From NCBI RefSeq assembly GCF_000972865.1, contig NZ_CP011144.1, forward strand, positions 3,407,118-3,471,117: DNA of 64,000 nt, read 5' to 3'. Made by a program: the position numbers and the translations under genes. Source of the DNA: Pseudoxanthomonas suwonensis (lineage in GTDB: Bacteria; Pseudomonadota; Gammaproteobacteria; Xanthomonadales; Xanthomonadaceae). Positions 1 to 64,000 of this stretch are shown here, one piece after another. The notes beneath the pieces were generated by a model, which did not search any database, was not told the origin of the DNA, and was given only the letters and a program-made list of their open reading frames with translations. Numbering within the stretch: position 1 is the stretch's first letter; every line of letters begins with the position of its first letter.

Positions 1-21
1 ACTGAAGTGAGGCCACCCCAG

Positions 22-1391
<1,370 letters not shown>

Positions 1392-1395
<4 letters not shown>

Positions 1396-3641
1396 GCGCG
1401 CAGCCCGTCAATCCGAACCTGCCGCCCGACCACGTCACCGTCTTCATCGACGGGGTTGAGCTGGCCGCGCCCAAGGGCTCGATGATCATCCATGCCGCCG
1501 ACAAGGCCGGCATCCCGATCCCGCGCTTCTGCTACCACGACAAGCTCGCCGTGGCGGCCAATTGCCGCATGTGCCTGGTCGACACCGAGGTCGGCGGGCG
1601 CTCGGCACCGAAGCCGTCGCCGGCCTGCGCCACCCCGGTGATGGACGGCCTGAAGGTCTTCACCCGCAACGAGAAGGCGCTGAAGGCGCAGCGGAACGTG
1701 ATGGAGTTCCTGCTGATCAATCACCCGCTCGACTGCCCGATCTGCGACCAGGGCGGCGAGTGCGAGCTGCAGGACGTCTCGCTCGGCTACGGCCGTTCGG
1801 TCAGCCGCTACGTCGAGCGCAAGCGCGTGGTGCCGGACGAGGACATCGGCCCGCTGGTCGCCACCGAGATGACCCGCTGCATCCAGTGCACCCGTTGCAT
1901 CCGCTTCACCGGCGAGATCGCGGGCACCTACGAGCTGGGCGGCATGTACCGCGGCGAGAACCTGCAGATCGGCACCTACGACGGCAAGCCGCTGACCACC
2001 GAGCTGTCCGGCAACGTCATCGACGTGTGCCCGGTGGGCGCGCTGACCAACAAGGTGTTCCAGTTCCGCGCCCGCCCTTGGGAGCTGACCGCGAAGGAAT
2101 CGCTCGGCTACCACGACGCGATGGGTTCCAACCTGCACCTGCACGTGCGCCGCGGCGAAGTGCTGCGCACCGTGCCGCGCGACAACGAGGCGGTCAACGA
2201 GTGCTGGCTGTCCGACCGCGACCGCTACTCACACCAGGGCCTGTCCGCCGCCGACCGCGCCACCGCGCCGCTGCGCAAGGTGGACGGGCAGTGGCGCGAG
2301 GTCTCCTGGGCCGAGGGCCTGGCCGCGGCGACCGAGATCCTGCGCGCGAACCCGGGCGACGCGCTGGGCGTGCTCGCCCATCCGTCGACCTCGAACGAGG
2401 AGGGCGGCCTGCTGGCGTTGCTGGCCCGGGAACTGGGCAGTGGCAATGTCGACCACCGCATCGCCGCGCGCGACTTCTCCGACGCCGCTGTGGCCGAGCC
2501 GTTCGCATTGCCGCTGGCCGAGGTCGGCCAGGCCGACGTGATCGTGCTGGTCGGCACGAACCTGCGCCATGAACTGCCGCTGCTGCACGCGCGCCTGCGC
2601 CAGGCCCAGGTCAAGCGAAATGCGCGCATCCACGCGGTCAACCCGGTGGACTTCGATTTCACCTTCGACCTGGCCGGCAAGGCCATCGTGCCGCCGTCGC
2701 GCTTCGCCGAAGCGCTGGGCGACGCCGCGCTGCGCGAAGCGGCCAAGGACGCGACCCGCGCGGTGGTGATCGTCGGCGCGATCGCCGAGAACCATCCGCA
2801 GGCGGCCGCGATCCGCGCCGCCGCGCGCGAGTTCGTGACCGCCACCGGCGCCTCGCTGTGCCGGATCCCGCAGGGCGCCAATGCCGTGGGCCTGGCCCGT
2901 GCGGGCGTGCTGCCGGCCGCGCGCGACGTGGTCGGGATGTTCGCCGAGCCACGCGCCGCCTACCTGCTGTACGGCATCGAACCTGGCCTGGACTTCGCCG
3001 ACACCGCTGCTGCGCTGAAGGCGCTGAACGCGGCGCAGGTGGTGGCCTTCAGCCACTTTGCCTGCGAGTCCACCCGCGCGGTGGCCGACGTGATCCTGCC
3101 GGTCGGCGCGCTGCCGGAAATCGAGGCGACGCTGACCAACCTGGACGGCATCGAGCAGGCCGCGCACGCCGGCGGCAAGCTGCCGGGCCAGGCCCGCGAG
3201 GGCTGGCGCGTGCTGCGCGCGCTGGGCGGCGAACTGGGCCTGCCGGGCTTCGAGTTCACCGACCTGGCCGGCGCGCGCGCGCTGCTGGAGGGCGGGCACC
3301 GGGTCGATGTCAGCGCCGGCCGCGCCGGCAACGCCGGCACGGGCGGGCTCGAGCTGGCCCTGGTCCCGGCGATCTACCGCACCGATGCGGTGGTCCGCCG
3401 CGCGCCTGCCTTGCAGGCGCATCCGCTCAACGTCGAGGCGCGCATCGTGCTGAACCCGGCCGATGCCGGCGTCGCCGGCCTGGCCGGCGGCACGGTGGCC
3501 AAGGTCAGGGGCGCCAGCGGCACGGCGACGCTGCCGGTGGAAGTGGACGACCGCGTCGCGGCGGGCGTGGCATGGATCGAGGGCGGCCACGGCGCCACCG
3601 CGCCGCTGGGCGCGGGCCGGGTCGAGGTGGTGAAGGCATGA
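1392..3641 (+). CDS. nuoG: NADH-quinone oxidoreductase subunit G
   Basis: Large iron-sulfur subunit of complex I (749 aa). The GTG start overlaps the nuoF stop (GTGA). N-terminal [2Fe-2S] cysteines are 47, 58, 61 and 79. The His-ligated N5 cluster is H111, C115, C118, C124. N4 is C163, C166, C169, C213. The extra N7 cluster of E. coli NuoG (CxxCxxxC after the third motif) is not visible: the region reads [13 protein letters not shown], so this is the N7-lacking type. The molybdopterin-oxidoreductase-like C-terminal half has no expected catalytic role. The stop overlaps nuoH. Confidence 0.97.
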
Positions 3642-4729
3642 ACGAGCTGCTGATCAACGCGGTCGCCCCGCTGCGCGAATGGTTCTTCGGGCTGGGCGAG
3701 CTCGGCCCGGCGATCTGGATCGTGCTCAAGATCCTGGCGATCGCCATGCCGGTGATCATCTCGGTGGCGTTCTACGTGGTCTGGGAACGCAAGCTGATCG
3801 GCTGGATGCACGTGCGCCACGGGCCGATGTACGTGGGCATGGGCATCTTCCAGGCCTTCGCCGACGTGTTCAAGCTGCTGTTCAAGGAAGTCATCCAGCC
3901 TTCCAGCGCGCACAAGACCATGTACCTGCTGGCGCCGCTGATCGTGCTGGCGCCGGCGTTCGCGGCCTGGGCGGTGGTTCCGCTCGACTACCAGCTGGTC
4001 CTGTCCAACGCCAATGCTGGCCTGCTGTATCTGCTGGCGATGACCTCGCTGGGCGTGTACGGCGTGATCATCGCCGGCTGGGCCTCGAACTCGAAGTACG
4101 CGTTCCTGGGCGCGATGCGCTCGGCCGCGCAGGTGGTCAGCTACGAGATCGCGATGGGCTTCGCCCTGGTCGGCGTGATGATCGCCGCCGGCAGCCTGAA
4201 CCTGAGCGAGATCGTGCTGGCGCAGTCGGGCAACGCCGGCTTCTTCGAGTGGTTCTGGCTGCCGCTGCTGCCGCTGTTCGTCGTCTACTGGGTGTCGGGC
4301 GTGGCCGAGACCAATCGCGCGCCGTTCGACGTGGTCGAGGGCGAGTCGGAGATCGTGGCCGGGCACATGGTCGAGTATTCGGGCTCCGCGTTCGCGCTGT
4401 TCTTCCTGGCCGAGTACGCCAACATGATCCTGGTCAGCTTCCTGATCACGATCTTCTTCATGGGCGGCTGGCTGAGCCCGATCCAGGGCTGGGTCACCGG
4501 CGACGTGTCGCCGTGGATCGACTGGATCTGGAAGGGCGGCTGGCCGTGGACGCTGCTGAAGGTGTTCTTCTTCGCCAGCGCCTACATCTGGTTCCGCGCC
4601 AGCTTCCCGCGCTACCGCTACGACCAGATCATGCGCCTGGGCTGGAAGGTCTTCATACCGATCACGATCGCCTGGATCGCGGTCACCGCGCTGCTGGTGT
4701 TCTATGGCGTGTTCGAGAAGGGCGCCTGA
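3638..4729 (+). CDS. nuoH: NADH-quinone oxidoreductase subunit H
   Basis: Membrane subunit at the quinone-binding junction of complex I (363 aa, about eight hydrophobic helices). Family hallmarks are the N-terminal [16 protein letters not shown] segment, the [19 protein letters not shown] loop that lines the quinone cavity, and the C-terminal [18 protein letters not shown]. The ATG overlaps the nuoG stop (ATGA), consistent with translational coupling. The conserved acidic loop residues needed for coupling are present. Confidence 0.98.
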
Positions 4730-4732
4730 CCG

Positions 4733-5221
4733 ATGAACAAAGTCGTCCACTACTTCAAGAGCCTGATGCTGCTGGAGCTGCTCCAGGGCCTGGGGCTGAC
4801 CTTCCGGTACCTGTTCCGTCCCAAGTACACGCTGATGTACCCGATGGAGAAGTTCCCGCAGTCGCCGCGCTTCCGCGGCCTGCACGCGCTGCGCCGCTAC
4901 CCGAACGGCGAGGAGCGCTGCATCGCCTGCAAGCTGTGCGAGGCGGTGTGCCCGGCGCTGGCCATCACCATCGATTCGACCCGGCGCGAGGACGGCACCC
5001 GCCGCACCACGCGCTACGACATCGACCTGTTCAAGTGCATCTACTGCGGCTTCTGCGAGGAAAGCTGCCCGGTGGATTCGATCGTGGAGACGCACGTGCT
5101 GGAGTACCACTTCGAGAAGCGCGGCGAGAACATCGTCACCAAGCCGCAGCTGCTGGCGATCGGCGACCGCCTGGAGGCGGAGATCGCCGAGCGCCGCGCC
5201 GCCGACGCCGCCTACCGCTGA
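4733..5221 (+). CDS. nuoI: NADH-quinone oxidoreductase subunit I
   Basis: Carries the N6a and N6b [4Fe-4S] clusters that pass electrons towards N2 and quinone. Two complete ferredoxin motifs are visible: C63, C66, C69, C73 ([12 protein letters not shown]) and C102, C105, C108, C112 ([12 protein letters not shown]). Each motif's last cysteine serves the other cluster in this family. Length 162 aa is normal for proteobacterial NuoI. It follows nuoH by three bases and precedes nuoJ by seven. Confidence 0.98.
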
Positions 5222-5228
5222 GGCCACG

Positions 5229-5873
5229 ATGGACTGGATCAAGATCGCCTTCTACGCCTTCGCCGCCACCGCGGTCGTATCCGCCGGCGCCGTGATCAGC
5301 GTGCGCAACCCGGTCAACGCGGTGCTGTGCCTGATCCTCACCTTCTTCTCGGTGGCCTGCGTGTGGCTGCTGGTCGGCGCCGAGTTCCTCGGCGTGGCCC
5401 TGATCCTGGTCTACGTCGGCGCGGTGATGGTGCTGTTCCTGTTCGTGGTGATGATGCTGGACATCGACGTGGCCGCCCTGCGCGAGGGTTGGGTGAAGTT
5501 CCTGCCGGTCGGGCTGCTGGTCGCGGTGGTGATGCTGGTGCAGATGCTGGCCCTGATCGGGGTGAAGGCCCGCGCCGCCGCGCCGTTCCCGGACAACGCC
5601 GCCTCGGCCGCCGCCGACCTGTCCAACACCAAGTGGCTGGCCGGTTACCTGTTCACCGACTTCATCCTGCCGTTCGAGTTCGCCGCGGTGATCCTGACCG
5701 TGGCGGTGATCGCGGCGGTGATGATCACCCTGCGCAAGCGCACCGGGATCAAGACCCAGAACCCGTCCGAGCAGTCGCGGGTCAAGGCCGGCGACCGCCT
5801 GCGGATGGTGTCGATGCCGGCGGAGAAGCCGGCGCCGGCCGCCGCGCCGGCGGAAGGGGAGGGCCAGGCATGA
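5229..5873 (+). CDS. nuoJ: NADH-quinone oxidoreductase subunit J
   Basis: Membrane subunit of the proton-pumping arm (214 aa). It has the typical five hydrophobic helices, including the conserved [20 protein letters not shown] region (about residues 51-70), where a pi-bulge helix sits in complex I structures. After the last helix there is an extended polar, Ala/Pro-rich cytoplasmic tail (about residues 175-214) ending in an alternating Pro/Ala stretch, which is low complexity. Its stop overlaps the nuoK start. Confidence 0.96.
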
Positions 5874-6181
5874 TCGGCATTACTCTCGGACACCTGCTCG
5901 CGCTCGGCGCGGTCCTGTTCTGCATCAGCATGGCCGGCATCTTCCTCAACCGGAAGAACGTCATCGTCCTGCTGATGTCGATCGAGCTGATGCTGTTGGC
6001 GGTCAACATCAACTTCATCGCGTTCTCGCGCGAGCTGGGCGATGCGGCCGGGCAGATCTTCGTGTTCTTCATCCTGACGGTGGCCGCCGCGGAGGCGGCC
6101 ATCGGCCTGGCGATCCTGGTCGCGCTGTTCCGTACCCGCGGCACGATCAACGTCGGCGAGGTGGATACGCTCAAGGGCTGA
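5870..6181 (+). CDS. nuoK: NADH-quinone oxidoreductase subunit K
   Basis: Small antiporter-like (MrpC-like) membrane subunit, 103 aa with three helices. The two buried glutamates typical of NuoK are present, in [13 protein letters not shown] and in the [17 protein letters not shown] segment. The ATG overlaps the nuoJ stop (ATGA). The TGA stop runs directly into a perfect inverted repeat at 6181-6211, so transcript structure starts at the stop codon. nuoL follows after 253 bases, the largest gap in the nuo operon here. Confidence 0.97.
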
Positions 6182-6278
6182 GCCCGATCGAACCACTGGT
6201 TCGATCGGGCTCAACGCCCGGCCATGGATGGCCGGGCAGGGTTCTCCGGAGCCCACGCGGTACCGCCATGGATGGCGG
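6181..6278. repeat. Three consecutive hairpins in the nuoK-nuoL gap
   Basis: Three inverted repeats follow one another. 6181-6195 pairs with 6197-6211 (15 bp, one-base centre). GCCCGGCCAT at 6216-6225 pairs with ATGGCCGGGC at 6228-6237. CCGCCAT at 6263-6269 pairs with ATGGCGG at 6272-6278. None is followed by a T-run, so they are not intrinsic terminators; RNA stabilisation or processing within the nuo transcript is possible. The GGCCATGGATGGCC core of the second hairpin is the reverse complement of an inner hairpin in the composite repeat at 63217-63307. The remaining 6279-6434 shows no gene. Confidence 0.6.
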
Positions 6279-6434
6279 GGAACCAACGATTGCACGGCGC
6301 TTCGGCTTTGAAGCAGCCACCCGGCAAGGCAGCGCGCCGGCAGAAGTTTGGAAGTTGCGGCATGCGCCCGCGGCGGACCCCGGTCCGCGCGGCCGGAAGC
6401 ATCGACAGGCACGTACTGGAACAGACGGCACACC

Positions 6435-8603
6435 ATGATCATCTCCAAAACCCACCTGCTGCTGATCGTGCTGGCCCCGTTGCTGGGCAGCATCATCGCG
6501 GGTCTGTTCGGACGCCAGGTCGGCCGCAAGGGCGCGCAGTTCGCGACGATCCTCGGCGTGGCGGTCAGCTGTGCGCTGTCGTCCTGGGTGCTGTACCAGC
6601 TGGTGGCCGGCGGCGCCTCGCCGTTCAACCAGAACGTCTACACCTTCTTCGAGGTGGGCAATTACTCGGCCCATGTCGGCTTCATGGTCGACCGCCTGAG
6701 CGCCATGATGATGGTGGTGGTCACCTTCGTCTCGCTGCTGGTCCACATCTACACCATCGGCTACATGGCCGACGACCCGGGTTACCAGCGCTTCTTCAGC
6801 TACATCTCGCTGTTCACCTTCAGCATGCTGATGCTGGTGATGAGCAACAACTTCCTGCAGCTGTTCTTCGGCTGGGAAGCGGTGGGCCTGGTCTCGTACC
6901 TGCTGATCGGCTTCTGGTTCAAGCGGCCGAGCGCGGTGTTCGCCAACATGAAGGCGTTCCTGGTCAACCGCGTGGGCGACTTCGGCTTCCTGCTGGGCAT
7001 CGCCGGCGTGCTGCTGTGGTTCGGCACCCTGGACTACGCCACCGTGTTCGCCAAGGCGCCGGAGCTGCGGGGTGCCTACGTGCAGATCTTCGAGGGACAC
7101 GCCTGGAGCGTGGCCACGATCATCTGCGTATGCCTGTTCATCGGCGCGATGGGCAAGTCGGCGCAGGTGCCGCTGCACGTCTGGCTGCCGGACTCGATGG
7201 AAGGCCCGACCCCGATCTCGGCGCTGATCCATGCCGCGACGATGGTGACCGCGGGCATCTTCATGGTCGCGCGCATGTCGCCGCTGTTCGAGCTTTCGGA
7301 CGCCGCGCTGGCCTTCGTGCTGTTCGTCGGCGCGACCACCGCGTTCTTCATGGGTCTGATCGGCATCGTCCAGAACGACATCAAGCGCGTGGTCGCCTAT
7401 TCGACCCTGTCGCAGCTGGGCTACATGACCGTGGCGCTGGGCGTGTCGGCGTATTCCGGCGCGGTGTACCACCTGATGACCCACGCCTTCTTCAAGGCAC
7501 TGCTGTTCCTGGCGGCCGGCTCGGTGATCATCGGCATGCACCACGAGCAGGACATGCGCAAGATGGGTGGCCTGCGCAAGTACATGCCGATCACCTACTG
7601 GACCAGCGTGCTCGGCACCCTGGCCTTGATCGGCACGCCGTTCTTCTCCGGCTTCTACTCCAAGGACACGATCATCGAGGCCGCTGCGCACCACGCGCAC
7701 GCCGTCGACGGCGCGACGGGCTGGGCATGGTTCATCCCCAACTATGCCTACTGGGCGGTGCTGGGCGGCGTGATCGTGACCAGCTTCTACAGCTTCCGCC
7801 TGCTGTTCCTGACCTTCCACGGCCGGGAGCGCTTCCGCGACCCGCAGGTCGAGCACGTCCAGTCGCACGGCGCCTCGGCGCATACCGACGCCGAGGCGCA
7901 GGTCCACGCGCACGACGACGGTGACCACGGCCATGGCAGCCACGACGACCATGGCCACCATGGCTCGCACGAACCGCATGAATCGCCCTGGGTGGTGACC
8001 GTGCCGCTGATCCTGCTGGCGATTCCGTCGGTGCTGATCGGCTTCTTCACCGCCGGTCCGATGCTGTTCGGCACCGACTGGCTGGGTGCCCGCCATGAAG
8101 CGGCGATCCCGGGTCAGCTGGTGACCTACTTCACCGGTGCCATCGACTTCATCGATCCTGCGCGCGACACCGTCGCCGCGGTCGGCGAGGAGTACTGGCA
8201 CGGTCCGGTCGCCTACGCCCTGCACGGCATGCTGATGCCGGCGTTCTGGCTGACCGTGGCCGGCTTCCTGCTGGCGGCGCTGCTGTACCTGTGGAAGCCG
8301 GACCTGGCCGGCCGCGCGCGCCGCGCGTTCGCGCCGGTGGTGCGGGTCCTCGAGGAGAAGTACGGCTTCGACAAGCTGTGGATCGACGGCTTCGCCGCCG
8401 GTGGCGTCAAGCTGGGCCGGATCTCGCGCTGGATCGACAGCACCGTGATCGACGGCTTCTTCGTCAACGGCAGCGCGCGCGTGGTCGACCTGGCGGCGAC
8501 CCTGCTGCGCCGCACCCAATCCGGTTACCTCTACCACTACGCCTTCGCCATGATCATCGGCCTGATCGCACTTCTGGCCGTGCTCATGCGTTTCTGGCAA
8601 TGA
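6435..8603 (+). CDS. nuoL: NADH-quinone oxidoreductase subunit L
   Basis: Largest antiporter-like proton-pumping subunit of complex I (722 aa), including the lateral helix and C-terminal helix. Typical motifs include the FFGWEAVGLVSYLLIGFWF stretch, the QVPLHVWLPDSMEGPTPISA broken-helix region and THAFFKALLFLAAGSVI. The ATG at 6435 (MIISKTHLL) begins the first hydrophobic helix; longer in-frame starts would read the upstream hairpin region. An unusual His-rich loop occupies residues 474-515, with 13 histidines in 42 residues, between two membrane helices. The rest of the protein is ordinary. Confidence 0.97.
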   Translation: MIISKTHLLLIVLAPLLGSIIAGLFGRQVGRKGAQFATILGVAVSCALSSWVLYQLVAGGASPFNQNVYTFFEVGNYSAHVGFMVDRLSAMMMVVVTFVSLLVHIYTIGYMADDPGYQRFFSYISLFTFSMLMLVMSNNFLQLFFGWEAVGLVSYLLIGFWFKRPSAVFANMKAFLVNRVGDFGFLLGIAGVLLWFGTLDYATVFAKAPELRGAYVQIFEGHAWSVATIICVCLFIGAMGKSAQVPLHVWLPDSMEGPTPISALIHAATMVTAGIFMVARMSPLFELSDAALAFVLFVGATTAFFMGLIGIVQNDIKRVVAYSTLSQLGYMTVALGVSAYSGAVYHLMTHAFFKALLFLAAGSVIIGMHHEQDMRKMGGLRKYMPITYWTSVLGTLALIGTPFFSGFYSKDTIIEAAAHHAHAVDGATGWAWFIPNYAYWAVLGGVIVTSFYSFRLLFLTFHGRERFRDPQVEHVQSHGASAHTDAEAQVHAHDDGDHGHGSHDDHGHHGSHEPHESPWVVTVPLILLAIPSVLIGFFTAGPMLFGTDWLGARHEAAIPGQLVTYFTGAIDFIDPARDTVAAVGEEYWHGPVAYALHGMLMPAFWLTVAGFLLAALLYLWKPDLAGRARRAFAPVVRVLEEKYGFDKLWIDGFAAGGVKLGRISRWIDSTVIDGFFVNGSARVVDLAATLLRRTQSGYLYHYAFAMIIGLIALLAVLMRFWQ

Positions 8604-8622
8604 CCGCACGGAAGAACGAGAC

Positions 8623-10134
8623 GTGGCGAACACGCATCTGCTGAGTGTCCTGATCTGGCTGCCGGTCATCGGTGGCGCGCTGATCCTCGCCCTGGGCGAG
8701 GCGCGCGCGTCGGCCGCCCGCTGGGCCTCCGTGACGGTGGCCCTGGTCACCTTCCTGGCCAGCCTGCGGCTGCTGACCGGCTTCGACTACGCCGACCCGG
8801 GCATGCAGTTCGTCGAACGGCACGCCTGGATCCCGGCCTGGGGCATCCACTACAACCTGGGCGTGGACGGCATTGCGATCGCGCTGATCCTGCTGACCAC
8901 CCTGGTCGGCCTGCTCGCGCTGATCGGCGCCTGGGGCGTGGTCAACAAGCGCGTGCACCAGTACGTGGCCTCGTTCCTGATCCTGCAGGGCGTGACCGTC
9001 GGCATCTTCGCCGCCACCGACGCGATCCTGTTCTACGTGTTCTTCGAGGCGATGCTGATCCCGATGTTCCTGATCATCGGCGTCTGGGGCGGGCCGCGCC
9101 GCATCTACGCGGCGATGAAGTTCTTCCTGTACACCTTCCTCGGCTCGGTGCTGATGCTGGTGGCGCTGGTCTACCTGTACATCAAGGGCGGCAGCTTCCA
9201 GCTCGCCGACCTGTACGCGCTGCCGCTCACGGCCAGGGAACAGACCTGGATCTTCTTCGCCTTCATGATCGCCTTCGCGGTCAAGGTGCCGATGTTCCCG
9301 GTCCACACCTGGTTGCCTGACGCGCACGTGGAGGCGCCGACCGCCGGTTCGGTGATCCTGGCGGCGATCGCGCTGAAGATCGGCGGCTACGGCTTCCTGC
9401 GCTTCAACCTGCCGATCACCCCGGACGCCGGCCACGAGTGGGCCTGGCTGGTGATCGCGCTGTCGCTGATCGCGGTGGTCTACGTCGGCCTGGTCGCGCT
9501 GGTCCAGGACGACATGAAGAAGCTGGTCGCGTACTCATCGGTCGCACACATGGGCTTCGTCACCCTGGGCACCTTCATCGTCTTCACCCTGGTCCGCGAC
9601 TTCGGCTCGCTCGACGCGGCGCGGCTGGGCCTGCAGGGCGCGATGGTGCAGATGGTCTCGCACGGCTTCGTCTCCGGCGCGATGTTCACCTGCATCGGCG
9701 TCCTCTATGACCGCATGCACAGCCGCCGCATCTCCGACTACGGCGGCGTGGCCAACGTGATGCCGTGGTTCGCCGCCTTCGCCATGCTGTTCTTCATGGC
9801 CAACGCGGGCCTGCCGGGTACCAGCGGCTTCGTCGGCGAGTTCATGGTGATCCTGGCCAGCTTCCAGAAGCACCCGGTCATCGCGTTCCTGGCCGCTACC
9901 ACCCTGGTGATCACCGCCGCCTACACCCTGTGGCTCTACAAGCGGGTGTTCTTCGGCGAGGTCGGCAATGCGCACGTGGCCGAGATGAAGGACCTCGACA
10001 CCCGCGAGACGCTGGTCCTGGGCGTGTTCGCCGCCGGCGTGCTGCTGCTGGGCGTGTGGCCCAAGCCGCTGACCGACCTGATGGAGCCGTCGATCGCGCA
10101 ACTGGCGATCCAGATCGCCACCAGCAAGCTGTAA
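8623..10134 (+). CDS. nuoM: NADH-quinone oxidoreductase subunit M
   Basis: Second antiporter-like proton-pumping subunit (503 aa). The GTG start (MANTHLLSVLIWLP) is preceded by GGAAG. Typical features are the FFEAMLIPMFLIIGVWGG helix bearing the essential glutamate, KVPMFPVHTWLPDAHVEAPT, the LVAYSSVAHMGFVTLG segment and the LPGTSGFVGEF motif. It lies 19 bases after nuoL and 13 bases before nuoN, in one operon. Confidence 0.97.
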   Translation: MANTHLLSVLIWLPVIGGALILALGEARASAARWASVTVALVTFLASLRLLTGFDYADPGMQFVERHAWIPAWGIHYNLGVDGIAIALILLTTLVGLLALIGAWGVVNKRVHQYVASFLILQGVTVGIFAATDAILFYVFFEAMLIPMFLIIGVWGGPRRIYAAMKFFLYTFLGSVLMLVALVYLYIKGGSFQLADLYALPLTAREQTWIFFAFMIAFAVKVPMFPVHTWLPDAHVEAPTAGSVILAAIALKIGGYGFLRFNLPITPDAGHEWAWLVIALSLIAVVYVGLVALVQDDMKKLVAYSSVAHMGFVTLGTFIVFTLVRDFGSLDAARLGLQGAMVQMVSHGFVSGAMFTCIGVLYDRMHSRRISDYGGVANVMPWFAAFAMLFFMANAGLPGTSGFVGEFMVILASFQKHPVIAFLAATTLVITAAYTLWLYKRVFFGEVGNAHVAEMKDLDTRETLVLGVFAAGVLLLGVWPKPLTDLMEPSIAQLAIQIATSKL

Positions 10135-10147
10135 GGATTTCCCGAAG

Positions 10148-11596
10148 ATGACCATCCCCTCTGCCATGCCGACCGCCGCCGACCTGCTGCCGCTGCTGCC
10201 GGAGCTGGTGCTGATCGGCGGCGCCTTCACCCTGCTGATCGCCGACCTGTTCATCGAGGCCCGGCACAAGGTCTGGACCCACTTCCTGTCGGTGCTGATC
10301 CTGGTGGTGGTGCTGGCGATGCTGGCCACCGGCACGGGCGGGCAGGGCACGGTGTTCAACGGCATGTTCGTGCGCGATACCGCCGCCGACGTGATGAAGC
10401 TGGCGATCGTGCTGATGAGCGGCCTAACCCTGGTCTATGGCTGGAGCTACCTGCGCGAGCGCAAGCTGTACCAGGGCGAGATCCCGGTGCTGGTGCTGTT
10501 CGCCACCGCCGGCATGATGATGCTGGTCTCGGCCGGCAGCCTGGTCATGGTCTACCTGGGCCTGGAACTGCTGGCGCTGTGCTCCTACGCGCTGGTCGCC
10601 GCCGACCGCGACAACGGCAAGGCCACCGAGGCGGCGATGAAGTACATCGTGCTCGGCTCGCTGGCTTCGGGCCTGCTGCTGTACGGCATGTCGCTGCTCT
10701 ACGGCGCCACCGGCACCCTGCACCTGGACGCGATCAACGCCGCCATCGCCACCTCAGACGAGCGCACCTTGCTGCTGACCGGCACGGTGTTCATGGTCGC
10801 CGGCGTGGCGTTCAAGCTCGGCGCCGCGCCGTTCCACATGTGGCTGCCGGACGTGTACCAGGGCGCCACCGCGCCGGTCGCGCTGTTCGTCAGTTCGGCG
10901 CCCAAGCTGGCCGCCTTCGGCATGGCCTGGCGCCTGCTGGAAACGGGCGTGGGCCCGCTGGCTGACGAATGGAAGTGGCTGCTGGCCGGCCTGGCCGCGA
11001 TCTCGCTGGTGGTCGGCAACCTGATGGCCATCGCCCAGTCCAATCTCAAGCGCATGCTGGCGTACTCGACCGTTTCGCACATCGGCTTCCTGCTGATGGG
11101 CCTGGCCGGCGGCGACGAGCGCGGCTACGCGGCGGCGCTGTTCTACGCGATCGCCTACGCGCTGATGTCGACCGCGGCCTTCGGCGCGATCATCGCGCTG
11201 TCGCGGCAGGGCTTCGAGGCCGAGAACATCGACGACTTCAAGGGCCTGAACGCGCGCAACCCGTGGATGGCGGGCCTGGTCCTCTGCATCATGGCCTCGC
11301 TGGCCGGCGTGCCGCCGTTCCTGGGCTTCTGGACCAAGCTGGCGGTGCTCGGCGCGGCGGTGCAGGGCGGGATGCTGTGGCTGGCGCTGCTGGGCGTGGC
11401 CTGCGCGGTGGTCGGCGCGTTCTACTACCTGCGCGTGATCAAGGTGATGTACTTCGACGAGCCGGTCGGCGCGCCGCTGCCGGCGCACAACGACCGCGTG
11501 CTGGGCATCGTCCTGGGCGTGAACTCGCTGGCGCTGCTGGTGCTGCCGCTGGGCCTGAATCCGATCCTGGCGTGGTGCCAGCGCGCATTCATGTGA
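10148..11596 (+). CDS. nuoN: NADH-quinone oxidoreductase subunit N
   Basis: Third antiporter-like proton-pumping subunit and last gene of the nuo operon (482 aa). Characteristic stretches are the YLGLELLALCSYALVA helix with the conserved glutamate, FKLGAAPFHMWLPDVYQGA and RMLAYSTVSHIGFLLMGLAG. AAGGATTT lies upstream of the ATG. An intrinsic terminator follows 48 bases after the stop, which closes the operon. Confidence 0.97.
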   Translation: MTIPSAMPTAADLLPLLPELVLIGGAFTLLIADLFIEARHKVWTHFLSVLILVVVLAMLATGTGGQGTVFNGMFVRDTAADVMKLAIVLMSGLTLVYGWSYLRERKLYQGEIPVLVLFATAGMMMLVSAGSLVMVYLGLELLALCSYALVAADRDNGKATEAAMKYIVLGSLASGLLLYGMSLLYGATGTLHLDAINAAIATSDERTLLLTGTVFMVAGVAFKLGAAPFHMWLPDVYQGATAPVALFVSSAPKLAAFGMAWRLLETGVGPLADEWKWLLAGLAAISLVVGNLMAIAQSNLKRMLAYSTVSHIGFLLMGLAGGDERGYAAALFYAIAYALMSTAAFGAIIALSRQGFEAENIDDFKGLNARNPWMAGLVLCIMASLAGVPPFLGFWTKLAVLGAAVQGGMLWLALLGVACAVVGAFYYLRVIKVMYFDEPVGAPLPAHNDRVLGIVLGVNSLALLVLPLGLNPILAWCQRAFM

Positions 11597-11644
11597 TTCC
11601 AGTGTCGGCCTCAGGGTCGGCACGAGACATCCAGGCGATCCAGG

Positions 11645-11682
11645 GAAGCCCCCGGTGCCAGAGCATCGGGGGTTCTTCTTTT
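11645..11682 (+). terminator. Intrinsic terminator of the nuo operon
   Basis: CCCCCG (11649-11654) pairs with CGGGGG (11667-11672), extended by G-T and A-T pairs, followed by TTCTTCTTTT. It lies 48 bases downstream of the nuoN stop. Confidence 0.75.
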
Positions 11683-11696
11683 GCACGACCGTCATT

Positions 11697-12290
11697 ACGG
11701 CAACCGCAACGGCAGGGTCAAAAGCGCCGGGTGTGGTCAGCTTCGTGCTGAGCCGTGGCAGGCCGGGAGTATTGCGGTCGTCTCGACGGCACATCCCTGT
11801 GCCGACTCGCCGACGCGGCCATCCCTGGCCGCTGCCGCAATACTCCCGGCCCGCCACGTCTTCGGGAGCTTCCAGGTCGTGGCTCCGTTCACAGACGATT
11901 AGCAGCGCACGGCTTTCTGTAGGAGCGGGCATGACCGCGACCCGACGCCGTCGGCCCAGGCGACGCCCTCATGATTCCGACGCCCGTGTCGCGGTCATGC
12001 CCGCTCCTACAGAAGGCGGCGCCTTCATGGGTTTACCCCCTCCCTTTCGCCGCAGGCGAAGGGGAGGGCCGGGGAGGGGTGCTTTTGCGGTTGCTGTTGC
12101 TCCACCAATCGAAGCCACGTCCTCAAAGCTCCCGAGGCCGTCGTGCCCAGAGGGGATGGCGCAAGCAGCACATGGATGTGCTGCGGTCGCGACTCGGAGG
12201 CAGGACGCCGGAGCGGAGCGATGCGCCATCCCCTCTGGGCACGATGGCCCCCTCCGAAGCCAGCGCCCTTGCTCCAAGCCGTGAGCCGCG
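11697..12290. repeat. Composite structured repeat, copy 1 (modules A-B-C)
   Basis: About 600 bp without a gene, sharing order, orientation and module lengths with copies at 49738-50275 and 63173-63700. Module A (11761-11851, 91 bp) is a 17-bp outer stem (11761-11777 with 11835-11851) enclosing two smaller hairpins, a three-way-junction shape. Module B (11918-12011, 94 bp) is a head-to-head pair of GTAGGAGCGGGCATGACCGC REP sequences. Module C (12142-12243, 102 bp) is a perfect 22-bp stem (12142-12163 with 12222-12243) enclosing the hairpin GCAGCACA/TGTGCTGC. A CTCCC/GGGAG-type GC-rich palindrome lies between B and C (about 12045-12085). No credible coding region is present. Confidence 0.85.
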
Positions 12291-12475
12291 ACTACCCCCT
12301 CTGAAGCCAGCGCCCTTGCTTCAAGCCGTGAGCCGCGACTACCCCCTCCGAAGCCAGCGCCCTTGCTTCAAGCCGTGAGCCGCGACTACCCCCTCCGAAG
12401 CCAGCGCCCTTGCTCCAAGCCGCAAGCCGCGACTACCCCGTCCGAAGCCACCGCTTTAGCTTGCTTCGAGCCCCA
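12256..12475. repeat. 47-bp tandem repeat, about four and a half units
   Basis: GAAGCCAGCGCCCTTGC recurs at 12256, 12303, 12350 and 12397, with a diverged unit at 12444: an exact 47-bp period. Units differ by one to three bases; one changes the GTGAGCC segment to GCAAGCC. It grows out of the 3' edge of copy 1 of the composite repeat; single similar units follow copies 2 and 3, so the expansion is local. There are no unique spacers, so it is not a CRISPR array. Confidence 0.9.
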
Positions 12476-12554
12476 ACGGGACGGCGCCCCGTATAAAGGG
12501 GCCAAGGGGTTCCCAGCCGGATCGGTACGATTCAGGCCAAGAGCCCCCTAAGGC

Positions 12555-12583
12555 TTGCAATAGGCCACGCCGATCGCCATAAT
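12555..12583 (+). promoter_or_regulatory. Promoter of the initiator tRNA / rimP-nusA operon
   Basis: TTGCAA (12555-12560), a 17-base spacer, then CATAAT (12578-12583): a good sigma-70-type promoter. The expected transcription start falls five to eight bases before the tRNA at 12595. It probably also drives the downstream rimP-nusA-infB genes, as metY does in E. coli. Confidence 0.65.
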
Positions 12584-12594
12584 TCCGCCTCTGC

Positions 12595-12671
12595 TGCGGG
12601 GTGGAGCAGTCTGGCAGCTCGTCGGGCTCATAACCCGAAGGTCGCAGGTTCAAATCCTGCCCCCGCTACCA
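12595..12671 (+). tRNA. Initiator tRNA-fMet (CAT)
   Basis: A 77-base cloverleaf with encoded CCA and anticodon CAT in CTCATAA. Initiator features are visible: three consecutive G-C pairs at the base of the anticodon stem (TCGGG/CCCGA), A11-T24 in the D stem (GAGC/GCTC), and no Watson-Crick pair at 1-72. The mismatch reads T1 opposite T72, not the C1-A72 of E. coli. It lies upstream of rimP-nusA-infB, the same place as metY in enterobacteria. Confidence 0.95.
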
Positions 12672-12904
12672 CGTTTCGCGGTTCCGTCTTCCCGGTGTTG
12701 GTGGGCAGGCGGCAACCGCAAAGCCTGGGCTTGCAACGGCGCATGTTCCCGCCGTTGCGCCGATTCCAGCATCATCGGATGGGAAGCCCAGGCGGGCCTC
12801 CTGTCGGACACGGGGCCCAAGCGGGCCCTTTGTCGTTTCCGGGGTCCGGTTTTTTCCCGAAGCATGTCCCGCCGTTCCGTTCCTGCGTTCGAGTAGCCGC
12901 CGCA
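12672..12904 (+). promoter_or_regulatory. Structured leader between tRNA-fMet and rimP
   Basis: 233 bases with no gene but dense pairing. GCCTGGGCTT (12723-12732) pairs with AAGCCCAGGC (12784-12793). That stem encloses GCAACGGCG/CGCCGTTGC (12733-12741 with 12750-12758) and CCGAT/ATCGG (12760-12764 with 12774-12778), giving a three-way junction. Downstream, GGGCCC/GGGCCC (12813-12828) is followed by TTTGTCGTTT, and a T6 tract lies at about 12850. In E. coli the equivalent leader is processed by RNase III and takes part in NusA autoregulation; a similar role here is inference. Confidence 0.5.
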
Positions 12905-13501
12905 ATGAGCGACAAGCACAGCGAAATCACCCAGCTGCTGGGCCCGACCGTCGAGTCGCTGGGCCTGGAACTGCTCGGCATCGAGTACCTGCCGGCGCCC
13001 GGCGGCGCGACCCTGCGCCTGTACATCGACGTGCCGTCCGCCGAGGGCGATGCGCGCACCGTCACCATCGAGGACTGCGAGGCGGTCAGCCGCGAGGTTT
13101 CGGCGCAGCTGGACGTGGCCGACCCGATCTCCGGCAACTACACCCTCGAGGTGTCCTCGCCGGGCCTGGACCGGCCGCTGTTCACCCCGGCGCATTTCGC
13201 CCGCTTCCTCGGCGAGCAGGCCAAGGTCGGGCTGAAGCTGCCGCAGGACGGCCGCCGCCGGCTGCAGGGCACGATCCTGCGGGTCGAGGACGGCATGGTC
13301 GTGTTCGGCCTGGACAGCGCCGAGTTCGTGGTGGCCGCCGACAACATCGACAAGGCGCGGCTGGTCCCCGACTGGGCCGCGCTGGGCCTGGCGCCCACCA
13401 AGCATTCGCCTTCGAAAGGCAAGCCCGGCCACGGCACGGGCAAGAGCATTGGCAAGCAACCCTCCAACAAGCCGGCGGCCGGCAAGCCGCACGCGGAGTA
13501 A
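12905..13501 (+). CDS. rimP: Ribosome maturation factor RimP
   Basis: 30S assembly factor (198 aa). The N-terminal alpha/beta domain includes [28 protein letters not shown] sequence and the conserved [16 protein letters not shown] and [14 protein letters not shown] segments (about residues 58-93), followed by an SH3-like C-terminal domain. The basic C-terminal tail rich in Lys/Gly/Pro (residues 165-198) is longer than in E. coli RimP (about 150 aa). The ATG at 12905 ([20 protein letters not shown]) fits family starts. nusA follows after four bases. Confidence 0.95.
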
Positions 13502-13505
13502 ATAG

Positions 13506-15017
13506 ATGAGCAAGGAACTTCTTCTGGTAGTGGATGCGGTCGCCAACGAGAAGGGCGTGCCGCGCGACGTGATCTTCGACGCGCTGGAGGCCGCGCTGGC
13601 CTCGGCGGCCAAGAAGCGCTACGTCGACCAGGACGTGGTCACCCGCGTGGCGATCGACCGCAAGGACGGCAGCTACGAGACCTTCCGCCGCTGGGAAGTG
13701 GTCGCCGACGACGTGGTTATGGAGTCGCCCGATCGCCAGATCCGCCTGATGGACGCGGTCGACGAGGCCGACGGCGTCGAGGTCGGCGACTGGATCGAGG
13801 AGCAGATCGAGAACCCGGAGTTCGGCCGCATCGCCGCCCAGGCTGCCAAGCAGGTGATCGTCCAGCGCGTGCGCGAGGCCGAGCGCCAGCAGGTCGTGGA
13901 CGCGTGGACCGACCGCGTCGGCGAGCTGGTCACCGGCGTGGTCAAGCGCGCCGAGCGCGGCAACATCTATGTCGACCTGGGCGGCAATGCCGAGGCCTTC
14001 ATCCCCAAGGACAAGGGCATCCCGCGCGACGTGCTACGCACCGGCGACCGCGTGCGCGGCTACCTGTACGAGGTCCGCAGCGAGCCCCGCGGCCCGCAGC
14101 TGTTCATCAGCCGCGGCGCGCCGGAGTTCATGATCGAGCTGTTCAAGCTCGAGGTGCCTGAAGTCGGCCAGGGCCTGGTCGAGATCAAGGCCTGCGCCCG
14201 CGACCCGGGCGACCGCGCCAAGATCGCGGTGATCGCCCACGACACCCGCACCGATCCGATCGGCGCCTGCATCGGCATGCGCGGCTCGCGCGTGCAGGCG
14301 GTGTCCAACGAGCTCAACGGCGAGCGCGTGGACATCGTGCTGTGGAACGACAACCCGGCCAACTTCGTCATCAACGCGATGGCCCCGGCCGAGGTCCAGT
14401 CGATCATCGTCGACGAGGACAAGCATTCGATGGACCTGGCCGTGGCCGAGGACCGCCTGGCCCAGGCGATCGGCAAGGGCGGCCAGAACGTGCGCCTGGC
14501 CAGCCGCCTGACCGGCTGGCAGCTCAACGTCATGACCCAGGACCAGGTCGCGGCCAAGTCCGAAGCCGAGCAGGCCGTGGCCCGCCAGCTGTTCATGGAC
14601 AAGCTGGAGGTCGACGAGGAGATCGCCGGGATCCTGGTGGCCGAGGGCTTCAGCACGGTCGAGGAGATCGCCTACGTGCCGGTCGGCGAGCTGCTGGCGG
14701 TGGAGGGCTTCGACGAGGACATCGTCGAGGAACTGCGCTCGCGCGCCCGCGACGCCCTGCTCAACGAGGCGCTGGCGGTGGAGGAGGAGCTGGACGAGCA
14801 CCAGCCGGCCGAGGACCTGCTGGCCCTGGAGGGGATGGACGAGGAGACCGCCTTCGCCCTGGCCAGCCACGGCGTGCGCACCAGCGAGGACCTGTCCGAC
14901 CTGGCCGCCGACGAGGTCGCCGAGTTCGGCATCGAGGGCCTGGACGAGGCCCGCGCAGCGGCGTTGATCCTGGCCGCCCGCGCCGAGGAAATTGCCCGTC
15001 TGGAGCGTGGCGCATGA
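13506..15017 (+). CDS. nusA: Transcription termination/antitermination factor NusA
   Basis: RNA polymerase-associated factor for pausing, termination and antitermination (503 aa, close to E. coli's 495). In order: N-terminal RNAP-binding domain (1-125), S1 domain (about 135-200, GVVKRAERGNIYVDLGGNAE), KH1 (GACIGMRGSRVQAVSNEL), KH2 (AQAIGKGGQNVRLASRLTGW) and two acidic C-terminal AR repeats (about 365-500). It sits between rimP and infB in the conserved order. Confidence 0.98.
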   Translation: MSKELLLVVDAVANEKGVPRDVIFDALEAALASAAKKRYVDQDVVTRVAIDRKDGSYETFRRWEVVADDVVMESPDRQIRLMDAVDEADGVEVGDWIEEQIENPEFGRIAAQAAKQVIVQRVREAERQQVVDAWTDRVGELVTGVVKRAERGNIYVDLGGNAEAFIPKDKGIPRDVLRTGDRVRGYLYEVRSEPRGPQLFISRGAPEFMIELFKLEVPEVGQGLVEIKACARDPGDRAKIAVIAHDTRTDPIGACIGMRGSRVQAVSNELNGERVDIVLWNDNPANFVINAMAPAEVQSIIVDEDKHSMDLAVAEDRLAQAIGKGGQNVRLASRLTGWQLNVMTQDQVAAKSEAEQAVARQLFMDKLEVDEEIAGILVAEGFSTVEEIAYVPVGELLAVEGFDEDIVEELRSRARDALLNEALAVEEELDEHQPAEDLLALEGMDEETAFALASHGVRTSEDLSDLAADEVAEFGIEGLDEARAAALILAARAEEIARLERGA

Positions 15018-15147
15018 GCGCCACAGGGGCCCGCCTGGAGCGCGGCGAATGATCCGGCGATGAACACCGCCCTGCACCGTCCAGGGCTTAGAATCCGCGC
15101 TTCCCTTGCTCTCGGCGAGGGGGCGCCACCAAGAGCATAGGATCCGA

Positions 15148-17787
15148 ATGTCGCAGCAAACCACCATCCGCAAGCTCGCCGAGCTGGTCAATACCCCCGT
15201 CGAGAAGCTGCTGGAGCAGCTGGCCGAAGCCGGCATGCCCTTCAGCGACCCCGACCAGGTCGTGACCAGCGCCGAGAAGCTCAAGCTGCTCGGTTTCCTC
15301 AAGCGCGCGCACGGCAAGGGCGACAGCCAGGCCGAGGAGATCGCCGCGCCGAAGAAGATCACCCTGGCCCGGCGCAAGGTCCAGGAGCTGACCGTCGGCG
15401 GCGGCCGCAGCAAGACCACGGTCAACGTCGAGGTGCGGCAGAAGCGCACCTACGTGAAGGGCGGCGAGAACGCCGCCGACACCGCTACCGCCCGGCCTGC
15501 CGGTCCGGTCAGCGACGAGCACGCCGAGGTCCTGCGCAAGCTGGAAGAGTCGCGCCAGCGCAACCTGGCCGAGCAGCAGCACCTGGCCGAGGTCGACCGT
15601 GTCCGCGCCGAGGAACTGGAGCGCAAGCGCCAGGAAGAGGAAGCGCAGCGCCAGGCCGAAGCCACCCAGCGCCAGGCCGAGGAAGAGCGCCAGAAGGGTC
15701 CCGCCGGGCGACCCCCGGCCGACGGCGAGGCCGCGGCCCCGCGTCCGGCACGCGCGCCGGCAGCCGCCCACCGTCCGGCGCCCGACCGTGGCGCCGACGA
15801 CGGCCGCGGCCACAAGCACAAGACCCGTGGCTCGCACGCCATGGTCGCCGGCATCGAGGACGATTCGGCGGCCAGCCGTTTCGCCGGCCAGCTGCACCTG
15901 TCGGCCGCCGATCGCGCGCGTCGTACCAGCACGCGCCCGGGCAGCAAGCCCAAGCCGCGTCGCCAGGAGACGCGTGGAGGGTCCTCCGCCGGCGGCGCCG
16001 GCGGCTTCGAGCGTCCGACCGCGCCGGTGGTGCGCGAAGTGGCGATCGGCGACGCGATCACCGTGGCCGACCTGGCGCAGAAACTGGCGCTGAAGGGCGG
16101 CGACGTGGTCAAGGCGATGTTCAAGATGGGCGTGATGGCCACCATCACCCAGACCATCGACCACGACACCGCCGCACTGGTTACCGAGGAGCTGGGCCAC
16201 AAGGTGATCCGTGCCGGCAGCGACGACGCCGAGAGCGAACTGCTCGCGCACGTGGAGCAGGCCGAAGGCGATCTGGCCGCGCGTCCGCCGGTGGTCACCA
16301 TCATGGGCCACGTCGACCACGGCAAGACCTCGCTGCTGGACTACATCCGCCGCACCAAGGTCGCCCATGGCGAGGCCGGCGGCATCACCCAGCACATCGG
16401 CGCCTACCACGTCGAAACGCCCAAGGGCGTCATCAGCTTCCTGGATACCCCGGGCCACGCGGCCTTCACCTCGATGCGCGCGCGCGGCGCCAAGCTGACC
16501 GACATCGTGGTGCTGGTGGTGGCCGCCGACGACGGCGTCATGCCGCAGACCAAGGAAGCGATCCAGCACGCCAAGGCGGCCGGCGTGCCGCTGATCGTGG
16601 CGATCAACAAGATCGACAAGTCCGACGCCGACCCGATGCGGGTCAAGAACGAGCTGCTCGCCGAGCAGGTCGTGGCCGAGGACTTCGGCGGCGACACCCA
16701 GATGGTGGAGCTGTCGGCCAAGACCGGCGACGGCGTGGACGACCTGCTCGACGCGATCTCGCTGCAGGCCGAAGTGCTCGAGCTCAGGGCGGTGTCGGAC
16801 GGACGCGCCAGCGGCGTGGTCATCGAGTCGGCGCTGGACAAGGGTCGCGGCCCGGTCGCCACCGTGCTGGTCCAGCAGGGCCAGCTGAAGAAGGGCGACT
16901 ACCTGGTCTGCGGCATCCAGTACGGGCGCGTCCGCGCGCTGTTCGACGAGACCGGCGGCCAGCCGGCCTCGGCCGGCCCGTCGATCCCGGTCCAGGTGCT
17001 CGGCCTGTCGGGCGTGCCGGACGCCGGCGACGACTTCGTCGTGGTCAAGGACGAGCGCCTGGCCAAGGACGTGGCCCAGCAGCGCGACGCCAAGCGCCGC
17101 GAGTCGCGCCTGGTCCAGGCCGCGGGCAACCGCATGGAAGACGTCCTCGCGCAGATGGGCAAGGGCGAGGGCCAGCAGGTCCTCAACCTGCTGGTCAAGG
17201 CCGACGTGCAGGGTTCGGTGGAGGCGCTCAAGCAGTCGCTGACCGCGCTGTCCAACGACCAGATCCGGATCAACGTGATCAGTTCGGGCGTGGGCGGCAT
17301 CACCGAGTCCGACGCCAACGTCGCCGCCACGACCAAGGCCACGGTGATCGGCTTCAACGTGCGCGCCGACGCCTCGGCGCGCAAGATCATCGAGTCCAAC
17401 GGCGTGGACCTGCGCTACTTCTCGATCATCTACGACGTGATCGACCAGGTGAAGCAGGTCGCATCGGGCCTGCTGGGCGTGGAGATCCGCGAGGAGATCA
17501 TCGGCATCGCCCAGGTGCGCGACGTGTTCCGCAGCTCCAAGTTCGGCGCGGTGGCCGGCTGCATGGTCATCGAGGGCGTGGTCAAGCGCAACAAGCCGAT
17601 CCGCGTGCTGCGCGACAACACGGTCGTCTTCGAGGGCGAGCTGGAGTCGCTGCGCCGCTTCAAGGAGAACGTGGAGGAGGTCCGCAACGGCACCGAGTGC
17701 GGCATCGGCGTCAAGGAGTACAACGACGTCAAGCCGGGCGACCAGATCGAGTGCTTCGAGCGCATCGAGGTCCAGCGCACGCTGTAA
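15148..17787 (+). CDS. infB: Translation initiation factor IF-2
   Basis: GTPase that brings fMet-tRNA to the 30S subunit (879 aa). The N-terminal IF2_N domain is [20 protein letters not shown], then a long charged Q/E/R/A-rich linker (about 130-300). The GTPase domain has GHVDHGKT (387-394), DTPGH (433-437) and NKID (487-490), followed by beta-barrel and C-terminal domains. I use the ATG at 15148; an in-frame start at 15106 would add 14 residues that do not match the family. The 130-base nusA-infB gap shows no other gene. Confidence 0.97.
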
Positions 17788-17825
17788 CCGTGCATCCGCC
17801 GGCGCCGCCGGCGCCTGCGCGATGA

Positions 17826-17850
17826 CGGGACGGCCCCTGCGGCCGTCCCG
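17826..17850 (+). terminator. Strong hairpin after infB
   Basis: CGGGACGGCC (17826-17835) pairs perfectly with GGCCGTCCCG (17841-17850) around CCTGC, followed by CCGTTT. The T-tract is poor, so it may be a processing or pausing structure within the operon rather than a full terminator. The rest of the 210-base infB-rbfA gap is GC-rich and empty. Confidence 0.45.
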
Positions 17851-17997
17851 CCGTTTCCGGGGAGCGCCACGTGCCTGCACGGCAGCGGGGCGCGCCACCC
17901 TCCGTCGGACCGGCCAGCCGGCCCGCGGGCAACACCACGGGCCGCAGCGGCGGCCCGGCAAGGAGATCGGGCCGCCGCGCCCGGCGAGGAGTCCGAC

Positions 17998-18360
17998 ATG
18001 CCGACCAAGTCCTTCCACCGCACCGATCGGGTCTCGGCGCAGCTGCGCCGAGAGCTGGGCACGCTGGTGCACGAGGCCGTGCGCGAACACGGACTGCCGT
18101 CGGTCAGCGTCTCCGACGTCGAGGTCAGCCGCGACCTGGCCCACGCCAAGGTGTTCGTCACCGCGCTGCTGCCGGAACGCTCGGCCGAGGCGGTGAAGGC
18201 GCTGAAGGAGCTGGCCAAGGTGCTGCGGACCGAGCTGGCCCGCCGGGTCAAGCTGCGCCACGTCCCCGAGCTGCACTTCCACTACGACGATTCGGTCGAC
18301 CGCGGCGAGCGCATCGAAGCGCTGCTGAAGGAGAACCCGCCCTCCGGTTCCGATTCGTAG
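17998..18360 (+). CDS. rbfA: Ribosome-binding factor A
   Basis: Cold-shock 30S maturation factor with a KH-like fold (120 aa). Family sequence includes FHRTDRVSAQLRRELGTLVH at the N-terminus, the VSVSDVEVSRDLAHAKVFVT strand-helix region and HVPELHFHYDDSVDRGERIE (about 87-106). The TAG stop is formed by the GTAG that opens the REP pair at 18357, so the repeat abuts the reading frame exactly. truB follows. Confidence 0.96.
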   Translation: MPTKSFHRTDRVSAQLRRELGTLVHEAVREHGLPSVSVSDVEVSRDLAHAKVFVTALLPERSAEAVKALKELAKVLRTELARRVKLRHVPELHFHYDDSVDRGERIEALLKENPPSGSDS

Positions 18361-18452
18361 GAGCCGGGTTCAGCCGGCGACACGGGCGTCGGAATCATGA
18401 GGGAGTCGCTTGTGCCGGCGTGGCATGTCGCCGGCTGAACCCGGCTCCTACA
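18357..18452. repeat. REP pair, class 2 (GTAGGAGCCGGGTTCAGCC)
   Basis: Two 26-base arms are perfect inverted complements (18357-18382 with 18426-18451), starting GTAGGAGCC and ending GGCTCCTAC. The roughly 43-base centre (ACGGGCGTCGGAATCATGAG and on) is shared with the other class-2 copies. It resembles the GTAG-headed REP doublets known from Stenotrophomonas and the similar REPs of Pseudomonas. The left edge supplies the rbfA stop codon. Confidence 0.9.
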
Positions 18453-18481
18453 GAAAAAACCGCGCCTCCCTCCGGTCCGGC

Positions 18482-19399
18482 ATGAATTCCCCACGACGCT
18501 TCCGCCCCCTCGACGGCATCCTCCTGCTCGACAAGCCGGCCGGGATGAGCTCCAACGCCGCCCTGCAGGCGGCGCGGCGCCTGTTCCGCGCCGAGAAGGG
18601 CGGCCATACCGGCAGCCTGGATCCGCTGGCCACCGGCCTGCTGCCGCTGTGCTTCGGCGAGGCGACCAAGCTGGCCGGCCTGCTGCTGGGCTCGGACAAG
18701 GCCTACGAGGCCGGGATCGTGCTCGGCGCGACCACCGATACCGACGACGCCGACGGCCAGGTCCTGCGCCAGCGGCCGATGCCGGCGCTTGACCGCGCCG
18801 TGCTTGAGGCCGCGCTGGCCCCGTTCACCGGCGTCCTGCAGCAACGTGCCCCGGTCTATTCGGCGCTCAAGCAGGGCGGCGAGCCGCTGTACGCCCGTGC
18901 CCGGCGCGGGGAAGCGATCGAGGCGCCGGTGCGCGAGGTCGTGGTCCAGGCCATCGAACTGCTCGACTTCGGCCCGGACCGCCTGCGCCTGCGGGTGACC
19001 TGCGGCAGCGGCACCTACATCCGCAGCCTGGCCCGCGACCTGGGCGAGGTGCTGGGCTGCGGGGCGCACATCGCCAGCCTGCGCCGGCTCTGGGTCGATC
19101 CGTTCAGGCAGCCGCGGATGCGTACCCTGGAAGAGCTGGCGGCGCTGGCCCATACCGGTGGCGAAGCGGCGCTGGATGCCTGCCTGCTGCCGCTGGCGGC
19201 GGGACTGGCCGACTTTCCCCGGGTCGAGCTGGCGCCGGCCGAGGCGGTCCGCTTCGGCCAGGGGCAGCGCCTGCGGGGGCCCTGGCCGCCCGCCGATCCG
19301 GCCGGCGTGTTCGGCCTGGACGGGGCGCCGCTGGGACTGGCCCGGGTCGACGCCGACGGGCGGCTGTCGCCACAGCGCCTGTTCCGGGCCGTGGCCTGA
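18482..19399 (+). CDS. truB: tRNA pseudouridine-55 synthase TruB
   Basis: Makes pseudouridine 55 in the T-loop of tRNAs (305 aa). The N-terminus [15 protein letters not shown] and the catalytic motif [16 protein letters not shown] with D47 (equivalent of E. coli D48) are clear, as is [16 protein letters not shown] (about 174-189). A C-terminal PUA-like extension ends the protein. The ATG at 18482 ([10 protein letters not shown]) is chosen because upstream in-frame codons lie inside the REP element. Confidence 0.96.
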
Positions 19400-19428
19400 G
19401 CGCAGGCTGCGCGTGCACGGCCAACGCC

Positions 19429-19457
19429 TTGTCCCGCAAGGCGCCGGCAGGTACAAT
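19429..19457 (+). promoter_or_regulatory. Promoter of rpsO-pnp
   Basis: TTGTCC (19429-19434), a 17-base spacer and TACAAT (19452-19457): a good sigma-70-like pair, leaving a leader of about 130 bases before rpsO. In E. coli rpsO has its own promoter within the same gene order. Confidence 0.65.
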
Positions 19458-19595
19458 TCGCGCGCCTTTTTCCCGGGCAATCCTTTCCGTCCTTTACCCC
19501 CATTCCCATCGGGGGCGGGGCGGTCTTCCGCAAGCGGCGGGTCAGGCGGTGCGCGCAGCGCGTTCCTGCCGGCCTCGCATCCACGAGAACACACC

Positions 19596-19856
19596 ATGTC
19601 CATCGACACCCAGAAGATCATCGCCGACAACGCGCGCGGCACCAACGACACCGGTTCCCCGGAAGTCCAGGTCGCCCTGCTGACCGGCCGCATCGAGCAG
19701 CTGACCGAGCACTTCAAGACCCACAAGAAGGACCACCACAGCCGTCGTGGCCTGCTGCAGCTGGTCAACCGCCGCCGCAGCCTGCTCGACTACCTCAAGC
19801 GCAAGGACAACGAGCGCTACAAGGCCCTGATCGAGAAGCTCGGCCTGCGTCGCTGA
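19596..19856 (+). CDS. rpsO: 30S ribosomal protein S15
   Basis: Primary 16S rRNA-binding protein of the small subunit (86 aa; E. coli 89). Sequence [40 protein letters not shown] and [20 protein letters not shown] is typical. The leader (about 19465-19595) could host the S15 autoregulatory structure known in other bacteria, but I cannot define a pseudoknot by eye. Confidence 0.98.
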
Positions 19857-19979
19857 TGCAAGACCCCGCCGCGGCGCAGAGATGCGCCGCGGTTTGCATT
19901 TCGGGCATCGGCAAAGAATTCCGACGTCACTCCGGCCCCGCCGGAGCGCAACATCCGCCAGCGGCCGGGCTTTCCGGCC
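19857..19979 (+). promoter_or_regulatory. rpsO-pnp intercistronic hairpins
   Basis: Three stems lie in this gap. CCGCGGCGC/GCGCCGCGG (19869-19877 with 19884-19892, then TTT, with outer TGCA/TGCA pairing) resembles an attenuator after rpsO. CTCCGGC/GCCGGAG (19930-19936 with 19940-19946) and GGCCGG/CCGGCC (19963-19968 with 19974-19979) follow in the pnp leader. E. coli pnp is autoregulated through an RNase III-cleaved leader hairpin; the same role here is inferred from position. Confidence 0.5.
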
Positions 19980-20040
19980 ACCCGCATGCGGCAGGGGTCG
20001 CATCCGGTCTATCCGCCAGCAGCATCCTCAAGGAATCAAC

Positions 20041-22146
20041 GTGGCAAAAATCACCAAAACCTTCCAGTACGGCAAGCACCAGGTCACCCTGGAAACCGGC
20101 GAAGTCGCCCGCCAGGCCGGCGGTGCCGTCGTCGTCAAGTTCGATGACACCGTGCTGCTGGTCACCGCCGTGGCGGCGAAGTCGGCCCGCGAAGGGCAGG
20201 ACTTCTTCCCGCTGACGGTCGACTACCAGGAGAAGTTCTACGCCGGCGGCCGCATCCCGGGTGGCTTCTTCAAGCGCGAAGGTCGCGCGACCGAGAAGGA
20301 GACGCTGATCTCCCGCCTGATCGATCGCCCGCTGCGTCCGCTGTTCCCGGAAGAGTTCCGCAATGAAGTGCAGGTCATCGCCACGGTGATGTCGCTGAAC
20401 CCGGAAGTCGACGGCGACATCCCGGCGCTGATCGGTGCTTCCGCCGCCGTCGCCCTGACCGGCGCGCCGTTCAACGGCCCGATCGGTGCCGCCAAGGTCG
20501 GCTACATCAACGGCGAATACGTGTTGAACCCGACCGTGAGCGAGCTGAAGACCTCCAAGCTGGAGCTCGTCGTCGCCGGCACCGCCAACGCCGTGCTGAT
20601 GGTGGAATCCGAAGCCGCCGAGCTGTCGGAAGAGGTGATGCTGGGCGCGGTGATGTTCGGCCATCGCGAGATGCAGAAGGTCATCGCGGTCATCAACGAA
20701 CTGGTCGCCGAAGCCGGCAAGCCGAAGTGGGACTGGCAGCCGCCGGCCAAGAACGAAGGCCTGATCGCAGCGCTGCGCCACGCCGTGGGCGACAGCCTGG
20801 CCGGCGCTTTCCAAGTGCGCGACAAGCTGGAGCGCCGCGACACCATCTCCAGCCTGAAGAAGGCCATCCTGGGCACGCTTGCGCCGGAAGCCGAAAGCAA
20901 TGCCTGGAGCCCGGGCGAGCTGTCCAAGGAGTTCAGCGAGCAGGAATACCAGACCATGCGCAACTCGGTCCTCAAGACCAAGGTCCGCATCGATGGCCGT
21001 GCGCTGGACGAAGTGCGTCCGATCACCTCCAAGGTCAGCGTGCTGCCGCGCGTGCACGGCTCTTCGCTGTTCACCCGCGGTGAAACGCAGGCGATCGTGG
21101 CCGTGACCCTGGGCACCGCGCGCGATGGCCAGGTCATCGACGCCGTCGCCGGCGAGTACAAGGACCACTTCCTGTTCCACTACAACTTCCCGCCCTATTC
21201 GGTGGGCGAAGCCGGCCGCATGATGGGCCCGAAGCGCCGCGAGATCGGCCACGGCCGCCTCGCCAAGCGCGGCGTGCTGGCGGTGATGCCGACCATGGAA
21301 GCCTTCCCGTACACGATCCGCGTGGTCTCGGAAATCACCGAGTCCAACGGTTCCTCGTCGATGGCCTCGGTCTGCGGCAGCTCGCTGGCGCTGATGGATG
21401 CCGGCGTGCCGATCAAGGCGCCGGTGGCGGGCATCGCGATGGGCCTGGTGAAGGAAGGCGACGACTTCGTGGTGCTGTCGGACATCCTGGGCGATGAAGA
21501 CCACCTGGGCGACATGGACTTCAAGGTCGCCGGCACCGCCGAGGGCGTGTCCGCCCTGCAGATGGACATCAAGATCGAAGGCATCACCGAAGAGATCATG
21601 AAGCAGGCGCTGTCGCAGGCGAAGGCCGGCCGACTGCACATCCTCGGCGAGATGGCCAATGCATTGACGTCGCCGCGCCAGGAGCTGAGCGAGTTCGCGC
21701 CGCGCCTGATCACCATCAAGATCCACCCCGACAAGATCCGCGAAGTGATCGGCAAGGGCGGTTCGGTGATCCAGGCCATCACCAAGGAAACCGGCACCCA
21801 GATCGACATCCAGGACGACGGCACCATCACCATCGCCTCGGTCAACGGTGCCGCCGGCCAGGCCGCCAAGGCCCGCATCGAGCAGATCACGTCCGACGTC
21901 GAGCCGGGCCGGATCTACGAGGGCAAGGTCGCCAAGATCATGGACTTCGGTGCCTTCGTCACCATCCTGCCGGGCAAGGACGGCCTGGTCCACGTGTCGC
22001 AGATCTCCAACGACCGCGTCGAGAAGGTCAGCGACGCACTGAAGGAAGGCGACCTGGTCAAGGTCAAGGTGCTGGAAGTCGACAAGCAGGGCCGCATCCG
22101 CCTGTCGATCAAGGCCGTCGAGGAAGGCGAGGACGTGGCCGGCTGA
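20041..22146 (+). CDS. pnp: Polyribonucleotide nucleotidyltransferase (PNPase)
   Basis: Phosphorolytic 3'-5' exoribonuclease of the degradosome (701 aa, E. coli 711). Two RNase PH-like domains (1-220 and about 310-545) flank an alpha-helical domain. A KH domain ([20 protein letters not shown]) and an S1 domain ([20 protein letters not shown]) end the protein. The GTG at 20041 ([20 protein letters not shown]) matches family starts and follows AAGGAA. GAA codons are about as common as GAG here, unlike the strongly GAG-biased infB and nusA. An intrinsic terminator follows. Confidence 0.97.
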
Positions 22147-22175
22147 ACCCGGACGCACATTGCGTGGTTTCATGA

Positions 22176-22207
22176 GGGAGCGGGCTTATGCCCGCTCCCT
22201 TTTTTTT
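22176..22207 (+). terminator. Intrinsic terminator after pnp
   Basis: GGGAGCGGGC (22176-22185), loop TTAT, GCCCGCTCCC (22190-22199), then eight Ts. A textbook terminator closing the rpsO-pnp unit. Confidence 0.93.
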
Positions 22208-22456
22208 GGGGGATCTTGCAAGACCGATCTCGCCATGGCATGAGACGGCGGACAAAATGTGATGTATGTCTCTGATATGAGCTAGGAATCCCGCCAGTCT
22301 GCCCGCTATCGCGAGCCTGCCGTCATCACGCAAAGCAGACCATTTGTTAACGACACTTTAATTTCTCTTCAAGGACGACTAGTATCGGGCGCAACTTGCC
22401 GGTCCTGGTCGGCGGGTTCCCAGGGGATTAAACCCAAGACTTACTTGGAGAGAGAG
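22208..22456 (+). promoter_or_regulatory. Upstream region of the TonB-dependent receptor
   Basis: About 250 bases without a gene, notably less GC-rich than the surroundings (for example TTGTTAACGACACTTTAATT near 22344), as expected of a promoter region. I cannot pick a confident -35/-10 pair or a Fur-like operator. A purine-rich ribosome-binding site, GGAGAGAGAG, directly precedes the ATG at 22457. Confidence 0.35.
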
Positions 22457-25423
22457 ATGACTTTGAAGACCACCAAGCTCCGCGACGCGATCACCTTCGC
22501 GCTCGCTGTGTGCGCCACCGCTGCCGCCGGAACCGGCGTAGCGCTAGCTCAAGAAACCAGCGGACAGCCGCAGACGCTCGATCGCATCGACGTGCTCGGT
22601 TCCCGCATCAAGCGCGCCGAGGCCGAAACGGCCCTGCCGGTGCTCTCGATTTCCCGCCAGGAACTGCAGCGCACGGGCCTGACCCAGGTTGCGGACGTGC
22701 TGCGCGAGATCAGCGTGGCCGGCCCGTCGCTGAGCCTGAACACCAACAACGGCAACACCAGCGGCAACTCCAGCATCAACCTGCGCAACTGCGGCTCCAA
22801 CCGCACCCTGGTGATGGTCAATGGCCGCCGCTGGGTCACCGACAACGGCCTGGCCGGTGCGGTCGACCTGAGCTCGATCCCGATGGCCGCCGTCGAGCGC
22901 ATCGACGTGCTGAAGGACGGCGCCTCCGCGCTGTACGGTTCCGACGCGATCTGCGGCGTGATCAACATCCAGACCCGGTCCGACTTCGACGGCGCCCAGT
23001 TCAACGCCTACCGCGGCCAGTACAGCCAGGGCGACGGCGTCCGTGACGCCTACGACTTCACCGTCGGCGGCAACACCGACCGCTTCTCCGGCCTGCTGAA
23101 CCTCGCCTTCACCGAGCAGGGTGCCGTCTCCGCCGGCGACCGCGACATTTCCGCCATTCCGCTGTACGGCTTCCCGGCCAATGTCTCCACCCCGGGTCGC
23201 GCCAGCCCGGTCGGGCCCTATGGCAACTACACCGTGACCGGTCTCGGCAACATCATCCTCGACCCGAGCCGCCCCGGCTGTCAGCCCGGTCAGGTTTGCG
23301 CACCCGGTACCGCCGGTGATTTCCGTCCGTTCAACTTCCTGACCGACGGCTACAACTTCGCGCCGGACAACCATCTGATCCAGCCGCAGCGGACCTATTC
23401 GGTGTTCGGCCAGGTCGGTTACCAGCTGTTCGACCAAGTTCGTTTCAGCAGCGAAGTGTTCTACACCAACCGTGTGGGTGACGCGCAGCTTGCGGCCCAG
23501 CCGCTGTCGCCGCTGACGATCTCCGCCCAGAGCATCTACAACCCGTTCGGCGTCAACGTCACCGGTGGCGCGTTCCGCCCGACCAACTTCCCGCGCGTGT
23601 TTGGTCAGGAGCAGGACACCTGGCGTTTCAACGCGGCGCTTGATGGCCACTTCGACATCAACGATCGCTACTTCGCCTGGGACGTCGGCTATACCTACGC
23701 CGAGAACAAGCAGCTGCAGCCGAAGAACGGCTTCTACTTCTCGACCCGGGTCAACCAGGCGACCGGTCCGTCGTTCATCGACAGCTCGGGCGTGGCCCGC
23801 TGCGGCACGCCGACTGCGATCATCGCCGGCTGCGTCCCGATGAACGTGATGGGCGGCCCGACCGGCTTCACCCAGGAAATGTTCGACTGGATCGCGGTCA
23901 ACCCGAAGAACCTGCAGAAGGCCACCCAGGAGGCGATCACCGCCAACCTGTCCGGCGACCTGTTCTCGCTTCCGGGCGGCACGATGGCGTTCGCGTTCGG
24001 CCTCGAGCACCGCAAGGAATTCGGTTCGAACGAGCCCGACCCGCTGACCGCCGCAGGCCTGGTGCTGGGCGACAACCCGTTCCTGCCGACCCGCGGCAGC
24101 TACAGCGTCGACGAAGCCTACCTCGAGCTGCAGATCCCGCTGCTGTCGGACGTGGCCTTTGCCGATTCGCTGGAACTGTCGCTGGCCGCGCGCTACTCCG
24201 ACTACTCGAGCTTCGGCACCACCACCAACCCCAAGGCCAGCCTGCGCTGGCAGATCAACGAGCAGATGCTGGTGCGCGGCTCGTGGGGTGAGGGCTTCCG
24301 TGCGCCTTCGGTCTCCGAGTTGTACCAGGGCTTCGCCACCGGCCGTCCGGCGTTCCAGGACGTCTGCAGCGACAACAACCCGAACTTCGTCGGCAGCGCC
24401 GCCGTGCGCCAGGCGTGCTACAACACCGGCGTTCCGGTGGGCTTCCGCAGCCAGCTGTCGCAGACCTTCGCGACCACCGGCGGCAACCCGGACCTGCGTC
24501 CGGAGACCTCCGAGTCGCAGACCCTGGGCTTCGTGTACTCGCCGTCGTGGCTGTCCGGTTTCGACGCCTACGTCGACTGGTACAGCATCGTGATCGAGAA
24601 CTCGATCGGCTCGCTCGCCGCGCAGACCATCATCAACGAGTGCTACCTGCAGGCCAATGCCGGCAGCTGCGCCCTGATCACCCGCGACACCGTCGGCGCC
24701 GTCAACGGCAACCCGGGCGAGATCTCGGCCATCATTGCGCAGAACCGCAACTTCGTCGGCGGCATCGAGACCGAGGGCTTCGACTTCGGCGCTTCCTACC
24801 GGTTCGAGACCGACGACTGGGGCCTGTTCCAGTTCCGCCTGGACAGCACCTACGTCAGCTACTACGGCGACGTCGGCCAGCCGTCGCGCGGCGAGCTCAA
24901 CGGCGACGGCCGCATCTCGTCCGGCAACACGGCCGGCCAGCTGCCGGCCGGCTCGTCCACCGGCGCTCCGCGTCACCGCCTGCGTTCCAACCTGACCGCC
25001 AACTGGCAGTATGGCGCGTTCGACGCATCGGTGACCATGGAATACCGGAGCCGCGTGCGCGAGAGCTGCAACAACGTGTACAACACCGCCAACGCGCTGG
25101 CCGCGGTCGATCCGTCCTACCGCGACCTGGTCAACCTCTGCTCCGATCCGGACCGGATCATCAACGACTACACGTTCGTTCCGGGTACCCAGGACGTCGT
25201 CGCCAATCCGGCGCGCCGGCCGGTGAACATGCTCGGCGGCACCACCTACACGCACGTGCAGGCGGGCTGGACGGCTCCGTGGAAGGGCAAGGTCACGCTC
25301 GGCATCCGCAACCTGTTCGACAAGAACCCGCCGTTCTCGTCGGATGCGTTCGCGAACTCGTTCGACGCCCAGTACCTGGTCCCCGGTCAGTTCTTCTACA
25401 TGAACTACCAGCAGAACTTCTGA
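22457..25423 (+). CDS. TonB-dependent outer-membrane receptor
   Basis: Outer-membrane active transporter (988 aa). A signal peptide (about 1-35, ending ALAQ) precedes a TonB-box-like DRIDVLGSRIKR and a plug domain (LSISRQELQRTGLTQVADVL; LVMVNGRRWV; LKDGASALYGSDAICGVINI). A long beta-barrel follows, ending in aromatic NYQQNF. The plug has unusual cysteines: C112 (LRNCGSNRT) and C166 (DAICGV), where most homologues have small residues. More cysteine pairs occur in the barrel loops, suggesting disulfides. The substrate cannot be told from the sequence. It is monocistronic between two intrinsic terminators. Confidence 0.9.
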   Translation: MTLKTTKLRDAITFALAVCATAAAGTGVALAQETSGQPQTLDRIDVLGSRIKRAEAETALPVLSISRQELQRTGLTQVADVLREISVAGPSLSLNTNNGNTSGNSSINLRNCGSNRTLVMVNGRRWVTDNGLAGAVDLSSIPMAAVERIDVLKDGASALYGSDAICGVINIQTRSDFDGAQFNAYRGQYSQGDGVRDAYDFTVGGNTDRFSGLLNLAFTEQGAVSAGDRDISAIPLYGFPANVSTPGRASPVGPYGNYTVTGLGNIILDPSRPGCQPGQVCAPGTAGDFRPFNFLTDGYNFAPDNHLIQPQRTYSVFGQVGYQLFDQVRFSSEVFYTNRVGDAQLAAQPLSPLTISAQSIYNPFGVNVTGGAFRPTNFPRVFGQEQDTWRFNAALDGHFDINDRYFAWDVGYTYAENKQLQPKNGFYFSTRVNQATGPSFIDSSGVARCGTPTAIIAGCVPMNVMGGPTGFTQEMFDWIAVNPKNLQKATQEAITANLSGDLFSLPGGTMAFAFGLEHRKEFGSNEPDPLTAAGLVLGDNPFLPTRGSYSVDEAYLELQIPLLSDVAFADSLELSLAARYSDYSSFGTTTNPKASLRWQINEQMLVRGSWGEGFRAPSVSELYQGFATGRPAFQDVCSDNNPNFVGSAAVRQACYNTGVPVGFRSQLSQTFATTGGNPDLRPETSESQTLGFVYSPSWLSGFDAYVDWYSIVIENSIGSLAAQTIINECYLQANAGSCALITRDTVGAVNGNPGEISAIIAQNRNFVGGIETEGFDFGASYRFETDDWGLFQFRLDSTYVSYYGDVGQPSRGELNGDGRISSGNTAGQLPAGSSTGAPRHRLRSNLTANWQYGAFDASVTMEYRSRVRESCNNVYNTANALAAVDPSYRDLVNLCSDPDRIINDYTFVPGTQDVVANPARRPVNMLGGTTYTHVQAGWTAPWKGKVTLGIRNLFDKNPPFSSDAFANSFDAQYLVPGQFFYMNYQQNF

Positions 25424-25460
25424 GGCAGATCCAACGGCATTGTGGGTTCCGACCCACGGA

Positions 25461-25491
25461 CAACGGCCCCGCAAGGGGCCGTTGTTTTTTT
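25461..25491 (+). terminator. Intrinsic terminator after the TonB receptor
   Basis: CAACGGCCCC (25461-25470), loop GCAA, GGGGCCGTTG (25475-25484), then a run of seven Ts. It lies 37 bases after the stop. The following 25492-25677 holds nothing recognisable. Confidence 0.93.
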
Positions 25492-25677
25492 GGGCCGACC
25501 GGTGGTGGGCCAGCATGGCTTGCATCGGGGAGAAGCGACGGTGGCTACAGGCTCGACCGGGTGCTCCGCCACGCGGAAGCGGAGCCCGGGCCGGTGGCAC
25601 ACAAGCCCGGCGCAGGCGACGCACTCGCGTCCCGTCGCCGGTATCGCCAGCAGGATGCCTCAGGCCGCTCAGGCCGC

Positions 25678-26421
25678 TCAGGCCGCCTTGAGCGTCTCCA
25701 GCCCGCGCAGGTCGAGGATGTCGACCCGGTAGGTGCCGGGCAGGGCTATCAGGCCGCGGTTGCGCAGGGCGGTCAGGCAGCGGCTGACCGTCTCCACGGT
25801 CAGGCCGAGGTGATCGGCGATGTCGGCGCGCGGCATGGGCAGGTCGATCGACGGGCCGGCGATGCCGGCGCGCGCCTGCCGCTCGGCCAGGGTCAGCAGG
25901 AAGTCGGCCAGGCGCTCGGTCGGGTTCATCCGCGCCAGCGCCATCATCCGTTCGTGCGCCGAATCCAGCTCGGTGCAGGCCCGCTCCAGCAGCTTGCCCT
26001 GCAGGTGCGGGTACTGCGTGCCCAGGCGCTGCATGGCGTCCACGCCGAAGCGGCACAACTCGGTCTCGCCCAGCGCCTCGATGTCGTGCTGGTTGAGCTC
26101 CGCGCCGCTGAGCCCGACGAAGTCGCCCGGCAGGGCGAAGCCGGCCACCTGGCGGCGGCCGTCGGCCGACAGCCGCACCAGGCGCAGGGCGCCGCGGGTG
26201 ACGGTGTACACGTGCCTGCGCGGTTCACCCTGGCGCACCAGCACCGCGCCGGGGGCCAGCACCTGCAGCGCGGCGGCGGAGTCCAGCGCCCGCATTTCCT
26301 CGCGCGAGAGTACCGAGCAGACCGCCAGGTGGCGGACCTGGCAGTGCAGGCACGGGCCCATCGGACCGGCGTCTTCCGGTGGCGGGTTCAGGCAGGGGTT
26401 GTCGAACGGGGGCCAGGACAT
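25678..26421 (-). CDS. Crp/Fnr-family transcription regulator, FNR-like
   Basis: 247 aa from the ATG at 26421. A cyclic-nucleotide-binding-like beta-barrel (about 40-150) is followed by a helix-turn-helix, ADIADHLGLTVETVSRCLT. The recognition helix VETVSR matches that of FNR/ANR (VETISR), so FNR-type boxes (TTGAT-N4-ATCAA) are a plausible target. Cysteines 24, 27 and 35 near the N-terminus and C123 in the barrel resemble the [4Fe-4S] ligands of FNR, but the spacing is CxxC-x7-C, not CxxC-x5-C; an extra C10 lies upstream. An oxygen- or redox-sensing role is inferred. The start is uncertain because the ribosome-binding site is weak. Confidence 0.85.
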   Translation of the reverse strand: MSWPPFDNPCLNPPPEDAGPMGPCLHCQVRHLAVCSVLSREEMRALDSAAALQVLAPGAVLVRQGEPRRHVYTVTRGALRLVRLSADGRRQVAGFALPGDFVGLSGAELNQHDIEALGETELCRFGVDAMQRLGTQYPHLQGKLLERACTELDSAHERMMALARMNPTERLADFLLTLAERQARAGIAGPSIDLPMPRADIADHLGLTVETVSRCLTALRNRGLIALPGTYRVDILDLRGLETLKAA

Positions 26422-26532
26422 GAGCGCGCCACGGTGCGGTTGGACCCATGATAGCGGCGTGCAGAGGGCCGCGGGGCCGTCTTCGCCCAAGGTAGAATTG
26501 CCGCCCCAGTGCGTTCAGCAGGAGTTTTCCGC

Positions 26533-27957
26533 TTGATCAGGCCCCGCACCCCGCCCGGCGTCATGGAGCTGCTGCCGCGCGAGCAGATCGCGTTCCAGCG
26601 CATGCTGGACGTGATCCGCCGCAACTACGAGCGCTTCGGCTTCCTGCCGGTGGAGACGCCGGTGTTCGAGCTGTCCGACGTGCTGCTGACCAAGTCCGGC
26701 GGAGAGACCGAGCGGCAGGTGTACTTCGTCCAGTCCACCGGCGCGCTGGCCAATGCCGCGGCCGACGCGGAGGCCGGCAAGGGCGAGGGCGGGCTACCCG
26801 AGCTGGCCCTGCGCTTCGACCTGACCGTGCCGCTGGCCCGCTACGTGGCCGAACACGAGCACGAGCTGAGCTTCCCGTTCCGCCGCTACCAGATGCAGCG
26901 CGTGTACCGCGGCGAGCGCGCCCAGCGCGGCCGCTTCCGCGAGTTCTACCAGTGCGACATCGACGTGATCGGCAAGGACGCGCTGAGCATCCGCTACGAC
27001 GCCGAGGTGCTGGCGGTGATCCACGCGGTGTTCTCCGAACTGGGGATCGGCGCGTTCCGGGTGCAGCTGAACAACCGCAAGCTGATGCGCGGCTTCTTCG
27101 AGGCCCAGGGCGTGGCCGACCCGCAGCGGCAGGCGCTGGTCCTGCGCGAGGTCGACAAGCTCGACAAGCGCGGCGCCGATTACGTGCGCGAGACGCTCAC
27201 CGGCCCGGACTTCGGCCTGCCGGCCGAGGCTGTGGCGCGGATCCTGGCCTTCGTCGAGGTGCGCTCGGAATCGCACGACGACGCCCTGGCGAAGATCGAC
27301 GCGGTCCTGGCCGAGGCCGGCGACGCCGCCGGCGAGGTCCTGCGCGCCGGCGCCGCCGAGCTGCGCGAGGTGCTGCAGCTGGTCAAGGCGCTGGGCGTGC
27401 CCGAGGCGGCCTACTGCCTGAACTTCTCCATCGCCCGCGGCCTGGACTACTACACCGGCACCGTCTACGAGACCCAGCTGGTCGACCATCCCGGGATCGG
27501 CTCGATCTGCTCGGGCGGCCGCTACGAGGACCTGGCCAGCCACTACACCAAGTCGAAGCTGCCGGGCGTGGGCATCTCGATCGGCCTGAGCCGGCTGTTC
27601 TGGCAGCTGCGCGAGGCCGGGCTGATCGAGGGCGCCGCCGAAAGCAGCGTGCAGGCGATGGTCGCGCTGATGGACGAGTCGCAGCTGCCGCAGGCGCTGG
27701 ACATCGCCCGCCACCTCCGCGCCGGCGGCATCAACACCGAAGTGCAGATGGAGCCGCGCAAGGTCGGCAAGCAGTTCCAGTACGCCTCGCGCGCCGGGAT
27801 CCGCTTCGTGGTGCTGGCCGGGGAGGACGAACTGGCGCGCGGCGTGGTCGCGGTCAAGGACCTGGTCCGCGAGCAGCAGTTCGACGTGCCGCGCGAGGAA
27901 CTGGCCGGCACCCTGCGGGTTGAACTGGAACAGGCGCGGGCGCTGGCCGGCCGCTGA
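26533..27957 (+). CDS. hisS: Histidyl-tRNA synthetase
   Basis: Class II aminoacyl-tRNA synthetase charging tRNA-His (474 aa). Motif 2 is in [20 protein letters not shown], the histidine-binding segment is [12 protein letters not shown], and the C-terminal anticodon-binding domain covers about 375-474. The start is probably TTG at 26533 ([20 protein letters not shown]), which matches related HisS N-termini and has AGGAG 9-14 bases upstream. An ATG at 26563 would remove conserved residues. A roughly 15-residue Ala/Glu-rich insert ([15 protein letters not shown], about 77-91) is lineage-like. The next gene starts 39 bases downstream. Confidence 0.95.
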
Positions 27958-27996
27958 GCCGCGCGCGCCGCGCGGTACGCAACACGGAACACGAAC

Positions 27997-29892
27997 ATGC
28001 AGACGATCCGCCTCGACGGACAATCCCTGACCCGCGACCGCCTGGTCGCGGTCGCCCACGGCGCCCCGGTCGAACTCGACCCGCGCGCGCTGGCCGCGGT
28101 GCAGCGCGCCGCAGACTTCCTCGCCGAGCAGGTGCGGCGGGAAGAGCCGATCTACGGCGTCTCCACCGGCTTCGGCAGCAACGCCGACAAGCTGCTCGGG
28201 GCGCACCCGCTGCGCGACGAACTGCCGGGCGCCACCCCCTCGGGCCGCTCGCTGCACGAGGAACTGCAGCGCAACCTGATCGTCACCCACGCGGTGTGCG
28301 TGGGCGAGCCGATGGCCGCCGACGTGGTCCGGGCGATGCTGTGCATCCGCATCAACACCTTGCTCAAGGGCCATTCGGGCATCCGCGTGGAGACGCTGCA
28401 GGCGCTCACCGCGCTGCTCAACGCCGGGATCGTGCCGGTGGTGCCGCAGCTGGGCTCGGTCGGCGCCTCCGGCGACCTGGCGCCGCTGTCGCACCTGGCC
28501 ATCGTGCTGCTCGGCGGCGGCGAGGCCTTCCTCGAGGGCGAGCGGTTGCCCGGTGCCGAGGCGCTGCGCCGCGCCGGCCTGCAGCCGGTGTCGCTGTCGT
28601 ACAAGGAAGGCCTGGCGCTGAACAACGGCACCGCGCAGATGCTGGCGATGGGCGTGCTGGCGCTTCACCGGCTGGAACAGATGCTGGATACCGCCGACCT
28701 GGCCGCGGCGATGACCATCGATGCCTTCGCCGGCCGCCTGGGCGCTTTCGCCGAGGAAGTGCATGCGCTGCGCCCGCACCCGGGCCAGGTCCAAGTCGCC
28801 GCGAACCTGCGCAACCTGCTGGCCGGTTCGACCCTGGCCGACATCGCCTACCACCTGGTGCCGAGGTTCCGGTCGTGGTTGCCGTCGAGCTGGGATACGC
28901 AGGAGTCGCGCGAGCTGCGCTTCGACATCGGCTGGGACTGGGTCCCGGCCGACCAGCGCCACGGACGCGAGAAGTTCTACCTGCGCTTCCTGCCGTTCCG
29001 CGGCGGCAAGAAGCACCAGCCGCAGGACAGCTATTCGCTGCGCTGCATCCCGCAGGTGCACGGCGCGGTGCGCGACGCCGCCGCCCAGGCTGCGCGCGTG
29101 CTCGACATCGAGCTCAATGCGGTCACCGACAACCCGCTGGTGTTCCCGGACAAGGCCGATGCCGAGTACGTGGAACAGCAGGTGATCTCCGCCGGCCACT
29201 TCCACGGCATGCCGCTGGCGCTGGCGCTGAGCTACCTCAAGGCGGCGATCCCGACCCTGGCCTCGATCTCCGAGCGCCGGCTCAACAAGCTGGTCGACCC
29301 GGCCACCAGCGACGGCCTGCCGGCGTTCCTGATCGGCAACGAGGACGGCACCGAGTCGGGGCACATGATCGTGCAGTACACCGCCGCGGCGATCGTCAAC
29401 GACCTGGCCAGCCGCGCGCATCCGGCCTCGGTGTTCTCGGTGCCGACCAGCGCCAATGCCGAAGACCACGTGTCGATGGGCGCCAACGAGGCGCGCCACG
29501 TGCTGGCCATGGTCGAGGACCTGGGCAAGGTACTGGCGCTGGAGCTGTACACCGCGGCGCAGGCGCTGGACCTGCGCCGCGACATGATCAACGCCGCACG
29601 TGCGCTGGCGCGCCGCGCCGACGCGGCGGCGCTGGCGGCCAAGGTGCAGGGCAGCCCGGCCGCCGACGGCGCCGGCCGCGAGCGCTTCCTCGATGAAGTC
29701 GAGGCGCTGCGCGCGCAGCTGGCGCAGGCCGAGGCCTTCCACCCGGGCACGGCGGTGGCCGCAGCGCACGCGCGGATCCGCGCCGCGGTGCCGTTCCTGG
29801 AGCGCGACCGCGCGCTGGATGGCGAGGTCGCGGCGATGGTCGCCCTGGTCGCTTCCGGCGCGCTGCTGCCGGCGGCGGGAGCGGGCGCCTAG
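27997..29892 (+). CDS. HAL/PAL/TAL-family ammonia-lyase with an insertion
   Basis: MIO-dependent aromatic amino acid lyase or aminomutase. The MIO triad A157-S158-G159 lies in SVGASGDLAPLSH, and YGVSTGFGSNADK, QDSYSLRC and HPASVFSVPTSANAEDHVSM are family signatures. At 631 aa it exceeds a typical HutH (about 510 aa). About 55 extra residues (roughly 285-340, rich in Trp/Arg/Phe) sit between the usual LLAGS and QDSYSLRC segments, and the C-terminal helices are longer. The ASENK-type segment associated with histidine selectivity reads VNDLA here. No hut genes are nearby. Elimination of ammonia from a histidine- or tyrosine-like substrate is plausible; the substrate is unknown. Confidence 0.85.
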   Translation: MQTIRLDGQSLTRDRLVAVAHGAPVELDPRALAAVQRAADFLAEQVRREEPIYGVSTGFGSNADKLLGAHPLRDELPGATPSGRSLHEELQRNLIVTHAVCVGEPMAADVVRAMLCIRINTLLKGHSGIRVETLQALTALLNAGIVPVVPQLGSVGASGDLAPLSHLAIVLLGGGEAFLEGERLPGAEALRRAGLQPVSLSYKEGLALNNGTAQMLAMGVLALHRLEQMLDTADLAAAMTIDAFAGRLGAFAEEVHALRPHPGQVQVAANLRNLLAGSTLADIAYHLVPRFRSWLPSSWDTQESRELRFDIGWDWVPADQRHGREKFYLRFLPFRGGKKHQPQDSYSLRCIPQVHGAVRDAAAQAARVLDIELNAVTDNPLVFPDKADAEYVEQQVISAGHFHGMPLALALSYLKAAIPTLASISERRLNKLVDPATSDGLPAFLIGNEDGTESGHMIVQYTAAAIVNDLASRAHPASVFSVPTSANAEDHVSMGANEARHVLAMVEDLGKVLALELYTAAQALDLRRDMINAARALARRADAAALAAKVQGSPAADGAGRERFLDEVEALRAQLAQAEAFHPGTAVAAAHARIRAAVPFLERDRALDGEVAAMVALVASGALLPAAGAGA

Positions 29893-31727
29893 CCGTCCGC
29901 GACCCGCACCTGGTCGCGGCCGCCGGACTTGGCCGCGTACAGGGCGTTGTCCACCACCTGCAGCGCCTGGTCGGTGGCCAGATCCTCGTCGGCGCCGGTA
30001 TCCACCGCATGCACGCCGATGCTGGCGGTGACGGTCACCGCCGGGCCGCGGGTGCGCATCGGCTCCTCGCGCAGCCGCATGCAGATCTCCTCGGCCAGGT
30101 CCCGCGCCTTGTAGATGTCCACGCCGGGCAGGGCGGCGATGAATTCCTCGCCGCCGTAGCGCGCCACCAGCGCGCCGTACGGATGCAGGATGCCTTCGAC
30201 CACCCGCGCACTCCGGCGCAGGCAGTCGTCGCCGACCAGGTGGCCGTAACGGTCGTTGATGTCCTTGAAGTGGTCCAGGTCGACCATCAGCAGCGACAGT
30301 GGCTGCCCCTGCAGGCGCGCGGCCTCCAGCAGCGAATCGAAGCGCTCGCGGAACCAGCCGCGGTTGTACAGGCCGGTCAGTGCGTCGTGGCGGCTTGCCT
30401 CGCGCAGCCGTGCGTGCGCGGTCTCCAGCTGGGCCAGCGCGCTGCGCAGCTCGCCGGTGCGTTCCAGCACCTGCGACTCCAGCTGCAGCTTGGCCCGGCG
30501 CACGATCCGCTCGTTCTCGTTGCGCAGCGCCGCATAGCGATAGCTGAGCGCGATCGACAGCAGCAGCATCTCCAGCGCCGAGCCGATCTGCACCCCGTAC
30601 ACGGTCACGAACGACTTGGGCAGCAGGCCGAAGGCCAGCGCCGTGTACATGCCGGTGCCGAGCAGGAACATGCTCCAGGCCAGCAGGAACAGGCGCGCGG
30701 AGCGGTCGCCGCGGCGCATCGCCACCAGGGTCACGGTCAGGATCCAGCCGATGCTGAAGAACACCGAGGCGGCGGCCAGCGGGGTGGCGATGCGGTACGG
30801 CAACCAGAACGCGGCCGTGCCCAGCACCACGTAGAACGCGATTATCCCCAGCGAGATCCAGTTGCCCAGTGGCCATACCGCGCGCAGGCGCAGGAACACG
30901 CGTGCGAACTGCTGCATGCCGATCTGCGCCAGGCAGATCGACAGCGGCACCGACAGGTCGGCCAGCCACGGCGAGTTCGGCCACAGGTATTCGAAGCCCA
31001 GGCCGTTGAGCGTCATCAGCACCAGGCCGAAGGCGCTGAGGTGGAACAGGTACCAGAAGTAGCTGGCCTCGCGCAGGGCCAGCCACAGCACCAGGTTGTA
31101 GAAGAACAGCGCCAGCAGGATGCCGTAGTACAGGCCGATGCCGAACTGCGCGTCGCGCGAGATCTCGATGAACGCGGCCGGCGTGTACAGGGTCAGCGGC
31201 ACCTGCATCGAGCTCTGGCTCTGCACCCGCAGCAGCACCTCGACCCGGCTGCCGGCCGGCAGGTCGAGCAGGAAGTTCGGATGGCGGTAGCTGACGCTGC
31301 GCGCGTCGAACGGCAGGTGGTCGCCGCCGGCCTGGTGCAGGACGCGGCCGTCGGGGTGGCGCAGGTACAGGTCGAGCCGGTCGCTGAGCGGATAGTCCTG
31401 CACCAGCAGCCAGTGCGGCTGGTCGGGGTCCGCGTTCTCCAGCACCACATGGAACCAGTAGGCACCCGGCTGGAAGCCGAAGGCGGCACCGGCGTCGGGC
31501 AGCGGCGCGAAGTCGCCTGCCTCCAGCTGCCGCCAGGCCTGGGTGGCGTCGATCGCGCCGGACTCGTCGTGCAGGTAGCGGGTATGCGGGCCCAGGGCCA
31601 GTTGCGGCTGGGCCGTGTCCAGCCGCGCAGGCGCCTGCGCCAGGGCCGGAATGGCGACGGCCAGCAGCAGGAGCATCCAGCCCCCTATCCAGATATTCCA
31701 GGTCCTCCAGTACTGCCGCTGCTCCAT
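29889..31727 (-). CDS. Membrane diguanylate cyclase with 7TMR-DISM sensor
   Basis: 612 aa from the ATG at 31727. A signal or anchor helix (about 16-32) and a periplasmic 7TMR-DISM extracellular domain (about 40-180) precede seven membrane helices (about 190-390). A coiled-coil linker (about 395-440) leads to a GGDEF domain with active-site GGEEF in ARYGGEEF. The RxxD inhibitory site normally four to five residues before GGDEF is absent (HPYGALVA), so product inhibition may be missing. It should make cyclic di-GMP in response to a periplasmic ligand. Its stop overlaps the convergent lyase stop through a shared CTAG. Confidence 0.9.
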   Translation of the reverse strand: MEQRQYWRTWNIWIGGWMLLLLAVAIPALAQAPARLDTAQPQLALGPHTRYLHDESGAIDATQAWRQLEAGDFAPLPDAGAAFGFQPGAYWFHVVLENADPDQPHWLLVQDYPLSDRLDLYLRHPDGRVLHQAGGDHLPFDARSVSYRHPNFLLDLPAGSRVEVLLRVQSQSSMQVPLTLYTPAAFIEISRDAQFGIGLYYGILLALFFYNLVLWLALREASYFWYLFHLSAFGLVLMTLNGLGFEYLWPNSPWLADLSVPLSICLAQIGMQQFARVFLRLRAVWPLGNWISLGIIAFYVVLGTAAFWLPYRIATPLAAASVFFSIGWILTVTLVAMRRGDRSARLFLLAWSMFLLGTGMYTALAFGLLPKSFVTVYGVQIGSALEMLLLSIALSYRYAALRNENERIVRRAKLQLESQVLERTGELRSALAQLETAHARLREASRHDALTGLYNRGWFRERFDSLLEAARLQGQPLSLLMVDLDHFKDINDRYGHLVGDDCLRRSARVVEGILHPYGALVARYGGEEFIAALPGVDIYKARDLAEEICMRLREEPMRTRGPAVTVTASIGVHAVDTGADEDLATDQALQVVDNALYAAKSGGRDQVRVADG

Positions 31728-31799
31728 GCGCCCCCCGGAAGGTCCCTCCATGCTGACCGGCATGGACGGTACGCCGCAGTGTACCGGGCAGGCCAGGGG

Positions 31800-31850
31800 T
31801 TGACCCGGGTCGCTGACCGCTGGTCTAATGTGTTAACGCGTTAATACATT
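31800..31850 (+). promoter_or_regulatory. his operon promoter and palindromic operator
   Basis: TTGACC (31800-31805), an 18-base spacer and TCTAAT (31824-31829) form the promoter. A 24-bp palindrome at 31827-31850, core TTAACGCGTTAA with AATGT/ACATT ends, has only one mismatched position per half. It overlaps the -10 and the expected start point. The operator geometry resembles TrpR repression, and the first gene (31863) encodes a TrpR-family protein, so autoregulation of the his operon is the natural reading (inference). Confidence 0.75.
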
Positions 31851-31862
31851 GGATCGACGGCC

Positions 31863-32192
31863 ATGAAGCGGCGGATGCAGGGCAACGGCGGGGAGGCGGA
31901 CGATCGGCTGGATGCGCTGGCCCGGGCGCTGGCGGCCCTGGACAACGCCGATGCGGTCCGCGCCTTCCTGCAGGACCTGTGCACGCCGGCCGAGCTGGAG
32001 GCGATGACCGACCGCTGGCGGGTGGTGCCGCTGCTGCAACAGGGCGTGCCGTACCGCGAGATCCACGACCTGACCCAGGTCAGCGTCACCACCATCGGCC
32101 GGGTCGCGCGCACGCTGGAGCGCGGCACCGGCGGCTATGCGCTGGCCCTGCGGCCAGACTTCCCCCCGGCCAGCGCCAAGGAAGCACGATGA
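31863..32192 (+). CDS. TrpR/YerC-family repressor of the his operon
   Basis: 109 aa, all-helical TrpR superfamily member of the YerC/YecD type. [19 protein letters not shown] is the conserved first part, and [20 protein letters not shown] is the helix-turn-helix with recognition helix SVTTIGRV. It is the first gene of the his operon and overlaps hisG by four bases (ATGA). Together with the palindrome at 31827-31850 this suggests a histidine-responsive repressor; the ligand is inferred from context only. A similar gene precedes hisG in other Xanthomonadaceae as I remember them. Confidence 0.85.
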
Positions 32193-33130
32193 CTCCCCCC
32201 CTGGGTACCGCCACCCGCGACCGCCTGCGCATCGCGATCCAGAAGAGCGGTCGCCTGGCCGAACCGGCGCGCAGCCTGCTGGCCGCCTGCGGGCTGAGCT
32301 GGCGCGAGAGCCGCGACAAGCTGTTCTGCTACGGCGAGTCGCTGCCGGTGGACCTGCTGCTGGTCCGCGACGACGACATCCCCGGGCTGATCGCCGACGG
32401 TGTCTGCGACCTGGGCGTCGTCGGCCGCAACGAACTGGACGAGCAGGCCGGCGAACGCGCCCGCAACGGCCTGCCGCCGGCCTACCGCGAACTGCACGGC
32501 CTGGGCTTCGGCCAGTGCCGGTTGATGCTGGCGGTGCCGGAGGAGTGGGAGTGGCAGGGTCCGCAGCAGCTGCAGGGCCTGCGCATCGCCACCAGCTATC
32601 CGGCGATCCTGGCCGGCTGGCTGCAGCGGCAGGGCATCGACGCGCACGTGGTCGAGTTGTCCGGCTCGGTGGAGATCGCGCCGCGGCTGGGCACCGCCGA
32701 CCTGATCTGCGATCTGGTCTCCAGCGGCGCCACGCTCGCTGCCAACCACCTCAAGCCGGTGGAGAACCTGCTCGACAGCGAGGCGGTGCTGGCCGGTCCG
32801 GCCGGCGGTTTCGACGACGCCCGCGCCGGCCTGGCGCAGATGCTGCTGCGCCGGGTCGACGGCGTGCTCCAGCTCAAGGACCGCAAGCTGCTGATGTTCA
32901 GCGCCGCGCGCGAGTCGCTGCCGGCGCTGGAGCGGCTGCTGCAGGACGCCGGCCCGCTGGTGATCGTGCCCACTCAAGGCGGGCCCGCCCAAGGTGGGTC
33001 CGGCCAGAACGGCGCGCTGTCGCTGCAGACCATGTGCGAAGGCGCGGTTAGCTGGCAGCAGCTGGAGGAACTGGAGCGCGCCGGCGCGCGCGGACTGATG
33101 GTGCTGACGGTGGAGAGGTCGCTGGCATGA
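32189..33130 (+). CDS. hisG: ATP phosphoribosyltransferase (long form)
   Basis: First step of histidine synthesis: ATP plus PRPP to phosphoribosyl-ATP. 313 aa, so the long form with a C-terminal regulatory domain (about 235-313) for histidine feedback; no hisZ is needed. The N-terminus [20 protein letters not shown], the [10 protein letters not shown] segment and the PRPP-binding [19 protein letters not shown] loop are visible. A Gly/Gln-rich stretch ([13 protein letters not shown]) interrupts the regulatory domain. It overlaps both neighbours by four bases. Confidence 0.96.
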
Positions 33131-34473
33131 GCGCCGATCCCGCCGACATCGCCGTGTCCGGCGCCGCCCGCGCCTGGAACCGCCTGGAATGGGCGGCGCT
33201 GGATGCCGCCGCGCGCGCGCAGGCGCTGACCCGGCCGGTGCAGATCGTGGCCCAGGCCACCCGCGAGGCCGTGGCCGACGTGCTCGGCGCGGTGCGCGCC
33301 CGCGGCGACGATGCGCTGCGCGAACTGACCGCGCGCTTCGACCGGGTCGAACTGGAGCGCTTCGAGGTGGCGGAGGCCGAGTTCGCCGCGGCCGAGGCCG
33401 TGGTGGCGCCGGAGCTGCGCCAGGCCATGCTCGACGCCGCGCAGCGCATCGAGGCCTTCCACCGCGCCGGCATGGCCGGCGGCTACGCGCTGGAGACCGC
33501 GCCCGGGGTGGTCTGCGAGCGCATCATCCGGCCGGTGCCGCGGGTCGGCCTGTACGTGCCCGCCGGCAGCGCGCCGCTGCCGTCCACCGCGCTGATGCTG
33601 TGCGTGCCCGCGCGCCTGGCCGGTTGCCGCGAAGTGGTGCTGTGCACGCCGCCGCGCGCCGACGGCCGCGCCGATCCGGCGGTGCTGGTGGCCGCGCGCC
33701 TGACCGGCGTCGGCCGGGTGTTCAAGCTCGGCGGCGCGCAGGCGATCGCCGCGCTGGCCTTCGGCACCGCCAGCGTGCCCAAGGTCGACAAGGTCTTCGG
33801 CCCCGGCAACGGCTACGTCGACGAGGCCAAGCGCCAGGTTGCCCGGTCCGGCGCGGCGGCGATCGACATGCCGGCCGGGCCTTCGGAAGTGCTGGTGATC
33901 GCCGACGCCGGTGCCGACGCGGCCTTCGTTGCCGCCGACCTGCTGTCGCAGGCCGAGCATGGCCCCGATTCGCAGGTGCTGCTGCTGTCGGACAGCGCCG
34001 CGCTGATCGACCGGGTCGAGGTCGAACTGGCCGCGCAGTTGGAGGCGCTGCCGCGCGCGGAGATCGCGCGGCGGGCGCTGGCGGCATCGCGGCTGGTCCG
34101 GGTCGAAACGCTGGAACAGGCGTTCGCGATCAGCAACGCCTATGCGCCCGAACACCTGATCCTGGCCTTGCGCGAACCGCGCGCGTGGCTAGACCGGGTG
34201 GAGGCGGCCGGCTCGGTGTTCCTCGGCGACTGGACGCCGGAGGCGCTGGGCGACTACTGCAGCGGCACCAACCACGTGCTGCCCACGAACGGTGCGGCGC
34301 GCGCCTGGAGCGGGGTCAGCGTGGCCAGCTTCCAGAACACGGTCAGCGTGCAGGCGGCCAGCCGCGAAGGCATCCGCGCCATCGGCCACTGCGCGGTCAC
34401 CCTGGCGCGTGCCGAGCGGCTGGACGCGCATGCCAACGCGGTCGTACTGCGCCTGCGCGGAGCAGCGGCATGA
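33127..34473 (+). CDS. hisD: Histidinol dehydrogenase
   Basis: Two-step NAD-dependent oxidation of histidinol to histidine, Zn-dependent (448 aa). Signatures are [72 protein letters not shown] with the catalytic glutamate and histidine, and YAPEHLIL. The ATG overlaps the hisG stop; the stop overlaps hisC. Slightly longer than the usual 430-435 aa at the N-terminus. Confidence 0.97.
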
Positions 34474-35576
34474 GCGCGAGCGGTCAGGCAGCGGACGAGG
34501 CGCTGCTGCGGCTGGTCCGCGAGGACCTGCGCGGCTTCGCCGGCTACGCCTCGGCGCGCACCCACGACCTGCGCGGCGAGGTCTGGCTCAACGCCAACGA
34601 GAATCCCTGGGCCAACCCGGCCGATGCCGGCGGCGGCAGCCGGCGCTATCCGGAGCCGCAGCCGCCGGCGCTGCGCGAGGCGCTGGCACGGCTCTACAGC
34701 TGCCGCCAGGAGCAGCTGCTGGTCGGCCGCGGCAGCGACGAGGCGATCGACCTGCTGGTGCGCGCGCTGTGCGTGCCCGGCCGCGACGCGGTGCTGGTGA
34801 CCCCGCCGGTGTTCGGCATGTACGCGGTCAGCGCGCGGCTGCAGGATGCACCGCTGCTCGAGGTGCCGCTGGTCGACGGTGAGGCCGGCTTCGAGGTGGA
34901 CCTGGAGGCGGTCGCGCAGGCCGCCGAGCGCAGCGCAGCCAAGCTGGTGTTCCTGTGTTCGCCGTCCAACCCGACCGGCGGAAGCGTGCCGCTGGCCGGC
35001 ATCGCCGCGCTGGCCGCCCGGCTCGCCGGCCGCGCGCTGGTGGTGGTCGACGAGGCCTACGGCGAGTTCTCCGACCAGCCCTCGGCGACCACGCTGATGG
35101 ACGCGCATCCGAACGTAGCCGTGCTGCGCACCCTGTCCAAGGCGCACGCGCTGGCCGCCGCGCGCATCGGCGTGCTGGTCGCCGCACCGGCGCTGGTGCG
35201 CGTGCTGCGCGCCTGCCAGGCCCCATACCCGGTCCCCACACCGTGCGCCGAGCTGGCCGTGGCCGCGCTGTCGGACGAGGCGCTGGCCCGAACCACCGCG
35301 CGCGTGGCCCAGCTGCGCGGCGAGCGTGCCCGCCTGCAGCATGCGCTGGCCACGCTGCCAGGCGTGCGGCGCGTGTATCCCTCCGACGGCAACTACCTGC
35401 TGGTGCGCTTCGCCGACGCGAAAACCGCATTCGAGCGGCTGCTGGCCGCCGGGGTGGTGGTGCGTGACCAGCGCGCCGCACCGCAGCTGGCCGACGCGCT
35501 GCGCATCACCGTCGGCACGCCCGAACAGAACGACCGCGTGCTGGCCGCACTGGACGCGAAGGAAGCCGCCGCATGA
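34470..35576 (+). CDS. hisC: Histidinol-phosphate aminotransferase
   Basis: PLP enzyme, class I/II fold, converting imidazole acetol phosphate to histidinol phosphate (368 aa). Motifs: [11 protein letters not shown] near the N-terminus, [39 protein letters not shown] and the PLP-lysine in [16 protein letters not shown] (about residue 226). ATG overlaps the hisD stop and the end overlaps hisB, each by four bases. Confidence 0.97.
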
Positions 35577-36646
35577 CGCCGATCCTCTTCATCGACCGCG
35601 ACGGCACCCTGATCGAGGAGCCCGAGGACTTCCAGATCGACGCCTACGAGAAGCTGCGCTTCGTCCGCGGCGTGATCCCGGCGCTGCTGAAGCTGCGCGA
35701 CGCCGGCTGGCAATTCGTGATGGTCTCCAACCAGGACGGGCTGGGCACCGAGAACTACCCGCAGGCCAGCTTCGACGGCCCCCACAACCTGATGATGCAG
35801 GTGCTCGAGAGCCAGGGCATCGTCTTCCGCGACGTGCTGATCGACAGCAGCTGGCCGCACGAGAACAAGCCCACGCGCAAGCCCGGCATCGGCCTGGTGC
35901 TGCCCTATATCCAGGACCGGAGCATCGACTGGAAGCGTTCGGCCATGGTCGGCGACCGCCCCACCGACAACCAGTTCGCCGACAACCTCGGCATCCGCGC
36001 GTTCCAGCTGAAGACCCCGCAGTTCGGCGGCGAGTGGGACTGGGCCGGGATCGCGCACGAACTGGCCGACGCGCCGCGCCGCGCCGTGGTTCAGCGCGAC
36101 ACCAAGGAGACCAGGATCCGGGTCGAGGTCGACCTGGACCGCGCCGCCGACCCGCAGGTCCACACCGGCCTGCCGTTCTACGACCACATGCTCGAGCAGA
36201 TCGGCAAGCACGGCGGCTTCGCGCTGAAGGTCCATGCCGACGGCGACCTGCACATCGACGAGCACCACACCATCGAGGACACCGCGCTGGCCCTGGGCCA
36301 GGCGCTGCGCGAGGCGCTGGGCGACAAGCGCGGGATCGGCCGCTACGGCTTCACCCTGCCGATGGACGAGACCCACGCCAGCGCCGCGCTGGACTTCAGC
36401 GGCCGGCCGTACCTGGTCTACGAGGGCGAATTCCGGCGCGAGCGGGTGGGGGACATGCCGACCGAACTGGTGCCGCACTTCTTCCGCTCGCTGTGCGACG
36501 CATCGGGCATGAACCTGCACATCAAGGTGGACGGCGACAACGACCACCACAAGATCGAGGCCAGCTTCAAGGCGCTGGCGCGCGCGCTGCGCCAGGCCAT
36601 CCGCCGCGAGGGGGCGGACCTGCCCTCGACCAAGGGAGCGCTGTGA
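35573..36646 (+). CDS. hisB: Bifunctional histidinol-phosphatase/IGP dehydratase
   Basis: 357 aa fusion typical of gammaproteobacteria. The N-terminal HAD phosphatase has [12 protein letters not shown] (nucleophile D and acid D) and [14 protein letters not shown] DxxxD sequence ([13 protein letters not shown]). The C-terminal imidazoleglycerol-phosphate dehydratase has [30 protein letters not shown] and [15 protein letters not shown] metal-binding histidines. It catalyses steps 6 and 8 of the pathway. The stop overlaps the hisH start by one base (TGATG). Confidence 0.97.
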
Positions 36647-37242
36647 TGCGGGTGGCGCTGGTGGACGCGGGCGGCGCCAACCTGGGGTCGGTGTGCTACG
36701 CGCTCAACCGGCTGGGGATCGAGCCGGAGGTGACCGCCGATGCGGGCGCCATCCGCGCCGCCGACCGGGTGCTGCTGCCCGGGGTCAGCACGGCCGCGCA
36801 GGTGATGGGCCGGCTGCGCGAACTGGGACTGGTGGACACGCTGCGCGGCCTGGACGCGCCGTTGCTGGGCGTGTGCGTCGGCATGCAGCTGCTGTACGAG
36901 CGCTCGGAGGAGGGCGAGGTGGAGTGTCTGGGCCTGCTGCCGGGCGTGGTCCGCAAGCTGCCGGCGGCCCCGGGCATCCGAATCCCGCACATGGGCTGGA
37001 ACGCCCTGCGCCGCATGCGCGACTCGACCCTGCTCGACGGTGTGGCCGAGGGCGCCAACGCCTATTTCGTGCACAGTTATGCGGCACCCATCACAGCCGA
37101 CACCGTGGCCGCCACGGATCATGGCAGCCTGTTCTCGGCTGTGGTCCAGCGCGGACGCCTGTGCGGCGCGCAGTTCCACCCCGAGCGCTCTGCCGCCACC
37201 GGCGCGCGCATCCTGCGCAATTTCATCGAAATGGATTTCTGA
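36646..37242 (+). CDS. hisH: Imidazole glycerol phosphate synthase, glutaminase subunit
   Basis: Class I glutamine amidotransferase (198 aa) feeding ammonia to HisF. The nucleophile cysteine is in [15 protein letters not shown] and the catalytic His/Glu pair is in QFHPERS. The oxyanion strand and the PHMGWN segment are present. TGATG coupling joins it to hisB and the same arrangement to hisA. Confidence 0.97.
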
Positions 37243-37991
37243 TGGGTTTCACCGTCTATCCCGCGCTGGACATCCGCAACGGCCGCGTGGTCCGGCTGGC
37301 GCAGGGCGACTATGCGCGCCAGACCGACTACGGCGACGATCCGCTGCCGCGCGCCGGCGCCTTCGCCGCCGGCGGCGTACGCTGGATGCACCTGGTCGAC
37401 CTGGACGCGGCCAAGGCCGGCGGTTACACCCTGCTGCCGCTGCTCGCCGCGATCGCGCGCGGCACCGGCCTGCGCGTGCAGACCGGCGGCGGCGTGCGCT
37501 CGCGCGAGGACGTGGCCCGGATCCTCGATGCCGGCGCGGCGCGGGTGGTGGTGGGCTCGCTGGCGGTGCGCGAGCCGGAGACGGTGGTCGCGTGGCTGGC
37601 CGAGTTCGGAGGTGAGCGCATTACCGTGGCCCTGGACACGCGCCAAGACGCAGACGGCCGCTGGAAACTGCCGGTGCACGGCTGGACCGAGGACGCCGGC
37701 GCCGACCTCGACGGGCTGCTGCCGCACTACCAGCGCGCCGGCCTGCGCCACTTGCTGTGCACCGACATCGCCCGCGACGGCATGCTGTCCGGGCCGAACC
37801 TGGACCTGTACGCGCACCTGCACGCGCTGGCACCCGGCGTGGCGGTGCAGGCCTCCGGCGGCGTGCGCGACGCCGACGACGTGCGCAACGCGCGCCAGGT
37901 CGGCTGCGCCGGCGCCGTGCTCGGCCGCGCCCTGCTCGAAGGCCGGCTGGAGCTGGCCGATGCGCTGGCCCAGGAGGCGCTGCCGTGCTGA
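37242..37991 (+). CDS. hisA: ProFAR isomerase
   Basis: TIM-barrel isomerase of phosphoribosylformimino-AICAR-P (249 aa). The N-terminal catalytic aspartate is in [20 protein letters not shown] and the second in [15 protein letters not shown]. Phosphate-binding [10 protein letters not shown] and [11 protein letters not shown] half-barrel repeats are clear. Start overlaps hisH (TGATG); the end overlaps hisF by seven bases. Confidence 0.97.
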
Positions 37992-38758
37992 GCCGCCGGA
38001 TCATCCCCTGCCTGGACGTGCGCGGTGGCCGCGTGGTCAAGGGCGTGCGCTTCCGCGACCACGTCGACATGGGCGACATCGTCGAACTGGCGCTGCGCTA
38101 CCGCGACCAGGGCGCCGACGAACTGGTGTTCTACGACATCGGCGCCAGCCCGGAAGGACGCTCGGTCGACTATGCCTGGGTCGAGCGGGTGGCGCGGCTG
38201 ATCGACATCCCGTTCTGCGTGGCCGGCGGCATCCGCGACGTGGAGACCGCGCGCGACGTGCTGCACGCCGGCGCCGACAAGATCTCGGTCAACTCGCCGG
38301 CGCTGGAGCGGCCGGCGCTGGTGGCCGAACTGGCCGACGCCTTCGGCGTGCAGTGCGTGGTGGTCGGCATCGATTCGGTGCGCGAGGCCGACGGCCAGTG
38401 GCGGGTGCGCACCAACACCGGCGACCCGGACAAGACCCGGGCGCTGCCGGTGCGCACCCTGGACTGGATCGCCGAGGCGCAGCGGCTGGGCGCCGGCGAG
38501 ATCGTGCTCAACTGCATGGACAGCGACGGCGTGCGCCGTGGCTACGACATCGCCCAGCTGCGCCAGGCGCGTGCCGTGTGCGGCGTGCCGCTGGTCGCCT
38601 CCGGCGGCGCCGGCGAGATGGCGCACTTCGCCGAGGCGTTCGAGCAGGCCGACGTCGATGGTGCGCTGGCCGCCAGCGTGTTCCACGCCGGTACCATTCC
38701 CATCCCCGCCCTCAAGCGCTTCCTGCGCCAGCGGGAAATCGAGGTGCGCGATGCCTGA
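37985..38758 (+). CDS. hisF: Imidazole glycerol phosphate synthase, cyclase subunit
   Basis: TIM-barrel cyclase partner of HisH (257 aa) making imidazole glycerol phosphate and AICAR. The GTG start gives [20 protein letters not shown], the canonical N-terminus with catalytic [17 protein letters not shown] holds the second aspartate and [16 protein letters not shown] a phosphate site. It overlaps hisA by seven bases and hisIE by eight, so translation is coupled. Confidence 0.97.
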
Positions 38759-39431
38759 GCCTTCCACCGACGCGCCGCGCCTGCCGCGCAGCCCGACCCT
38801 GCTGCCCGAGTCGATGGACTGGGACAAGGGCGGCGGCCTGCTGCCGGCGATCGTGCAGGACGCCGACAGCCTGCGCGTGCTGATGCTCGGCTACATGGAC
38901 GTCAACGCGCTGCGCGCGACCCTGGCCAACCGCCTTGTGACCTTCTACAGCCGCAGCCGGCAGCGGCTGTGGACCAAGGGCGAGACCTCCGGCCACGTGC
39001 TGGAACTGGTCTCAGTGGAAGCCGACTGCGATTCCGATGCACTGCTGGTGCTGGCGCACCCGCGCGGGCCGACCTGCCACCTGCAGCGGGCGAGCTGCTT
39101 CGACCACGCGCCGGCGCTTGCCGAGGTGCCGGTGGTCGTATCGGCCGACGTGGGTTTCCTCGGCGAACTCGACGCGCTGGTCGCCACCCGCGCGCGCGAA
39201 CGGCCCGAAGGCAGCTACACCACCCGCCTGTTCGAGGCCGGGATACGCCGGATCGCGCAGAAGGTGGGCGAAGAAGGCGTGGAGACCGCGCTGGCCGGCG
39301 TGGCCCAGAACGATGAGCAGCTGCTGGGCGAGTCGGCTGATCTGATCTACCACCTGACCGTGCTGCTGCATTCGCGTGGCCTGTCGCTGGCCGATGCGGT
39401 GGAGGTGCTGGAGCAGCGACACAAGGGTTGA
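38751..39431 (+). CDS. hisI: Bifunctional PR-AMP cyclohydrolase/PR-ATP pyrophosphatase
   Basis: HisIE fusion (226 aa) catalysing steps 2 and 3. The cyclohydrolase domain has [29 protein letters not shown] and the Zn/Mg segment [11 protein letters not shown] plus [11 protein letters not shown]. The pyrophosphohydrolase domain (about 130-226) has [12 protein letters not shown] and the acidic [12 protein letters not shown] helix. Last gene of the his operon. No intrinsic terminator follows; a class-3 REP pair begins 65 bases downstream. Confidence 0.97.
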
Positions 39432-39495
39432 GTGCTGCCTGGCCGGGGGCAGCGCCACCGACGCCGACAGCGCGGTACCAGTGCCACCATCAACT

Positions 39496-39597
39496 CCGTC
39501 GTCCCGGCGAACGCCGGAACCCAGCGTCTTTGCATGTGTCTGGGCGGTCGCTGGAAGGAAAAAAGTCACTGGGTCCCGGCGTTCGCCGGGACGACGG
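39496..39597. repeat. REP-type pair, class 3, after the his operon
   Basis: A 29-base arm at 39496-39524 (CCGTCGTCCCGGCGAACGCC start) pairs with 39569-39597, with one mismatch and a 44-base centre. The related pair at 59562-59646 shows the same CGTC...CCAG frame with a different stem core. The rest of the 256-base gap up to the next gene at 39688 has nothing else recognisable. Confidence 0.85.
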
Positions 39598-39687
39598 TCG
39601 TGTGCGTGCAGCGCATCGGCCGCTCCGACGTTGCCGGACGGACGCCGACACGGCCTAGAATCCCCGGCGACCCACAACGGAGCCGCC

Positions 39688-41292
39688 ATGTCGATCCGCC
39701 ATCTGCCGGGAATCCTGCTGGCCTGCGTTGTCGCCGCGCAGGGCGCTGCCGCGCGCGCCGCCGATGCTTCAGGCGCCGATACCGCAACCGTCTCCGGCCA
39801 TGTCCACCTGGAACGCGACGGCAGGGCCGGGCGCGATCCCAGCGAACCCGGGCTGCCCGGCGTGGCGGTCTCCAACGGCGTGGACATCGTCCGCACCGAT
39901 GCGCAGGGACGCTTTCGCATCGGCGCGCGACCGGGCCAGGCGGTGTTCGTGATCAAGCCCGACGGCTACCGGTTCGTCGCCGGCGCCGACGGACTGCCGG
40001 CGTTCTGGCATCGGGTGCCGGCCGCCGCAGGCGCGGACGTCGACTTCGGCCTGCTGGCGCGAACCCGCCCCGTCGCGGCCGTGCCCGGATCGAAGGCGTT
40101 CGAGGCGCTGCTGTTCACCGACACCCAGGTCAAGAGCGAACGCGACGTCGACTACTACCACCGCGACATCGTCGCGCCGATCGTCGGCAGGCACCCGGCC
40201 GCACTGGGCGTGACCCTGGGCGACCTGGTCGACGACCAGATGCACCTGTATCCGGCGCTCAACGCGGTCACCGCGCAGCTGGGCGTGCCCTGGTTCCACG
40301 TGCCGGGCAACCACGACGTCGATCCGGGCTCGCCTTCCGACGAGGGATCGCTGGCCAGCTGGAGCGCGGTGTACGGCCCGGACACCTACGCGGTGGAGGA
40401 GGGCGGAGCGGCGTTCGTGTTCCTGGACGACGTGGTCGTGCAGCCGGGCCAGGGACCGGGCTACGTCGGCGGCCTGCGCGAGGACCAGTTCCGCTTCCTC
40501 GAGAACTACCTCGCCCAACTGCCGCACGAGCGCCTGCTGGTGCTGGGCATGCACATCCCGGTGTTCGACACCGGCGGCCGCCGGACCTTCCGCGCCGGCG
40601 ACCGCGCGCGCCTGTTCGCGCTGTTGCAGGATCGGCCGCGGGTGCTGCTGCTCAGCGGCCACAGCCACGTCCAGCAGCACTACTGGCACGGCGAGGCCGA
40701 CGGCTGGCGGGGCGCCGCGCCGCTGCACGAGTACAACCTCGGCGCGGCCTGCGGCGCGTACTGGTCGGGCGCGCCGGACGCCGAGGGCATCCCGGACGCG
40801 ACCATGGCCGACGGCACGCCGAACGGCTATGCGGTGCTGTCGGTACAGGGCGACGGCGCATACGCGCTGGCCTACCATCCGGCGCGTCCGCCCACCGGCG
40901 ATCCGGCGTTCACCGCGGCGATGGCGCTGCATGCGCCGCGCGCGCTGCGGCGCGGCGCGTATCCGGCCTGGGGCGTGTTCGCCAACGTGTTCATGGGCGA
41001 TGCCGAGACCCGCGTCGAATACCGGATCGACGGTGGCCAGTGGAAGCCGATGCGGCGCGTGGAGCGCGCCGACCCGCGTCTGCTGGTCGAGAACGTGGCC
41101 GACGACCTGGCCCCGTCGTTGCGCGGCTTCGACCGTTCGCCCGAGGCGGTGCCGTCCACCCACCTGTGGCGCGGTGCCCTGGCCACCGACCTGGTCGCAG
41201 GGGAACACCGGGTCGAGGTGCGCGCCTTCGGCCGCTGGCGCGGCGAAGTGGTCGCATCCACCACCTACGTCCTGCAGGACGCGGCGGATTGA
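39688..41292 (+). CDS. Secreted calcineurin-like metallophosphoesterase
   Basis: 534 aa with a signal peptide (about 1-26, ending AARAAD). An N-terminal carboxypeptidase-regulatory-like or Metallophos_N beta domain (about 34-125; LPGVAVSNGVDIVRTDAQGR) is followed by the metallophosphoesterase core. Metal-binding motifs are FTDTQVK (DxQ instead of the usual DxH), LGDLVDD, GNHDVD, GMHIPVF and SGHSHVQQHY. A C-terminal Metallophos_C domain (about 340-534) completes a family architecture known from Bacteroidetes and Xanthomonadaceae. Periplasmic or extracellular action is expected; the substrate is unknown. It is a stand-alone gene after the his operon. Confidence 0.88.
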   Translation: MSIRHLPGILLACVVAAQGAAARAADASGADTATVSGHVHLERDGRAGRDPSEPGLPGVAVSNGVDIVRTDAQGRFRIGARPGQAVFVIKPDGYRFVAGADGLPAFWHRVPAAAGADVDFGLLARTRPVAAVPGSKAFEALLFTDTQVKSERDVDYYHRDIVAPIVGRHPAALGVTLGDLVDDQMHLYPALNAVTAQLGVPWFHVPGNHDVDPGSPSDEGSLASWSAVYGPDTYAVEEGGAAFVFLDDVVVQPGQGPGYVGGLREDQFRFLENYLAQLPHERLLVLGMHIPVFDTGGRRTFRAGDRARLFALLQDRPRVLLLSGHSHVQQHYWHGEADGWRGAAPLHEYNLGAACGAYWSGAPDAEGIPDATMADGTPNGYAVLSVQGDGAYALAYHPARPPTGDPAFTAAMALHAPRALRRGAYPAWGVFANVFMGDAETRVEYRIDGGQWKPMRRVERADPRLLVENVADDLAPSLRGFDRSPEAVPSTHLWRGALATDLVAGEHRVEVRAFGRWRGEVVASTTYVLQDAAD

Positions 41293-41320
41293 GGCAGGCA
41301 AGGCACTGCGAATCGATCTT

Positions 41321-41414
41321 TGTAGGAGCGGGCATGACCGCGACGCGACGCCGTCGGCACAGGCGACGCCCTGACGGTTCCGACGCTCGTGTCGCGGTCA
41401 TGCCCGCTCCTACA
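41321..41414. repeat. REP pair, class 1 (same as module B)
   Basis: 94 bp, exactly the length of module B in the composite repeats. TGTAGGAGCGGGCATGACCG opens it and its inverted complement closes it (arms about 24 bases). Here it stands alone without modules A and C, which shows that B is an independent unit that the composite has incorporated. Confidence 0.9.
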
Positions 41415-41436
41415 AAAGGCGCGGCACGACGGTGCA

Positions 41437-41464
41437 GAAAAACGAAACGCCCCTTGCGGGGCGT
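41437..41464 (-). terminator. Intrinsic terminator of the mtn/EamA operon
   Basis: Read on the minus strand: ACGCCCC, loop GCAA, GGGGCGT, then TTCGTTTTT. It lies 132 bases beyond the stop of the EamA gene (41596). The remaining 41465-41595 shows no gene. Confidence 0.75.
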
Positions 41465-41595
41465 CCGGAGATGTCCACGGCGGGCTGGCGATTGCTGGCT
41501 GGCGGTGGATTGCGTGGCTGGCGCGCGGTGCGTGCTGGCTACGTGGCGCGCAGTCTAGCCAGCGCCGCCGGGTGCCGTTCAAACGCGAAGCATTC

Positions 41596-42459
41596 TCAGC
41601 GCGAGGCGCGCGTGCTCAGCCAGGCGCCAGCCAGCAGCAGTGCCAGCGCCACGGCCTGCAGCGGATGCGGCTGCGCCCGGCCCGACAGCACCAGCAGCAC
41701 GGTCGACAGCAGCGGCGCCAGGTAGGACAGGCTGCCGAGCAGGGCGATGTCGCCGCGCTTGGTGCCGTTGTCCCACAGCCAGAAGGCCGCGCCGGTGGGG
41801 CCGATGCCCATCGCCAGCAGCGCCGCCCACTGCCACGGCGTCGGCGCCACGGTGCGCTCGACCAGCAGGTGGACGAGCGCGCCGAGCAACGCGACGGCCA
41901 GGCAGGCCACGGTGATCGCCGCGCTGGGCACCTGCGCATGGCGCCGGTTGAGCACCGAATAGCTGGCCCAGACCACGGCCGCCGAGATCGCGGCCAGGTA
42001 GCCCGGCAGGTAGCCGGCGTCGACCTGCAGCCGCTGCCCGCCGGTCACCAGCAGGACCGCCGCGGCCAGGCCCATCAGGGTGCCGAGCCACTGCAGCGGA
42101 CGGATCCGCACGCCCGGCAGGAAGCCGGCGAAGACCACGATCAGCAACGGCCACAGGTAGTTGAGCAGGTTGGCTTCCACCGCCGGCGCACGCTTGAGCG
42201 CGATGAAGTACAGCGCGTGGTAGCCGAACAGCGCGGCGGTCGACAGCGCCAGCGCCGCGGGCGGCTGGCGCAGTTCGGCCCAGCCGGCGTCGCCGCGCAG
42301 GGCGGCGCGCAGCAGCCCCAGCGTGCCGGCGACGGAGAAGGCGATGGCCAGCACCTGGAACGGCGGCAGGCCCACGGTGGCCACGGTGAGCAGGGCCAGC
42401 GAGGACCAGAGCAGGATCGCCAGCAGGCCGGCGAGGGTCGCCTTGCGCGAAGCGTCCAT
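41596..42459 (-). CDS. EamA/DMT-family transporter
   Basis: Inner-membrane drug/metabolite transporter of 287 aa with about ten helices in two EamA repeats. Family signatures include LLWSSLALLTVATVGLPPFQ, the AYFIALKRAPAVEANLLNYLWPLL-like mid-repeat region (NLLNYLWPLLIVVFAGF) and WASYSVLNRRHA. It resembles the YddG aromatic amino acid exporter subgroup (weak inference). Start is the ATG at 42459 (MDASRKATLAG), 11 bases after the mtnC stop, so it is probably the last gene of the methionine-salvage operon. Confidence 0.88.
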   Translation of the reverse strand: MDASRKATLAGLLAILLWSSLALLTVATVGLPPFQVLAIAFSVAGTLGLLRAALRGDAGWAELRQPPAALALSTAALFGYHALYFIALKRAPAVEANLLNYLWPLLIVVFAGFLPGVRIRPLQWLGTLMGLAAAVLLVTGGQRLQVDAGYLPGYLAAISAAVVWASYSVLNRRHAQVPSAAITVACLAVALLGALVHLLVERTVAPTPWQWAALLAMGIGPTGAAFWLWDNGTKRGDIALLGSLSYLAPLLSTVLLVLSGRAQPHPLQAVALALLLAGAWLSTRASR

Positions 42460-42470
42460 GCGGCGCGGGC

Positions 42471-43169
42471 CTACAGCGGCAACTCGATCTCGAGGAAGCT
42501 GGCCACGTGCGTATGCCCGTGCGCCGCATCGCCGTGGCGCGGTTGCGGGTAGTCCTCGAGCCGGTCGACCAGCACGGTGTGCAGCCCGGCCGCGCGCGCC
42601 GCGTCCAGTTCCTCGACCACGTCGGACAGGAACAGGATCTCGTGCGGTTCCACGCCGATGGCCGCGGCGATCCGCGCGTAGCTGTCCGCCTCGCGCTTGC
42701 CGCCGACCTCGGTGTCGTACCAGCCGGAGAACAGCCCGGTCAGGTCGCCGGCGTCGCTGTGGCCGAAGAACAGCTTCTGCGCCGGTACCGAGCCGGAGGA
42801 GTACACGTACAGCGGCAGCCCCAGCGCGTGCCAGCGCCGCAGGGTCTGCGCGGCGTCGGGGTAGATCGGCGCGGTGAAGTCGGCATTGCGGTAGCCGGCC
42901 TCCCAGACCAGTCCCTGCAGGGCCTTGAGCGCGGTGTGCTTGCGGTCCTGGTCGATCCAGCCCTGCAGCGTCTCCACGACCATCCCGTCCTGGCACAGGC
43001 CGCCGGCCTCGGTGGCGACCGCGTCGAGCCAGCGCCGCACCTCCGGCCGTTGCCCGTGCTCGCGGACGAAGCCGGGCAGGGCACGGCGCGCGTACGGGAA
43101 CAGCACGTCGCGGACGAACGAGATGCTGCTGGTGGTGCCTTCGATGTCGGTGAGGATGGCGCGGGTCAT
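42471..43169 (-). CDS. mtnC: Enolase-phosphatase E1 (acireductone synthase)
   Basis: HAD-superfamily enzyme (232 aa) that enolises and dephosphorylates 2,3-diketo-5-methylthiopentyl-1-phosphate to acireductone. [20 protein letters not shown] carries the nucleophile D and the DxE variant typical of Mtn[21 protein letters not shown] and [14 protein letters not shown] are motifs II and IV. The ATG at 43169 has AGG upstream; an alternative TTG adds four residues. A terminator-like hairpin lies just upstream (43183-43207). Confidence 0.95.
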
Positions 43170-43177
43170 GGGAGCCT

Positions 43178-43207
43178 GCAAAAACAGCGCCCCTCCGTGG
43201 AGGGGCG
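43178..43207 (-). terminator. Terminator-like hairpin between mtnD and mtnC
   Basis: Read on the minus strand: CGCCCCTCC, AC, GGAGGGGCG (43107-side arm 43199-43207 with 43188-43196), then CTGTTTTTGC, nine bases before the mtnC start. It has the form of an intrinsic terminator inside the operon and may lower mtnC and EamA expression relative to mtnB and mtnD, or mark the end of an mtnD transcript. Confidence 0.6.
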
Positions 43208-43227
43208 GGAGTCGGGTGCCGGGCGGC

Positions 43228-43782
43228 TCAGGCCGCTTCCGGCGCGTAGCGCGGGAACTTCTGCGCGATGTCGGTGCCGGTGAAATGCCCGACCCAGCCG
43301 TCCGGCTCGGTGAAGAAGCGGATCGCCACGAAGCTCGGCGACTCGCCCATGTCGAACCAGTGCTTGGTGCCGTCGGGCACCGCGATCAGGTCGTCCTTCA
43401 CGCACTCGATCTCGTAGACCTTGCCGTCCACGTGCAGGGTGAACAGGCCCGAGCCGGCGACGAAGAAGCGGACCTCGTCCTCCTTGTGGAAGTGCTCGTC
43501 CAGGAACTTCTTGCGCATCTCGGCACGGTTGGGGTTGTCCGGGGCGATGCTGACGACGTCCACGGTCTTGAAGCCGCGCTCGGCCACCAGCCGGTCGATG
43601 TCGGCGCGGTAGGCGTCGATGACCTGCTCGGGCGTGGCGCCGGGCTCGATCGGCTGGCCGGCCTGCCAGCGCTCGAAGGTCACGCCGATCTTCTCCAGCT
43701 CGGCGGCGATGGCCTGCCCGTCGCGGCTGTCGAACAGGGGTTGGTCCGGGGCGTTGTCGTTGAAGATGCGCAGTCGGCTCAT
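43228..43782 (-). CDS. mtnD: Acireductone dioxygenase
   Basis: Cupin dioxygenase (184 aa) converting acireductone to the methionine precursor 4-methylthio-2-oxobutanoate with Fe, or off-pathway with Ni. The metal ligands are in [19 protein letters not shown] (HxHxxxxE) and the distal histidine in [12 protein letters not shown]. The ATG at 43782 has AGGAGA upstream. Only the [18 protein letters not shown] form fits the family length; longer frames run into the mtnB gap. Confidence 0.97.
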
Positions 43783-43910
43783 GGGGGTGTCTCCTGCGGT
43801 GGCGCGGAGGGCGCCGCGTGGATCGCCAAGGTTACCAGCTGCGGCCGGCGCCACTGATAACGCCGGCGCAACGGTGGCCGGCGCCGGTGGAATGAGCCGG
43901 GATGGCGGCC

Positions 43911-44564
43911 TCAGCCGCGCACGCCGAGCTTGCGCAGCTCGAGCTCGCAGCCGAACAGGAACTCGAATGCCTCCAGGTGCCGGCGGGCCTCGGCCATGGT
44001 CCGGCCCCAGGCGTACAGGCCGTGTCCGTCGATCAGGTAGCCCCACAGGCTCTGCCGGTCGAGCAGGGCGTCGACCTGGGCGGCCAGCACGTTCATGTCC
44101 TGGGTGTTGGCGAACACCGGCACGTCGATCGCGGCCTCGTGGGTGCTGTTGCCCTCGAACGCCTTGAGCAGCTCGTAGCCTTCCAGGCGGACGTGGCCGG
44201 CGCCCGCGTACAGGCGCGAGGCGACGGTCTGCACCAGCGAATGGGTGTGCAGCACGCAGCCGATGTCCGGGAAGCGCCGGTACAGTTGGGTGTGCAGCAG
44301 GGTTTCGGCGGACGGCTTGAGCGGCCGGCCCACCGCGCGCCCGTCGAAGTCGACGACCATGATGTCGTCCTCCACCAGCTTGCCCTTGTCGCGCCCGGAT
44401 ACGGTGATGGCCGCGTGCGCGCCATCCAGCCGCAGCGAGAAGTTGCTGCTGGTGGCCGGGGTCCAGCCCAGCTGCGACAGTTCGCGGACGTTGGCGATGA
44501 TCGACTCGGCGCGCTTGCGCAGCAGGGCCGGATCGTAGGGCAGGGCCTTGTTCATGCCGCGCAT
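43911..44564 (-). CDS. mtnB: Methylthioribulose-1-phosphate dehydratase
   Basis: Class II aldolase-like Zn enzyme (217 aa from the ATG at 44564; 214 aa if the ATG at 44555 is used, MNKALPYDP). Zn ligands are in [11 protein letters not shown] (HxH) and [24 protein letters not shown] and [14 protein letters not shown] are substrate-binding. AGG five bases before 44564 favours that start. It lies one base after the stop of the upstream permease, so it is co-transcribed with it. Confidence 0.95.
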
Positions 44565-44565
44565 C

Positions 44566-45867
44566 TTAGCCTGCGGGCGTCGCCGGCCGGCGCACGAAGC
44601 CGCGGTACGCCGCCCAGGCCAGCAGCGCGATCACCAGGCCACCGACCAGGGTCTTGCCCGGGGTGGAATAGACCAGCAGGCCGCAGGCTACCAGCGCGCC
44701 CATGCCGAGCACGCGCTCGCTGCGGGTCGAGGGCCGCTCCGGGGTGCCCAGCAGCAGGCTCAGGCCGGCGGCGGCGTAGGCCATCACCACCAGGATCACC
44801 ACCATCTCGATCAGGATCTCGAACTGGCCGGACACGGTTGGCGACAGGGTCAGCACCGCCAGCAGGGTCATCGCCGAGGCGATGATGAACAGTCCCGTCC
44901 CCGCCGAGCCGTTGGCGCGCAGCCGCCCGAACACCGGCGGCAGGAAGCCGCGCTGGGCCGCGCGCGCGCCGGACTCGCCGGTCACCAGCATCCAGCCGCC
45001 GAGGGTGCCGGTCGCCTTCAGCGCGGCGGCCGCGGCGATCAGCGGGATCGCCCAAGGGCCGAACATCTGCCCGGCCACCAGCGCGAACGGCGCGCCGGAG
45101 TCGGCCAGGTCGGCCACCGGCACGATGCCCATCATCAGCACCGAGGACACCAGGTAGACCACGCCGGCGATGGCGATGCCGCCGAGGGTGGCGCGCGGCA
45201 CGTTGCGGTCGGGGTCGTCGACCACGCCGGCGACCATTGCCCCGGTTTCCAGGCCGACGAAGGCCCAGAAGATCGGTGCCAGCGAGTGCATGACCACCGA
45301 CAGGTCGGACCGGCCGGACACGTTCCAGGCGGCGCGGTAGAGGTCCGGGTCGAAATGCGCCCAGCCGGCGGTGAGGATCAGCGCCACCGGCAGCAGGCCG
45401 AACACCACGCACAGCGACTGGAAGCGGGCGATCGGCCGCGGCCCCAGCAGGTTGAGCGCGAACATCAGCCAGATCAGCGCGATCTGCCCGCCCAGGCGCA
45501 CGCCGGGGCTGTCGTCGATCGGCAGCAGGATCACCAGGTAGCCGAACGCGGCCACGGCGATGGCGTTGTTGCCGATCCACGACGATACCCAGTACATGGT
45601 CGTGGCCAGGAAGCTGGCGTCGCGGCCGAGCGAGGGCCGCACGTAGTCGTCGGGCGACTGCAGGTCGGGGTGGTGCCGGGCCAGGCGGGCGAAGGCGCCG
45701 CCGAGCATCATCGCCAGCACCGTGCACAGCAGCCAGGCCAGCGCGGTCACGCCGCCGGACTTGGCCAGCGTCGCCGGCAGCAGGAAGAACCCCGAGCCGA
45801 TCATGTTGTTGGCGACCACGAAGGTCGCCAGGACCGGACCGATCTTGCGTGCGGTGGTGACGCTCAT
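44566..45867 (-). CDS. APC-superfamily amino acid antiporter (AdiC/PotE-like)
   Basis: Twelve-helix inner-membrane transporter (433 aa). The first helix has the APC glycine motif in [20 protein letters not shown]. The [20 protein letters not shown] segment matches helix 6-7 of AdiC/PotE/CadB-type exchangers, and [13 protein letters not shown] follows. The substrate (arginine, lysine, putrescine or a related amine) is not defined. The stop codon is one base from the mtnB start, linking uptake or exchange with methionine salvage; polyamine synthesis is the source of methylthioadenosine, so polyamine exchange would fit (inference). Confidence 0.88.
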
Positions 45868-45936
45868 CTGCGCTTGTCCCGGGAATGGAAGCGAAGCGGC
45901 CGGCGCTGGGGCCGGCCGCGTTGCGGGCTGCAGGGG

Positions 45937-47406
45937 TCAGCCGCGGTTGCGCAGCTTGCTGTGCCGGTAGCCGTAGGCGAAGTAGATGAGCATGCCGAGG
46001 ATGGTCCAGCCGACCATCAGGTACCAGTGGTCGCGGAACGGCTGCCAGAACAGGTACAGGCACGCGGCGGCGCCGAGCGGGGCGATCAGCCAGTACAGCG
46101 GCACGCGGAACGGACGCGGCAGGTCCGGGCGCGTGCGGCGCAGCACGACGATGCCGATGCAGACCGTGGCGAAGGCCAGCAGCGTGCCCATCGACACCAG
46201 CTCGCCGAGCAGGCCGATCGGCAGGAAGCCGGCCAGCAGCGAGGCGAAGATGCCGACCAGGATCGTGCCCACGTACGGGGTCTGGAACTTCGGGTGGACC
46301 TTGGCCAGGAACTTCGGCAGCAGGCCGTCCTTGGACATCGAGTAGAAGATGCGCGGCTGCGCCATCAGCATCACCAGGATCACCGAGGACAGGCCGGCGA
46401 TCGCGCCGATCTCGACGATGTACTTGAGCCAGGCCAGCGACGGGTAGGTCTCCAGCGCGGTGGCCACCGGCTTGGGCGTGCTCAGCAGCGTGTAGGGCAG
46501 CAGGCCGGTCAGGACCAGGGCCATCACGATGTAGATGATGGTGCAGATCACCAGCGAGCCGAGGATGCCGATCGGCATGTCGCGCTGCGGGTTCTTGGCC
46601 TCGCCGGCGGCGGTGGAGACCGCGTCGAAGCCGATGTAGGCGAAGAACACCACCGAGGCGCCGCGGATGATGCCATCGATGCCGTACTTGCCCGGGCCCT
46701 CGTTCTCGGGAATGAACGGGGTCCAGTTCTCGGGGTTCACGTACTTGGCGGCGAAGGCCACGAACAACACGATCACCGTGACCTTGATCGCCACGATGAT
46801 CGAGTTGACGAAGGCCGACTGGGTGATGCCGACGTAGCACAGGCCGCTGATCGCGGCGATGATCGCCACTGCCGGCAGGTTGATCAGGCCGCCGGTGTGG
46901 ACGATGGCGCCGTCGACCACGTTCAGCGGCGCGGCTGCCAGCGAGGCCGGCAGGCCCAGGCCGAGTTGGGTCAGCAGGCTGTTCAGGTAACCCGACCAGC
47001 CCACCGCCACCGTCGAGGCGGCGAACATGTATTCCAGCACCAGGTTCCAACCGATGAACCAGGCCACGAACTCGCCCAGGGTCGCGTACGAGTACGAATA
47101 GGCGCTGCCGGAGACCGGCAGCATCGCCGCGAACTCGGCGTAGCACAGGCCGGCCAGCGCACACGCAATGCCGGCGATGACGAAGCTCAGCACCACCGCC
47201 GGGCCGGCATGCTCGGCCGCGGCATGGCCGCTGAGCACGAAGATGCCGGCGCCGATCACCGCGCCGATGCCCAGCAGCACCAGCTGGCGGGCAGTCAGGG
47301 TGCGCTTGAGCGTGGCTTCGCCCTGGAGGCTGCCCTCGACCGGCTCGCCGGCGTCTACGTGGCCGGCCGGTTCGACCGGCTTGACGATGAATAGACCCTT
47401 GGACAT
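45937..47406 (-). CDS. APC-family amino acid permease (CAT/YfnA-like)
   Basis: 489 aa from the ATG at 47406 (MSKGLFIVKPVEPAG). A soluble N-terminus of about 45 residues precedes 12-14 helices. LVLLGIGAVIGAGIFVLSGH is the APC helix-1 signature and SVVFFAYIGFDAVSTAAGEA the helix-6 signature. The protein belongs to the cationic amino acid transporter type; the substrate is unknown. It is first in the minus-strand group leading to mtnBDC, with 69 bases before the next permease, a gap that holds the hairpin GCGGCCGGC/GCCGGCCGC (45896-45919). Confidence 0.9.
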   Translation of the reverse strand: MSKGLFIVKPVEPAGHVDAGEPVEGSLQGEATLKRTLTARQLVLLGIGAVIGAGIFVLSGHAAAEHAGPAVVLSFVIAGIACALAGLCYAEFAAMLPVSGSAYSYSYATLGEFVAWFIGWNLVLEYMFAASTVAVGWSGYLNSLLTQLGLGLPASLAAAPLNVVDGAIVHTGGLINLPAVAIIAAISGLCYVGITQSAFVNSIIVAIKVTVIVLFVAFAAKYVNPENWTPFIPENEGPGKYGIDGIIRGASVVFFAYIGFDAVSTAAGEAKNPQRDMPIGILGSLVICTIIYIVMALVLTGLLPYTLLSTPKPVATALETYPSLAWLKYIVEIGAIAGLSSVILVMLMAQPRIFYSMSKDGLLPKFLAKVHPKFQTPYVGTILVGIFASLLAGFLPIGLLGELVSMGTLLAFATVCIGIVVLRRTRPDLPRPFRVPLYWLIAPLGAAACLYLFWQPFRDHWYLMVGWTILGMLIYFAYGYRHSKLRNRG

Positions 47407-47592
47407 TGCGTGGTTTTCCCCGGAAAGCGGCCGTCCGATGCGCCTGATGGTGATGGTTGCCGCTGTCGCCCCCGGCGGACGGCCCAAGCGCCGTACCTTG
47501 CCAAAGCGGCCCGGGGATCACAAGCGTGGCCGGTCACGCTGGCGGATAATGCGCACCTTCCATGGTGCAAGGCAGCAACAGGCGAGGAATCG

Positions 47593-48138
47593 ATGCATGA
47601 CGCGGCACTTGCCGGCGCATTGGCCGAATATCGGCAGCGCTGGTGCGAGGAATCGGAGACGGTCGACGCCTTCCTCGCCCTGCTGGCCGATCCGTGGCCG
47701 CCCTTCGTCCGCGAGCGCCTGGCCGGGCATTTCACCGGTTCGGCCTGGGTGGTCAGCGCCGACGGCCACCGCACCCTGCTGACCCACCACCGCAAGCTCG
47801 ACCGCTGGCTGCAGCCGGGCGGCCATGCCGACGGTGATGCCGACCTGGCCCGGGTGGCGCTGCGCGAGGCCGAGGAGGAGACGGGCGTGGCCGGCCTGCG
47901 GCTGGAGGACGGGGCGATCTTCGATCTGGACCGGCACTGGATCCCGGCGCGCGGCGAGGTGCCCGGACACTGGCACTACGACGTGCGCTACGTGGTGCGG
48001 GCGGGAACGGACGAGTGTTTCGTGGTCAGCGAGGAGTCGAACGACCTGGCGTGGCGGGAGGTCGCGGCCGTCGCCGCCGATCCGTCCAGCGACGAATCGA
48101 TGCGGCGCATGGCTGGCAAGTGGTTGGCGCGGGGCTGA
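47593..48138 (+). CDS. Nudix hydrolase
   Basis: 181 aa. The Nudix box is atypical: GHADGDADLARVALREAEEE followed by TGV has the catalytic REAxEEETGV half but no glutamate at the usual fifth-to-sixth position after the first glycine. THHRKLDRWLQPGGHAD is typical of a group of proteobacterial Nudix proteins of unknown substrate. The ATG at 47593 follows GCGAGGA. It is divergent from the permease at 47406 and convergent with serA; the REP pair at 48161 lies between the two. Confidence 0.88.
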   Translation: MHDAALAGALAEYRQRWCEESETVDAFLALLADPWPPFVRERLAGHFTGSAWVVSADGHRTLLTHHRKLDRWLQPGGHADGDADLARVALREAEEETGVAGLRLEDGAIFDLDRHWIPARGEVPGHWHYDVRYVVRAGTDECFVVSEESNDLAWREVAAVAADPSSDESMRRMAGKWLARG

Positions 48139-48160
48139 CCCCCTGCCGCGCCCCGCTGTT

Positions 48161-48256
48161 GTAGGAGCCGGGTTCAGCCGGCGACAGGGCGTCGGGAATA
48201 CTGAGGAAGTCGCCTGTGCCGAGGTGGCGTGTCGCCGGCTGAAGCCAGCTCCTACA
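48161..48256. repeat. REP pair, class 2, between Nudix gene and serA
   Basis: GTAGGAGCCGGGTTCAGCCG opens it and the diverged complement GGCTGAAGCCAGCTCCTACA closes it. Three substitutions in one arm disrupt the stem, so this copy looks older than those at 18357 and 54070. It sits between convergent genes. Confidence 0.85.
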
Positions 48257-48283
48257 AAGGCCCAAGAGGCGCGCCGGCCTGGC

Positions 48284-49525
48284 TCAGTACAGCACCCGCG
48301 TCCGCAGCGTCCCCGGGATCGCCGCCAGTTCCTCGCGCAGCGCCGCGCCCTGGGCCTCGTCGGCGGACACGTCGATCACCACGTAGCCGACCTTGGGGTC
48401 GGTGCGCAGGAACTGGCCGTCGATGTTCAATGCGTGGCGGCTGAAGATCTCGTTGATCTTCGACAGCACGCCCGGCACGTTGCGGTGGATGTGCAGCAGG
48501 CGCAGGCTGTCCTCGTGTCCGGGCAGGGTGACCTCGGGGAAGTTCACCGCCGACAGGGTGCTGCCGTTGTCGCTGTAGCGGACCAGCTTGGCCGCCACCT
48601 CCACGCCGATGTTGTCCTGCGCCTCCAGCGTGCTGCCGCCGACGTGCGGGGTCAGGATCACGTTGTCGAATTCGGTCAGCGGCGAGACGAAGGCCTCGCT
48701 GTTGCCCTTGGGCTCGACCGGGAACACGTCCACTGCCGCGCCACCGACCTGGCCCGAGCGCAGCGCCGCGGCCAGCGCGTCGATGTCGACCACGGTACCG
48801 CGCGAGGCGTTGATCAGGTGCGCGCCGCGCTTCATCGCCGCGATCTGGGCGGGGCCGAACATGTTCTTCGTCGCCGGAGTCTCCGGCACGTGCAGGGTGA
48901 CCACGTCCGAGCGCGCCAGCAGGTCGCCCAGGCTGGACGCCGGGCGTGCGTTGCCCAGCGAAAGCTTGGTCTCCACGTCGTGGAAGATGACGTGCATGCC
49001 CAGCGCCTCGGCCAGTACGCCGACCTGGGTGCCGATGTGGCCGTAGCCGATGATGCCCAGGGTCTTGCCGCGCACCTCGTGGCTGCCGGCGGCCGACTTG
49101 GACCAGCCGCCGCGATGGCATTCGGCGTTCTTCTGCGGGATGCCGCGCATCAGCAACACCGCCTGCGCCACCACCAGCTCGGCCACGGAGCGGGTGTTGG
49201 AATAGGGCGCGTTGAACACCGGGATGCCGGCCAGCTCGGCCGCGTCCAGGTCGACCTGGTTGGTGCCGATGCAGAAGCAGCCGACCGCGATCAGGCGTTT
49301 GGCCTCGGCCAGCACGTCGGCGGTGAGGTGGGTGCGCGAGCGGATGCCGACGATGTGCGCCTCGGCGATGCGCGCCTTCAGTTCGTCCTCCGGCAGCGAC
49401 TTCTCGTGGAACTCGATCTGGCTGTAGCCGGCGGCGCGGAAGGTTTCCACCGCGGTCGGGCTGACGCCTTCCAGCAGCAATACGCGGATGTCCTGCTTCG
49501 GGTACGAGGTCTTCTTGGGCGACAT
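48284..49525 (-). CDS. serA: D-3-phosphoglycerate dehydrogenase
   Basis: First committed enzyme of serine synthesis (413 aa, E. coli 410). NAD-binding GYGHIGTQVG, INASRGTVVDIDAL and the catalytic arginine, glutamate and histidine regions (IRSRTHLT, PHVGGSTLEAQ) are present. A C-terminal ACT domain (about 340-413; HRNVPGVLSKINEIFSRH) would bind serine for feedback. E. coli SerA can also reduce 2-oxoglutarate to D-2-hydroxyglutarate, which fits the flavoprotein gene at 50392. A composite repeat separates the two divergent genes. Confidence 0.96.
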   Translation of the reverse strand: MSPKKTSYPKQDIRVLLLEGVSPTAVETFRAAGYSQIEFHEKSLPEDELKARIAEAHIVGIRSRTHLTADVLAEAKRLIAVGCFCIGTNQVDLDAAELAGIPVFNAPYSNTRSVAELVVAQAVLLMRGIPQKNAECHRGGWSKSAAGSHEVRGKTLGIIGYGHIGTQVGVLAEALGMHVIFHDVETKLSLGNARPASSLGDLLARSDVVTLHVPETPATKNMFGPAQIAAMKRGAHLINASRGTVVDIDALAAALRSGQVGGAAVDVFPVEPKGNSEAFVSPLTEFDNVILTPHVGGSTLEAQDNIGVEVAAKLVRYSDNGSTLSAVNFPEVTLPGHEDSLRLLHIHRNVPGVLSKINEIFSRHALNIDGQFLRTDPKVGYVVIDVSADEAQGAALREELAAIPGTLRTRVLY

Positions 49526-49737
49526 TCGCGTCGGCTTCCGGTGGAACGTGGCGGGAGCCGCGAACTATGCCAGATGCGATGCCGGTTTTCCGCACTGCGG
49601 CATGGGGTTTTCGCGGATATGGCGGAACACCGTGTGCGGCGATCCGGGGCAATGCACGCGTGGCGAAAGTTGCCGCTGAAACGGGATGTACGGGGAGGCA
49701 GTGGGGAGTCGAAGGTGACGGATCGAAGCCGTGCCCG

Positions 49738-50275
49738 ATTTAAAGCCAAAGCCGAGCAGGGCGCTGGCTTCGGGCTGAGCCGCGGCGGGCCGGGAGTATT
49801 GCGGTCGTCTCGACGGCACATCCATGTGCCGACTCGCCGACGTGGCCATCCCTGGCCACTGCCGCAATACTCCCGGCCCGCCACGTCTTCGGGAGCTTTG
49901 GGGTCGTGGCTCCGTTCACAGACGATGAGCAGCGCACGGCTTTTGTAGGAGCGGGCATGACCGCGACCCGACGCCGTCGGCCCAGGCGACGCCCCCGTGA
50001 TTCCGACGCCCGTGTCGCGGTCATGCCCGCTCCTACAGAAGCAGCGTCGTGGGTTTGCCACCTCCCGGTCGGGGAGGGGGGCCTTTGCCGTTGCTCGTCC
50101 GATCGAAGCCACGCCCTCAAAGCTCCCGAGGCCGTCGTGCCCAGGGGGTCTGGCGCAAGCAGCACAGGGATGTGCTGCGGTCGCGACTCGGAGGCAGGAC
50201 GCCGCAGCGGAGCGATGCGCCAGACCCCCTGGGCACGACGGCCCCCTCCGAAGCCAGCGCTTCTGCTGCTCTACA
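49738..50275. repeat. Composite structured repeat, copy 2 (modules A-B-C)
   Basis: Fills the 866-base gap between serA and the next gene, which has no coding content. Module A is 49788-49878 (outer stem 49788-49804 with 49862-49878), module B 49944-50037, and module C 50136-50237 (22-bp stem 50136-50157 with 50216-50237). Lengths are the same as in copy 1 (91, 94, 102 bp). The module C stem differs from copy 1 in its centre (GGGGTCTGG for GGGGATGG-type bases), with matching changes in the opposite arm. A GC-rich CTCCC/GGGAG palindrome lies between B and C. 49526-49737 shows no clear feature. Confidence 0.87.
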
Positions 50276-50391
50276 AAGTTTCAGAGAGCGGTGGCCCCCC
50301 GACGCCAACGCACTGCTTGCCTGCTGGACGCTCCTCCGCATCACTGGCACGCTTGCGCCTCCCCTCATCCGCGCTATTTCCCCGGCCCCCC

Positions 50392-51780
50392 ATGACCGAT
50401 CCCCGCCTCGCCGACCTGCTGCAGTCGGTGCCCGACCTGCGCCTGAAGACCGACGCCGCCGACCTGGAGCACTACGGCCGCGACTGGACCCGGCGCTGGA
50501 CCCCGGCGCCGCTGGCGATCGCCCTGCCGGGCACTGTCGCCGAGGTGCAGGCGGTCGTGCAGTGGGCCAACCGGCACGGCGTGGCGGTGGTCCCCTCCGG
50601 CGGCCGCACCGGCCTGTCGGGCGGCGCGGTGGCGGCCAACGGCGAGCTGGTACTCAGCCTGGAGCGGATGAACAAGGTGCTGGACTTCGATGCCGTCGAT
50701 CGCACCCTGACCGTGCAGGCCGGCATCGCCCTGGAGGCCGTGCACAACACCGCGCGCGAACACGGCCTGGTCTACCCGGTGGATTTCGGCGCGCGCGGCT
50801 CGTGTTCGATCGGCGGCAACATCGCCACCAACGCCGGTGGCATCCGCGTGATCCGCTACGGCAACACCCGCGAGTGGATCGCCGGCCTGACCGTGGTCAC
50901 CGGCGCCGGCGAGGTGCTCGAACTCAACCGTGCCCTGGTCAAGAACTCCAGCGGCTACGACTTCCGCCAGCTGATGATCGGTTCGGAAGGCACGCTCGGC
51001 ATCGTGGTCGAGGCGATCCTGCGCCTGACCGATCCGCCGCCGCCGACCAACGTGATGCTGCTGGCGCTGCCCTCGTTCGAGGTGCTGATGCGGGTGTTCG
51101 CCGAGTTCCGCGGCCGCCTGCGGCTGGAGGCGTTCGAGTTCTTCACCGACCACGCGCTGCGCCACGTGCTGGCCCACGGCGCGCACAAGCCGCTGGACCA
51201 GGAGTACCCGTACTACGTGGTCACCGAGTTCGCCAGCGACGACGAAGCCACCGAGGCCGCGGCGATGGCCGCCTTCGAGCACTGCATGGAGCAGGGCTGG
51301 GTGGCCGACGGCGTGATCAGCCAGAGCGAAGCCCAGGCACAGCAGATCTGGCGGCTGCGCGAGGGCATTACCGAGGCGGTGGCGCGCTACAAGCCGTACA
51401 AGAACGACGTGTCGGTGCGGATCTCGGCGATGCCGGCGTTCCTGGCCCAGGCGCAGGCGCTGCTGGGCCAGGCCTACCCGCACTTCGAGGTGGTCTGGTT
51501 CGGTCACATCGGCGACGGCAACCTGCACATCAACGTGCTCAAGCCGGACGACACCGCCGACGCCGAGTTCGTGGCCCAGTGCGAGCAGGTGACCAAGCTG
51601 CTGGCGCAGGCATTGCAGGCCCACGGCGGCAGCATCTCGGCCGAGCACGGCATCGGCCTGGTCAAGAAACCCTACCTGGGCAGTACCCGCAGCGATGCCG
51701 AGGTCGCGCTGATGCGCGGGGTCAAGCGGGTGTTCGACCCGAACGGGATCCTGAACCCGGGCAAGCTGTTGGATGCCTGA
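50392..51780 (+). CDS. FAD-linked dehydrogenase, likely D-2-hydroxyglutarate dehydrogenase
   Basis: 462 aa of the GlcD/D-LDH/D2HGDH flavoprotein family. The FAD-binding PCMH domain (about 40-220) has VVPSGGRTGLSGGAV and CSIGGNIATNAGGIRVIRYG. The C-terminal FAD-oxidase domain has the metal/catalytic WFGHIGDGNLHINV and SAEHGIGLVKK. The start at 50392 (MTDPRLADLLQ) is the first ATG after the repeat. Family members oxidise D-lactate, glycolate or D-2-hydroxyglutarate; the position next to serA favours the last, as the SerA/D2HGDH couple described in Pseudomonas. The exact substrate is inference. Confidence 0.85.
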   Translation: MTDPRLADLLQSVPDLRLKTDAADLEHYGRDWTRRWTPAPLAIALPGTVAEVQAVVQWANRHGVAVVPSGGRTGLSGGAVAANGELVLSLERMNKVLDFDAVDRTLTVQAGIALEAVHNTAREHGLVYPVDFGARGSCSIGGNIATNAGGIRVIRYGNTREWIAGLTVVTGAGEVLELNRALVKNSSGYDFRQLMIGSEGTLGIVVEAILRLTDPPPPTNVMLLALPSFEVLMRVFAEFRGRLRLEAFEFFTDHALRHVLAHGAHKPLDQEYPYYVVTEFASDDEATEAAAMAAFEHCMEQGWVADGVISQSEAQAQQIWRLREGITEAVARYKPYKNDVSVRISAMPAFLAQAQALLGQAYPHFEVVWFGHIGDGNLHINVLKPDDTADAEFVAQCEQVTKLLAQALQAHGGSISAEHGIGLVKKPYLGSTRSDAEVALMRGVKRVFDPNGILNPGKLLDA

Positions 51781-51871
51781 TCCGCGACCGGATGCCGGCG
51801 CGGCGGTGGCCGGACGGGTTAGTCTTTGCGCACCGGCCGCGTCCCCGCGGCAGCCACCGATCCGATCGACG

Positions 51872-52195
51872 ATGAAATCCTTCGCTCCCTCCGCCGCGCT
51901 GGTCCTGCTGTGCGCGCTGGCCCCCAACGCCCTGGCCGGCAGTTTCGCCGGCACCTCCGCCGGCACCTCGGCCGGCGCTTCTTCCGCCGGTACCTCCGCT
52001 TCGTCCAACAGCACCTCCGGCGACGACAAGCTGGTGCGCGAGGCGCGCGAGGATGCGGCTGGCTTCGTCGCCAGCGAGGGCCAGGTGCGCACCGCGCGGC
52101 TGGAGGCGGCACTGCGGGTGATGCGCGAGCGCGACGCGGCCGCGCGCGAGGCCAGCGACCTGGCGCTGGCGCGGGCGATCCTCGCCCGCGAGTAG
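51872..52195 (+). CDS. Small secreted DUF2388-like protein
   Basis: 107 aa. A signal peptide (about 1-21, ending LAGS) is followed by a Ser/Thr/Gly/Ala-rich stretch with GTSAG-type repeats (about 22-47). The DDKLVREAREDAAGFVASEG and RLEAALRVMRERDAAAREAS helical region resembles the DUF2388 family of Pseudomonas. No function is known. It ends 30 bases before the DUF4105 gene and is probably co-transcribed with it. The ATG at 51872 is chosen because the signal peptide begins there. Confidence 0.8.
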   Translation: MKSFAPSAALVLLCALAPNALAGSFAGTSAGTSAGASSAGTSASSNSTSGDDKLVREAREDAAGFVASEGQVRTARLEAALRVMRERDAAAREASDLALARAILARE

Positions 52196-52225
52196 TCCGT
52201 CGCCACACCGCATGGCCCCGTGGCC

Positions 52226-54073
52226 ATGATCCGCTTCCTTGCCGCGCTGGCGGCGCTGCTGCTCTGCCTGGCCGGCGGGCGGGCACAGGCCGCCGTGCCG
52301 TCGTTCCACCTCGCCGCGGACATGGCGCCGGCCGAGCGTGCCGCCACGCTGGAACTGCTGGAGCAGGGCACGGCGAAGTTGCCGCCGACGTGGTCCGTCG
52401 CACTGGACCGCCCGGTTGATTTCGCCTGGCGCGACGACCTGCCCGATGGCGTGCATGGCCGGGCGAAGCATTGGCGCATCTCACTGGACCGGCGGCTGCT
52501 GGCGGACTGGATGGCGCGCCCGGTCGCCGCCGGCGGCGACGATCCGGCCACCCGCGCCGCGCTGGCGGCGCTGCTGCACGAGTTGGCGCACCTGTACGAC
52601 CGCACGCCCGCCGGCGGCCTGTCGCGCGACCCGCGCCTGCTCGACCTGGCGGGCTGGCAGGTCGCCGCGCTGGGGCCGGGCCGGCGCGCGCGCAACGACT
52701 TCCGCGACCGCTCGCCGGACCCGTACGAACTGGCGTCGCCGCGCGAATACGTGGCGGTCAACCTCGAGCACTACCTGCTCGATCCGGATTACGCCTGCCG
52801 CCGGCCGATGCTGGCGCAGTACTTCGATGCGCACTTCGGCTGGTTGCCGCCGGACCGGGAGGCGTGTGCCCCCGGGCTGCCGTTCGTGCGCGACGAAGTG
52901 CGCTCCGACGACCCACAGCGGCTGCTGGGCGAACTGGACCCCGAGCGGATCCTCGAGATCGACTACCTGCTGGCGGAAGGCAACGAGCGGCCGATGAGCC
53001 GCTGGGGTCACGGCATGCTGCGGCTGGTGGTGTGCGCGCCGGACCGCCCGCGTGGCCCGGACTGCCGGCTGGACCTGCAGCACCACCTGGTGCTGTCGTT
53101 CCGCGCCTTCGTCGGCGACGTGCAGATCTCGAACTGGCGCGGGCTGACCGGCTCGTATCCGTCGCGGCTGTTCGTGTTGCCGCTGGGGCAGGTGATCGAC
53201 GAGTACACCAAGGTGGAGCTGCGTGGCCTGCGTTCGGTGCCGCTGGCGCTGTCGCACGGGGAGGTCGCCGCGCTGGCCGGGCGCGCGGCGCAGCTGCACT
53301 GGAGCTATGACGGCCGCTACTACTTCGTGTCCAACAACTGCGCGGTGGAGACCTGGAAGCTGCTGCACGACGCGGTGCCGCGGCTGGCGGCGATGGAGTT
53401 GTCCGGCATCACCCCGAACGGACTGCTGCGGCGGCTGCGCGCCGCCGGCGCGACCGCCGAGGCGGGTGTGCCCGCCGATCCGGCCGGGCAGGTCAGGCTC
53501 GGCTACCACTTCGAGCCGGCCAGCGCGCAATACGAGGCGATGTATGCGATCGCGCGCGGCGAACTGGGCCTGCCGCAACCGGATGCGGCCGCATGGCTGG
53601 CGTTGCCTCCGCAGTTGCGTACGGCGGCCCTGCAGCGTGCCGGCCAGCGCGCCGCAGCGGCGCTGCTGGTGCTGGAATCGGCGGCGTTGCGCCGGCAGGA
53701 AATGCTGGCGCGCGATGAGCTCAAGCGGCGCTGGCTGCGCGATCCGCACGGACTGGCCGATGCCGGCGTGGAGATCGCCGGGCCACTGCGGGAGTTCCTG
53801 CGCCTGGGCGGTGCGTTCAGCCGGCCGGCGTCATGGCTGGAGGACGTCGCGGGCTACGGCCTGCCGCAGGCGGAAGAGCGTGCGGTGCTGGCGGCGCGTG
53901 TGCACGAGGACGCGGCGAGCCGGCAGGCGCAGGCCGGCGCGCTGGAGGCCGGCGTCCGCCAGTTGCTGTCGCCAGCGCGGCGCGATGCCCTGGCGGGGGC
54001 CGAGGCCAACGTAGTGCTGGTCGGCGACCGCCTGCGTGAACTGTTCGCCGAACCGCCGCGGGCGTCCTTGTAG
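52226..54073 (+). CDS. Exported DUF4105 protein with an HExxH motif
   Basis: 615 aa with a signal peptide (about 1-24). The N-terminal half has H118-E119-x-x-H122 in LLHELAHLYDR, a zincin-like metal site. The middle is a DUF4105 domain with SRWGHGMLRLVV (H262) and YYFVSNNCAVETW (C372), matching the His/Cys pair of the papain-like DUF4105 domain of the lipoprotein N-acyltransferase Lnb. No Lnb-type membrane domain is present; a helical, Arg/Ala-rich C-terminus (about 450-615) follows. A periplasmic cysteine hydrolase or transferase is plausible. The stop TAG is formed by the GTAG of the REP array. Confidence 0.82.
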   Translation: MIRFLAALAALLLCLAGGRAQAAVPSFHLAADMAPAERAATLELLEQGTAKLPPTWSVALDRPVDFAWRDDLPDGVHGRAKHWRISLDRRLLADWMARPVAAGGDDPATRAALAALLHELAHLYDRTPAGGLSRDPRLLDLAGWQVAALGPGRRARNDFRDRSPDPYELASPREYVAVNLEHYLLDPDYACRRPMLAQYFDAHFGWLPPDREACAPGLPFVRDEVRSDDPQRLLGELDPERILEIDYLLAEGNERPMSRWGHGMLRLVVCAPDRPRGPDCRLDLQHHLVLSFRAFVGDVQISNWRGLTGSYPSRLFVLPLGQVIDEYTKVELRGLRSVPLALSHGEVAALAGRAAQLHWSYDGRYYFVSNNCAVETWKLLHDAVPRLAAMELSGITPNGLLRRLRAAGATAEAGVPADPAGQVRLGYHFEPASAQYEAMYAIARGELGLPQPDAAAWLALPPQLRTAALQRAGQRAAAALLVLESAALRRQEMLARDELKRRWLRDPHGLADAGVEIAGPLREFLRLGGAFSRPASWLEDVAGYGLPQAEERAVLAARVHEDAASRQAQAGALEAGVRQLLSPARRDALAGAEANVVLVGDRLRELFAEPPRASL

Positions 54074-54660
54074 GAGCCCAGCTCGCTGGCGACACGGGCG
54101 TCGGAATCATGGGAGCGTCGCCTGTGCCGACGGCGTCGGGTCGCCGGCTGAACCCGGCTCCTACAACAGCCGCGTCGCCGCGGTCGCTCTTCTGTAGGAG
54201 CTGACTTCAGTCGGCGACACGGGCGTCGGAATCATGAGGGCGTCGCCTGTGCCGACGGCGTCGGGTCGCCGGCTGAACCCGGCTCCTACAACAGCCACGT
54301 CGCCGCGGTCGCTCTTCTGTAGGAGCTGACTTCAGTCGGCGACACGGGCGTCGGAATCATGAGGGCGTCGCCTGCGCCGACGGCGTTGGGTCGCCGGCTG
54401 AACCCGGCTCCTACAACAGCCACGTCGCCGCGGTCGCTCTTCTGTAGGAGCTGACTTCAGTCGGCGACACGGGCGTCGGAATTATGAGGGCGTCGCCTGC
54501 GCCGACGGCGCCGTGTCGCGGGCAAGCCCGGCACCTGCACGGCCTCGGCGCTTCTGTAGGAGCCCATTCATAGGCGACACGCGCGCCGGAACGGCGAGGC
54601 GGTCAGGTGTGCCAGCGTGGCCTGTCGCGGCCGCGGCCCGGCTGCTGCAACAGAATGCTG
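54070..54660. repeat. Tandem array of class-2 REP pairs (124/125-bp period)
   Basis: GTAGGAG occurs at 54070, 54194, 54319, 54444 and 54555: four units of 124, 125, 125 and about 111 bases and a decayed fifth. Each unit is a REP pair (GTAGGAGCTGACTTCAGTCG to GGCTCCTAC) with the ACGGGCGTCGGAATCATGAG centre, plus a linker with GTCGCCGCGGTCGCTCTTCT. Units 2 to 4 are almost identical, indicating recent amplification. It fills the 627-base gap between the DUF4105 gene and efpL, which converge, and its left edge supplies the DUF4105 stop. Confidence 0.92.
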
Positions 54661-54700
54661 CGGCCGCATCCGCCGGATACGGCCGCAGACAACTGGTGCA

Positions 54701-55267
54701 TCAGTCCGCCCGGCCGCCGAACTCACCGGTGGTGGTGTTGACCAGGATCCGTTCGCCGGTGGTGATGTACTCCGGGACCATGATCTCGATGCCGGTGCTG
54801 AGCGTGGCCGGCTTCGGCCGCTTGGTCGCGGTGCCGCCCTTCAGCTCCGGCGGGGTCTCGACCACTTCCAGGGTCACGTGCTGCGGCAGCTGGATCGCCA
54901 CCGGCTGCTCGTCGATCACCTGCACGTAGATGCCGGCCAGGCCGTCGGTGATGTAGCCGGCGGCGTCGCCGATCGCATCCGGATCCAGGGTGTACGGGGT
55001 GTAGTCCTCGTCGTCCATGAACACGAACGCGTCGCCGTCCTTGTACGAGAAGGTGGCCTGGCGGCGCAGCAGTTCGACCTCGACCAGGTTGTCGTCGGCG
55101 TCGAAGCTGGCGTCCAGCTTGTTGCCGCCGGGCACGCTGTACATGATGAAACGGAAGCGGACATTGCCGCCGCGGCCCTGCGGCGAGCTGCGCTCGATGT
55201 CGCGGACCTGGTAGACGCCGTTGTTGTACTCGACGACGTTGCCCTTCTTGATTTCGCTGGCTCTCAT
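54701..55267 (-). CDS. yeiP: Elongation factor P-like protein EfpL (YeiP)
   Basis: 188 aa, three OB/KOW-like domains. It is the YeiP/EfpL paralogue, not EF-P proper: the tip loop reads SSPQGRGG with R32 in place of the modified lysine, [16 protein letters not shown] and [16 protein letters not shown] match E. coli YeiP, and both end in GRAD. EfpL relieves ribosome stalling at proline-containing and other motifs. AAG-rich [20 protein letters not shown] is the expected N-terminus. Confidence 0.93.
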
Positions 55268-55316
55268 GGGTGGTTCTTCGTTGGTGAGCGTTGCCCGCGC
55301 GCGGCGGTTGGTGGGA

Positions 55317-56087
55317 TTACTTCGGTGCCAGGCGGGTGGCGCCGTCCAGGCGGATGGTCTCGCCGTTGAGGTAGCGGGTGCGCAGGATGAAGGCCACCGT
55401 GTCGGCGAACTCCTCCGGCCGGCCGAGGCGGGCGGGGAAGGGGATGGTCGCCGCCAGCGACTGCTGCACGGACTCGGGCATCCCGTCGACCATTGGCGTC
55501 CAGAACACGCCGGGGGCCACGGTCAATACGCGGATGCCGAAGCGGGCCAGCTCGCGCGCCATCGGCAGGGTCATGCCGACCACGCCGCCCTTGGAGGCGG
55601 AGTAGGCGGCCTGGCCGATCTGGCCTTCGTAGGCGGCCACCGAGGCGGTGTTGACGATCGCGCCGCGCTCGCCGTCCTCGCCCGGTTCGTTGTGCTGCAT
55701 CAGCGCCGCGGCGGCCTTGGCCACGTTGAAGCTGCCGACCAGGTTGACCATCACCGTGCGGGCGAAGCCGTCCAGCGGCATCGGGCCCTCCTTGCCCAGC
55801 ACGCGACCGGCGCCGAGGATGCCGGCGCAGTTGATGGCGGCGTTGAGGCCGCCGAGGAAGTCGCGGGCGGCTTCGAGGGTGGCGACGACGCCGGCCTCGT
55901 CGGTGACGTCGGTGCGGAAGTAGCGTGCGTTGGCCTCGCCGAGGGCGGCGACGGCTTCGGCGCCCTTGTCGTCGTTAACGTCGAGCAGGGCGACCTTGCC
56001 GCCGTCGGCGACCAGGCGCTGGGCCACGGCGAAGCCGAGGCCGGAGACGCCACCGGTGACGACGGCGCGGACACAGGAAAGCTGCAT
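55317..56087 (-). CDS. SDR-family oxidoreductase (3-hydroxyacyl-CoA dehydrogenase type II-like)
   Basis: 256 aa short-chain dehydrogenase. NAD-binding TGGVSGLG, the NCAG motif and catalytic Ser-Tyr-Lys in [20 protein letters not shown] are present. The sequence resembles the HSD17B10/type II 3-hydroxyacyl-CoA dehydrogenase group in its [10 protein letters not shown] and [15 protein letters not shown] segments. A role in fatty acid or branched-chain beta-oxidation would fit the acyl-CoA dehydrogenase at 61828 but is not proven. The ATG at 56087 ([13 protein letters not shown]) is chosen; an upstream GTG adds four residues. It lies 49 bases upstream of efpL. Confidence 0.85.
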
Positions 56088-56145
56088 GGCAGGTTCCACG
56101 GGTAAAACAGGGCCTGCAATTCTAGCCGAGAGCCCGGCGAGGGGC

Positions 56146-56553
56146 TCAGGGAAGGGTCACCGTCGGCGCCGGGGGCGCGGGGGGAATGCGGGTGCTTTCG
56201 CCCGGGACTTCGTGCCAGACCAAGTGCAGGACGCAATTGTCCGACCGGCGGCGGCACATGGCCATTGCCTTGTCCCTCGCCTGCTCGTCGTTGGGCTGGG
56301 ACAGGGCATAGCCGATGGACCGGCTACCCGTCACCAAGGCGGAGTAGCCTGGCTCGCTGGTAGTGGCGAGCTGGCTGCAGTTGAGCGAGCGCCGGACGCA
56401 ATGCCCAACGGCATCCCGTGCCGCCAAGCTGACGCTCGGCTGGTTGAACGAGTAGCCGAAGGCTCCGGAATCCGGGTCGTGGACCACGGCGGAGGCCGCA
56501 TGGCTGTACGCAGGCACCAGCGCACCGAGGGCGACGAGGACCAAGTTCCACAT
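56146..56553 (-). CDS. Small secreted DUF4189 protein
   Basis: 135 aa with a signal peptide (MWNLVLVALGALVPAYSHA). The mature part SAVVHDPDSGAFGYSFNQPS, AARDAVGHCVRRSLNCSQL and ALSQPNDEQARDKAMAMCRR is the DUF4189 repeat with paired cysteines, seen in many small exported proteins of unknown function. GGAG lies nine bases before the ATG at 56553. The C-terminus is Pro-rich. The 151-base gap to metH shows nothing. Confidence 0.8.
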   Translation of the reverse strand: MWNLVLVALGALVPAYSHAASAVVHDPDSGAFGYSFNQPSVSLAARDAVGHCVRRSLNCSQLATTSEPGYSALVTGSRSIGYALSQPNDEQARDKAMAMCRRRSDNCVLHLVWHEVPGESTRIPPAPPAPTVTLP

Positions 56554-56704
56554 CGTGCCAGCTCCATTCCCTTGATTGTTGCGCGGATGATGGCATCGGA
56601 CGGCCCCCGATGTCAGGCTCGCGCCGTGTCTTTCGGCGAGCGCCGGCGTGCGTGGTCGCCATGAAGCGCCGTGCATCGCCGCGATCGCCGCAGTCGCTGG
56701 CGCG

Positions 56705-59524
<2,820 letters not shown>

Positions 59525-59561
59525 CGGTGGCGGTTCAGTCATTGCGCAGCGACAAGCCACT

Positions 59562-59646
59562 CGTCATCCCCGCGCAGGCGGGGATCCAGTGACTTGCCGG
59601 AACGTCGGGAGAAAGTCGCTGGGTCCCCGCCTGCGCGGGGACGACG
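59562..59646. repeat. REP-type pair, class 3, between the two metH genes
   Basis: CGTCATCCCCGCGCAGGCGG starts the 28-base left arm (59562-59589), which pairs with 59619-59646 (CTGGGTCCCCGCCTGCGCGG start) with two mismatches. It occupies most of the 132-base gap between metH N-part and C-part, at the junction of homocysteine and folate domains. The related pair is at 39496-39597. Confidence 0.87.
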
Positions 59647-59656
59647 GGATGAACGT

Positions 59657-60751
59657 TCACGCCGCCCGCTCCAGCGCACCCTGCGGCACCCGCGGCCGCA
59701 GCCCGCGCACCGCCTCGGCGATCGCGCGGATATGGTCGGGCGAGGTGCCGCAGCAGCCGCCGACCAGGTTGAGCAGGCCCGATTCGGCGAACTCGCGCAG
59801 CACCGTGGCCATCTCCTCCGGGGTCTCGTCGTAGCCGCCGAAGGCGTTGGGCAGGCCGGCGTTGGGGTGGGCGCTGACGTAGTAGGGCGACACGTCCGAC
59901 AGCGCCTCCACGTGCGGGCGCAGGTCCTTGGCGCCGAGCGCGCAGTTCAGGCCGATCGACAGCGGCCGGGCATGGGCCAGCGAGGCATGGAAGGCCTCGG
60001 CGGTCTGCCCGGAGAGGGTGCGGCCGGAAGCGTCGGTAATGGTGCCGGAGATCATCACCGGCAGGCGCCCGCCGCGGGCGTCGAACACTTCCTCGATCGC
60101 ATACAGCGCGGCCTTGGCGTTGAGCGTGTCGAAGATGGTCTCGACCATCAGGGTGTCGGCGCCGCCGTCGATCAGTCCCTCGACCGCCTCGCGGTAGGTC
60201 GCGCGCAGCTCGTCGAAGCTGGTGTTGCGGAAGCCGGGATCGTTGACGTCCGGGCTGATCGAGGCGGTGCGGCTGGTCGGGCCGAGCACGCCGATCACGA
60301 AGCGCGGCTGGTCCGGGGTCTGCGCCTCGATCCCGTCGCATGCCTCGCGCGCGACACGCGCGCCGGCCTTGTTGAGCTCGTACACCAGGTGTTCGAGGTG
60401 GTAGTCGGCCTGGCTGACCGAGGTGGCGTTGAAGGTGTTGGTCTCGACCAGGTCGGCCCCGGCCTCCAGGTAGGCGCGGTGGATGCCGGCGATGATTTCC
60501 GGCCTGGTCAGCAGCAGCAGGTCGTTGTTGCCCTTGAGGTCGTGGCCGCAGTGCGGGCCGTGGCCATCATGGTCGGGGTGGTGGGCTTGGTCGAACCCCC
60601 CGGCGAAGCGTTCGCCGCGGTAGTCGGCTTCTTGCAGGTCGTGGCGCTGGATCATCGTGCCCATCGCGCCGTCGATGACCAGGATGCGTTCGCGCAGCCC
60701 TTGTTCGAGCAGGGCGACGCGTTCGGGATGCAGCCAGGGCAGGGTTTTCAT
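59657..60751 (-). CDS. metH: Methionine synthase, homocysteine-binding N-terminal part
   Basis: 364 aa homocysteine S-methyltransferase domain of MetH as a separate protein. [35 protein letters not shown] and the Zn ligands in GLNCALGA and GGCCGT are intact, so it should bind homocysteine and act with the C-part. Residues 51-70 are a His-rich insertion ([15 protein letters not shown]) between RGERFA and DLKGNND, absent from E. coli MetH. It lies 10 bases downstream of the SahR-like regulator, so the three genes form one operon. Confidence 0.93.
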
Positions 60752-60761
60752 CTTCGTGGAC

Positions 60762-61691
60762 TCAGGGCTTGTGGGCGATCAGCGAGATCACTTCGAAATG
60801 CGGCGGGCGCCGCTCGCGGGTCACCGTCTCCAGGCTGGTCACCTCCAGCCCCGCCTTCTCGGCGAATTTCCTCAACTCCTTCGCCGGGAAACCGAGGTTG
60901 AGGTGGCCGTAGGCCTCCACCACCGCCTTGTGCTCGTGCCGGGCCAGGCTGCTCAGCAGCAGGCGGCCGCCCTTGCGCAGCACGCGGGCGGCCTCGGCCA
61001 CGGCCTGGGCCGGCTTGGCCGAATAGGTCAGCGCGTGCATCAGCGCCACCAGGTCGAAGCTGGCGTCCTTGAACGGCAGCGCGTGCATGTCGCCCTCGCG
61101 CACCTCCACGTTCTGCAGCCGGCGCAAGCGCTCGCTGGCCGCGGCGACCACCCGCGCACTGGTGTCGACGCAGACGTAGCGGTGCGAGTGCGGTGCCAGC
61201 AGTTCGGCCAGCACGCCGTCGCCGGAGGCGATGTCGAGCACGTCGCCGGTCTCCAGCAGCGGCAGCGCACTGCGCGCCAGCGCTTCCCAGGTGCGGCCCG
61301 GGGAATAGTGGCGCTCCATGTCGCCGGCCACGCTGTCGGCCCAGTTCTGGTCGGCGGCGCGCGCCGCCAGCACCGAAGGCAGGCGCTCGGCATCCTGGCG
61401 CAGCAGCGGGTCGTCGCTGCCGGTGCTCAGGGCCTGCCACAATGCGCGCTGGGCGGGATCGAGCGCGGCCTCGTCGAAGCGGTAGTAGGCCGACACGCCG
61501 GCGCGCCGGTCGCGCACCAGGCCGGCCTCCTTGAGCCTGGCCAGGTGGGTGGACACGCGCGGCTGCGCCAGCCGGGTGATCGACGACAGCTCGGCCACGG
61601 TCAGCTCCTCCAGTTCCAGCAGCGCCAGCAGGCGCACTCGGGTGGCGTCGGCGAAGACCTTCAGCCGGGTCGACCAGTCCTCGAGGTCCAT
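60762..61691 (-). CDS. ArsR-type regulator fused to a methyltransferase domain (SahR-like)
   Basis: 309 aa. The N-terminal ArsR winged helix (about 1-95; [20 protein letters not shown] is the recognition region) is followed by a class I SAM-dependent methyltransferase fold (about 125-309; [15 protein letters not shown] motif [14 protein letters not shown]). This architecture is that of SahR, the S-adenosylhomocysteine-responsive regulator of methionine genes in Proteobacteria. It precedes metH by 10 bases. The 30-bp palindrome that abuts its start is a candidate own operator. SAH as ligand is inferred from the family. Confidence 0.87.
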
Positions 61692-61692
61692 A

Positions 61693-61722
61693 AATATCTT
61701 CCTATCGCGATATAGAGATATT
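61693..61722 (-). promoter_or_regulatory. Candidate SahR operator on the sahR-metH leader
   Basis: A 30-bp imperfect palindrome: AATATCT at 61693, core TATCGCGATA, and AGATATT ending at 61722, with 24 of 30 positions matching. Its left edge is two bases from the start codon (61691). On the minus strand the ribosome-binding site GGAAG lies inside it, so binding would block both transcription and ribosome access. It also sits upstream of the divergent acyl-CoA dehydrogenase gene. Confidence 0.65.
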
Positions 61723-61827
61723 GTGGATGTGCGCGCCCGGACCGGTCAAGCTGCATACGCCTGCGAATGGCGAAGCGGTTGCAGTTGTTACAATTGGCGT
61801 CATTGACCATGACCGGAGGGGTCAGCC

Positions 61828-62976
<1,149 letters not shown>

Positions 62977-63008
62977 GGCGCGTGGTTCCGTGGGGAACAG
63001 GTGAACTG

Positions 63009-63039
63009 GAAACGGGGCCTCATGGCCCCGTTTCTTTTT
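63009..63039 (+). terminator. Intrinsic terminator after the acyl-CoA dehydrogenase
   Basis: GAAACGGGGCC (63009-63019), loop TCAT, GGCCCCGTTTC (63024-63034), then TTTTT. A perfect stem placed 32 bases after the stop. Confidence 0.9.
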
Positions 63040-63081
63040 CTCGGTCTGCATTGGCGAGATCGGTCGCGATGGCAGCATTGG

Positions 63082-63171
63082 CCGCAACCGCAACCGCAAC
63101 CGCAACCGCAACCGCAACCGCAACCGCAACCGCAACCGCAACCGCAACCGCAACCGCAACCGCAACCGCAA
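63082..63171. repeat. Hexamer microsatellite, 15 copies of CCGCAA
   Basis: Exactly 90 bases of perfect CCGCAA units, ending directly before GTCAAAAGCGCCGGG, the conserved left border of the composite repeat. Copy 1 of the composite has only a relic (GGCAACCGCAACGGCAGG near 11697). The array reads as alternating Gln/Pro or Ala/Thr in open frames, but I see no sign that it is translated. Confidence 0.97.
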
Positions 63172-63172
63172 A

Positions 63173-63700
63173 GTCAAAAGCGCCGGGCGTGGTCGGCTTC
63201 GGTCTGAGCCGTGGCAGGCCGGGGGTATTGCGGTCGTCTCGACGGCACATCCGTGTGCCGACTCACCGACGTGGCCATCCATGGCCACTGCCGCAATACC
63301 CCCGGCCCGCCACGTCTTCGGGAGCGTCCAGGTCGTAGCTCCGTTCACAGGCGATGAGCAGCGCACGGCCTTTTTGTAGGAGCGGGCATGACCGCGACCC
63401 GACGCCGTCGGCCCAGGCGACGCCCCCGTGATTCCGACGCCCGTGTCGCGGTCATGCCCGCTCCTACAGAAGGCAGTGCCGTCTGGGAGGGCCGGGGAGT
63501 GGTGACCTTGCTCTTGCTCCCCAGATCGAAGCCATGACCTCAAAGCTACCCGAGGCCGTCGTGCCCAGGGGGTCTGGCGCAAGCAGCACAGGGATGTGCT
63601 GCGGTCGCGACTCGGAGGCAGGACGCCGCAGCGGAGCGATGCGCCAGACCCCCTGGGCACGGCGGCCCCTTCCGGAGCCGACGCTTTTGCTTCACCAGCG
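63173..63700. repeat. Composite structured repeat, copy 3 (modules A-B-C)
   Basis: Module A 63217-63307 (outer stem 63217-63233 with 63291-63307), module B 63375-63468, module C 63560-63661 (stem 63560-63581 with 63640-63661). Lengths 91, 94 and 102 bp equal copies 1 and 2. In the module A outer stem, GGGAGTATT of copies 1 and 2 reads GGGGGTATT and the opposite arm changes from AATACTCCC to AATACCCCC. It lies between the terminator of the acyl-CoA dehydrogenase and pbpC; no gene is present, and 63701-63806 shows only a pbpC leader. Confidence 0.88.
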
Positions 63701-63806
63701 CTTTTGCTTCAAACGCCAATCGAGCGACCACCCACGAACCTGGTGCTTTTGCCCAGACCCGCAATCGCTTCAAATAGGCGAGGCAACACGCGCGGAACGG
63801 ACGTCG

Positions 63807-64000
63807 ATGACCCAGACCACCACAACAGGGCGAGGCCGCGCAGCACTGCGCCGCGTATTGCCCTGGCTGCGCTGGGGCACCGTGGCCGTGCTGGTCGCCG
63901 TCCTCGTCCTGGACCTGACGTTCCCGCCGCCGCTGCCCGAAGAGGGGACGGGCGCCGCCAGCGTGGTCACTGCCGCCGATGGCACCCCGTTGCGCGCCTT
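63807..64000 (+). CDS. pbpC: Penicillin-binding protein 1C, N-terminus (cut by the window end)
   Basis: Partial: 64 residues are visible. A basic cytoplasmic start (MTQTTTTGRGRAALRRVLPW) is followed by a membrane anchor (LRWGTVAVLVAVLVLDLTFP) and the periplasmic PPPLPEEGTGAASVVTAADG-TPLRA segment, which matches the start of PBP1C proteins (transglycosylase/transpeptidase, peptidoglycan synthesis). The catalytic domains lie beyond the window, so identity rests on the N-terminus only. GGAACGGA precedes the ATG at 63807. Confidence 0.7.
   Translation, partial: MTQTTTTGRGRAALRRVLPWLRWGTVAVLVAVLVLDLTFPPPLPEEGTGAASVVTAADGTPLRA

Follow-up and report, generated by a model that had tools for sequence, protein, structure and literature searches.

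A dispersed repeat of mirror-image, GGA-tipped hairpin modules in Pseudoxanthomonas suwonensis, a candidate source of RsmA-binding RNA

RNAs of the CsrB/C and RsmX/Y/Z type are encoded by single or few-copy RNA genes. These RsmA/CsrA-sequestering RNAs, together with RsmU of Xanthomonas and the TwoAYGGAY RNA (RF01731), share paired hairpins with A(N)GGA loops with the element described here. Unlike the sequestering RNAs, the element is present in ~80 dispersed copies, has mirror symmetry and a covarying 22-bp base and matches no Rfam family at threshold. In Xanthomonas, lifestyle and virulence are under the control of RsmA, and homologues of the classical RsmA-sequestering RNAs were reportedly not found in sequenced genomes of that genus (PMC7694677). 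A further point of comparison is provided by GTAG-type REPs and REPINs with their RAYT genes. The central module of our element (B) is of this kind: it is an inverted pair with GTAG tags, and REPs of its type lie on both sides of a RAYT gene. In A. variabilis, long palindromes with GTAG dimers inside them have been recorded (PMC3733652). The outer modules (A and C) differ from GTAG REPs in their length of ~105 bp, two sub-hairpins, free stems, fixed tips and missing GTAG foot. Lastly, the ‘1152’ TIRs of TIRYT transposases in S. maltophilia, a member of the same bacterial family, are self-complementary and mostly lie close together (PMC3733652). Compared by description rather than by sequence, they differ from our modules, none of which flanks a Y1 transposase gene in this genome.

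The window, that is, the whole stretch of 64,000 nucleotides analyzed, contains three A-B-C copies with the same order and orientation (Table 1), as proposed in the initial annotation. Borders of A and C were set with a covariance model (R1) and those of B by its exact ends, GTAGGAGC to GCTCCTAC. The module lengths proposed earlier (91, 94 and 102 bp) were close and are here refined to 105 bp for A, 92 bp for B and 108 bp for C, uniform over the three copies. With these borders, the A-B linkers measure 59–61 bp instead of 65–67 bp and the B-C linkers 89–128 bp instead of 91–130 bp. The solitary B noticed at 41321 was recovered with exact ends. The copies occupy intergenic gaps of 0.87–1.0 kb, in agreement with the earlier estimate, on the basis of home-made gene calls and with a tRNA closing the first gap; copies 1 and 3 are preceded by hairpins with a subsequent T-run, as judged by eye, and the initial annotation had two copies directly after an operon terminator. 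Several other repeats were seen in the window. An (AACCGC)n hexamer array (63070–63171) directly precedes copy 3, and similar GGCAAC/ACCGCA runs precede many other copies. A 47-bp tandem repeat built of copy 1 right-end sequence occupies positions 12248–12440, and REP pairs form a tandem array with a period of ~125 bp at 54070–54649.

Table 1 Positions of element modules in the window and in Stenotrophomonas loci.
Feature	Position	Strand	Evidence
Copy 1, module A	11754–11858	- (GGA hairpins, minus strand)	Covariance model R1, 117.5 bits
Copy 1, module B, nested REP doublet (REPIN), GTAGGAGC...GCTCCTAC	11919–12010	.	Exact ends; RAYT gene flanked by same REP type
Copy 1, module C	12139–12246	+ (GGA hairpins, plus strand)	R1, 79.4 bits
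Solo B (REPIN), without A or C	41322–41413	.	Exact ends; R1 only weak, 31.2 + 26.7 bits
Copy 2, module A	49781–49885	-	R1, 119.4 bits
Copy 2, module B (REPIN)	49945–50036	.	Exact ends
Copy 2, module C	50133–50240	+	R1, 84.9 bits
Copy 3, module A	63210–63314	-	R1, 116.4 bits
Copy 3, module B (REPIN)	63376–63467	.	Exact ends
Copy 3, module C	63557–63664	+	R1, 82.8 bits
Stenotrophomonas L230, mirror pair, a little beyond nuoN/tRNA-Met region	7429–7918 (locus)
Stenotrophomonas L231, module, a little beyond nuoN/tRNA-Met region	7776–7872 (locus)
Stenotrophomonas L235, module, a little beyond nuoN/tRNA-Met region	7190–7288 (locus)

Core sequences of 22 bases from A and 23 bases from C served as queries against the whole genome (one contig, 3,891,720 bases), with up to three mismatches allowed. 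The A core was found at 79 places and the C core at 40, compared to none for the reversed control; the copies are, therefore, not chance matches but a dispersed family, the genome-wide extent of which had not been visible to the initial annotation that proposed such a search. A C core followed 371–659 bases downstream on the same strand in 33 of the 79 A copies. One further A copy had a nearby C core on the other strand, and six of the 40 C cores had no A core near. Among 15 downstream stretches read by eye, all from the group of 45 A copies lacking a C core, four carried a complete second C subtype and about five only a short C remnant. The covariance model, applied to the 635,651 bases around copies, returned 132 modules at E ≤ 1e-7, of which 75 were A-type and 57 C-type. 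Neighboring modules of opposite orientation were ordered (−,+) in 46/46 cases in this genome and in 21/21 cases in relatives, with a single same-strand (−,−) pair in each set. The earlier view of a dispersed, non-autonomous repeat that exceeds a REP doublet in size and degree of structure is supported. Three copies within 52 kb of the window might suggest a segmental duplication that included neighboring genes. With 79 A copies around the chromosome, neighbors that differ in orientation and distance and homology that fades outside the element, we reject this explanation as having a negligible probability. A phage or plasmid origin was also rejected, as neither collection yielded a blastn match. 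A GGTTCTTSGCC-like left end was present in 32 of the 79 copies, its right partner in nine and both in six, some of these by chance, and no target duplication was established.

Each module, read on the strand bearing GGA, consists of a basal stem of ~22 bp around hairpin 1 and a branch that has hairpin 2 at its end, with sub-hairpin stems of 6–9 bp on the >20-bp base. Module A has this fold on the minus strand and C on the plus strand, such that the two are mirror images, a relationship missed previously. The right flank of A pairs roughly with the left flank of C and the left flank of A with the right flank of C. For copy 2 as a whole, this pairing gives a four-way fold in which B caps the inner stem (z −18.5; minus strand, z −16.3). 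Across the whole window, a tRNA was the only Rfam match at threshold, and the 20 matches listed for copy 2 all fell far below the gathering threshold; membership in a known RNA family was rejected on this basis.

Between genomes, the stems diverge freely yet remain paired, while the tips are fixed. Among 66 distinct modules, 36 of 40 basal stem pairs changed on both sides, and 95.1% of cells were paired, compared to a mean of 67.5% after shuffling and at most 45.6% with the partner slid, values from an alignment fitted to the covariance model. In a MAFFT alignment of 16 modules that was not structure-fitted, 26/40 pairs still varied on both sides. The C-G pair closing both hairpins was present in 66/66 rows, and the consensus tip fixed across genomes is C-A(N)GGA(U/C)-G. 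Hairpin 1 carried the tip C-ANGGAX-G in 67/67 modules of relatives and 127/132 of this genome, and hairpin 2 a C-G-closed A(N)GGAX tip in 64/67 and 129/132; these counts arise partly by construction, as the model was built from such modules, the loci of relatives were top matches and the search patterns each extend into one loop. In A as well as in C, hairpin 1 lies outside both search patterns. The N in hairpin 1 is free (T 51, G 11 and C 5 in relatives; G 76, T 45 and A 2 in this genome), and it is missing from hairpin 2 in 30/67 modules of relatives and 51/132 here. A count of perfect hairpins (stem of at least 7, loop of 3–6) found loops with GGA or TCC in 147/151 cases in A zones and 38/38 in C zones, compared to 54/728 elsewhere in the same sequence. 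Separately, the coding strand of the nuoK-nuoL gap (window 6180–6340) contains a long perfect hairpin followed by two hairpins with CC-AUGGAU-GG tips, with stems of 8 and at least 5 bp and an RNA fold z of −6.4. These are possibly further RsmA-type sites inside an operon.

At E 1e-3 and with up to 150 candidates scored per genome, 15 out of 17 genomes from the genus, this one included, carried the fold, with 141 matches in this genome, 3–84 in the other positive genomes and none in two (G172 and G136). Across the order, using E 1e-6, stricter filters and 11 candidates per genome, it was present in 38/348 genomes and 15/93 genera, one of them in another family. The core sequence patterns matched 22 of 297 genomes of the family for A, almost always with one chance-like match, and five of 297 for C. 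Since the patterns match hardly anything beyond this genome, the fold outlasts the sequence. The best reading is that the element family belongs to Lysobacteraceae. At single sites, the nuoN protein of the window is 90–91% identical to those of P. suwonensis J47, P. jiangsuensis and a Pseudoxanthomonas MAG. Of 80 named nuoN loci, six had matches at E ≤ 0.01: P. jiangsuensis (L273), two MAGs (L224 and L226) and three Stenotrophomonas (L230, L231 and L235). The Stenotrophomonas matches were weaker (L230, 50.0 + 42.5 bits; L235, 40.5; L231, 40.4), with ANGGA tips on unrelated stems, and may represent the S. maltophilia self-complementary TIRs. The nuoN/tRNA-Met gap, 998 bp here, lacks the element and is short in P. 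suwonensis J47 (237 bp), DSM 17175 (256 bp) and Pseudoxanthomonas sp. J31 (268 bp), compatible with either loss or gain. The copy 3 site is filled in another relative (G010), without B and with a spacer of 118 bp, as judged by matching the flanking proteins by eye.

The initial annotation regarded the element as assembled around a REP pair. Instead, B is an optional REPIN nested between A and C: both GTAGGAGC and GCTCCTAC, at up to one mismatch each, were present in the spacer of 44/46 pairs in this genome compared to 3/21 in relatives, making the REP pair a passenger. B shows the GTAG foot on an inverted hairpin pair. The RAYT gene that had been proposed as a search target was found as a RAYT-like gene at G000:C1:2795476 (L121) with GTAGGAGC REP pairs on both sides; this arrangement accounts for B, and the gene is the likely source of it. 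A second Y1 transposase gene (G000:C1:2490086, L122) is flanked by a different, AAAAGGGGTCAGGTTCATTTTC-like repeat. In the two 3.3-kb loci around these genes, the only match to A/C modules was marginal (E 0.094, L122), with none at E ≤ 0.05; thus, neither Y1 locus of this genome has the TIRtron arrangement of a TIRYT or RAYT gene flanked by modules. An ordinary REP/BIME array, in which A and C are further REPs of the local RAYT, would fit the nature of B and the RAYT gene with B-type REPs on its flanks. However, an unpaired GTAG/GTGG foot or CGTC tag is missing from A and C, whose foot is base-paired and in which all basal pairs show changes on both sides when genomes are compared; moreover, no module accompanies either Y1 transposase gene of this genome and 18 of the 21 pairs in relatives lack B by the one-mismatch test. 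We, therefore, reject a plain REP/BIME identity for A and C as highly improbable.

For information about the strand on which the fold is maintained, mismatches were classified into kinds by column and pair type on the GGA strand of the 132 modules of this genome. Kinds common to at least two copies comprised 14 G.U and no A.C, and single-copy kinds 11 G.U and 17 A.C (Fisher P = 1.2e-4), in a test that rests on a modest number of independent kinds. The asymmetry persisted without the three commonest kinds (P = 6.8e-4) and for A alone (0.046) and C alone (0.0046). In relatives, the ratio of G.U to A.C was 69 to 7 distinct cases, from loci that were top-scoring matches, which favors G.U. As A and C bear GGA on opposite strands, the excess is not accounted for by an effect tied to a single chromosome strand. 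DNA, too, tolerates G.T better than A.C. The long-range stems between A and C flanks had no such asymmetry (inner, G.U 106 and A.C 83; outer, 72 and 81), and we rejected them as strand-selected RNA. Together with the covariation, the 14 shared G.U and no shared A.C kinds point to selection on single GGA-bearing strands, most simply as RNA, without proving it.

Copies lie mostly downstream of genes and are rare in divergent gaps. By approximate, home-made gene calls, the genes flanking the 79 copies were convergent in 30, tandem in 45 and divergent in four cases, compared to 20, 68 and 45 of 133 gaps of 100–400 bp in the same stretches. This distribution and the very stable fold on both strands would suit a bidirectional 3′-end element that, through its strong folds, terminates transcription or protects mRNA 3′ ends independently of RsmA. 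Such a role leaves the fixed tips with free stems and the fixed (−,+) order unexplained and seems improbable to us. A home-made scan detected terminator-like sites between gene and element in 17/58 upstream and 14/46 downstream cases; many copies could, thus, be within reach of read-through and some could not. One module A copy follows csrA and tRNA-Ser (G000:C1:3197467–3198150, L348), its C being only a remnant by eye.

The copies also tend to point with the replication fork (56/79, P = 2.6e-4). A dif-like pattern search for the terminus gave no match, and the origin was, therefore, placed by dnaA (1.926 Mb on the contig) and by GC skew, which in sampled stretches is negative below ~1.95 Mb and positive above. 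With-fork and against-fork orientations numbered 22 and 4 in tandem gaps where genes run with the fork, 13 and 6 where they run against it and 17 and 13 in convergent gaps. The fork, thus, predicts orientation better than gene direction does. Gene direction is unsupported as a cause, given that elements in tandem gaps mostly keep to the fork for both directions of the genes. This preference, holding even where genes run the opposite way, is in line with a purely mobile DNA element whose modules are single-stranded end hairpins moved by an HUH transposase of the RAYT/TIRYT type, with the fixed tips as recognition signal. The close-lying self-complementary TIRs described beside a TIRYT gene in S. 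maltophilia (PMC3733652) agree with this possibility, which we regard as less likely than not. Against it, both Y1 transposase loci of this genome lack a module, and A and C each retain G.U over A.C on the GGA strand, which is unexpected from one shared DNA strand but not decisive.

The reading that we favor, at an evenly balanced level of confidence, is a mobile, non-autonomous repeat with GGA modules that would bind RsmA when either strand is transcribed. The A(N)GGAX loops are closed by a stem and paired within the module, partly by construction, and the genome encodes one csrA gene (PF02599 match, E 3.4e-26, 3197467–3197622). A hexaloop like the module tip is a published high-affinity RsmA/CsrA site, the published CsrA consensus matches and published CsrA/RsmA sites usually come in pairs. 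In the proposed mechanism, read-through from a neighboring transcript or an own promoter would generate RNA of either strand carrying exactly one GGA module, and the two tips of one module RNA would bind one RsmA/CsrA dimer. The family could then act as scattered RsmA decoys or 3′-UTR binding sites, in the role taken elsewhere by CsrB/RsmY/RsmZ RNAs, and copying by an unlinked single-strand (HUH) transposase is plausible. Arguments against RsmA binding are the stable stems, the many modules with hairpin 2 lacking the N and the terminator-like sites, which may limit read-through. CsrA SELEX hairpins are mostly up to 4 bp long, very stable stems are perhaps disadvantageous and loss of the N in an A(N)GGA tip lowers CsrA affinity in published work. 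RsmU of Xanthomonas reportedly bound RsmA even with changed GGA motifs. The fork orientation is left unexplained by an RNA role.

A more far-reaching version of the RsmA-binding hypothesis, which we regard as rather unlikely, is a self-spreading RsmA sponge with dozens of decoy modules per genome in Lysobacteraceae, whose mirror symmetry would provide one dimer-binding ANGGA pair per transcript direction; RNAs of the CsrB/RsmY/RsmZ type are not known from this group. A literature search covering titles and abstract openings, with subscription papers mostly outside it, returned no description of this repeat or of a repeat-borne CsrA sponge. What looks like a ‘REP composite’ can, as here, be an older structured element that hosts a REP pair as its guest. 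If RsmA binding holds true, the family would connect selfish DNA with a regulator that acts globally at the post-transcriptional level, and the relation of copy number to RsmA titration would become a directly testable question.
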